Assembly (NCBI GenBank): GCA_945869465.1
Contig: CAMBPB010000024.1
Location: 1-38,249 of the forward strand
DNA: 38,249 nucleotides
Reading direction: 5' to 3'
DNA from: Prosthecobacter debontii
GTDB lineage: Bacteria; Verrucomicrobiota; Verrucomicrobiia; Verrucomicrobiales; Akkermansiaceae
Positions 1-38,249 of the stretch are shown here, piece by piece (position 1 is the first letter of the stretch; each line of letters begins with the position of its first letter). The notes under the pieces were generated by a model. The model made no database searches, was not told the origin of the DNA, and worked only from the letters and a program-made list of their open reading frames with translations. Made by a program: the position numbers and the translations under genes.

Positions 1-13
1 GTATGCCGGGAAA

Positions 14-472
14 TCAATCGAGGTCCTTGCGCGCAAGGACCTCATCCAGATGTTTGAGGAAATCCTCGATTTTCGGGAATTTGGAGGCGAAAAAGCGGGT
101 GAATTCCTTCCCCTCGGGGTTGAAAAGAATCACCGTCGGAAAACCTTCGATTTTGTATTGCTCGGCCAGCGGCTGGTTTTTCTCCGCCAGTTCCTTGTCG
201 CCCTTGGGAAAATCGAGCTCGACGAGAATGAATTTTTTCGACGCGGCAGCGACGAATTCCTTTTTAGAAAAGACCTCCTTGCGCATGGCGATGCAAGGCG
301 GGCACCAGTCCGAGCCGGTGAACTCGACGAGCACCGATTTGTTCTCGGCCTTGGCTTTTGCGAAGGCCTTGTTGAGATCGGTGGACCAACCTTCGGGGAC
401 GGCGGCGAAGGCGGAGGCGCTGAGGGCGGCGACCCCCGCGGTGAACAAGGCAAGCCAAGTAATTGCTTTCAT
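14..472 (-). CDS. Secreted thioredoxin-fold protein (152 aa)
   Basis: The protein has an N-terminal signal peptide (residues 1-23, ending in ASAFA) followed by a thioredoxin-like domain. Its redox motif is WCPPC (cysteines 57 and 60), preceded by VLVEFTGSD, and a cis-proline segment GFPTVILF lies further on. It resembles the short DUF255/thioredoxin_7-type proteins that act on thiols outside the cytoplasm; the partner is not visible from the sequence. I chose the ATG at 472 because it begins the signal peptide. An in-frame ATG at 496 would add eight residues that spoil it. Neither start has a strong Shine-Dalgarno sequence. It is divergent from rdgB across a 77-bp gap. The fold is secure; whether it is an oxidase, reductase or isomerase is not. 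Confidence 0.85.
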   Translation of the reverse strand: MKAITWLALFTAGVAALSASAFAAVPEGWSTDLNKAFAKAKAENKSVLVEFTGSDWCPPCIAMRKEVFSKKEFVAAASKKFILVELDFPKGDKELAEKNQPLAEQYKIEGFPTVILFNPEGKEFTRFFASKFPKIEDFLKHLDEVLARKDLD

Positions 473-549
473 CACGAATTGAAGCGTCTCCGGCATTCGG
501 ATTGTTCAAAAAACTTGGCCTGAGGCGGGGAATCCAGCTAGCCAGTGCC

Positions 550-1149
550 ATGCCGCCACCGCCGCGCTTGATTCTCGCCACCCGCAACGCCCACAAGACG
601 GCGGAAATCCGCGCCATGCTCGGGGACCGCTTCGAGGTGCTCGATGTGACCTCGTTTCCCGAATGCCCGGAGATCGAGGAAACCGGCACGACCTTCTTGG
701 AAAACGCCAGGCTCAAGGCGGAGGGCATCAGCCGGGTGCTCGGCGGCTGGGTGCTTTCCGATGATTCCGGGCTCGAAGTGGACGCCCTCGGCGGCGCACC
801 CGGTGTCTGGTCGTCGAGTTTCGGCGGCGAGGAAGGCAATCACTCGCGCAACAATGAACGGCTGCTCGCTGAAATGGAGGGGCAAACCGAGCGCCGCGCC
901 CGTTTCCGCTGCACCCTGGTGTTGGCGCGGGAAGGCTTGGCGCAGGCAAACTTCAGCGGCAGCGTGGAAGGCCGGATCATCGCCAATTCGCGGGGTGCCC
1001 AAGGTTTCGGATACGACCCGCTTTTTATCCCGGACGGCTTCGCGCAAACCTTCGCCGAATTGGGCGAGTCGGTGAAAAACACCCTCAGTCATCGGTCGCG
1101 CGCCTTGGCCAAAGCCATCGATTTTCTGGAGCATAGCATTTCTAAATAA
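550..1149 (+). CDS. rdgB: RdgB/HAM1 non-canonical purine NTP pyrophosphatase
   Basis: This 199-aa protein matches the RdgB/Ham1 family in length and motifs. It has the N-terminal nucleotide-binding signature ILATRNAHKTAEI (residues 8-20), the acidic SDDSGLEVDALGGAPGVWSS block near residues 70-90, GYDPLFIP, and the C-terminal SHRSRAL. The family hydrolyses dITP, ITP and XTP to monophosphates, removing deaminated purines from the nucleotide pool. The ATG at 550 puts the signature at the usual distance from the N-terminus. A longer in-frame extension upstream has no family resemblance and overlaps the divergent thioredoxin gene. The lipoprotein gene follows after 35 bp. Confidence 0.95.
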   Translation: MPPPPRLILATRNAHKTAEIRAMLGDRFEVLDVTSFPECPEIEETGTTFLENARLKAEGISRVLGGWVLSDDSGLEVDALGGAPGVWSSSFGGEEGNHSRNNERLLAEMEGQTERRARFRCTLVLAREGLAQANFSGSVEGRIIANSRGAQGFGYDPLFIPDGFAQTFAELGESVKNTLSHRSRALAKAIDFLEHSISK

Positions 1150-1184
1150 TTTACATTGCTTAATCAGCCAGGTAGTTTCCGGCC

Positions 1185-1706
1185 ATGAAACACGTGCTTT
1201 GCATTCCCATCGCCGTGTTTTCCTTGGCGGGTGGACTGGTGTCCTGTTCGAATCAGGTAAAGGCCAAACGGCCCGTTAGCTATCATTTCGAAAGCGGCCG
1301 CACCGCGCTGTTGAAAGACGGCATCGCCTATGCGCCGAGAAACGCGCCGGCCGCCGTAAAACGGGCGATCGCCGCCGGGAACCGCCTGCAAGGCAAGCCC
1401 TACAAGTTGGGCGGCGGTCATGCCCGCCTGGAAGATTCCGGCTACGATTGTTCCGGCACGGTTTCCTATGTCCTGCGCGAGGCCGGCCTGATGCAAGGCA
1501 GCATTCCTTCGCAGTTGTATTTCAAGTATGGCAAAAAAGGCGAGGGGAAATGGATCACGCTCTATCTCCGGAACGGTCATGTCTTCGTGACGATCGCCGG
1601 CCTGAGACTGGACACCGGCGGCCCCGGCGGGCGATCCGGTCCACAGTGGAAACCCGAAACCCGCCAAAGCGTGGGCCACGTGATGCGGCACCCGTCCGGA
1701 CTGTGA
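1185..1706 (+). CDS. NlpC/P60-type lipoprotein, probable peptidoglycan hydrolase (173 aa)
   Basis: An N-terminal hydrophobic segment ends in a lipobox-like LVSC with the cysteine at residue 21, which predicts a lipoprotein. The C-terminal half has features of the NlpC/P60 cysteine peptidase fold: GKPYKLGGGH, then YDCSGTVSYVLREAGL with the presumed nucleophile Cys89, and NGHVFVTI with the presumed catalytic His132. Family members cleave peptide stems of peptidoglycan, so an envelope-remodelling role is inferred. The domain is compact and I could not place the third polar catalytic residue with confidence. It follows rdgB closely and may be co-transcribed with it, though the two have no obvious functional link. 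Confidence 0.75.
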   Translation: MKHVLCIPIAVFSLAGGLVSCSNQVKAKRPVSYHFESGRTALLKDGIAYAPRNAPAAVKRAIAAGNRLQGKPYKLGGGHARLEDSGYDCSGTVSYVLREAGLMQGSIPSQLYFKYGKKGEGKWITLYLRNGHVFVTIAGLRLDTGGPGGRSGPQWKPETRQSVGHVMRHPSGL

Positions 1707-1858
1707 GGGTTCCCAACTCACCCCCGTCAAGCGGCCTGCGGCCAAGGATCCAAGCGCGGACCCGCCAACATCAGGCCGCGGTTTTTCCGACAAATCCGCA
1801 TGACTGCGACGATTTTCACCGGTATGCTTGTTTCTCCGCAGCTCATTGATCGTTCCTT

Positions 1859-3130
1859 ATGAAGACCCGTTCACTCACCCTCTTGGCCGCGCTTGTCCTG
1901 ATCGGAGTCGGCGGTTTTATGGCGGGTCGCATTACCTCCTCGAAGTCGTCCGCCACCCATGCGGACGGTTCTTCCGGGTCGCAATCATCCCGCTCAGCGC
2001 TCCAGGACATCAGGGACAGCTCCGGCGAGTCCGGCAGGAAATCCCAGCGTCCGGAGCGTCCGGAGCGTGCGGCGCGCAACTCGACCGGATCCTCCACTGA
2101 GCGCCTGGCGCGCTTGGAATCGATCGTCCGCGGCGAAAATCCACTCGATCGCAGCCGCGCCCTGCTGGCCTACATCGATCAGCTCGGCCCCGGCGATTTC
2201 GAGGCGGCGGTTGCCCATTTCCGCAGTCTGGGAATCACCGAAAGCCGTTTCGGAGAATATGGCATGCTGCTTGCCGCCTGGGCGAAGGCCGATCCGCTCG
2301 CCGCGCTCTTATATGCCACGGCCAACACCACCAGCGGGTTTGCCACCAATACGATTCTGACCACCTGGGCATCCACCGACCCGGAAGCCGCCATTCGCTG
2401 GGCCGAAACCCATCACGAAGGGGACGACGCCAATCCCTACCTCGCGGGAATCATCCGCGCCATCGCCAGCACCGATCCCGCGCGCGCCACCCAGCTTCTC
2501 ACCGCCATGCCCAAGAGCGTGGAGCGAGGCGAGGCTCTGGACGCCATGCTGCCTCACCTGCTGACACAAGGGGCGGACGCCACACGTGCCTGGATCGCGG
2601 CAATCACGGACGACTCCCTCCGCAACGGCGCCATGATGCGGGCGGCCGACAAACTCGCGGCCACGGATCCGGCCGGAACCGCAGCTTGGCTGATTGCCAA
2701 CCCCAGCGAGGCCACCCAACGCAGCATGGACAATGTCTACAGCGCTTGGGCGATGCAGGACCAACAGGCGGCGTTGAGCTCCCTCGCCGCGCTGCCCAGC
2801 GGCGAAAACCGCAGCAACGCGTTGCGCGGGGTGGTCAGCAGCGTCGCGGGCACCGATCCCAAGGCCGCGCTGTCCATGATGGATCGTTTCCCCAACGACG
2901 TGAACGACCAAGTGCTGCGCAATTTCATCTGGCACTCGTTCGGCACCGACCCGTCCGTCGCGGTCAATCAGATCGCCCGGATCACTGACGTGGAACAACG
3001 CGACCGGATGTATAACCGCACCATCAGCACGTGGCTGGAGCGGGACGCCGCCGCTGCCACAGCATGGATCCAGGTCAACCCGCTGCCACCCGCAGTGCAG
3101 GAAGGCCTTCACAATAGCCCGGGCCGGTAA
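1859..3130 (+). CDS. Exported DP-x-A helical repeat protein (423 aa), function unknown
   Basis: The start MKTRSLTLLAALVLIGVGGFMAGRI gives a signal anchor or signal peptide, then a Ser/Arg-rich low-complexity linker to about residue 85. The rest is a run of about nine degenerate helical units of roughly 30-35 residues built around a [A/T]-DP-x-A-A-x-x-W/L core (ADPLAALL, TDPEAAIRW, TDPARATQ, TDPAGTAAW, TDPKAALS, TDPSVAVN and others). This resembles HEAT/TPR-like solenoids, which usually bind other proteins or peptides. Such repeat proteins are common and uncharacterised in Verrucomicrobiota. No catalytic motif is seen. It ends 7 bp from the convergent uvrC stop. Confidence 0.8.
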   Translation: MKTRSLTLLAALVLIGVGGFMAGRITSSKSSATHADGSSGSQSSRSALQDIRDSSGESGRKSQRPERPERAARNSTGSSTERLARLESIVRGENPLDRSRALLAYIDQLGPGDFEAAVAHFRSLGITESRFGEYGMLLAAWAKADPLAALLYATANTTSGFATNTILTTWASTDPEAAIRWAETHHEGDDANPYLAGIIRAIASTDPARATQLLTAMPKSVERGEALDAMLPHLLTQGADATRAWIAAITDDSLRNGAMMRAADKLAATDPAGTAAWLIANPSEATQRSMDNVYSAWAMQDQQAALSSLAALPSGENRSNALRGVVSSVAGTDPKAALSMMDRFPNDVNDQVLRNFIWHSFGTDPSVAVNQIARITDVEQRDRMYNRTISTWLERDAAAATAWIQVNPLPPAVQEGLHNSPGR

Positions 3131-3137
3131 CCGGGGA

Positions 3138-4694
3138 TCATCCGTCGCGCTTCAGGAAATCCAACATCGTTTGCGCAGCCTTCAGCGAGATTCCCGGCAT
3201 CGTAGCGATGGCCTCGGCACTCGCCGCCTTGATGCGCGTGACACTGCCGAATTTTGCCAGCAGCAGGCGCTTTTTGTTAGGCGAGACGCCGGGGCATTCA
3301 TCCAGCAGGCTCTCGCGCATCCGGCGGCGGTAGAGCAGGGAATTGTAATCATTGGCGAAGCGGTGGGCCTCGTCGCGGATGCGCTGGAGGATCTTGAGCG
3401 CGCCGCGATCATGGGGGATGAGGATCGGCTCGCGGCGGCCGGGGACGAAGATTTCCTCGCGCTGTTTGGCGAGGCCGATGATCGGCAGATCGTGGAGGCC
3501 TAGGGCGCGGAGTTCTCTAACCGCCATGCCGAGCTGGCCCTTGCCACCATCGACGATGACCAGATCCGGCAGCACGATTTTCGCGCGGCCTTCGCGGGCG
3601 AGGCGGCGTTGGACTTCGAGCGGGTCTTCCTGGGAAATCCCGGCATCCGGATTGGCCGCGGCGTTTTCCAACAGAATCCGCGAATACCGGCGGCGGATGA
3701 CCTCGGCCATCGAGGCGAAGTCATCCTGGCCTTCCACCGTGCGGATGCGGTAGCGCCGGTAGTTCTGGTTGTCCGGCCGGCCATCGGTGAAGCGCACCAT
3801 CGAGGCGACGATGTGGTTGGAGGAGACGTTGGAAATATCGAAGCACTCCATCACCCGCGGCGGTCCTGCCAGATGCAGTTCCTCACCGAGCTCGGCGAGG
3901 TCCTCGGTGGGTTTGACGGTGCTGGGCAGACCGCGGCCGCGGCTGAACTGGCGGGTTGGGGTCAGGGTTTTCTCGAGGTTCTGCAGAACGTCGCGCAACG
4001 TGGCGGCTTTTTCGAAGTCGAGCGCTTCCGCGGCCGTTTGCATCTCCTTGCGCAAACCGTCGAGCACCTCGCGTTTCCCTTTGCCCTCGAGGATCCGGCA
4101 GGCTTCCTCGAGGCGCTCGAAGTAGGCCTCGCGAGTGATGCGGAGGATGCAGGGGGCCGCGCAATTCCGGATGATGTCGGCATTGCAATGGAGGTAATCG
4201 GCTGCCCCGGGATGGACCGGGCGGCACACCCGCAGGCCGAAGCCGCGGTTCAACCATTCGAGCGTGTGGTGCAGCGCGCCGGAGTGGGGGAATGGTCCGA
4301 AATACCGCGCGCCATCCTCCTTTTTCATCCGCGTGGTGGTGAAACGCGGCCATGGATCCGCCAGCCGGATTCGCACTAGCAGGAACCGCTTGTCATCGCG
4401 AAACGCGACGTTGTAGCGCGGCCGGTAGTCCTTGATGAGCTTGCCTTCTAGCAGCAACGACTCCTCCTCGTTGCGCACCGTGTGGAATTCGAAGTCGTGG
4501 ATCGAATCAATCAGCGCCCGGGTCTTGACGCTGGCCCGCATTTTCTGCGAGGCCATGAAATAGGACGACATGCGCTTTTTTAAATCGCGCGCCTTGCCCA
4601 CATAGATGATCGAACCCAGACGGTCCTTCATCAGGTAAACCCCGGGTTGGTGGGGCACCTCACGGAGTTTGATTCTGAAATCCGGAGCGTTCAT
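3138..4694 (-). CDS. uvrC: UvrABC excinuclease subunit C
   Basis: UvrC makes the two incisions around a DNA lesion bound by UvrA/UvrB in nucleotide excision repair. The N-terminus carries the GIY-YIG nuclease (PGVYLMKD ... IYVGKARDLKKR, about residues 16-42). A UVR motif for UvrB contact follows (LRKEMQTAAEALDFEKAATLRD, about 215-236). The RNase H-like second nuclease has ECFDIS, VIVDGGKGQL and the HRFANDYN histidine. Tandem helix-hairpin-helix DNA-binding motifs end the protein (CPGVSPNKKRLLL and MPGISLKAAQTML). At 518 aa it is shorter than the roughly 600 aa of many UvrC proteins, but all four modules are present. Confidence 0.97.
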   Translation of the reverse strand: MNAPDFRIKLREVPHQPGVYLMKDRLGSIIYVGKARDLKKRMSSYFMASQKMRASVKTRALIDSIHDFEFHTVRNEEESLLLEGKLIKDYRPRYNVAFRDDKRFLLVRIRLADPWPRFTTTRMKKEDGARYFGPFPHSGALHHTLEWLNRGFGLRVCRPVHPGAADYLHCNADIIRNCAAPCILRITREAYFERLEEACRILEGKGKREVLDGLRKEMQTAAEALDFEKAATLRDVLQNLEKTLTPTRQFSRGRGLPSTVKPTEDLAELGEELHLAGPPRVMECFDISNVSSNHIVASMVRFTDGRPDNQNYRRYRIRTVEGQDDFASMAEVIRRRYSRILLENAAANPDAGISQEDPLEVQRRLAREGRAKIVLPDLVIVDGGKGQLGMAVRELRALGLHDLPIIGLAKQREEIFVPGRREPILIPHDRGALKILQRIRDEAHRFANDYNSLLYRRRMRESLLDECPGVSPNKKRLLLAKFGSVTRIKAASAEAIATMPGISLKAAQTMLDFLKRDG

Positions 4695-4769
4695 GAGCGG
4701 GCTGGCGCTCCCATCGAAAGGCCGGATGCGGAAAATTCAACTCGATTCATTCCGCTTCGTCGGCAGCGA

Positions 4770-5867
4770 TCACCGGACCACCCGCGCGCCGCCCCCACCG
4801 ATTTGTTTTGCGACTTCCTGGCGGGTGGCCATCGAGGTGTCGCCCGGAGTGGTCGAGGCCAGCGCGCCGTGGGCGGCCCCGTATTCGACGGCTTTTTGCG
4901 CGTCGTTGAATTCCATGAAACCAAACTGCACGCCCGAGGCGAATGAGTCGCCGCCGCCGACGCGGTCGAGGATTTCGAGCTCGGGGTATTTGCGGGATTC
5001 GTGGAACGCGCCGTCGTGCCAGAGGATCGCGGACCAATCGTTTTTGGTGGCGGTGATCACGCGGCGCAAGGTGGTGGCCGCCACCTTGAAGTTCGGGAAA
5101 TCCCTAACGGCGGTTTCGATCATGCGCTTGAAGGCATCCGTCTCGATCTCCGAAAGGTTGTGGTCCACACCCTCCACTTCGAAACCGAGCGAGGCGGTGA
5201 AGTCCTCCTCGTTGCCGATCATCACATCGACATACTTGGCGATCTCGCGGTTCACCGCCTGCGCCTTGGCGAGGCCGCCGATGGTTTTCCACAGCGACGG
5301 GCGATAGTTGAGATCGTAGGAAACGATGGTGCCGTGGCGGTTGGCGGCCTTGACGGCCTCCACGGTGAGAGCGGCGGTGGTTTCCGATAGGGCGGCGAAG
5401 ATGCCGCCGGTGTGGAACCAGCGCGCGCCGAGTGTGCCAAAAATGTGGTCCCAATCGACGTCGCCCGGCTTGAGTTGCGAGGCGGCGGTGTTGCCGCGAT
5501 CCGGGTTTCCAACCGCACCCCGCACGCCGAAGCCGCGCTCGGTGAAATTCAGGCCGTTTCGAACCGTCCGGCCGATGCCGTCATCGGCGCGCCACTGGAT
5601 GAAGTCGGTGGCGACACCGCCCTGCATGATGAAGTCCTCCACCAGATGGCCCACCTCGTTATCGACAAACGCGGTGACCACGGCGGTCTTGTAACCAAAA
5701 CATTTCCGCAAGCCGCGGGAGGTGTTGTATTCGCCGCCGCCTTCCCAGACGGCGAAGTGGCGGGCGGTGCGGATCCGGCCTTCACCGGGATCGAGGCGGA
5801 GCATGACTTCGCCGAGCGAGATCTGGTCGAAGGCGCATTCGGACTTTGGCTTGAGGGTCAGGGACAT
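4770..5867 (-). CDS. kdgK: PfkB-family sugar kinase, probably 2-keto-3-deoxygluconate kinase (365 aa)
   Basis: The protein has a ribokinase/PfkB fold: an N-terminal glycine-rich segment (WEGGGEYNTSRGL) and the second PfkB signature DRVGGGDSFASG with the catalytic base Asp. The overall pattern (LGEVMLRLDPGEGRI at the start, YDLNYRPSLW in the middle, IGNEEDF) best fits 2-dehydro-3-deoxygluconokinase, which phosphorylates KDG in sugar-acid catabolism. Substrate assignment within PfkB kinases is uncertain by eye. I chose the ATG at 5867 (MSLTLKPK) because it follows a purine-rich GAAGAAAA. An upstream in-frame ATG adds 13 alanine/proline-rich residues. No KDPG aldolase or uronate genes lie nearby. 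Confidence 0.8.
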   Translation of the reverse strand: MSLTLKPKSECAFDQISLGEVMLRLDPGEGRIRTARHFAVWEGGGEYNTSRGLRKCFGYKTAVVTAFVDNEVGHLVEDFIMQGGVATDFIQWRADDGIGRTVRNGLNFTERGFGVRGAVGNPDRGNTAASQLKPGDVDWDHIFGTLGARWFHTGGIFAALSETTAALTVEAVKAANRHGTIVSYDLNYRPSLWKTIGGLAKAQAVNREIAKYVDVMIGNEEDFTASLGFEVEGVDHNLSEIETDAFKRMIETAVRDFPNFKVAATTLRRVITATKNDWSAILWHDGAFHESRKYPELEILDRVGGGDSFASGVQFGFMEFNDAQKAVEYGAAHGALASTTPGDTSMATRQEVAKQIGGGGARVVR

Positions 5868-6162
5868 GGTTTTCTTCGCAGGTGGTGCCGCAGACATCGG
5901 CGGCAAGGAACATTCAAAAGCTCGTCACCCCATGCTGTAAAGCGTTTGAAGCTCGAATGCCATGTGGAGAAAATGCCCATCCGCCGCTTCATCGGATGAA
6001 ATCACCCGGTTGCATCGCGCAACCACGGCAACATCGCCGTGCGCGCGTTGGCAGCCAAATGGATCATGCCTCCAGCATCCGGAGAACCCGTCCGATTTCA
6101 ATCCGGAAAACCGCCCGAGCTTCGTTCTTTCCATCGGACCGCAGGGCGCTAAGTTTCCTCCC
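5868..6162. other. Divergent intergenic region
   Basis: This 295-bp gap between the sugar kinase (leftward) and the alpha/beta hydrolase (rightward) should hold both promoters. A 6-bp hairpin GGTTGC-ATCGC-GCAACC sits at 6008-6024 and could be an operator or be chance. I see no convincing -35/-10 pair and no small gene. Confidence 0.4.
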
Positions 6163-6912
6163 ATGCGTGAAATTCTGATGGCATCGTTGTTGGGCGCTTG
6201 CGCCGGTTTGGCCGCCGAACCGGAGGCCCGCGAGTGGAAGGCTCCGGACGGGACCGTGGTGAAATACCGCTGGAGTGCTCCGGAATCCCTCGCAGCGGGA
6301 ACATCCTATCCGTTGGTGCTGTTCCTCCATGGCGCGGGCGAACGCGGCACCGACAACGCCGCGCAGACCCGACATGGCGTCACCCCGATCCTCGAAGGCG
6401 CGAAAAAACTCGGCGATCCCTGTTTCCTGATCGCCCCGCAGTGTCCGGCCGACCGCTGGTGGGCGCCGATTGACCGTGAGACCATGCGCCTCAACGCCGC
6501 CGACAAACCCAATCCCTTGCTGGAAGCGGTGCTCGCCCTGGTCAGCGAAATGATGAAAAACCAACCCATTGATCCGAAGCGCTTCTATGTGACGGGTCTT
6601 TCGATGGGCGGTTACGCCACGTGGGACCTGCTGGGCCGCGCGCCGGAGCGGATCGCCGCGGCGGTTCCGATTTGTGGCGGCGGAGATCCGGCAAGGGTTT
6701 CAAAATTCAAAGACGTGCCAATCTGGTCGTTCCACGGCGAGGTCGATCGGGCGGTTCCGGTGACCGCGACGCGGGAAATGATCGCCGCACTCGAAACAGC
6801 CGGCGGCAAGCCCAAATCCACCTTCTATCCGGGAGTGAACCACGATTCATGGACTCAAAGTTACAACGATCCCGAATTGATCCGCTGGATGTTCGGGCAA
6901 CACCAGAAATAA
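6163..6912 (+). CDS. Secreted alpha/beta hydrolase, phospholipase/carboxylesterase or PHB-depolymerase-like (249 aa)
   Basis: The N-terminus (ILMASLLGACAGLAA) looks like a signal peptide cut near residue 18. An alpha/beta hydrolase domain follows with the oxyanion region LFLHGAGERG (54-62), the nucleophile elbow GLSMGG (Ser147), a probable acid in HGEVDRAVP (Asp195) and the catalytic histidine in GVNHDSW (His227). It matches the 'predicted peptidase' class of secreted esterases often used on polysaccharide esters or other ester substrates. The substrate is not predictable. The NfeD operon starts 84 bp downstream. Confidence 0.85.
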   Translation: MREILMASLLGACAGLAAEPEAREWKAPDGTVVKYRWSAPESLAAGTSYPLVLFLHGAGERGTDNAAQTRHGVTPILEGAKKLGDPCFLIAPQCPADRWWAPIDRETMRLNAADKPNPLLEAVLALVSEMMKNQPIDPKRFYVTGLSMGGYATWDLLGRAPERIAAAVPICGGGDPARVSKFKDVPIWSFHGEVDRAVPVTATREMIAALETAGGKPKSTFYPGVNHDSWTQSYNDPELIRWMFGQHQK

Positions 6913-6996
6913 TCCGGAGACCACTTGGAAAACCGCGCGGATCTTCCATCACCTGCAAGCTTGCAGGCGGCGTGGCGCGACGCCATATTGCCAAGC

Positions 6997-8436
6997 GTGA
7001 AACAAGTTCTATTCGGCATATTCGCGGCGGCACTGGCACTTCTGCCAGCCGGGCTCGCGGGTGCCGCGGAGCCGGTCGCGGGAAAATCCACCCACGCGAA
7101 AGTGGTGGTCATCCCGATCCGCGCGCAGATCGCCCAGCCGGAACTCTACATCCTGCGCCGCGGGCTGAAACAAGCCATCGAGCACAATGTGGACAATGTG
7201 GACACGATCGTGCTCGACATGGAAACCCCCGGCGGAGCACTCGACGTCACTTTCGAGATGCTCAAGATGCTGGAGAAATTTCCCGGCAAAACCGTCACCT
7301 ACATCAACCGCGAGGCGATTTCCGCAGGGGCGCTCATTTCCGCCGGCACCGATGACATCTACTTCGCTCCCGGCGGCGTGATTGGCGCCGCGGCCCCCGT
7401 ACTCGCCACCGGCGGCGAAATCGATGAAACCATGCGCCAGAAAATCGTCAGCTACCTCCGCGCCAAGGTCCGCTCGGTTTCGGAAGGCAAGGGCTACCGC
7501 GGCGAAGTCATCTCAGCGATGATCGACAAGGACTTCGAACTCAAGATCGGCGATCAAGTCGTCAAACCGAAAGGCGAACTGCTCTCGCTCACCGCCCAGG
7601 AAGCCGTCAAACTTTATGGCGACCCGCCGCTCCCGCTGTTAGGATCGGGCATCGCGGAGAATCTGGATGGGTTGCTCGACCAACTTCACGGCGTTGGAAA
7701 CCACACGATGGAGCGCCTGGAAGTCACTTGGTCCGAGCGCCTCGCGCAATACCTCACCAGCCTGAGTCCGCTCCTGATGGCGGGTGGCATGCTCTGTTTG
7801 TTCATCGAATTCAAGACGCCCGGTTTCGGCGTGTTCGGCATCGCGGGGATCCTGTTGTTGGGTTCGGTGTTTTTCGGCCACTCCGTGGCGGGGCTTTCCG
7901 GCTACGAGCCGCTGCTGGTGTTTCTGCTAGGCGTGGTTCTGGTGGCCGCCGAGGTGGTCTTTTTCCCCGGCGTGATGATTCCGGCGCTTACCGGCACCGC
8001 CCTCATGCTAGGCTCCCTGGTCTGGGCGATGCTGGATCTGTGGCCTGGCGAACCGGTTTCGTTGTCAGGTGACGCGTTGCTGCGGCCGCTGGCCAATGTG
8101 ATGGCGGGAGTGGTGATCGCCGTGGCGCTGTTCCTTGCACTGCTGAGGTTTCTCCCGACAGGTGGGCCGTGGGGCCGGATGGTGCTGGAGTCCGCCGTGG
8201 CTGGCGAACCCGGAGCGATCCGCGCGCTGAACGCCAGGGCTGCCGACTCACTCAGAGGCACCGCCCTGATCGGCCACGCCGGCATCGCGGCCACCGCGCT
8301 TTTCCCCAGCGGGCAGGTCGAGATTTCCGGCAGGCGCTACGAAGCGAAACTCGCCATGGGTTTCGCCGACGCAGGCACGCCGGTGACGGTCACCGGTGTT
8401 TCGGAATTCGGTCTCATCGTGGAGGTGCGGTCATGA
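6997..8436 (+). CDS. NfeD family membrane-bound serine protease-like protein, long form (479 aa)
   Basis: After a signal peptide (KQVLFGIFAAALALLPAGLAGA) comes a ClpP-like protease domain: LDMETPGGALDVT carries the oxyanion GG, and REAISAGALIS carries the presumed serine. A cluster of about four transmembrane helices (roughly residues 255-390) and a C-terminal OB-fold NfeD domain follow. This is the long NfeD type, encoded with flotillins and stomatins in many bacteria and thought to work with them in membrane microdomains. The GTG at 6997 is proposed because it starts the signal peptide; upstream TTG codons at 6988 and 6925 remain possible. Its stop overlaps the next start as ATGA. Confidence 0.88.
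   Translation: MKQVLFGIFAAALALLPAGLAGAAEPVAGKSTHAKVVVIPIRAQIAQPELYILRRGLKQAIEHNVDNVDTIVLDMETPGGALDVTFEMLKMLEKFPGKTVTYINREAISAGALISAGTDDIYFAPGGVIGAAAPVLATGGEIDETMRQKIVSYLRAKVRSVSEGKGYRGEVISAMIDKDFELKIGDQVVKPKGELLSLTAQEAVKLYGDPPLPLLGSGIAENLDGLLDQLHGVGNHTMERLEVTWSERLAQYLTSLSPLLMAGGMLCLFIEFKTPGFGVFGIAGILLLGSVFFGHSVAGLSGYEPLLVFLLGVVLVAAEVVFFPGVMIPALTGTALMLGSLVWAMLDLWPGEPVSLSGDALLRPLANVMAGVVIAVALFLALLRFLPTGGPWGRMVLESAVAGEPGAIRALNARAADSLRGTALIGHAGIAATALFPSGQVEISGRRYEAKLAMGFADAGTPVTVTGVSEFGLIVEVRS
8421..8427 (+). promoter_or_regulatory. Shine-Dalgarno site of the second nfeD gene
   Basis: GGAGGTG lies 5 bases before the ATG at 8433, inside the end of the long nfeD gene. This and the ATGA overlap point to translational coupling. 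It is one of few strong Shine-Dalgarno sites in the window. Confidence 0.7.
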
Positions 8437-8909
8437 CCCTGATCATTCTGTTATTCGCTCTCGGAATCGTCCTGATCGCCGTGGAGGTCATCGTGCCCGG
8501 CGGCATCCTCGGCACCATTGGCGGACTGATGATGTTCGGCGGCTGCGTGATGGCGTTCATCGAATTCGGCACCGGCGGTGGCATCATCGCCGTGGTGGTG
8601 GCTCTCTCCCTGGCCGTGCTCGCGTTCTACGTCGAATTCCGCGTGCTGCCAAAAACCAAGCTGGGGCGGCGCGCCTTTCTCACGAACGAGATTTCCGGTG
8701 TCAGCGCCGCGTTCGGCGCGGAGGCCCGCGAGCTCATCGGCAAATCCGCCGAGGCCCTCACCATGCTCTCGCCGAGCGGTTATATCCGCATCGATGGGAT
8801 ACGCTACGAAGCCTTCTGTCAGTCCGGCCAGGCACCCGCAGGTGCCGCGCTCGAAGTGATAGGCGCCGACAATTTCCGCCTGATCGTCTCTGAAACCAAA
8901 CACCACTGA
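8433..8909 (+). CDS. NfeD family protein, short form (158 aa)
   Basis: Two or three N-terminal transmembrane helices ([23 protein letters not shown], then a glycine-rich hydrophobic stretch to about residue 68) precede a soluble OB-fold NfeD domain. That domain has the typical [20 protein letters not shown]...YEAFCQSG pattern. It lacks the ClpP-like domain of its upstream neighbour. Short NfeD proteins pair with flotillin-like FloA, whose gene follows after 7 bp. The start overlaps the stop of the long nfeD gene and has a good ribosome binding site, so co-expression is likely. Confidence 0.9.
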
Positions 8910-8916
8910 AACCGCC

Positions 8917-9933
8917 ATGTCCTATCTATCCACCATCGTCAACCTACCGACAGTCATTCTCATCGTCGTCGCCATCCTCGGATTGCTGCTGTTCGGCATC
9001 ATCCTCTCCTTCTTCAGCGTGTGGCTCCGCGCCTGGCTCGCCGGTGCCTACGTGGCCTTCACCGACCTCATCGCCATGCGTCTCCGCCAGGTGCCCTATG
9101 GCATGGTCGTCGATGCCAGGATCACCGCCAAAAAAGCCGGCATTGAAATCCCCATCAATGACATCGAGGCGCATTTCCTCGCCGGCGGCAACGTGATCCC
9201 CACCATCCAGGCGCTTATCGCCGCGCAGAAAGCCGGCATCACGCTGGATTGGAACCGCGCCTGCGCCATCGACCTCGCCACCAAGGGCTCCGGCAAAAGC
9301 GTGGTCGAGGCAGTTAGGACCTCGGTCGATCCCAAAGTCATCGATTGCCCGAATCCCGCCTCCGGCCGCACCACCATCGACGGCGTCGCCAAGGACGGCA
9401 TCCAGGTCAAAGTCCGCGCCCGCGTCACCGTGCGCACCAACCTCGACCGCTTCGTCGGCGGCGCGAAGGAGGAAACCATCATCGCCCGCGTCGGCGAAGG
9501 CATCGTCACCACCATCGGCTCGGCGGAAAGTTACAAGACCGTGCTCGAATCGCCCGACAGCATCTCGAAAGTCGTGCTCCACCGCGGCCTGGATGTCGGC
9601 ACCGCCTTCGAAATCCTCTCGATCGATATCGCCGACGTCGATGTCGGCGAAAACGTCGGTGCCAAGCTCCAGGAAGCGCAGGCCGAGGCGAACAAGAACA
9701 TGGCCCAGGCCCAGGCGGAAATCCGCCGCGCCGCCGCCGTCGCGCTCGAACAGGAAATGATCGCCCGCGTCGCGGAAATGAAGGCCAAGGTCGTCGAGGC
9801 TGAAGCCCAGGTGCCGCTGGCCATCGCCGAAGCTTTCCGCAGTGGCCGCCTCGGCGTGATGGATTACTACAAGATGGAAAACATCAAATCCGACACCCAG
9901 ATGCGCGGCAACATCGCCAAGACCGACCAGTGA
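8917..9933 (+). CDS. floA: Flotillin-like protein FloA (UPF0365, 338 aa)
   Basis: FloA scaffolds functional membrane microdomains. The sequence begins with a hydrophobic hairpin (residues 10-35), then an SPFH-like domain containing [34 protein letters not shown] and [16 protein letters not shown]. An Ala/Glu-rich coiled coil ([30 protein letters not shown]) and the conserved [21 protein letters not shown] tail end it. The length matches the family (about 330 aa). The ATG at 8917 begins just before the membrane segment. It is the third gene of the nfeD-nfeD-floA operon. Confidence 0.96.
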
Positions 9934-9939
9934 CCCCCA

Positions 9940-9960
9940 TCCACTATCCACTATCCACTA
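9940..9960 (+). repeat. Heptamer tandem repeat TCCACTA x3
   Basis: Three perfect copies of TCCACTA lie between the floA stop (9931-9933) and the preferred start of the next gene. They are A/T-richer than the surroundings and share the 7-bp period and TC-start pattern of repeats at 22366-22446 and 33577-33618. Confidence 0.8.
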
Positions 9961-9968
9961 TCGATCTC

Positions 9969-10460
9969 ATGGACTGGATTATTGAGCATCTCCAAGTCGT
10001 CGTCGTCATCGCCGTGGTGTTTGCCTCGTGGCTGAAGCAGCGCCTCGATGCGAAGGCGGCGGAACGCGAGCAAAACCTGCCCCCGTGGGAAATGCTGGAT
10101 CAGGAGTATGACTTCGGTCCCGCCGAAAATTGGCAGCAACCGATGCCATCGGTCGCGCCACCGTTGGATAGTCAGATCCCGCCGCCGCTGGTGCGGCAAG
10201 TGATGGATGACCGCGAGAACGCGGCCCAGCTCAAGCGCCAGCACGACTTACAGGAACGCCTGCGGCAGATCCGGGAAACCAAGACCACCACCACCGGCGG
10301 CGCGGCCGCCACCCGCACCCGGGTGGCCGCGGCCCAAAGTCACGCCAAGCCGATCCTTGCCGCAAAAACCAGCATCCGCGAGACGTTGCGCAACCCCGAG
10401 GAAACCCGCCGCGCCGTCATCATGCGCGAGATCCTCGGCCCCCCCCCGGGCCTACATTGA
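9969..10460 (+). CDS. Small single-pass membrane protein of the NfeD/FloA operon (163 aa), function unknown
   Basis: I do not recognise a family. The N-terminus MDWIIEHLQVVVVIAVVFASWL is a signal anchor. A hydrophilic Pro/Gln-rich middle follows, and then a charged, probably coiled-coil stretch (DDRENAAQLKRQHDLQERLRQIRE) and a basic tail. The start is uncertain. ATG 9969 begins directly with the membrane segment but has no Shine-Dalgarno site. GTG 9930 overlaps the floA stop as GTGA and would translate the heptamer repeat. The final residues GLH and the stop codon come from the first base pairs of the palindromic repeat that begins at 10448, so the original C-terminus has been replaced. Confidence 0.65.
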   Translation: MDWIIEHLQVVVVIAVVFASWLKQRLDAKAAEREQNLPPWEMLDQEYDFGPAENWQQPMPSVAPPLDSQIPPPLVRQVMDDRENAAQLKRQHDLQERLRQIRETKTTTTGGAAATRTRVAAAQSHAKPILAAKTSIRETLRNPEETRRAVIMREILGPPPGLH

Positions 10461-10726
10461 GGACCGATCAATCAGGACCACGAGTCTCCCGACTCGCCGG
10501 CGAAAGGGCTGCCAAAAAACCGCGGCATCCGCCTCTTTCCTTTGCCGATCCTTTCTCGTGCGCGGCGGGAGACACGCGGTCCGGTCCCCGGGCCTGCATT
10601 GAGGACCGATCCGTCAGGACCGCGAGTCTCCCGACTCGCCGGCGAAAGGGCTGCCAAAAAACCGCGGCGTCCGCCTCTTTCCTTTGCCGATCCTTTCTCG
10701 TGCGCGTCGGGAGACACGCGGTCCGG
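10448..10726. repeat. Two direct copies (period 142 bp) of a MITE-like imperfect palindrome
   Basis: Copy 1 (10448-10584) and copy 2 (10590-10726) are about 96% identical with no gaps over 137 bp. Within each copy, 19-bp imperfect inverted arms (for copy 2, 10617-10635 GGACCGCGAGTCTCCCGAC and 10706-10724, one mismatch) enclose about 70 bp with a second weaker inversion (CGGCGAAAGG/CCTTTGCCG). This fills the 311-bp gap between the small membrane protein gene and argS, which converge here. No transposase is encoded. It looks like a non-autonomous palindromic repeat (MITE or REP/BIME-like), possibly also acting as a bidirectional terminator. The copies open spurious reading frames that should not be annotated as genes. 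Confidence 0.9.
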
Positions 10727-10771
10727 CGCATGGAATGCGGACGAAAACGCCCAAAAAATGCCGCCACGGGC

Positions 10772-12529
10772 TCACATCCGCTCCGGGCACTTGATGCCTA
10801 GCAGGCCGAGGCCGGTGGTGAGGATGCGTGCGCTGAGTTCGCAGAGGGCGAGGCGGCTGGCGCGGACGGCGGCGGCGGACTTGAGGACGGGGCAGGCTTC
10901 GAAGAACGAATGGAATGCGCGGGCGAGCTCCAACAGATAGTTCGCCAGCAGGTTGGGGCGGAAATCCTCGACGATCAGCGGCAGCAACTCGCCGAAGCGG
11001 GCGTGCAGCCGGGCGAGGTGGATCTCCTCCGGCTCAGTGAGCGTGATGATGGCGGTGCTCGCGTCAAACGGGGCGTCGAGCTTGCGGAAGATCGAGCGGA
11101 TGCGGACGGTCGAATATTGCAGGTAGGGCGCGGTATCGCCTTGCAACGCGAGCATGCGGTCCCAGGCGAACACATAGTCAGTTAGCCGGTTCTGTGAGAG
11201 CTCGGCGAATTTCACCGCGCCGATGCCGACGATCCTGGCGATCTCCGCGGCTTCCTCGCCCTGCAGGTCCGGGTTTTTCGCAGCGATGATGTTGGCGGCG
11301 CGTTCGACGGCTTCGGTGAGCACGTCTGCCAGCTGCACATTGTCGCCGGAGCGGGTCTTCATCAGCTTGCGGTCCTCGCCGAGAATCGAGCCGAAGGCGA
11401 CGTGTTGGAAATTGCCGGTTTTGCCCCAGCGCGCGGCGGCGTCGAAGAGCTGGCGGAAATGGAGTTGCTGCGGCACGCCGACGACATACCAGATCTGATC
11501 CGCCTTCCACTCGTCGATGCGGAACTGGATAGTGGCGAGGTCGGTGGTGGCATAGAGAAATCCGCCGTCGGCCTTGCGGATGATGGCGGGGTTGTCAGTC
11601 CAGCCTTCCTCCTTGTGGACCATGAAGGGATCGTCCGCGGGTTTCTTGATGCCGTCCGAGAAGACGCAGACCGCGCCGTTGCTCTCGCGGGCGATGCCTT
11701 TGGTTAGGAACTCATCGACGAGGCCGGCGAGGCGGTCGTTGTAGTGGCTTTCGCCCAGCCAGTGATCGAACTTCACGTCCAACGTGTCGTAGATTTTCCG
11801 CAGGCCTCGTTTGGAAACATCGATGCACTGCCGCCAGATTGCTAGGTTTTGCGGGTCGCCGGCCTGGAGTTTGACGAGCTCGTTCTTGCAGGTCTCCAGC
11901 ACCGCGGGGTCCGCTTTGGTCGCGGAGTTGACGTCACGATAGATGCGGAGCAGTTCGGGGATGGGGTCGGCCTCGAGCGCAGCCGGGTCCAGCAGGGTTT
12001 TCCAGCCATGGAGGATCATGCCGAACTGCGTGCCCCAATCGCCGATGTGATTGTCGGCAATGACCGTGAAGCCGAGGAAACGGGCGATGCGGCACAGGGA
12101 ATCGCCGATGATCGTCGAGCGGATGTGGCCGACGTGCATCGGCTTGGCCACGTTCGGCGCCGAGAAATCGACCACCACGGTTTTTCCCTCGCCTGTGGCC
12201 GGGACGCCGAGTTTTTCATCGCCAATCAGGGTGGTAGCACGGGAGGCGTAGGCTGCCGGAAGGATATGGAAATTGATGAATCCCGGCCCGGCGATGTCGG
12301 CGGTTGCGAGCCCATCGAGGTGAAGGTGATCGATGATCCGCTGGGCCAGGGCGCGCGGATTGGTCTTGTGCTGCTTGGCGAGCACCATCGCGGCGTTTGT
12401 CTGATAGTCGCCGAAGCGCAGGTCCGCGGCGGCGGTGACGGCGGCGGATGCGGGCTCGCCGAGGGTGGGGGCGAGTGCGGTGGCGAGTGCGGTGGCGAGG
12501 CGGGATTCGAGGTCCTGAAGAAGCGTCAT
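10772..12529 (-). CDS. argS: Arginyl-tRNA synthetase
   Basis: A class I aminoacyl-tRNA synthetase that charges tRNA-Arg. The protein (585 aa, normal length) has the N-terminal ArgRS tRNA-binding domain (ADLRFGDYQTNAAMVLAK), the HIGH-type motif HVGH at 132-135 in VDFSAPNVAKPMHVGH, and NHIGDWGTQFGM. The degenerate KMSKS region LMKTRSGDNVQLADVL is usual for bacterial ArgRS, and the C-terminal helical DALR anticodon-binding domain ends it (TDYVFAWDRMLALQGDTAPYLQYS onward). The next gene upstream on this strand, ptsN, ends 24 bp before the argS start, so the two may be co-transcribed. Confidence 0.98.
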   Translation of the reverse strand: MTLLQDLESRLATALATALAPTLGEPASAAVTAAADLRFGDYQTNAAMVLAKQHKTNPRALAQRIIDHLHLDGLATADIAGPGFINFHILPAAYASRATTLIGDEKLGVPATGEGKTVVVDFSAPNVAKPMHVGHIRSTIIGDSLCRIARFLGFTVIADNHIGDWGTQFGMILHGWKTLLDPAALEADPIPELLRIYRDVNSATKADPAVLETCKNELVKLQAGDPQNLAIWRQCIDVSKRGLRKIYDTLDVKFDHWLGESHYNDRLAGLVDEFLTKGIARESNGAVCVFSDGIKKPADDPFMVHKEEGWTDNPAIIRKADGGFLYATTDLATIQFRIDEWKADQIWYVVGVPQQLHFRQLFDAAARWGKTGNFQHVAFGSILGEDRKLMKTRSGDNVQLADVLTEAVERAANIIAAKNPDLQGEEAAEIARIVGIGAVKFAELSQNRLTDYVFAWDRMLALQGDTAPYLQYSTVRIRSIFRKLDAPFDASTAIITLTEPEEIHLARLHARFGELLPLIVEDFRPNLLANYLLELARAFHSFFEACPVLKSAAAVRASRLALCELSARILTTGLGLLGIKCPERM

Positions 12530-12553
12530 GGCAAGAGGGGCGATCCCGAGGGT

Positions 12554-13036
12554 TCAGGCTTCGGGTGCCGGGGCACGAGACGGTCTGGAATCGAGAATGG
12601 CAAGGATTTCATCGCGGGTTTCCGCCTTCACCAGCTGGCGGCGGACTTCACCGTTGGTGAACATTTTAGCGATCGCGGCCAGAGTCCGCAGATGCAGGTG
12701 ATAGTCCTTGCGCGGAACGATGAAGAGAATGATCAGATGGACCGGCGCATTGTCGATGGCCTCGAAATCGATGCCCTCCCTGGAACGCCCGAAGACCGCC
12801 ACCACATCCTCGATATCATCCGAAAACGCATGGGGAATCGCCACTCCGGAGCCGATGCCGGTGCTCACCTGCTCCTCGCGGGCCTTGAGTGCCGAGAGGA
12901 TTTCCTCACGCTGCGCCTGCGGCAGCCTGCGGGTTTCGACGAGATGATCCACCAACTCGGTGATCGCGGGCCAGTGAGCCACCGCCCTCATATCGAGGAT
13001 GATTTGGTCCGCAGTGAGCAACTTCGCCAACTTCAT
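12554..13036 (-). CDS. ptsN: PTS IIA-type protein, PtsN (EIIA-Ntr) like (160 aa)
   Basis: This is an EIIA fructose/nitrogen-type domain with the phosphorylated histidine in GSGVAIPHAFSDDIEDV (His69) and the typical VHLIILFIVPRKDYHLHLRTLAAIAKMF block. Such stand-alone EIIA proteins usually have regulatory rather than sugar-transport roles, controlled by phosphoryl transfer from Npr. No transporter or sigma-54 gene is nearby. The ATG at 13036 (MKLAKLL) is preferred over an ATG seven codons upstream because the family starts at the TADQIILDM region. argS follows 24 bp downstream. Confidence 0.88.
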   Translation of the reverse strand: MKLAKLLTADQIILDMRAVAHWPAITELVDHLVETRRLPQAQREEILSALKAREEQVSTGIGSGVAIPHAFSDDIEDVVAVFGRSREGIDFEAIDNAPVHLIILFIVPRKDYHLHLRTLAAIAKMFTNGEVRRQLVKAETRDEILAILDSRPSRAPAPEA

Positions 13037-13095
13037 AAAACAAAACGAACTCCGCATGCGATGCGGTTGGAGGCGAGTGGATATCGTTACAATTC

Positions 13096-13110
13096 CCGCT
13101 TGGCAAGCGG
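13096..13110. promoter_or_regulatory. Palindrome CCGCTTG-G-CAAGCGG, possible operator
   Basis: A perfect 7-bp dyad around one base lies 60-75 bp upstream of ptsN (leftward) and about 160 bp upstream of the SUMF1-fold gene (rightward). Its place in a divergent promoter region suggests an operator. A short dyad could also be chance in GC-rich DNA. Confidence 0.25.
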
Positions 13111-13270
13111 ATTTCCGCCGCGCGCCGGCCAGCGACCCACGGCTTTTCTAAAAAAAAAGAAAGATCCGAAACCGATTCCCGTATGGATGGCGATCATGGA
13201 TTTGCAGCCGCTCATGGCAGCAAGCTATGCGCAGCAGTGGATCAAACTCCAAACACACACCAATAATATC

Positions 13271-14119
13271 ATGAAAACTAAAATGAAAACCCTCGGGCTC
13301 TTCTTCGCCCTTTCAGCAGCGTCCCAAGCGGCCCTTCCGGCAACGGTTGCCGTTGGCAGCCCTGGCAACACGGCGGATGGCACCGGCTACGGCGCGGTGG
13401 CCTACGAATACAAGATCGGCAAGTTCGAAGTCACCAACGAAGAGTATTGCGAATTCCTCAATGGCGTTGCGAAAACCGACCCTTACGAGCTTTATGACGG
13501 ACGGATGGCCGAACAATACGGCGGCATCATGCGCAGTGGCGACCAAGGCAGCTTCACCTATACCGTCAAGGACGGCATGGGCAAAAAGCCTGTGAGCTAT
13601 GTGAATTTCCAGTCCTGTGCCCGCTTCGCCAACTGGCTGTCCAACGGCCAGGGCAAAGGTGACACAGAAACCGGTGCTTACACCATCAAGGACGGTCAAG
13701 TGACTCCTCCGAATCACGCTGCGCTTGCCGAAGGCAAGACCGTGAAATGGGTGATCCCCACCGAAAACGAGTGGTACAAGGCCGCATACTTTGACGGCGG
13801 GAAGCCAGGCGGCGCCGGCTATTGGACCTATGCACTGAAGGGTGGAAGCGCTCCCGAGTGCAACCTCAATTCCGATGCTCCATCAGATGCCGGTTCCTTC
13901 AGTTCCGCCCCGAGCCCTAACGGAACTTACGATCAGAACGGCAACATGTGGGAATACAACGAAACCACCTCCGGTGACAAAGTCGGTCTCCGCGGCGGTT
14001 CGTTCTACATCAACGACAATGACTCCTATTTGCAGTCCTCCACCCGTTACGATGTGTACGGCGCCAAATGGCCGAACTACGGCTTCCGCATCGCGGCTCT
14101 TGGTTCCGCCGCCAAGTAA
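13271..14119 (+). CDS. Secreted SUMF1/FGE-fold protein without the catalytic cysteines (282 aa)
   Basis: A signal peptide (MKTKMKTLGLFFALSAASQA) is followed by a formylglycine-generating-enzyme (SUMF1) fold: YKIGKFEVTNEEYCEFLNGV, PVSYVNFQSCARFANWLS, WVIPTENEWYKAAYFDG, GTYDQNGNMWEYNE and GLRGGSFY ... YGFRIAA. In true FGEs the segment after RGGS carries the two active-site cysteines; here it reads FYINDNDSYL with none. A structural or binding role is therefore more likely than sulfatase activation. An ATG at 13283 is an alternative start. No PEP-CTERM anchor is seen. An open frame continues far upstream, but that part is antisense to argS and ptsN. Confidence 0.88.
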   Translation: MKTKMKTLGLFFALSAASQAALPATVAVGSPGNTADGTGYGAVAYEYKIGKFEVTNEEYCEFLNGVAKTDPYELYDGRMAEQYGGIMRSGDQGSFTYTVKDGMGKKPVSYVNFQSCARFANWLSNGQGKGDTETGAYTIKDGQVTPPNHAALAEGKTVKWVIPTENEWYKAAYFDGGKPGGAGYWTYALKGGSAPECNLNSDAPSDAGSFSSAPSPNGTYDQNGNMWEYNETTSGDKVGLRGGSFYINDNDSYLQSSTRYDVYGAKWPNYGFRIAALGSAAK

Positions 14120-14157
14120 TAATCCGTCGCGCCGTTAGGCGCCTCCTCCAATCCTTA

Positions 14158-14211
14158 GGCCAGTCCTTGCATCTCGTTCGACGAGCCGCGGGGGCTGGCC
14201 CTTTCTTTTTT
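14158..14211 (+). terminator. Possible terminator after the SUMF1-fold gene
   Basis: GGCCAG at 14158-14163 pairs with CTGGCC at 14195-14200, with an inner hairpin CTCG-TTCGA-CGAG between them, followed by CTTTCTTTTTT (14201-14211). The long outer loop is unusual, but the T-run directly after the stem supports intrinsic termination. A smaller GCGCC-GTTA-GGCGC hairpin lies upstream near 14130-14143. Confidence 0.5.
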
Positions 14212-14274
14212 CGGCATTCGGAAGAACCTGCTGGATTCATCGGGAGTTTCGCTTCTCAGTTCCGGCCAAGCACC

Positions 14275-15498
14275 ATGTTCGTCATCTCGATCGCCGCACT
14301 GAAACGCAACACCGCCATCCTCCGCGAGGTGAAGGAGGCCGCCGGCTGCCGACTCGTTCTCGCTCTCAAGGGGTTTTCCTGTTGGAAGGCGTTTCCCTAC
14401 CTGCGCGACGATCTGGACGGATGTTGCGCCTCGGGTTTGTGGGAGGGCTTGTTGGCCCGCGACTACTTTCAGAAACACATCGTCACCTATTCTCCGGCAT
14501 ACGATGAGGCGGATGTCACCGCGTTGTGCGAATTCACCCACCACTTGGATTTCAACTCGCTCCCGCAGTGGTTTCGCTTCCGCAGTCAGGTGATGTCCCA
14601 TCCGCGGTTTCAGAGTGGCGCGCTCCACTGCGGATTGCGGGTCAACCCAGAATGTTCCACCGGCCAGGTGCCGATCTATGATCCCTGCGTCGCGGGCTCC
14701 CGACTCGGCATCACCGCGGAACAACTCGCCGGAGCGGACCTCGCCGGCCTATCAGGTCTGCACTTCCACACCCTGTGTGAACAGAACTCGGACGATCTGG
14801 AAACCACACTCGCCGCCGTGGATGAAAAATTCGGCCATCTGCTGCGTTCGCCGCAATTCACCTATCTCAACATGGGCGGCGGCCACTGGATCACCCAGCC
14901 GTTCTACAATCGCGAGCGACTCATCCGGCTGGTTCGCGAAACGAAGCAGAAATACCTGGTCGATGTCTGGCTGGAACCCGGCGAGGCGATCGCCATTCAT
15001 GCCGGTGTTCTGCGGGCCACCGTCATGGACGTGTTCGAATCCGCCGGCCACCGCCTCGCCATCCTCAGCGTTTCGGCCACCGCCCACATGCCCGACGTGA
15101 TGGAAATGCCGTATCGACCCGCCGTGTTCCTGGTGGAGGCTCAGGGGACCGGTGGCCCGAAACCAGACGTTTCGATCCCGGCCGTCAGCGTTAAAGACGA
15201 AATCTATCACCTAGCCGGCGATCCAAAATCCGCGACTCGCGGGCCGCTGGATTCCTTCATCTATCGCCTCGGCGGACCGACCTGCCTGGCGGGTGACGTG
15301 GCGGGTGATTTCTCGTTTCCCCGCGAATTGAAGGTCGGCGACACCCTGGTGTTCGACGACATGGCGCATTACACCATGGTCAAGACCACCACCTTCAACG
15401 GCGTCAAACACCCTGCCATCGCGCTCCAGCACGAGGACGGAACACTGGAAGTCATCCGTGAGTTCGGCTACGAGGATTTCCGGGACCGGCTGGCCTGA
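14275..15498 (+). CDS. nspC: Carboxynorspermidine decarboxylase
   Basis: A PLP-dependent, alanine-racemase-fold decarboxylase (407 aa) that converts carboxy(nor)spermidine to (nor)spermidine in the alternative polyamine pathway. The PLP lysine is Lys32 in LVLALKGFSCWKAFPYLR. LHCGLRVNPE, GLHFHTLCEQ, LNMGGGHW and VWLEPGEAIAIHAG are family landmarks, and GPTCLAGDV and FDDMAHYTMVKTTTFNG come near the C-terminus. The pattern fits NspC better than LysA or SpeA. The partner carboxyspermidine dehydrogenase is not in the window. The ATG at 14275 puts the lysine at the expected distance from the N-terminus. Confidence 0.93.
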   Translation: MFVISIAALKRNTAILREVKEAAGCRLVLALKGFSCWKAFPYLRDDLDGCCASGLWEGLLARDYFQKHIVTYSPAYDEADVTALCEFTHHLDFNSLPQWFRFRSQVMSHPRFQSGALHCGLRVNPECSTGQVPIYDPCVAGSRLGITAEQLAGADLAGLSGLHFHTLCEQNSDDLETTLAAVDEKFGHLLRSPQFTYLNMGGGHWITQPFYNRERLIRLVRETKQKYLVDVWLEPGEAIAIHAGVLRATVMDVFESAGHRLAILSVSATAHMPDVMEMPYRPAVFLVEAQGTGGPKPDVSIPAVSVKDEIYHLAGDPKSATRGPLDSFIYRLGGPTCLAGDVAGDFSFPRELKVGDTLVFDDMAHYTMVKTTTFNGVKHPAIALQHEDGTLEVIREFGYEDFRDRLA

Positions 15499-15592
15499 GC
15501 CTGCATGCGAAACAGGATTGCGCCCTGCCGGGGGATTTTCTAAACCCCTTGTATCCCGGTGCGACCAAGCCGTCCGGCCGCCCCTTGCCGCC

Positions 15593-16420
15593 ATGATCGA
15601 TACCCACCATCATCTCTGGAAATACTCCGCCGAGGCTTATCCCTGGATTCCACCAGGTTCCGCGCTGGCCCGGGACTACCTGATCGCCGAGCTGGAAGCC
15701 GCCACCACTGCCGCCGGAGTCGATGGCACAGTCGTCGTCCAAGCCCGCCAGATGCTGGAGGAGTCGGACTGGCTGCTCGGTCTTGCCGAGACCACCGAAG
15801 TGATCCAGGGCATCGTCGGCTGGGTGCCACTAATCGATCCCGCTGTCGGCGATGCGCTCGCGCGACTCGCCGCTTACCCGAAACTCAAGGGAGTCAGGCA
15901 CGTGTTGCAGGACGAACCCGACAGCTATTTTCTGCGAGATGATTTCCACCGCGGCCTCGCGCTCCTGCCGGACCTCGATCTGCGGTATGATTTGTTGCTG
16001 TTCCAACGCCAGCTCCCGGTGGCCATCCAGCTTGTGGACCGCCAGCCTGACCTCGCCGTCATCATTGACCACATCGCCAAACCGGTGATCCGCAACGGCC
16101 ACATCGATCCGGCTTGGAAAGCCGGCATGACCGAGCTCGCCAAACGCGAAAACATCCTCGGCGTGAAAATTTCCGGCATGGTCACCGAAACAGTCGATCC
16201 GGAAATCGACCAACCCACGCTCCGCGCCTACTTCGACGAAACGCTGGAAATCTTCGGCGCGGACCGAGTGGTGATCGGCACCGACTGGCCGGTGAGCCTG
16301 TTGCGCGTCGATTCCTATCAGGCGTGGACGAACATGGTGCGCGGCTTCATCGCGCGCCTGTCACCCGCCGAGGCTGCGGCGATCCTCGACGAAAACGCGA
16401 TGCGGATCTACGATCTCTGA
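15593..16420 (+). CDS. Amidohydrolase-2 / L-fuconolactonase-like TIM-barrel hydrolase (275 aa)
   Basis: The N-terminal HxH metal motif (MIDTHHHLW, His5 and His7), GWVPLIDP, KGVRHVLQDEPD, VIIDHIAKP and the C-terminal metal aspartate in GTDWPVSLL are typical of COG3618 lactonases and decarboxylase-like amidohydrolases. L-fuconolactonase, which opens a sugar lactone, is the closest named activity, but no fucose genes are nearby, so the substrate is open. The gene sits 94 bp after nspC and 162 bp before the beta-CASP gene on the same strand. Confidence 0.85.
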   Translation: MIDTHHHLWKYSAEAYPWIPPGSALARDYLIAELEAATTAAGVDGTVVVQARQMLEESDWLLGLAETTEVIQGIVGWVPLIDPAVGDALARLAAYPKLKGVRHVLQDEPDSYFLRDDFHRGLALLPDLDLRYDLLLFQRQLPVAIQLVDRQPDLAVIIDHIAKPVIRNGHIDPAWKAGMTELAKRENILGVKISGMVTETVDPEIDQPTLRAYFDETLEIFGADRVVIGTDWPVSLLRVDSYQAWTNMVRGFIARLSPAEAAAILDENAMRIYDL

Positions 16421-16582
16421 ATCACGCTTGGCCGCCTCACCCGCCTGGGCGGATCATGCGTCGCCCCGCCGGTTTGACAGCGGAGCTCCGGGCTTTCCCG
16501 ACTTTCTGCGGGCGGATTGACACAGGCCGTGGTCGCACGCATGCTCCGCCCCGCCGCTTCCCCTCCGGCCGCTTCAAACATC

Positions 16583-17944
16583 ATGATTTTCAAAAGCCTC
16601 TGTCGCCACGCCGGAATCGGCGCCAACTCCTATTTGCTCGAAACCCGCACCGCCAAAGTCGTGCTGGATGCCGGGATGCACCCGAAACATGAGGGCACCG
16701 AGGCGGTTCCCCACTATGAGTTTCTCGATGAGGGAAGCGTCGATTCGATCGTCATCACTCACTCCCACCTCGACCACGTGGGGACCTTGCCGGTGTTTCT
16801 CCACGATCAGCCGCAGGCCAAGGTGTTTCTCACACCAGAAACCGGCGAACTCGCGTCGGCGATGCTTCACAACTCGGTGAACGTGATGCAGTCCAAACGC
16901 ATCGAACACGGCATCGCCGAGTATCCGCTCTTCGAACACCGCGAGCTGGACCGCATCGTGGAGGTTTTCGAGACGCGCGGCATCGAGCGTCCCTTCGATC
17001 TCGACCGCGCGGGCACCATGCGCGCCACCTTTCACGATGCCGGCCACATGTTAGGCTCGGTGGGCGTGACGATCCATGCCGCAGGCAAGCGCGTGATGTA
17101 CACCGGCGACGTAAACTTCGAACACAGCACGATTCAAAAAGGCGCCTTGTTCCCCGACGACACCGTGGATGCGCTGATCGTTGAAACCACCCGCGGCGAG
17201 CAGGCGCGAACGCCGGGATACGATCGCACGACCGAGGAAAACGCCTTCGCCGAAGCCATCGAACGCGTGATCGCGCGCAAGGGTTCCGTGCTCATACCGG
17301 TGTTCGCGATGGGCAAGACCCAGGAAGTCCTGGCGATGTTGCACCGCTTCAAAACCGAAGGGCTCATTCCCAAGCACACCCCCGTTTACATCGGCGGACT
17401 GAGCACCAAGATGACTCATGTGTATGACCGGTTCTGCGAGGTTTCCCGCCGCCATCTGCCGGGTTTCCGGTTTCTCAAGGACATGGACATCGTAGGCAGC
17501 GAGAAAAAACGCAAGGGGCCGATCCCCTTCGGCTCGGGCTGCATCTATGCGCTGTCCAGCGGCATGATGTCGGAAAACACCGTTTCTAACATTTTTGCCC
17601 GGCAGGGTATTCTGGAGAACCAGCGCCACGGCCTGTTCTTCGTCGGTTATGCTGATCCCGAAACCCCCGGCGGCAGAATCCGCCTGGCGAAGCCCGGCGA
17701 CAAGGTGCTGCTCGACCCCGCCCATCCGCCGGTGCCGCTCAATTGCGAAATGCGGATCTTCGATTTCAGCGGTCACTCGACCCGCGATGCCATCGCCGAC
17801 TACATCGTTAGAGTCCGGCCCAAAAAAGCTTTCCTCGTCCACGGCGACGACGGCGCGGTCGAATGGTTCCGCGCTGAAATCCACCGGCGTCTGCCGGACA
17901 CGCAGATCATCGTCCCGCTGCCCGGCGAAGAGCACAACATCTGA
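16583..17944 (+). CDS. Metallo-beta-lactamase/beta-CASP nuclease-like protein (453 aa)
   Basis: The MBL fold shows motif 2 HSHLDH (His60, His62, Asp64, His65), motif 3 FHDAGHMLGS and motif 4 GDVNFE. The beta-CASP part follows: VETTRGE (motif A acid), GSVLIPVFAMGKTQEVL, SSGMMSENTV, the motif B/C region FDFSGHSTRD and the C-terminal VHGDDGAVEWF. This is the COG1236 type, related to CPSF73 and RNase J and predicted to process RNA. It lacks a visible KH domain. The ATG at 16583 is preferred because the MBL core starts at once. Its stop is 6 bp from the convergent repeat-protein gene. Confidence 0.88.
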   Translation: MIFKSLCRHAGIGANSYLLETRTAKVVLDAGMHPKHEGTEAVPHYEFLDEGSVDSIVITHSHLDHVGTLPVFLHDQPQAKVFLTPETGELASAMLHNSVNVMQSKRIEHGIAEYPLFEHRELDRIVEVFETRGIERPFDLDRAGTMRATFHDAGHMLGSVGVTIHAAGKRVMYTGDVNFEHSTIQKGALFPDDTVDALIVETTRGEQARTPGYDRTTEENAFAEAIERVIARKGSVLIPVFAMGKTQEVLAMLHRFKTEGLIPKHTPVYIGGLSTKMTHVYDRFCEVSRRHLPGFRFLKDMDIVGSEKKRKGPIPFGSGCIYALSSGMMSENTVSNIFARQGILENQRHGLFFVGYADPETPGGRIRLAKPGDKVLLDPAHPPVPLNCEMRIFDFSGHSTRDAIADYIVRVRPKKAFLVHGDDGAVEWFRAEIHRRLPDTQIIVPLPGEEHNI

Positions 17945-17950
17945 GTTTCG

Positions 17951-20900
17951 TTAGGGCTGGGTGACCTTGGCGCGGAGGAAGCCCTTGCCAGGCAGACCGT
18001 TGGAGCCGCTGAGACTGAAGCTGCGATACACATAGCCGGTTCCGGCGGCGGGCAGCGGAATGATGCCGTTGATGGTGACCGGGGTCGGAACCACATGGAC
18101 CGCCGTGGCGAAGCCGCCCAATGTGAGACTGCCTTCGATGGTGTAGGTGATGCCGTCCTGCGGGGCTGTAGGCGAGGGCGATCCGGTGAATGCCGGGGTG
18201 CCCGCGCGGACCGCGACGGTGAGGATGAGTTCCTTCTGGGCGTCGGGGGAATCGAAGTCGCTGTCTTCTGATAGGACATAGACCATGCCGTTATCCGAGC
18301 CGCTGAGCGGGTCGCCGTTGAACGCGAATTCCGTGAGGTTGCTGCGCCCGTCCTTGTCGGGATCGGCACCCGATGCCGGGTCCGTGCCGGAGCCTGGCAG
18401 GCCGGTGAGGCCCTTGGCGGTGGCCCAGATGTCGTAGGCGTTTCCGCTGGTCCCGGTGGTGACGGTGAGCGTGCCGGTGCCGGTGATTTGCGCGATTTCG
18501 TCGTCGGTCCCGGGGTTATCGACCGCTTGGTAAACGCCGGCGGGCATTTGGGTGTTTCCGATGAAGAGTTTGTCCACGGTGTCAGTGCCGATGAAATTGA
18601 GTTCGAGTGCGGCACCGGAGTCGGCGATGGTGACGGTGGCGGAATCATCGCTGGAATTGGCGTTTGCGCGTTTGAACGTGCCTTCGGAGACCGTGGTGCC
18701 GCCACTGTAATTGTTACCGGTTCCAGTTAGTGACAATGTGCCGGGGCCGGTCTTGGTGAGGCCGCCGGTGCCGGTGATCGCCCCGGTTGCGCCCAGCGTC
18801 AGTGTGGTTAGGGACGAATCGATTTGAAAACCGCCCGTTCCTCCCGCGGCGAGGGTGAATTTCTTGGTGCTTATGCCGGAGGCACCGGAATATTGCAGGG
18901 TGCCGGTGATACCGCCGGTCATGCCAAGCGCCGCTGCGAGAGCGCTATTGCCGAGAGGACCATTGGCGCTGGCATTGTTGATTGAGGAAACCGAAAGGGT
19001 GCCGTTTTCGACAGACAGTTGTCCGGTAAAGGTATTCGTGTTGGAAAGGGTCAGGACACCGGAGCCGGATTTCGTTAGAGCTCCGGCTCCGGATATCACA
19101 CCCGAGAGGGTTTGCGCGCCGGAGCCATTGAAAGTGAAGGTGCCGTTGTTGGCAATAGCGCCGGCATAGGTGCCGCTTGCGAGCAGTCCATCCGTATCAA
19201 TCAACAGCATTCCCGCGGCAATGGTGGTGTTACCCGTGTAGGTGTGGACCGCAGTGAGAATCAAAGTGCCGGTGCCGTATTTCGCCAAGCCCACGCTGCC
19301 ACTTCCGGTGCCGGTGGAGTTGGCGATGGCATCGGCGATGGTGAACGTTCCGCCGGCATTGGTGGTGTCAAAACCGATGGCCGAGCCTGCTTTCAGGCCG
19401 TTGTTTGCGATGCCGTTTGATAGATTCGGAATGATGATGTTGGTGATGTCCGCGTTGGTGAATTCCCCTGCTCCGCCGACTCCCAGCGCTAAAACGCCCG
19501 TGTTGTTCACGATAATGTTAGGCGCGGTCCAACTGCCGGAATCGCCGTTGTAGAGGGCGGAGGTAGTGCTGAAAACCAGCGCGCCGGCATTGATTGTTGT
19601 CACTCCGGCATAGCTGTTGGTACCGGAGAGGACCTGCGTGCCCGCCCCGGACTTGGTGAGCGGCATGTTCGTCGTGATCGGACTCAGGTCGCCGGAATAG
19701 GCGGCCAACAGGCCGGATTTCGGATTGAGTGTCAAGGCGGTGATGCCGGCATGGAGGGGCAGCGTCGTGCCCCCGACAAGGCCGCCGATGGTGGGGGTCG
19801 TTAGGGATATGATATCCAGCGTGCCGGCGCCGCTGGTGTCGAAGGCGCTGTTCTGGATGCCGTTGTTGTGATTGAGCTTCAGCGTGCCGGCATCGACCTT
19901 GGTCGTGCCGGAATAGGTGTTTGCATTCGTGAGAGTGAGGGTGCCTTCCCCGATTTTGGTGAGACCGGCGAGAGCGTCGGCGCTGCTGCTGACGACGCCC
20001 GAAAAACTGGTGTCCTGATCATTGTTGCCGATTTTCAGGTTCTTAGCCGAGTTGTTTTGAGGAGAAAGATTCAGGTTCTTATTGCCTTTCAGTCCGCCGA
20101 GGGTGAACCCATCGGTGTAGTTGGTGACTCCGCCGCTGAACCAGATGAGATCCGTGCCGCTGGTGGCATTGGTGGTGTTGTAGTCGAGGGTGCTGTTCTG
20201 AAGGGCGAGCCGATGGTTCAGGAACACTCCCGGGTCCTTGATGCCGATAAATGTGATTCTGGTGTCTCCGGTGTAGGTGTTCGCACCATAGACCTGATAG
20301 CGGCCGCCGCCGCCGCCGTCTTGTCCGGCGGCTGTGTTGTCATCGAAATTCAGGCCGCCCTCACCGGTGATGATGCCGCGGATGGTTGCGGTTTTTCTGC
20401 TCCACTTGACGAAACTCTGAATGCCGGTGCCAAGGGTGATGCCACGGTTCGCACCCAGATCGGGTTGCCCGTTTCCGTCACCTAGCAGGAGTTTCCCGCC
20501 GTCGTTGATGGTGATATTGTCGATTTCGGCCGAAACGGGAACGACCCCCAGGTGGTTATCGTTGGCAATGGCCAGCGTGCCGCCAGCGATCACCGTGCCG
20601 CCGGCATAGCCGTTCGAGGTGGAGAGTCTGAGGAAACCGGCACCTGCCTTGGTGAGGCCGTCCGCCCCGGCGATGGCGGAGCTGATCGTGGTTGCAACGC
20701 CCGGGTCCGTGGTGATCGTCGGGGTGGTGCCGTTGAGGGTGAGGGTGCTGGAGGAAAGGGTGTAGCCGTTGGTGCTGAAGGTGAGGTCGTTGGCGGTGAC
20801 GCTGGCGACGGTCACGATGCCGGCGGTGCCGCCGAAGACGGCGTCGTTGTCGGTGCCGCTATCGGGCCAGAGGGTGTCACCGAAGCCATCCCACCAGTTG

Positions 20901-21058
20901 GCGGTGGAGTTCATATCCCAAGTTCCCAGGCCGCCTTGTGCGCCGGACGAACCGGTATCGGAGCCATCCCATTCGAGGGTGGCGTGTGCGGTGTGAGTGG
21001 CGAGGAGGGCGGCAAGCGAGCCGATGCGGGCAAGACGGAATCCGGCTGGAGTTTTCAT
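17951..21058 (-). CDS. Secreted autotransporter-associated beta-strand repeat protein (1035 aa)
   Basis: A signal peptide (KTPAGFRLARIGSLAALLATHTAHA) leads into a long beta-helical passenger. At least six PATR units follow the pattern LTK-x-G-x-GTLxLTxxNTYSGxTxVxxGTL, for example LTKIGEGTLTLTNANTYSGTT and LTKSGSGVLTLSNTNTFTGQ. Near the C-terminus a DPDKDGRSNLTEFAFNGDP segment resembles a calcium-binding DxDxDG loop. The terminal module ends GKGFLRAKVTQP, a pattern familiar from large verrucomicrobial surface proteins. There is no autotransporter beta-barrel, so export must use another route. The ATG at 21058 starts the signal peptide; an ATG at 21094 is in frame but less suitable. Confidence 0.92.
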   Translation of the reverse strand: MKTPAGFRLARIGSLAALLATHTAHATLEWDGSDTGSSGAQGGLGTWDMNSTANWWDGFGDTLWPDSGTDNDAVFGGTAGIVTVASVTANDLTFSTNGYTLSSSTLTLNGTTPTITTDPGVATTISSAIAGADGLTKAGAGFLRLSTSNGYAGGTVIAGGTLAIANDNHLGVVPVSAEIDNITINDGGKLLLGDGNGQPDLGANRGITLGTGIQSFVKWSRKTATIRGIITGEGGLNFDDNTAAGQDGGGGGRYQVYGANTYTGDTRITFIGIKDPGVFLNHRLALQNSTLDYNTTNATSGTDLIWFSGGVTNYTDGFTLGGLKGNKNLNLSPQNNSAKNLKIGNNDQDTSFSGVVSSSADALAGLTKIGEGTLTLTNANTYSGTTKVDAGTLKLNHNNGIQNSAFDTSGAGTLDIISLTTPTIGGLVGGTTLPLHAGITALTLNPKSGLLAAYSGDLSPITTNMPLTKSGAGTQVLSGTNSYAGVTTINAGALVFSTTSALYNGDSGSWTAPNIIVNNTGVLALGVGGAGEFTNADITNIIIPNLSNGIANNGLKAGSAIGFDTTNAGGTFTIADAIANSTGTGSGSVGLAKYGTGTLILTAVHTYTGNTTIAAGMLLIDTDGLLASGTYAGAIANNGTFTFNGSGAQTLSGVISGAGALTKSGSGVLTLSNTNTFTGQLSVENGTLSVSSINNASANGPLGNSALAAALGMTGGITGTLQYSGASGISTKKFTLAAGGTGGFQIDSSLTTLTLGATGAITGTGGLTKTGPGTLSLTGTGNNYSGGTTVSEGTFKRANANSSDDSATVTIADSGAALELNFIGTDTVDKLFIGNTQMPAGVYQAVDNPGTDDEIAQITGTGTLTVTTGTSGNAYDIWATAKGLTGLPGSGTDPASGADPDKDGRSNLTEFAFNGDPLSGSDNGMVYVLSEDSDFDSPDAQKELILTVAVRAGTPAFTGSPSPTAPQDGITYTIEGSLTLGGFATAVHVVPTPVTINGIIPLPAAGTGYVYRSFSLSGSNGLPGKGFLRAKVTQP

Positions 21059-21278
21059 CAGTGGGGGTTTTCTCAAATGGGTTGATGATTTCACGACGGT
21101 GGAAAATCACGGCATGCACTTTGCTCCACTCACCCGCGGGTGGGCAAGGATATTCCGGATTTTTTACCTCGCGGGACAGGGAATCCGTGAAAGATCCGAG
21201 CGAACCTGCCGCGCCATCCGGCTGCGACCAGCCTTCAATGGATGACATCGGAATCGCGAACCAGTCGCGCCCGGGATC

Positions 21279-22361
21279 TCAGTCAGCGGCAGGCACGACA
21301 GACCCCTTGGAAGCTTCTTCGTCTTGGGGTGCTGGAGGCGGCACGTAACCAGGCAGCGGGCGGACCAGATTCGTGGGCAGCGGGAAGACCCGCTCGAAGA
21401 TGTTAGGCGCGATTTCCTGGGACTGGGTGTAGGCGTCGCGGAGCATTTCGAGTTTGGCGTCGAGGTTGTCGATGTAGTGGAGAGCAAATGCCTCGGGGGT
21501 GCGCGGCAGCACGGGCGAGCCGAAGGCGTGCTCGCCGTGGTGGCTGCCGATCAAGTGGAGCAGGTGCAGGCGGGTGTCCTCGGCGGCGGGTTTGAGATCG
21601 GCCCAGGCGGTGGCCTCGGGACAATCTATCAGCTCCCGCCAGAGTTTGTTGACCAGCTCGATGCCGAGCGGGATGTGACCCATCATCTCGCCGTGCAGGC
21701 TGAGGATTTGCGCGAAGCCGTGTTCCGGATAGGTGTTTTCCCAGAGCTTCCCGCAGTCGTGGAACAGGACGCCTGCAAGGAGCAGATCGCGGTTGAGTTC
21801 CGGATAGACGGGCGCGAGCGCGGCGGCGCAGCGCATCATCTGCGAGACATGTTCGACCAAACCGCCGCGGCGGGCGTGGTGGTTGCGTTTGGCGGCGGCG
21901 GTGCGGCGGAATCGCTCGCCGAACTGGGTTAGGAACCGCTGGCAGAGACCGTGCAGGCGGGGGTCGGCGATGGAGGCGCAGAGGCGCTGGATTTCTGCGA
22001 AGTCGCGGTCCTGTTTTTCGCGGGTGGCGCGATCACCGGCGTAGAAGTCGTCCAGCGCCCGGTCGTCGGGCTGATGGAACGAGAGCTCGCGGGAGTCGAT
22101 GCCATATTGGTTCTGCGTCCACTTCCCTTCGAGGCGGATGACCGAGGCTTCGGGGAGGGCGTCGGCCTGCGGATAGATGGGCGAGTCCGACCAGATTTTG
22201 AGGGAGAAATGCCCGGTGGAGTCGGCGAAGGCGAGTTCCAGATAGGGTTTGTCCGCCTTGGTCTTGCGGCTGGCGCGGGACTGAAGCTGGGCGTGGACGG
22301 CGGCAACGACGGGGGCTTCTCCCGCGAGTTGCTTGAGGCTGGCGATGGTGATGGGAGTCAC
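21279..22361 (-). CDS. OB-fold plus HD-domain 3'-5' exoribonuclease, YhaM-like (360 aa)
   Basis: An N-terminal OB-type domain (SRASRKTKADKPYLELAFADSTGHFSLKIWSD) precedes an HD phosphohydrolase domain with HHARRGGLVEHVSQMM, the metal-binding LLAGVLFHDCGKLWE and LLHLIGSHHGE. This order is that of YhaM/CBF1 exoribonucleases. The C-terminal tail is proline-rich. The start is uncertain: no in-frame ATG precedes the OB domain, so I propose the GTG at 22361 (TPITIASLKQL follows). A TTG at 22415 would translate repeat sequence. It is the last gene of a leftward series after the efflux operon, separated from it by inverted heptamer repeats. Confidence 0.82.
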   Translation of the reverse strand: MTPITIASLKQLAGEAPVVAAVHAQLQSRASRKTKADKPYLELAFADSTGHFSLKIWSDSPIYPQADALPEASVIRLEGKWTQNQYGIDSRELSFHQPDDRALDDFYAGDRATREKQDRDFAEIQRLCASIADPRLHGLCQRFLTQFGERFRRTAAAKRNHHARRGGLVEHVSQMMRCAAALAPVYPELNRDLLLAGVLFHDCGKLWENTYPEHGFAQILSLHGEMMGHIPLGIELVNKLWRELIDCPEATAWADLKPAAEDTRLHLLHLIGSHHGEHAFGSPVLPRTPEAFALHYIDNLDAKLEMLRDAYTQSQEIAPNIFERVFPLPTNLVRPLPGYVPPPAPQDEEASKGSVVPAAD

Positions 22362-22365
22362 GGGC

Positions 22366-22443
22366 GGGTTGAGGGTTGAGGTCGGATACGGCGGCTTCCT
22401 TTTCTGGACGATCAACCATCAACTTCCAACCATCAACTCTCAA

Positions 22444-22446
<3 letters not shown>
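22366..22446. repeat. Inverted clusters of degenerate heptamer repeats
   Basis: GGGTTGA occurs twice in tandem at 22366-22379. Five heptamers follow at 22412-22446: TCAACCA, TCAACTT, CCAACCA, TCAACTC, TCAACTA. The first cluster is the reverse complement type (TCAACCC), so the two could pair as a hairpin around a 32-bp spacer. The last heptamer contains the stop codon of the ABC permease gene (TAG at 22446-22444). Confidence 0.8.
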
Positions 22447-23639
<1,193 letters not shown>

Positions 23640-23649
<10 letters not shown>

Positions 23650-24341
23650 GAGATTATAACATCGCTCTCGATCAGGCCGTCCCTGACGCGCACGATGCGT
23701 TTGGCATGGCTGGCAACATCGTCCTCGTGGGTGACCATGATGATGGTGATGCCGCGTTCGGAGTTGAGGCGGCAGAGCAGGTTCATGATTTCCGCGGTGG
23801 TTTTGGAATCGAGGTTGCCGGTGGGTTCATCGGCGAAGAGCGTGTTGGGATTGGTGACGATGGCCCGGGCGATGGCGACGCGCTGTTGCTGGCCGCCGGA
23901 GAGTTCGGCGGGGGTGTTGCGTTCCTTTTCCGGAATGCCGACGCTGGCGAGGGCCTCGCGCGCCATCTGGTGGCGCTGCTTGCGGGGATAGCCACGGTAT
24001 AACAGCGGGAGCTCGACGTTTTCGAGGGTGGAGGTGCGTGCCAACAGGTTGAAACCCTGGAAAATGAAACCCAGCGCATGGCGGCGGATCAAGGAACGCT
24101 GGTCCTTGTTGAGGGTTTCCACGGGGATGCCCTTGAAGACATAACTTCCCGAGGTGGGAGTGTCGAGGCATCCTAACAAATTCATCAGGGTGGACTTACC
24201 GGAGCCGCTGGGCCCCATGACGGCGAGGAATTCCCCGCTGGCGATGTTGAGGTCCACGCCGCAGAGGGCCTGGAAGGCGGCGTCACCGGAGCCATAGGTC
24301 TTGGTGAGGCCGCGCAATTCGATGAGGGATTCGGAAATCAT
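23640..24341 (-). CDS. ABC transporter ATPase, MacB/LolD type (233 aa)
   Basis: This nucleotide-binding subunit powers the adjacent permease. It has Walker A GPSGSGKST (43-51), a Q-loop in GFIFQGFNLL, the signature LSGGQQQR (147-154), Walker B TLFADEPTGNLDS (Asp171, Glu172) and the H-loop VTHEDDVA. Its length and PSGSGKSTLMNLLGCLDTP pattern are those of the MacB/LolD/FtsE family. It overlaps the adaptor gene by 4 bp (ATGA) and the permease gene by 10 bp, indicating a tightly coupled operon. Confidence 0.96.
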
Positions 24342-25684
24342 GAGGCGCCGGCAGGTTTCACGCTGATGATGGCGACCCGTTCATCGCCCGGTTCGTCTTC
24401 GAGGATCTCGGTGAAACGGCCGTCGGTGATGCCGAGCTTGACGGAAATCTCGACGGGCTTGCCGTCATTGAGCGTCCAGAAGTGCGGACCGGTGGATTCA
24501 CGGTCGGATTGCGGGGGCGGCGTGCCGCCGCGGCCCCAGCGCCGTCCGCCGCCGGGCGAGAGGCTCTGGACGAGGGTGCGCTTGGTTTCGGTGGTTTTGC
24601 CGATTTCCGCGGCGGCCACCGGATCGAAGCGCAGGGCGGCGTTGGGGACGAGCAGCACGTCCTTCTTCGAGACGATGGAAATATCGACCGTGGCGGTCAT
24701 GCCGGGGCGCAGCGAGAGGTCGTCATTGGCCACTTCCAGCTCGGTGCTGTAGGTGACGACGCCGCTGGAGGCGGCGGGGTTTGCGTTGTTAGCGTTAGCC
24801 GCGGCGCCGGTGCCGGCGGCGGCGAACGAGACCTTTTTCACCGAGGCGGTGTAGGTGCGGGCGGGCCAGGCATCCACGCTGAAAGAGGCGGACTGGCCGA
24901 CGGCGACCCGGCCGATGTCCGCCTCGGCGACGGCAACGACGAGGTCCATCTTTTTCAGGTCCTCGGCGATGGTGAAGAGCAACGGGGCGGTGAAGGACGC
25001 GGCGACGGTTTGGCCGACTTCGATGGAGCGGGTGAGCACGACGCCATCGACGGGCGAGCGGATGACGGCTTTTTCGAGATCGCGTTCGTTAGATCGGACT
25101 TCCGCCTCGGCTCCGGCGACGGCGGCCTTGGCGCTCTCGAGGTCGGCCGTGGAGCGGGCGACGGTTGCCAGCGAGGTTTCCATGGTGGCGCGAGACGGGG
25201 TTTTGCCACCGCTGAGTTCGTGGAGTTCCTCCTGGCGGGCGTAGGAGGCCTCGCTTTCCCGCAGGGTGGCCTCAGCCTGGCTGACTCTGGCGCTGGCCGC
25301 TAACAGAGTGGCGCGGCTGCGCTCGGTCTGCTGGTTGAGTTTGGAGGTGTCGAGTTTGGCCAGCGGTTGGCCTTTGGTCACCGAATCGTTGGTGTCCACA
25401 TAGACTTCCTGGGCGGTGCCGGAAAGCTCGCTGCCGATGATCACCTGATTGGTGGGGGCGAGGTTTCCCGAGGCGGTGATCACCAGCGAGATGTCACCGC
25501 GCTTGAGGGGCTGGGTGAGGTATTCCGGCGCGCCGTTTTCGTGGGCGACCTTCGATTGATAGAAAAAATAACCACCCGCGGACAGGGCGAGCAGGACAAG
25601 GGTTAGCAGGCTTTTCCGCAAAGGGCGGGATGCTCCGCCGCGGACGATGGCGGCGAGTTCTTGCGATGGATCGGGCGAAGGCAT
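24338..25684 (-). CDS. Periplasmic adaptor (membrane fusion) protein, MacA-like (448 aa)
   Basis: A basic cytoplasmic N-terminus and one transmembrane anchor (SLLTLVLLALSAGGYFFYQ) are followed by the lipoyl/barrel-sandwich halves (LAPTNQVIIGSELSGTAQEVYVDTNDSVTKGQPLAKLD and IRSPVDGVVLTRSIEVGQTV). A helical hairpin (about residues 105-190) lies between them, and beta-barrel and membrane-proximal domains follow. An Ala/Asn-rich insertion sits near residue 300 and a Gly/Arg/Pro-rich linker near 385-405, both outside the core. It links the permease to the outer membrane channel. The ATG at 25684 fits the cytoplasmic tail. Confidence 0.93.
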   Translation of the reverse strand: MPSPDPSQELAAIVRGGASRPLRKSLLTLVLLALSAGGYFFYQSKVAHENGAPEYLTQPLKRGDISLVITASGNLAPTNQVIIGSELSGTAQEVYVDTNDSVTKGQPLAKLDTSKLNQQTERSRATLLAASARVSQAEATLRESEASYARQEELHELSGGKTPSRATMETSLATVARSTADLESAKAAVAGAEAEVRSNERDLEKAVIRSPVDGVVLTRSIEVGQTVAASFTAPLLFTIAEDLKKMDLVVAVAEADIGRVAVGQSASFSVDAWPARTYTASVKKVSFAAAGTGAAANANNANPAASSGVVTYSTELEVANDDLSLRPGMTATVDISIVSKKDVLLVPNAALRFDPVAAAEIGKTTETKRTLVQSLSPGGGRRWGRGGTPPPQSDRESTGPHFWTLNDGKPVEISVKLGITDGRFTEILEDEPGDERVAIISVKPAGAS

Positions 25685-25709
25685 GATTTCTAATGGATGA
25701 GTGGAAACT

Positions 25710-27116
25710 TCACGAGGCCGGCGACCAACCGCCGCCGAGCGCCTTGTAAAGCTGGATGTAGGCGGTGGTGCGGTCGGTTTGGACCGCCAGCAGGCTGTCT
25801 TCCAGGCCGAGCAGCGTGCGCTGGGCGTCGAGCACGATGAGGAAGTCGATCTCGCCCGCCTGATAGCGCTGGCGGGCGAGCAAATCCGACTCGCGGGCGG
25901 CGACGGTGGCTTTTTCCAGCGCTTCGAGGCGCTCGGCGGTGCGGCGGCAGGCGATGAGCGCGTCCTCGGTTTCGGACAGGCCGGTGAGAACCGTGGCGCG
26001 GTAGGTTTGCACGGTTTGTTCCTCGAGGGCGGTTTGGGCGGCGAGGTTCGAGCGGATGCGTCCGGCATCGAAGATCGGGCTGGTGACGCCGGCGATGATG
26101 CCCGCGCTGGCGGTTTGTGGGTTGAAGATCTTGCCCGTGCCCAACGAATCGAGACCGAGCGATCCCGCGAGATTGAGCGAGGGGAAACGCTCGGCATCGG
26201 CGGCGCGGGTGCTGGCGGCGGCGGCGAGCAGTTGATAGCCGGCGACGCGCACGTCGGGACGCTGGCGCAGGGTGTCGGCGGGAATTCCGAGGGCGAGGCC
26301 GCGGGCCGGAGTGGGAATTCCCTTGGAGGAGGAGCAGAGCATGCCATCGAGGCTGCCGGGCGCGCGGCCTGATAGAAGGGCGAGTTGGTTGCGGGTTTGG
26401 GCGGCGATTTGTTCGAGCGCGGGGATGGCGGCGCGCGCTTGTTCGAGGCTGCCGAGGGCCTGGCTGGATTCGAGGGCGTCGGCCTCGCCGGCCTGGGTGC
26501 GCCAGCTTGCGAGTTGGGAGGTCTGTTGGCGGCTTTTCACGCTGCGATGGAGCACCACGAGGCGGGCTTCCGAGGCGCGCAGGAAGGTGTAGGAAACGGC
26601 GATCTCGGACGCGAGCGCGGCTTGCACCGAGTGAAGGTTTTCCTCGGTGGCTCCGAGGTTGGCGGAGGCGGCTTCCACGGCGCTGCGGCGTTTTCCGAAA
26701 AGATCCACTTCCCATGAGGCATCGAGCCCGGCGGAGTAGGAGTTGGTTTTGACGGTGCCCGCCTGGTTGGTCTCGGTGGCGCGGGAGCTGGCGGCGGCGG
26801 ACCCACCGAGCGAGGGAAACAGCGAGGCGCGTTGCGCATCGCGGCGGGCGCGGGCCTCCTTGATCCGGGCAGTGGCGGATTGGATATCCGGATTGGATTT
26901 GAGCGCATCCGAAATCACGCGGGTGAGCAGCGGATCGTCGAAGCGTTTCCACCAGCGAGCGAGATCCTTGGAGGGCGAGGCGACGGGAAAGCCGGCGGCA
27001 TTTTTCCAAGCGACGGGCAACTCCATGTCCGCGCGGGACGACGGGGATTGGAGCGAACAAGCGGCCAGCGCGAGGGGGATCCAACCGATTTGGAGAAGGC
27101 GGAGCGGGAAAGTCAT
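25710..27116 (-). CDS. Outer membrane efflux lipoprotein, TolC/NodT family (468 aa)
   Basis: The signal sequence ends in lipobox LAAC (Cys20). Two outer-membrane efflux protein repeats follow, with typical features: WWKRFDDPLLTRVISDALKSNPDI, ARRDAQRASLFPSLGGSAAAS, SAGLDASWEVDLFGKRRSAVEAA, and in the second half LRQRPDVRVAGYQLLAAAA and RQRYQAGEIDFLIVLDAQRTLL. This is the exit channel for the pump encoded downstream and the first gene of the efflux operon, 25 bp before the adaptor gene. The ATG at 27116 starts the signal peptide. Confidence 0.95.
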   Translation of the reverse strand: MTFPLRLLQIGWIPLALAACSLQSPSSRADMELPVAWKNAAGFPVASPSKDLARWWKRFDDPLLTRVISDALKSNPDIQSATARIKEARARRDAQRASLFPSLGGSAAASSRATETNQAGTVKTNSYSAGLDASWEVDLFGKRRSAVEAASANLGATEENLHSVQAALASEIAVSYTFLRASEARLVVLHRSVKSRQQTSQLASWRTQAGEADALESSQALGSLEQARAAIPALEQIAAQTRNQLALLSGRAPGSLDGMLCSSSKGIPTPARGLALGIPADTLRQRPDVRVAGYQLLAAAASTRAADAERFPSLNLAGSLGLDSLGTGKIFNPQTASAGIIAGVTSPIFDAGRIRSNLAAQTALEEQTVQTYRATVLTGLSETEDALIACRRTAERLEALEKATVAARESDLLARQRYQAGEIDFLIVLDAQRTLLGLEDSLLAVQTDRTTAYIQLYKALGGGWSPAS

Positions 27117-27199
27117 GGTGAAACTGGTGCAGGGTTTATACCTGCCAAGCTAGAACCAAAATGCAGCCGCGCGGGTTTTTCCGAAGAATCATCCGGCGG

Positions 27200-28510
27200 T
27201 CAGAAATCGAGGTAAATCTCGGTGCGGCGGTTGGCGCGGCGGCCTTCGGGGTTGTCCTCGCCGGTTTCGGTGACGTTCGGCCGCCGCGGCTGGCTGGGGC
27301 CTTTGGCCAGGGAATCAATCTGGGCCGCGGACACGCCCGCTTTGATGAGAAAGTCACGGACGACATCGGCCCGGCGTGACGAGAGGCTCTGGTTGTAGTC
27401 CGCGGTGCCCAAGGAATCGGTATGGCCGCTGAGCGTGAGCTTCTTGCCGGGATCGGCCATGAGGATCAGCGAGACGATCTCAAGCTGCCGCCGGGTGCGG
27501 GGATTCATCACATCCACATCGAACTCAAAATACAGCGCGAGCGTGTCACCACCCGCCGGGTTTTTGACCAGCGGAGAATAATAGACATCGCCCCCGGCGA
27601 CGCGGCGGGCGTAGTCGGCGAGCAGTTGGTCGAGGTTGATTTCGGAAACGATCCAGTTCGATGGAGCGGGCGGTTGTTTCAGGGCAAGAGTGAACTGGGC
27701 GGTTGATTTGGCATCCTCGGTTTCGACCTTGGCGAGGTAGCCGACGGCATCCGGACGCTGGAACATCGAGCGCAGCGGCCTGGACTTGCGCATCCGGTAG
27801 CCGCCTTCTTCGAACAGGATGCAGAGCCCGGCGATCTTGGCGTCGGAAACCGTCGCCGAATCAACGAAGGCGCGGGCAAACTCAAAATCCTGCTTGAGCA
27901 CCGCCTGCAGGAAGGCGTCCGCGACACCAAGCGAATCGGCCAGCACCGCCTTGGGAATCGGTTCTCCGGCGGCGGGCGGGAGGGTGACTTTTTCCACCGA
28001 CCACTTCTCGCCGTCGCGCTTGAGATCGAGGAAAATGCGGTCGCGCCCGGATTGCTGGCCTTCCAGTTCGAGCGCCCAGCGGGTGCGGGCGTTGAGTTCG
28101 AGTTCGCCGACTTCGCGGACGCCATTGGGCCGCAGCCGCAGACCGGAGCCGGACAAGGCCTTGAGCCGCTCAGCGGTCTGCGGGTCCAGCGCATCTTTGC
28201 CGATCAAGCGGCTGAGTTGCTTGAGGTCACCGGCTTCGAGCGCCTTGGCGATCTGATTGACGAGCTCCGCGGGATCGGCGGCGGAAATGCCGACGCCGAG
28301 GTCTTTCAGCACGGTTTCCGGGTCCTCTGGCGGGGTGGGCTCATCGAGACGGGCGATCTGCGGGGGTGGCGGAGTAATTTCCGGCGGTGATACGCGTGCG
28401 GGAGGGGTTTGCGGGTTCACCCCCGGACGCAAGATCAGCAACACCACCGCCGCGACGGCCAGGACGGCGGAAAGCCCGAGGAAAAAATGAGGCAGCTTGG
28501 AGCGATGCAT
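27200..28510 (-). CDS. Inner-membrane-anchored OmpA-domain protein (436 aa)
   Basis: A single N-terminal transmembrane helix (FFLGLSAVLAVAAVVLLILR) without a clear cleavage site, then a Pro-rich linker, about 250 residues of unassigned sequence and a C-terminal OmpA/MotB peptidoglycan-binding domain (LYFEFDVDVMNPRTRRQLE, LTLSGHTDSLGTADYNQSLSSRRADVVRDFLI, EGRRANRRTEI). The GHTDxxG and NxxLSxxRA motifs are canonical. The middle has an NTF2-like, lipoprotein-style flavour but no sure match. It probably tethers the inner membrane to the cell wall. The upstream neighbour is an HtrA protease 54 bp away. Confidence 0.88.
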   Translation of the reverse strand: MHRSKLPHFFLGLSAVLAVAAVVLLILRPGVNPQTPPARVSPPEITPPPPQIARLDEPTPPEDPETVLKDLGVGISAADPAELVNQIAKALEAGDLKQLSRLIGKDALDPQTAERLKALSGSGLRLRPNGVREVGELELNARTRWALELEGQQSGRDRIFLDLKRDGEKWSVEKVTLPPAAGEPIPKAVLADSLGVADAFLQAVLKQDFEFARAFVDSATVSDAKIAGLCILFEEGGYRMRKSRPLRSMFQRPDAVGYLAKVETEDAKSTAQFTLALKQPPAPSNWIVSEINLDQLLADYARRVAGGDVYYSPLVKNPAGGDTLALYFEFDVDVMNPRTRRQLEIVSLILMADPGKKLTLSGHTDSLGTADYNQSLSSRRADVVRDFLIKAGVSAAQIDSLAKGPSQPRRPNVTETGEDNPEGRRANRRTEIYLDF

Positions 28511-28564
28511 GCAAGACCGGAGTAGAACGTTGGGAAAAGGCGGTGAATTTCATCCAGCCCGCGG

Positions 28565-30076
28565 TCAATCCCGGCCGGGCAGGGCGGGGAGTGTGATGCG
28601 CAGGGCTTTGCCATTGCGGATGACTTGAAGGCTGGTGTCCTGCACGGCGGCGGAGGCGGCCAGATGGAGGAAAAACTCGCTGGCACTGCCGATTCGCGAG
28701 GCGTTCACGGCGAGGATCAGATCACCCGGCTGGATGTGGCCAACCGCAAGACCGGTTGCGGTGAGGCCGGTCACCACCACGCCGCGGAAACCCTGCATCC
28801 GTTCGGCAACGGCGAGGTCGCGGACTTCGATGCCGAGGGTTTGCAAGACTTCGTCGGGATCACGCGTGCGTCCTTGGGCGGCCTCAGGGAGTTTGGCCGA
28901 TGCAGCGGCCGCGCTGCTTTCGGTGATGGTGGCCTTGAGTTCCAGCGACTCGCCTTTTCGCCACACGCCCAGCGTCACCGCATCGGCAATGCGGGTTTTT
29001 TGCACCAGCGTGAACAACTGGTTGGCGGAGCGGATGACTTGGCCGTTGAGGGAACGGACAACATCCCACGGTTTTAGCCCGGCGGCTTGGGCGGGCGAGC
29101 CGGGTGAAATCCCGAGAACCGCAGCCCCCTCTTTCCCCTCATAACCCAGCGCCGAACGCACGGCCGGGTCCAAATCCCGCATTTGCACGCCGAGGAAGCC
29201 CCGGATCGGTCGGCCGCGTTCGAGAATCTGGAACAGCGCATCCTTCACATCGTTGCTGGGAATCGAGAAACCGACGCCTTGGAAGCCTGGGTTGGCTTTG
29301 TCCGGAGAAAATATCGCGACGTTGATGCCGATGATCTCGCCGCGCAAGTTGACCAGCGGGCCGCCGGAATTGCCCGGATTGATGGCGGCGTCGGTCTGGA
29401 AAAGGTCGCGTTGGTTGTCGGAAAGCGAGCGTTCCTTGGCCGAGATGATGCCTTGGGTGACGGTTTCGCCGAGACCGAAAGGGTTGCCCACCGCGAAGAC
29501 GATCTGGCCGACCTGCGCCTGGGATGAATCCCCGAACTTGAGCGGGGCGAACGGCCCCTCCGCATCCACTTTGAGCACGGCGATGTCGAGCAGCGTGTCC
29601 TCGCCGATCAGGTGCGCGGGATGGGCTTTTCCATCATGCAGGGTGACTTGGATTTGTTGCTGGCCGGCGATGACGTGGTGGTTGGTAATCACGTGGCCTT
29701 CTTTGGTGACGACCACGCCGGAGCCCTGCCCTTGAGTCGGGTAGCGGCGCACCTGGGTGCGACCCCAGACGTCAAGCAGGCGCTCGGTGCGGACGCCCGC
29801 GGTGTCGATGCTCACCACCGAGGGCACCACCGCGCGGGTCAGGGCGGCGTATTCGTCGTTGAGGCGGGACAGCAACTCCACATCGCCGAGAGCCAGCGGC
29901 GGCTGGTCCGGCAGCGTGAATTTTTCCGCCCGGAACCGGTCTCCGCTTTGCGAGAGGCCGGGGATCAAATCGCGCAAGTCACCGCCTGCATGATCGGTCC
30001 GCAGCGCCCAGACGGCGATGAAAGCGGTCACAAAAACAACGATGAGCGCCAACAAGCGGCGGAATGCGGGATTCAT
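28565..30076 (-). CDS. HtrA/Deg family serine protease with two PDZ domains (503 aa)
   Basis: A periplasmic quality-control protease. An N-terminal membrane anchor (LLALIVVFVTAFIAVWAL) is followed by a trypsin-like domain with the full triad: His134 in TNHHVIAG, Asp164 in LLDIAVLKV and Ser237 in NPGNSGGPL. Two PDZ domains follow (RGFLGVQMRDLDPAVRSALGYEGKEGAAVLGI and a second near residues 400-490). The arrangement fits DegP/DegQ/DegS-type proteins. It may be co-transcribed with the OmpA-domain gene downstream (54-bp gap), suggesting a shared envelope function. Confidence 0.96.
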   Translation of the reverse strand: MNPAFRRLLALIVVFVTAFIAVWALRTDHAGGDLRDLIPGLSQSGDRFRAEKFTLPDQPPLALGDVELLSRLNDEYAALTRAVVPSVVSIDTAGVRTERLLDVWGRTQVRRYPTQGQGSGVVVTKEGHVITNHHVIAGQQQIQVTLHDGKAHPAHLIGEDTLLDIAVLKVDAEGPFAPLKFGDSSQAQVGQIVFAVGNPFGLGETVTQGIISAKERSLSDNQRDLFQTDAAINPGNSGGPLVNLRGEIIGINVAIFSPDKANPGFQGVGFSIPSNDVKDALFQILERGRPIRGFLGVQMRDLDPAVRSALGYEGKEGAAVLGISPGSPAQAAGLKPWDVVRSLNGQVIRSANQLFTLVQKTRIADAVTLGVWRKGESLELKATITESSAAAASAKLPEAAQGRTRDPDEVLQTLGIEVRDLAVAERMQGFRGVVVTGLTATGLAVGHIQPGDLILAVNASRIGSASEFFLHLAASAAVQDTSLQVIRNGKALRITLPALPGRD

Positions 30077-30204
30077 GGGTGAGGTGGAGTGTGGCCTCGA
30101 AAGATGCCCCGGAATCGCGAATTTCCAAGCGCGGAAACGTGTCGCCGATCATGCTCGGTGTTTTTTTTTGCGCTTCCGCCTTGGCCCGCACGCTGGAATT
30201 TGCC

Positions 30205-31191
30205 ATGACCCGCTCCATGCGCACCGTGCCAATCCTTGCCTGCTTGGCGCTCACTATCTCCAATGCCCGCTCCGAATCGCTCTCCAGCGCGGACCGTGAA
30301 GCTTTGTTGGCGAGCTTGGAAGCACTCCGCGAGGCCGCCATTTCCAAAGTGGACGCCCGGTTCCGGCTGGCCATGACCGCCTACCGCGATGCCATGGCCA
30401 GCGGCGACGCAGCGATGGATTTCTATCTGAAATGCATCGAAAAGGTGAACTTCGACGACCAGCAGAAAAAAAACGTCGAGTTTCGCGAATGGAAGCGCCG
30501 GGAGGCGGACAAGCTTTCCGATCCCGCCTTCCGGCTCGCCCTCCAATACCAGCTCCGCTGGCTCACCCTCACGCTGCGGGCCTCATCCGAAAAAGCCAAT
30601 TTGACCCTGCTCGCCGGCGAAGCGCAGGAAATCCTTGACGCCATTTTTCACGATGCTGTGAAACTCTCATCCCAGGAGCAACAGCTCGGACAGGCGGTCA
30701 CCTCGACGGTGTTCGCCAAAGCCTACGAAATCGGCAATCTCGGGAAAGACAAGTGGCCCTTGTCCCCGGTAAACCTGGATGAAATCTACAGCGTGGTGGT
30801 GTTCCCCCCCCTTCGCTCGCCGGGGCGCTTGGAAACGCTGCGCTCCGCGTGGATCAAACGCATCCAGCAGGAAGGCATCAAAGTCGAGGCCTGGTCGGGA
30901 AATGGCGGGAAGAAAAACGGCCAGTCTTCCGGTCCCCGCGGGCCGGAATATGAAAAATTCGTGACCGAGACCGTGCCGGAACTCCAATGGCAAATGGAAA
31001 TCGACTTGTTACGCAACGGCGACGAAAGCAGAGCGGCCAAGCGCATGCTCGATCACATCACCAAACACATCAGCCACCGCTCCGCCCGGTCCTGGGGCGA
31101 GGAATTCCAGAAGCTCCTCACCCCCGCAATCGCCCCGGCTGCTCCGGCACCGGGCGGGACCGCGCAGGCCGTTGCGCCAACCGCGCCGTAA
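30205..31191 (+). CDS. Secreted alpha-helical protein of unknown function (328 aa)
   Basis: I do not recognise a family. A signal peptide (MRTVPILACLALTISNARS) is followed by a mostly helical, charged protein with probable coiled-coil segments (ADREALLASLEALREAAISKVDARFRLAM, ASGDAAMDFYLKCIEKVNFDDQQKKNVEF) and an Ala/Pro-rich tail. The ATG at 30205 has GGAA six bases upstream; the ATG at 30217 would give a slightly shorter signal peptide. An upstream open extension starts inside the region divergent from the HtrA gene and is unlikely. alaS begins 111 bp downstream on the same strand. Confidence 0.7.
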   Translation: MTRSMRTVPILACLALTISNARSESLSSADREALLASLEALREAAISKVDARFRLAMTAYRDAMASGDAAMDFYLKCIEKVNFDDQQKKNVEFREWKRREADKLSDPAFRLALQYQLRWLTLTLRASSEKANLTLLAGEAQEILDAIFHDAVKLSSQEQQLGQAVTSTVFAKAYEIGNLGKDKWPLSPVNLDEIYSVVVFPPLRSPGRLETLRSAWIKRIQQEGIKVEAWSGNGGKKNGQSSGPRGPEYEKFVTETVPELQWQMEIDLLRNGDESRAAKRMLDHITKHISHRSARSWGEEFQKLLTPAIAPAAPAPGGTAQAVAPTAP

Positions 31192-31302
31192 CCCGCCCCG
31201 CCGCTCGAAATCTCCGCCGCGCGAGGCTTTACACCGCCCCCGGCCCTCCTGCATCGTCCGCTCCCCTTTCCGGCAATCGGAAAGTCTGCACGCCCGCGCC
31301 CC

Positions 31303-34300
31303 ATGACTGCTGCCGAGATCCGCCAAAGCTTCCTCGATTTTTTCCGCGAAAAACAGCACGCCATCGTGCCTTCCGCGTCGCTGCTCCCGCAGTCGCCCGG
31401 ACTGCTGTTCACCAACGCCGGGATGAATCCCTTCGTCCCATATTTCCTCGGCGTCGAAAAAGCCCCCTACGATCCGCCGCGCGCCGCCGACACCCAGAAG
31501 TGCATCCGCGCCGGCGGCAAACACAACGACCTCGAGGACGTCGGCTACGACACCTACCACCACACGTTTTTCGAAATGCTCGGAAACTGGTCCTTCGGCA
31601 ACTATTTCAAAAAGGAAGCCATCTCGTGGGCCTGGGAACTCGTCGTCGAACGCTGGGGCCTGCCCGCCCACCGCCTCTACGCCTCCGTCTATGCCCCGAA
31701 ACCCGGCGACCCCGGCCAATTCGACCAGGAAGCCTACGATCTCTGGGCCGCGCTCTTCATTTCCAAAGGCTGTGATCCCGCCATCCAGATCGTCAATGGC
31801 AACGTCAAGGACAACTTCTGGATGATGGGCGAAACCGGCCCCTGCGGCCCTTGTTCCGAACTCCACGTCGACCTAACACCCGAGGGCGACTCCCGCGGCA
31901 CCCTCGTCAACAACGACTCGGACCTCTGCATCGAGATCTGGAACCTCGTCTTCATCCAATACAACGCCGAGGCCGACGGCAGCTTCCGCGAACTGCCCGC
32001 CAAACACGTCGATACCGGCATGGGCTTCGAGCGCGCCTGCTCGATCATCCAGGGCACCAAGGGCTTCACCGATTTTTCTAACAAACCATCCAACTACGCC
32101 ACCGACGTCTTCACCCCGATTTTCCGCAAGCTGGAAGAACTCAGCGGCAAACAATACGTCAATATCTATCCGGCACCCGGCGCCGACCGCGCCGCCTTCA
32201 CCGGGGAGATGAAAACCGCGATTGCCTTCCGCGTCATCGCCGACCACCTCCGTACGCTCAGTTTCTCCATCGCCGACGGCATCATGCCGGGCAACAACGG
32301 GAGGAATTATGTGCTGCGCCGCATCTTGCGCCGTGCGGTTAGATACGGAAGACAGCTCGGTTTTTCCGGTGACAAACCGTTCTTCGGCGCATTGGTGGAA
32401 ACGCTGGTTGCCGAAATGGGCGGCGTTTTCCCCGAATTGAAGAATCGTCAGGATGTCGTCAGGCAGACGCTTGAGCAGGAGGAGGCGAGTTTCAATCAGA
32501 CGCTGGACCGCGGTCTCAAGCGCTTCGAAGAAGCGATCGGGGAGCACACGCGCCCTCGCGTGTCATCTGAGGCGCCCTCGCCTCAGATTGGTTCGAATTC
32601 ACCCAAACCCTCCGAACCCACCTACACCCGCCGCAACCTCCCTCACTTCGAGCGCCCATGGGGAAAATACATGGTCACCTTCGCCACTCTGGATCGTGAC
32701 GTCCTCAACGAGGCCGAACGCACCATCGTCCTCGAATCGATTCTCCACGCCCGCGAACTCGGCCACATCCACCTCTACGCCGCGTGCGTCATGCCCGACC
32801 ACGTCCATCTCCTCATCGAGCCGCAAATCAAATCTTCCGCTCAAGATTCCAACCCGACGTTTTACACTCTCACCGAAATCCTCCAGCCGATCAAATCCGT
32901 CACCTCGCACAAGATCCTCAAGGAGAGACGGAGGGTTCTCCAAAACGAAAACATCAAACACCTATGGGACCAGGAATCATTCGACCGCCTGATTCGCAGC
33001 GAGTCGGACCTGATTGAAAAATATGATTACATCATCGGCAATCCGGTGGATGCCGGCTTGGTGAAACATGCAAAAGACTACGCGTGGTTGTGGTGCCGCG
33101 AGTTCTCGGGTGATTCCGAGCATGTCGGAGACGAGGGCGTCTCCGACAACACGCGAGGGCGCGTGTGCTCCCCTAAGACTCTCTCCGGCTACGATGCGTT
33201 CGAACTCTACGATACTTTCGGATTCCCACTCGACCTCACAGAGCTGCTTTGTGCTGAACGCGGACTGAGTGTGGACACCAAAGAATTCGAAAAACTCATG
33301 GAGCAACAACAACAACGCTCCCGCGCCGCACAAAAATCCTCCATCGTGCGCGCGCTCGACATCTCCACGGATGCCGTCACCGAGTTCCTCGGCTTCGAAA
33401 CCGACGAAACCGCCGCCACCATCCTCGAAATCCACCCGCAGGAAGACACGCTTTTCGTCATCACCGACAAGACCGTCTTCTACGCCGAGATGGGCGGTCA
33501 AGCCGGCGACACCGGCACACTCAACGACATCCCCGTCACCGGCACCCAACAAATCGGCAACGCCCGCGCCCTGATCATTCAACAATCAGAAATCCACAAT
33601 CATCAATCCTCAATCCAGCCCGGCGACAAAGTCACCCTCAAGATCAACACCGCCCGCCGCCGCCCCATCGAGGCCCACCACACCGCCACCCACCTGCTCC
33701 ACTGGGCGCTGCACGAAGTCGTTTCCAAGGATGCCACCCAGCAGGGCTCCTCGGTCGATGAACACCGCCTGCGTTTCGACTTCAACAGCGCCGCCCTAAC
33801 ATCCGAGCAAATCGCGATGATGGAGGACAGGGTCAACGGCGCCATCAAGCAGGCCATGGCCGTTTCCTGGACCGAAGTGAAACACGCCGACATCAAGGGC
33901 CGCGCGGACATCATGCAGTTCTTTGGCGACAAATACGGCGAGATCGTCCGCGTCGTTGAGATCGGCGGCAAACGCAACGCCCTCGACGGCTACTCGATGG
34001 AACTTTGCGGCGGCACCCACGTCCGCAATACCAATGAGATCGGCCTTTTCAAAATCAAATCCGAGGGAGCCATCGCCTCCGGAGTCCGCCGCATCGAAGC
34101 CGTCTGCGGCGATTCCGCGTGGGCGTATCTCAACGAGTTCGTCGAAAACTGGGACCACGACCTCAAGGCAGCCCGCGCGAAACTCCACGCCGCCAATGAA
34201 AAGCTGACTGCTCTCGGCGAGGCTCCCGTCACGGTGAACGACTTCCCCCACATCATGGGAGCCATGCTTGCCGCACGCGCGGACATCAACGAAATCAACG

Positions 34301-34755
34301 CCACCTTCACCCACGCCCAACGCACGCTGGAAGAAACCCAGCAAGCCGCCGTCGAGGCCGAGAAACGCATCAAGAAGATCCAATCCTCACAAGCCGCCAA
34401 GCTAGCCGACGAGGCCCTAACCGATCTCATCGCCACCGGCGGACCGATCATCGTCTCCTTCGAGTCCGACGCATCATTGCTCCAGGAACTGCAAAACGGC
34501 CTCAAAAAGAAAGCCTTCGCCGGCCCCGCCCTGCTCATCGTCGATGACGGCGAGAAACTCCACCTCGCCACCCACTGCGGCCCGGACGCCCTCGCCAAAG
34601 GCCTCAAAGCCGGCGAATTGCTCCGCGATCTAACCGCCATCGTCGGCGGCAAAGGCGGCGGCAAGCCCGACCAGGCCCGCGGTGCCGCTCCCCAACGTGA
34701 AAAACTCGCCGAGCTCAAAGCAGCGGCTGCCAGGCTGATCGGAAACTGCAAATAA
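31303..34755 (+). CDS. alaS: Alanyl-tRNA synthetase with an in-frame RAYT transposase insertion (1150 aa)
   Basis: AlaRS charges tRNA-Ala. The class II aminoacylation domain (FFREKQHAIVPSASLLPQ, LLFTNAGMNPF) fills the N-terminus. The editing domain has zinc ligands HHTATH (His793, His797) and CGGTH (Cys902, His906), and a C-Ala domain ends in GKGGGKPDQARGAA. The normal length is about 870-940 aa. The excess is one block, residues 413-624, inserted after LDRGLKRFEEAI and before KTLSGYDAFELYDTFGFP, where other AlaRS have only a short loop. That block is a complete REP-associated tyrosine transposase with its REP hairpins, read without a stop. A heptamer repeat is translated at residues 759-772. 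All synthetase motifs survive, so the enzyme is probably active, unless the locus is a misassembly. Confidence 0.95.
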   Translation: MTAAEIRQSFLDFFREKQHAIVPSASLLPQSPGLLFTNAGMNPFVPYFLGVEKAPYDPPRAADTQKCIRAGGKHNDLEDVGYDTYHHTFFEMLGNWSFGNYFKKEAISWAWELVVERWGLPAHRLYASVYAPKPGDPGQFDQEAYDLWAALFISKGCDPAIQIVNGNVKDNFWMMGETGPCGPCSELHVDLTPEGDSRGTLVNNDSDLCIEIWNLVFIQYNAEADGSFRELPAKHVDTGMGFERACSIIQGTKGFTDFSNKPSNYATDVFTPIFRKLEELSGKQYVNIYPAPGADRAAFTGEMKTAIAFRVIADHLRTLSFSIADGIMPGNNGRNYVLRRILRRAVRYGRQLGFSGDKPFFGALVETLVAEMGGVFPELKNRQDVVRQTLEQEEASFNQTLDRGLKRFEEAIGEHTRPRVSSEAPSPQIGSNSPKPSEPTYTRRNLPHFERPWGKYMVTFATLDRDVLNEAERTIVLESILHARELGHIHLYAACVMPDHVHLLIEPQIKSSAQDSNPTFYTLTEILQPIKSVTSHKILKERRRVLQNENIKHLWDQESFDRLIRSESDLIEKYDYIIGNPVDAGLVKHAKDYAWLWCREFSGDSEHVGDEGVSDNTRGRVCSPKTLSGYDAFELYDTFGFPLDLTELLCAERGLSVDTKEFEKLMEQQQQRSRAAQKSSIVRALDISTDAVTEFLGFETDETAATILEIHPQEDTLFVITDKTVFYAEMGGQAGDTGTLNDIPVTGTQQIGNARALIIQQSEIHNHQSSIQPGDKVTLKINTARRRPIEAHHTATHLLHWALHEVVSKDATQQGSSVDEHRLRFDFNSAALTSEQIAMMEDRVNGAIKQAMAVSWTEVKHADIKGRADIMQFFGDKYGEIVRVVEIGGKRNALDGYSMELCGGTHVRNTNEIGLFKIKSEGAIASGVRRIEAVCGDSAWAYLNEFVENWDHDLKAARAKLHAANEKLTALGEAPVTVNDFPHIMGAMLAARADINEINATFTHAQRTLEETQQAAVEAEKRIKKIQSSQAAKLADEALTDLIATGGPIIVSFESDASLLQELQNGLKKKAFAGPALLIVDDGEKLHLATHCGPDALAKGLKAGELLRDLTAIVGGKGGGKPDQARGAAPQREKLAELKAAAARLIGNCK
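32539..32588. repeat. Left REP pair of the RAYT element
   Basis: Two adjacent hairpins with the same CCCT loop: ACACGCG-CCCT-CGCGTGT (32546-32563, 7-bp stem) and ATCTGAGGCG-CCCT-CGCCTCAGAT (32565-32588, 10-bp stem). The first, with its GGGGAGC foot, is the left arm (32539-32563) of the perfect 25-bp inverted repeat. Both are translated in alaS. Confidence 0.92.
33123..33173. repeat. Right REP pair of the RAYT element
   Basis: Two adjacent hairpins with AGGG loops, the complement of the left loops: TGTCGGAGACG-AGGG-CGTCTCCGACA (33123-33148, 11-bp stem) and ACACGCG-AGGG-CGCGTGT (33149-33166). The latter plus TGCTCCCC (to 33173) is the exact reverse complement of 32539-32563. Both are translated as the linker DEGVSDNTRGRVCSP. 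Confidence 0.92.
33577..33618 (+). repeat. Translated heptamer repeat inside alaS
   Basis: Six consecutive 7-mers, ATTCAAC AATCAGA AATCCAC AATCATC AATCCTC AATCCAG (consensus AATCNNC), lie in the editing-domain part of alaS and encode the low-complexity stretch QQSEIHNHQSSIQ. Composition is clearly A/T-richer than the flanking gene. Forty-two bases equal fourteen codons, so the array keeps the frame. Confidence 0.7.
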
Positions 34756-35011
34756 ACGGGCGAATGGTCTCCTCGCATTCCGCCCGCAAATTGAATCGCT
34801 GCCGCATGATCCAGCGCGCTTTCTTCGCGGCTCGGCGTGCTGATGGTGCTGCCGGGCGGTCCATTTGGCGGCATCCATGATCGGGACAATGAACATTTCC
34901 GCAGCGGGCCGGAACCAATGAAGACGTTGGCATGGGTTTACTACCAACCCAGCCATTAGCGCCTATCCAGGCCCGCCACAAGCTTTTCCAACAGCTTCGG
35001 CGGCCTATGCT
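34756..35011. other. Convergent intergenic region alaS / aspartate kinase
   Basis: This 256-bp gap between convergent genes has no gene I can support. A hairpin TGGGTT-TACTACC-AACCCA at 34933-34951 could act in termination, but no T-run follows. Confidence 0.35.
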
Positions 35012-36265
35012 TTAATCCGTGGCAACCGGTGAGCGCCACTCCGCCGGCACTTTGTCGAGACCGAACGCGTCATGCACGACGCGGGCGGCGTCTTCGATGC
35101 GGGTTTCGTCCACCGTCACGGCGATTTTGATTTCCGAGGTGGAGATCATCCCGATGTTGATGCCGGAGTCCCCGAGCGCCTTGAACATGGTGGCGGCCAC
35201 CCCGGAGTGCGAGCGCATGCCGATGCCGACAGCGGAAAGTTTCGCAATGCCGGCTTCGGTCTCGATTTTCGAGTGTGGCGCGAGCGCGGCAAGCACCGGT
35301 TTCACCGCGGCCTGGGCCTTGCCGAGATCGCTGGAATGCATCGTGAACGAATGGCGGGCGTAGCCGTCGTGAGCGATGTTGGAAATGATCATGTCGAGGT
35401 TGACCTCCGCCTCGGCGAGGGCACCGAGGATGCGGCCGGACATGCCGGGTTCATCGGGAATGCCGGTGATGGTGACACGCGCTTGCGAGCGCTCGATCGA
35501 GACGCCGCGGATGACGACGTTTTCCATGTGGGGATGTTCTTCTAACACAAGAGTTCCGGGGTTATCGTTGAGGGAGGAGCGGACTGCGAAAACAACGCCG
35601 AATTTTTTCGCGAATTCGACTGAGCGGGACTGCATGACCTTGGATCCGGACGAGGCCATTTCCAGCATTTCGTCGTAGGAGATCTCCGGCAGCTTGCGGG
35701 CGTTTTTCACGATCCGCGGATCGCAGGTGTAAACGCCGTCCACATCAGTTAGAATCTGGCAGACATCGGCCTTGAGGGAGGCCGCGACGGCGATGGCGGT
35801 GAGGTCCGACCCACCGCGGCCGAGCGTGTGGATCATGCCGGCCGGGGTGACGCCTTGGAAGCCGGCGACCACCAGGGTTTTCCCCTCGCTCAGGTATTTT
35901 GTCATCAGCGAGGGATCGAGGTTGAGAATCCGGCCGCGGGTGTGGGAGCCGGTAGTGTGGATGCCCGCCTGGCGGCCGGTGATGGAAACGGCGTCCACTC
36001 CCAAATCCTGGAGCGCCATGGTGACCAGGGCGATCGACTGTTGCTCGCCGGTTGCCAGCAACACGTCCAGCTCGCGTTCGCTCGGGATTTCCGTCAGCTC
36101 GGTGGCCATTTTGATCAGCCCATCGGTCACCCCAGACATGGCGGAGACCACGGCAACCACCTGGTTTCCCTCGTCACGGGTGCGTTTCATCCGTGCCGCG
36201 ACGTTGCGGATGCGGTCGAGCGTGCCGACAGAGGTGCCGCCGTATTTTTGAACGATAAGAGCCAT
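35012..36265 (-). CDS. lysC: Aspartate kinase
   Basis: Phosphorylates aspartate, the first step to lysine, threonine and methionine. The protein (417 aa) begins with the signature VQKYGGTSVG (Lys7). It has the amino-acid-kinase core (VVAVVSAMSGVTDGL, TGEQQSIALVTMAL, GRGGSDLTAIAVAASL, DVDGVYTCDPRIV) and two C-terminal ACT domains (VTITGIPDEPGMSGRILGALAEAEVNLDMI and LSAVGIGMRSHSGVAATMFKALGDSGINIGMIS), the usual site of lysine/threonine feedback. This is the monofunctional class, with no homoserine dehydrogenase. The ATG at 36265 fits the conserved N-terminus. Confidence 0.97.
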   Translation of the reverse strand: MALIVQKYGGTSVGTLDRIRNVAARMKRTRDEGNQVVAVVSAMSGVTDGLIKMATELTEIPSERELDVLLATGEQQSIALVTMALQDLGVDAVSITGRQAGIHTTGSHTRGRILNLDPSLMTKYLSEGKTLVVAGFQGVTPAGMIHTLGRGGSDLTAIAVAASLKADVCQILTDVDGVYTCDPRIVKNARKLPEISYDEMLEMASSGSKVMQSRSVEFAKKFGVVFAVRSSLNDNPGTLVLEEHPHMENVVIRGVSIERSQARVTITGIPDEPGMSGRILGALAEAEVNLDMIISNIAHDGYARHSFTMHSSDLGKAQAAVKPVLAALAPHSKIETEAGIAKLSAVGIGMRSHSGVAATMFKALGDSGINIGMISTSEIKIAVTVDETRIEDAARVVHDAFGLDKVPAEWRSPVATD

Positions 36266-36393
36266 GGGTGGAGCGGCGCGCAGTGAAGGGGAACCCGGCG
36301 GATTTGGCAAGAATTTGGAGAAACCGGTTCAACCGCCCTCGCTGATGCCCCGAAATAAATGTGAATAATTCCCGATGCATTGCGTCTCTTCGC

Positions 36394-36422
36394 TTGCACA
36401 GGTGGTTCTCCGGGCATAATTT
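36394..36422 (+). promoter_or_regulatory. Candidate sigma-70 type promoter of the last gene
   Basis: TTGCAC (36394-36399), a 17-bp spacer and TAATTT (36417-36422) lie about 100 bp before the ATG at 36524, in a locally A/T-rich stretch. It fits the housekeeping consensus reasonably, but promoter preferences of this phylum are not well known. Confidence 0.4.
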
Positions 36423-36523
36423 TGAAGAGCCTGAAAATCACATTTCGACCCTGCTTCCAAAGTCTGGAGTTGGGCCGAATCGGTGGCACGTATCATCAAG
36501 AACCAATTCCTCAGCATCATCCC

Positions 36524-38249
36524 ATGAAAACTCTACTCAAATTCTTGGTCATACCCGCGCTGTGTCAGGCGTTGGTCTGCTCGCAAGCCTTCGCCCGCAA
36601 GAAAGACGACGATGAGTCGAAGAAAAGAGGCGGCCAAGGTGAAACCTCCGGCGGTGGACAGGTGCCGGTGCCGGTGCCGGTGCCGGTGCCGGCGCAAGGA
36701 GGGAAATCCGAATCCGGGAAAAGGGCCCAGAAACAGTTCCCGGATCCCGCCCCGGCTCCCAAAGCCAACAGAACCCCGAACCCCAACAGAACCCCGAACC
36801 CCAACATTACTCCGAACGCCAACAGAACTCCGAACGCCAACAGAACCCCGAACGCCGACAGAACCCCGAACCCCAACAGAACCCCGAACCCCAACAGAAC
36901 CCCGAACGCCGACAGAACCCCGGAGGCCGCCAGGGCCCCGGAGGCAGAAAAGGCGCCCAAGTCGGAGAATGCCCCTAAGCCAGATGGGGTAAAGAAGGCA
37001 GACAAGACAGAACAGCCAAAGAAGGAAATCAAGCCAATGCCTTTGCCGGACAAGGCAGACAAGGCAGACAAGGCAGACAAGGCAGACAAGGCAGACAAGG
37101 CAGACAAGGCAGACAAGGCAGACAAGGCAGACAAGGCAGAAGCCTCGCCCAAGCCGCTCGCCCTTCCGGGAAAACGCCCGAACGTGCCTCAATCCGGCAA
37201 GAAGAATGACGACGACAAGCTCTCCAAGAAAGGCGAACCTCGGAAAGTGGCCAAAACTCAAAAATCCGAGCCCAAGAAAAAGATGGTCGTGCGGCCCGGC
37301 CAGAACACCCAGCAGGTCAAACGCCCCAATTTCGAGAACCCCAAGACCAAGGCTTGGTGGGGCAGCGGCAACCACAAGTCGGTCAACAGGAGTGTCCACA
37401 TCACTAACATCAACAACAACTTCCGGCGCAATGTCAATTGGAGCACCCACCGTCACTGCTGGGGTTACAATCCCTGGTGGAGTCGTCCCGTCGTCCGCCC
37501 TTGGTATGCGCGTTCATGGAGCTTCGGATGGAGTCCCACCTATTATCGCCGGCATTACCACTACGGGTATCGTGGATACCGCCCGCCCGGCTATGTGGTG
37601 GTGCGTGACCCGATCGGCTGGGGTCTGATCGGCTGGAGTCTGGGAACCTTGATCTATGACGTCGGGTATCGGAGCTATCACAATCCCTACCGTGCGAGAC
37701 CGGTGCGCATTTCCCGTGAGGTCGAATACACCTACGACCAACCGATCACCCGGCTGGCGGTCAACACGGCTCCTGAAGACGATGCCGCCGTGGAGGAATT
37801 CACCAGCAAATCCGAGTCGTTGATGGGCGAGTCCCAAGCTGCGTTCAAGCAACGCAACTATTTGGTGGCCCTAGAATATGCGGACAAAGCCATCGCCGAA
37901 TCCCCGGGCGACGGTGCCCTCCATGAATACCGTGCCCTGGTGCTGTTTGCCCTCGGAAAATATGGCGAGGCTGCCGGCGTGCTCAATCCAGTGCTCGCAT
38001 CCGGGCCGGGCTGGGATTGGTCCACCATGATCGCCCTCTACGACGCGCAGGAAACCTACACCGACCAGTTGCAGAAGTTGGAAGCCTACTCCGAAGCTCA
38101 ACCGGACGCGGCTGACACGCATTTCCTGTTGGGTTATCATTACATGGTCTGCGGTCACCTGGACTTGGCAACGCCCCAGTTCGATCTGGCGGCCAAGCTG
38201 ATGCCCGCCGACAGCGTTTCCAAGGAACTGGCCGAACTCACGCGCAACT
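36524..38249 (+). CDS. Secreted repeat-rich protein with C-terminal TPR-like domain (partial, at least 575 aa)
   Basis: The frame is open from ATG 36524 to the window edge, so the C-terminus is missing. The signal peptide (MKTLLKFLVIPALCQALVC... ending QAFA) is followed by a long disordered region of tandem repeats: five VP units, about nine N/D-RTPN-x units and ten DKA units, mixed with Lys-rich segments. A Trp/Tyr/His-rich domain comes next (NWSTHRHCWGYNPWW, YYRRHYHYGYRGYRPPGY), then GWGLIGWSLGTLIYD, and helical TPR-like sequence (NYLVALEYADKAIAESPGDGALHEYRALVLFALGKYGEAA). The function is unknown; a cell-surface or cell-wall-spanning protein is inferred. Reading frames on the opposite strand here are mirror images of the repeats. 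Confidence 0.85.
   Translation, partial: MKTLLKFLVIPALCQALVCSQAFARKKDDDESKKRGGQGETSGGGQVPVPVPVPVPAQGGKSESGKRAQKQFPDPAPAPKANRTPNPNRTPNPNITPNANRTPNANRTPNADRTPNPNRTPNPNRTPNADRTPEAARAPEAEKAPKSENAPKPDGVKKADKTEQPKKEIKPMPLPDKADKADKADKADKADKADKADKADKADKAEASPKPLALPGKRPNVPQSGKKNDDDKLSKKGEPRKVAKTQKSEPKKKMVVRPGQNTQQVKRPNFENPKTKAWWGSGNHKSVNRSVHITNINNNFRRNVNWSTHRHCWGYNPWWSRPVVRPWYARSWSFGWSPTYYRRHYHYGYRGYRPPGYVVVRDPIGWGLIGWSLGTLIYDVGYRSYHNPYRARPVRISREVEYTYDQPITRLAVNTAPEDDAAVEEFTSKSESLMGESQAAFKQRNYLVALEYADKAIAESPGDGALHEYRALVLFALGKYGEAAGVLNPVLASGPGWDWSTMIALYDAQETYTDQLQKLEAYSEAQPDAADTHFLLGYHYMVCGHLDLATPQFDLAAKLMPADSVSKELAELTRN
36662..36691 (+). repeat. 6-bp tandem repeat (GTGCCG x5)
   Basis: Five perfect GTGCCG units encode alternating Val-Pro. 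The unit is two codons, so copy changes keep the frame. Confidence 0.9.
36767..36922 (+). repeat. 18-bp tandem repeat (eight full units plus a partial one)
   Basis: Units of AACAGAACCCCGAACCCC and close variants (GCC for CCC, GAC for AAC, one ATTACT) encode NRTPNP, NRTPNA, NITPNA and DRTPNP hexapeptides. The last unit decays into DRTPEAARAPEAEKAP. Confidence 0.9.
37049..37138 (+). repeat. 9-bp tandem repeat (GACAAGGCA x10)
   Basis: Ten perfect copies encode (Asp-Lys-Ala)10, then GAAGCC. Perfect identity between copies suggests recent slippage expansion. A related GCAGACAAGACAGAA lies just upstream. Confidence 0.95.

What the first reader, a model, noticed from the sequence alone, without database searches (positions are those of the whole stretch)
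31303..34755. Transposase carried as an in-frame internal domain of alanyl-tRNA synthetase
A complete RAYT transposase plus its REP hairpins (about residues 413-624) lies inside one uninterrupted alaS frame, same strand and same phase. AlaRS motifs are intact on both sides, as are the HUH histidines and the tyrosine region of the RAYT. IS-type insertion normally kills a gene. Here a mobile element sits in an essential gene and appears to be tolerated as a surface domain at a loop where AlaRS length varies. It could give the transposase expression and strong selection against loss, much like an intein but without protein splicing motifs.
Basis: partly seen in the sequence, partly recalled or inferred. 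Interest (0 to 1): 0.95.

Follow-up and report, generated by a model that had tools for sequence, protein, structure and literature searches.

The report
Transposase living inside essential enzymes
In this bacterium the gene for an essential enzyme, alanyl-tRNA synthetase, contains a whole transposase element read in the same frame, as do other housekeeping genes here and in its relatives, so a mobile element likely survives by being translated as an extra, predicted separate lobe of enzymes the cell cannot lose.

Summary
One 1150-aa frame (31303-34755) encodes AlaRS with a RAYT/IS200-type transposase domain inside; it is the only alaS found in a 93.5%-complete genome. The insert (32539-33173) is bounded by 66-nt inverted repeats of two hairpins each. 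It is no one-off: 11 of 43 resolved alaS genes in the genus carry this insert, 4 a second RAYT kind at the same site, the rest are empty or hold other inserts. Of the best 80 relatives in species genomes, 78 are Verrucomicrobiota; 77 lie in AlaRS, MetH, RecG or ThrRS frames (70 with host sequence on both sides), one in PriA, two are free-standing. A second RAYT subfamily sits in frame in IspG (also in this genome), MetH and LeuRS. The insert is under purifying selection (dN/dS 0.10, below the AlaRS C part), keeps HUH and Tyr, and its hairpins covary. Its ends are stop-poor and coding. Its placement is intein-like, without splicing. In-frame REPs and RPE peptides are known; an intact transposase element living in frame in essential genes at recurrent sites was not found in the held papers. 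Mobility, one-piece expression and activity of the fused enzyme are inferred.

The parts
31303..34755 (+). alaS frame with insert, 1150 aa
   Evidence: one open frame; Pfam; single alaS
31303..32538 (+). AlaRS N part (residues 1-412); residues 3-413 align to E. coli AlaRS 4-382 (3hxu)
32539..33173 (+). in-frame element, 635 nt, GGGGAGC...GCTCCCC ends
   Evidence: inverted repeat ends; empty site in relatives; 11 of 26 measured AlaRS-410 elements have this same length
32539..32604 (+). left terminal inverted repeat (66 nt)
32546..32563 (+). left hairpin 1, CCCT loop
32565..32588 (+). left hairpin 2, CCCT loop
32614..33105 (+). RAYT (TnpA-REP-like HUH transposase) core domain, residues 438-601
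   Evidence: nearest solved fold 4er8
32797..32808 (+). HUH motif D499-H500-V501-H502
   Evidence: HxH kept in 221 of 224 domains
33028..33030 (+). catalytic tyrosine Y576 (Y---NP motif)
   Evidence: alignment to 4er8; invariance in the aligned sets
33108..33173 (+). right terminal inverted repeat (66 nt)
33123..33148 (+). right hairpin 2, AGGG loop
33149..33166 (+). right hairpin 1, AGGG loop
33174..34755 (+). AlaRS C part: rest of tRNA-synt_2c, editing (SAD) and DHHA1 domains

Best explanation
The alaS gene contains, in frame, a complete RAYT-type transposase element whose hairpin ends are themselves coding and which brings no stop codon of its own, so that it is likely translated as an extra lobe of alanyl-tRNA synthetase and would persist as a selfish element inside genes that the cell cannot do without. 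Shown: one open frame; terminal inverted repeats at the junctions; the same architecture (GGGGAGC-like end, two hairpins, RAYT, mirrored end) in AlaRS, MetH, RecG and ThrRS of many Verrucomicrobiota; catalytic residues and purifying selection kept; hairpin stems that covary; empty, occupied and differently occupied alleles mixed among close relatives. Inferred: the fusion is made as one polypeptide, AlaRS works with the lobe attached, the HUH domain nicks single-stranded hairpin DNA as other RAYTs do, insertion in the right frame into a surface loop is what survives because other hits in these genes are lethal, and the element then passes between lineages mainly by allelic recombination, possibly started by its own nick (homing).
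For: Single frame and domains; only alaS in the assembly. The insert is shared by 10 other genomes of the genus; nine of them match co-linearly over the whole protein at 82-86% identity, G040 in two pieces at 81 and 89% (7). Inverted repeats and hairpins at the junctions. Of the 80 loci, 75 have enough flank: 68 score over 14 for an inverted repeat against 0 of 75 for the mean of 10 shuffles each; 74 have hairpins (no control for that). Stems covary: mean 6.72 (60 left ends) and 6.56 (68 right ends) of 7 pairs, against 5.27 and 4.87 when arms are dealt among loci; among 15 distinct left stems pair 4 is C-G in 7 and G-C in 7. dN/dS median 0.098 in RAYT against 0.070 and 0.195 in the AlaRS N and C parts, 11 genomes. 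HxH in 221 of 224 domains. Hosts of 80 relatives: 41 AlaRS, 20 RecG, 12 MetH, 4 ThrRS, 1 PriA, 2 free; host sequence on both sides in 70. RAYT lineages stay with their site: 18 label changes on a tree of 119 domains, minimum 9, shuffled mean 51.6. Ends stop-poor: all three forward frames open in 39 of 50 left and 47 of 50 right terminal 50-mers, against 50% and 53% in shuffles. Free-sized relatives read through the ends too: of 96, 90 carry the left-end peptide, 70 the right-end one. Predicted lobe with low-confidence linkers 414-452 and 585-624; fold of 4er8.
Against: No expression, activity or mobility data. Free-standing relatives at about 50% identity are common (970 proteins of about 116-369 aa, fragments included, the best 120 seen), so the family is not bound to host genes. 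Among the 80 loci the frame is broken on one side in two (L173, L182) and cut by the end of the sequence in five more plus PriA. Tyr is lost in G026/L127 (apparently one genome of the A group) and in free copy L178; HUH in L157, L165 and P0093. In 438 kb of the own genome the hairpins occur at the insert and at 2 other doubtful places: no sign of spread within the genome. RAYT synonymous divergence exceeds that of the flanks (dS 1.24 against 0.84 and 0.71), not what recent spread predicts. Insert and host distances agree overall (Pearson 0.78) but poorly within distance classes (Spearman 0.22-0.38). The RAYT tree is weakly resolved (59 of 116 inner branches open). The stem test chose the position with most pairs, which favours the observed value. 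The window's own left end has a stop in one of three frames. The fused AF2 model is of modest confidence (pLDDT 71, pTM 0.39).
Confidence: 0.75

Rival explanations
1. Domesticated domain: the RAYT was captured and now serves AlaRS (nucleic-acid binding, regulation), no longer as a mobile element.
For: dN/dS 0.098, within the range of the enzyme's own parts; the same site is used in several orders of the phylum; in the listed rows no other copy of this kind (all other RAYT matches are at 47% identity or less) is seen in the genus.
Against: Close relatives lack it (pair G007 empty, G031 filled; 12 presence/absence changes); two RAYT kinds occupy the same site; the same family sits in enzymes with nothing in common with AlaRS; DNA hairpins at the ends covary, which a protein-only role does not need.
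Confidence: 0.15
2. Passive passenger: a dead insertion that is kept because only in-frame deletions or allele replacement can remove it.
For: Essential gene (general knowledge); a few copies have lost HUH or Tyr; REP-like scars without transposase exist at the site.
Against: dN/dS 0.10 rather than near 1; HxH in 221 of 224; covarying hairpins.
Confidence: 0.05
3. The insert is removed after transcription or translation (intron- or intein-like splicing).
For: Intein-like choice of genes and recurrent sites.
Against: No intein family in the Pfam scan; no intron family in Rfam for 32300-33400, only one match under its gathering score; the insert evolves as protein.
Confidence: 0.03
4. Assembly or binning artefact.
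For: The window's genome is a draft in 161 contigs, and most records are MAGs.
Against: Same junctions in many assemblies; an IspG case under the species name Haloferula helveola on a 5,677,198-base contig.
Confidence: 0.01

Closest known systems
RAYT / TnpA-REP transposases and TIRtrons (TIRYT), IS200/IS605 class (PMC3733652, PMC6006769; structure 4er8)
   Same: HUH plus single Tyr, Y---NP motif, 4er8 fold, terminal inverted repeats that fold as hairpins; repeats overlapping the transposase gene are mentioned in PMC3733652
   Different: Those are described as genes of their own; here the whole element, ends included, is read in frame inside essential genes. [quoted passage not shown]
Intragenic REPs, e.g. 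Opitutus terrae uvrA (PMC3733652 section 15), and Rickettsia palindromic elements (PMC10969869 passages)
   Same: palindromic DNA read in frame inside housekeeping genes, tRNA synthetases among them
   Different: those inserts encode short peptides (20-82 aa in PMC3733652) and no transposase is described in them; here an apparently catalytic transposase is included
Inteins (general knowledge, no call)
   Same: in frame, recurrent sites in a small set of essential genes, patchy among relatives, endonuclease inside
   Different: no splicing domain; the lobe is predicted to stay in the enzyme

Membership tests
RAYT / TnpA-REP (class 2 TnpA-Y1) | HUH motif and catalytic Tyr in Y---NP | tested here: met
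   H500-V-H502 and Y576..NP
RAYT / TnpA-REP (class 2 TnpA-Y1) | TnpA-REP fold | tested here: met
   Foldseek best hit 4er8, E 2.8e-07, prob 1.00, TM 0.59/0.64
RAYT / TnpA-REP (class 2 TnpA-Y1) | matching REPs dispersed in the genome | tested here: not met
   438 kb sample (about 12% of the assembly): 4 at the insert, 2 doubtful others; hence 'RAYT-type domain', not a RAYT with a REP population
TIRtron (TIR-flanked tyrosine transposase) | terminal inverted repeats around the transposase | tested here: met
   66 nt, 82%; 68 of 75 related loci
TIRtron (TIR-flanked tyrosine transposase) | GGGGWSAS motif (shared by some TIRs only, PMC3733652) | tested here: inconclusive
   ends begin GGGGAGC: first six positions fit, the seventh does not
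TIRtron (TIR-flanked tyrosine transposase) | transposition | not testable with these tools
   -
Intein | splicing (Hint) domain | tested here: not met
   no such family in the Pfam scan
Rickettsia palindromic element | short palindromic insert of about 150 bp without transposase | tested here: not met
   635 nt with a RAYT domain; size of RPEs from PMC10969869

The most novel reading that the evidence does not exclude
A new class of mobile element: splicing-free, intein-like transposase elements whose whole length is coding, which live as translated HUH lobes of essential enzymes and move from allele to allele by nicking and copying into the same loop of the same gene.
Probability: 0.35. Interest if true: 0.95.

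Novelty: new variant of a known kind. Interest (0 to 1): 0.87.

Why it matters
If true it shows another way, besides inteins and introns, for a mobile element to shelter in genes the cell needs: be translated along and do little harm. It offers natural, repeated domain-insertion experiments in AlaRS, MetH, RecG, ThrRS, IspG and LeuRS, with empty and filled AlaRS alleles among close relatives, and it makes the question of how single-copy RAYTs persist directly testable. It also warns annotation and phylogenomics work: one classification discarded such long proteins (PMC6006769) and several databases name them as plain enzymes.

Tried and rejected
A dispersed REP population in the own genome: looked for in 438 kb, not found. 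Intron or riboswitch: Rfam gave only one match under its gathering score. The phylum search with a strict profile (E <= 1e-30) found 7 of 288 genomes, all in frames of 730-1316 aa; in one of the seven (L058) the AlaRS N part is not seen because the stretch ends in low-complexity sequence. That search misses divergent and free-standing relatives, which one search shows to be common, so the idea 'this family exists only in frame' was dropped. The idea of fixed end sequences was dropped: stems vary and covary. Clean excision was not supported: the closest empty/filled pair differs by replacement of some 15-18 nt of loop. Simple vertical descent was rejected within the genus; simple recent horizontal spread is not supported by dS. 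Pattern counts rest on hand-made patterns.
Full report
OBSERVATION. The window has one open frame of 1150 aa at 31303-34755. Pfam reads it as AlaRS (tRNA-synt_2c in two stretches, tRNA_SAD, DHHA1) with a Y1_Tnp domain between. It is the only alaS found in the window's assembly (G000, 3.59 Mb, 161 contigs, 93.5% complete).

WHAT THE INSERT IS. A profile of 17 such domains matches one solved protein by sequence, 4er8, TnpA-REP. An AF2 model of 180 residues (pLDDT 84.5, pTM 0.79) has 4er8 as its best Foldseek match (E 2.8e-07), followed by IS608 and ISDra2 transposases. The HUH pair is H500/H502; the tyrosine is Y576 in Y---NP, the class 2 signature given in PMC6006769 (passages). In an AF2 model of the whole protein from 49 sequences (pLDDT 71, pTM 0.39) the AlaRS helix 383-412 ends at the junction, residues 414-452 and 585-624 have pLDDT under 50, and the next helix starts at 629: a tethered lobe is predicted, with modest confidence. 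By sequence the AlaRS part before the insert ends at residue 382 of the 3hxu chain; in human AlaRS (4xem) only a few residues stand between the two matched stretches. The own genome has 23 Y1_Tnp matches at E <= 0.1; two of them lie in frames over 900 aa, alaS and ispG, the others I did not study.

THE SITE IN THE GENUS. A search of 61 genomes of the genus (own included) with the whole protein hit 59 (its list of matches is cut at the end). From loci and two fetches of stretches I read 52 alaS rows from 51 genomes; 43 could be cut on both sides of the site, 9 rows could not and were left out (G009, G010, G016, G032, two pieces of G036, G050, G053, G057). Of the 43: 11 carry this insert (A), 4 a second RAYT kind at the same place (B), 16 a short loop, 12 a longer loop without RAYT. 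Some loops look like REP scars or REP pairs without transposase (G023, G047, G019, G055, G044; my reading). On the tree of the AlaRS host part presence/absence needs 12 changes (well-supported branches alone force 7 for A and 4 for B), and the four states 20, close to shuffled labels (22.0; as low in 35 of 200). The closest pair, G007 (empty) and G031 (filled), is 76-100% identical per 60-nt stretch, mostly over 90. G011 is a mosaic: its N-side flank resembles G001 and G013, the 3' half of its RAYT resembles G000 more. G012 differs from near-identical G002 by a replaced segment that takes in flanking bases. So alleles of this loop are exchanged, most simply by recombination; whether the HUH nick starts it (homing) is open.

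SELECTION. Over 11 A genomes (55 pairs) the NG86 dN/dS median is 0.070 for the AlaRS N part, 0.098 for RAYT (6 pairs with undefined dS) and 0.195 for the AlaRS C part; the 4 B genomes (6 pairs) give 0.083, 0.096 and 0.158. A frame kept open only for AlaRS would let RAYT drift towards 1. RAYT dS is higher than that of the flanks (1.24 against 0.84 and 0.71), which speaks against recent spread and would fit exchange with diverged alleles or a higher rate (inference). HxH is present in 221 of 224 domains of at least 150 aa; eight rows failed a strict Tyr pattern, of which by eye three lack the Tyr (L127 and G026, apparently one genome, and L178).

HOW WIDE. A protein search with the RAYT region of the fused protein gave 765 hits, of which the best 120 were listed: 112 carry the AlaRS family by Pfam, 6 are MetH, 1 ThrRS, 1 HrpB; 12 of the 120 hold two RAYT domains. 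A scan of 84,980 species genomes gave 151 relatives, of which the best 80 were kept: 78 named as Verrucomicrobiota, 1 as Kiritimatiellota, 1 without phylum. Their hosts: 41 AlaRS, 20 RecG, 12 MetH, 4 ThrRS, 1 PriA (frame cut by the end of the sequence) and 2 free-standing. Of the 77, 70 have host sequence on both sides of the insert in one frame, 5 are cut by the end of the sequence, 2 are broken on one side (L173, L182). Sites recur, in reference coordinates: AlaRS near 410 and 295, MetH near 375 and 1000, RecG near 370, ThrRS near 170. A strict phylum search found 7 of 288 genomes, all 7 in frames of 730-1316 aa: AlaRS in five counting the window, RecG in two. RAYT lineages follow sites: 119 domains (of 231, after leaving out short ones and near-copies at the same site), 18 changes of site label against a minimum of 9 and 51.6 in shuffles, on a tree with 59 of 116 inner branches open. 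Host and insert distances of 86 AlaRS-410 proteins (of 116, near-copies left out) correlate (Pearson 0.78, 0 of 500 permutations as high; Spearman 0.68) but weakly within distance classes (0.22, 0.25, 0.38).

A SECOND SUBFAMILY. The same genome carries a different RAYT in frame inside its only IspG/GcpE gene (G000:C1), bounded by 44-nt, 82% inverted repeats. A protein search with that region gave 870 hits; of the 120 listed, 113 carry IspG families and 7 MetH families by Pfam, and 119 keep an NHxH motif somewhere in the protein. One, P0326, bears the name Haloferula helveola, on a 5,677,198-base contig; that this is a cultured species is recalled. Among 20 further loci fetched from the genus such domains occur in IspG (twice in L122), MetH (twice in L109, and by resemblance in L108), LeuRS (L111, by resemblance L121) and an adenosine deaminase (L119) (Pfam for L009, L109, L111, L119, L122; sequences, whose output was cut).

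THE ENDS ARE CODING. In 75 of the 80 loci with enough flank the best inverted repeat between the two sides scores 29.3 on average (shuffled 7.8); 68 score over 14 (0 for the shuffle means); 74 have hairpins. The left end typically reads GGGGAGC, hairpin, hairpin. Stems change on both sides together (the stem position was picked for most pairs, which helps the observed value, but distinct stems show C-G and G-C at the same pair). In 50 elements with both ends recognised, all three forward frames are open in 39 left and 47 right terminal 50-mers, against about half in shuffles (the elements are related, and the window's own left end has a stop in one frame). The ends are read in more than one frame. 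Among free-sized relatives of the window's domain (the best 120 of 970), 100 are of 180-245 aa and 96 have a recognisable core: 90 contain the left-end peptide, 70 the right-end one, 67 both, and in 30 of 62 with a clear right-end peptide the stop follows two residues after it. So start and stop seem to come from the surrounding DNA. That makes the element transparent to translation and would explain how it can become a domain.

MECHANISM (inferred). Insertions into essential genes survive only when in frame and in a tolerant loop; stop-poor ends and an ORF without its own stop make that outcome possible; the fusion would give the transposase steady expression; loss needs an in-frame deletion or replacement by an empty allele, which recombination supplies. 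Nothing here shows that the fusion is one polypeptide, that AlaRS is active with it or that the element still moves.

LITERATURE. PMC3733652 (passages, and sections 15 and 16 in full) describes intragenic REPs of 20-82 aa, most numerous (GTAG type) in Opitutus terrae, and TIRtrons with repeats that can overlap transposase genes; in these sections I saw no whole transposase read inside another gene. PMC6006769 (passages) discarded unexpectedly long TnpA-Y1 proteins as fusions or annotation errors. PMC10969869 (passages) reviews in-frame RPE insertions. PMC2817692 held none of the six terms tried; PMC4853749 (passages) was not relevant. JGI annotation already names such proteins 'alanyl-tRNA synthetase/REP element-mobilizing transposase RayT'. 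Searches whose listings showed no report of this phenomenon; the library lacks most subscription papers and all preprints.

Noticed in passing
G000:C1:124770-127202 (loci L009, L223, L224): A second, different RAYT sits in frame inside the only ispG/gcpE of the same genome, with its own 44-nt inverted repeats.
   Followed up: partly
L109 and L108 (MetH), L122 (IspG), L150 (AlaRS), P0010, P0026, P0049: Some enzymes carry two RAYT domains at separate sites in one frame.
   Followed up: partly
alaS of G012, G015, G018, G021, G025, G037, G041, G048, G051: The same AlaRS loop also holds other inserts, about 15-55 residues longer than the short loop and without RAYT; near-identical AlaRS genes differ by a swapped loop.
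   Followed up: no
G005:C28:7743-10313: A second AlaRS, 51% identical in its N part, in a genome that also has the fused one: foreign gene or contamination.
   Followed up: no
L119:1170-3797: Adenosine deaminase frame with an N-terminal Cas_NE0113-like (CRISPR-associated) stretch and a RAYT inside.
   Followed up: no
window 36764-36945 and 37049-37140: Tandem arrays of 18-nt units and of a 9-nt unit (10.2 copies of GACAAGGCA, 100% matches) inside a 307-aa open frame.
   Followed up: no
window 10444-10726: Two 142-nt tandem copies, 95% matches.
   Followed up: no
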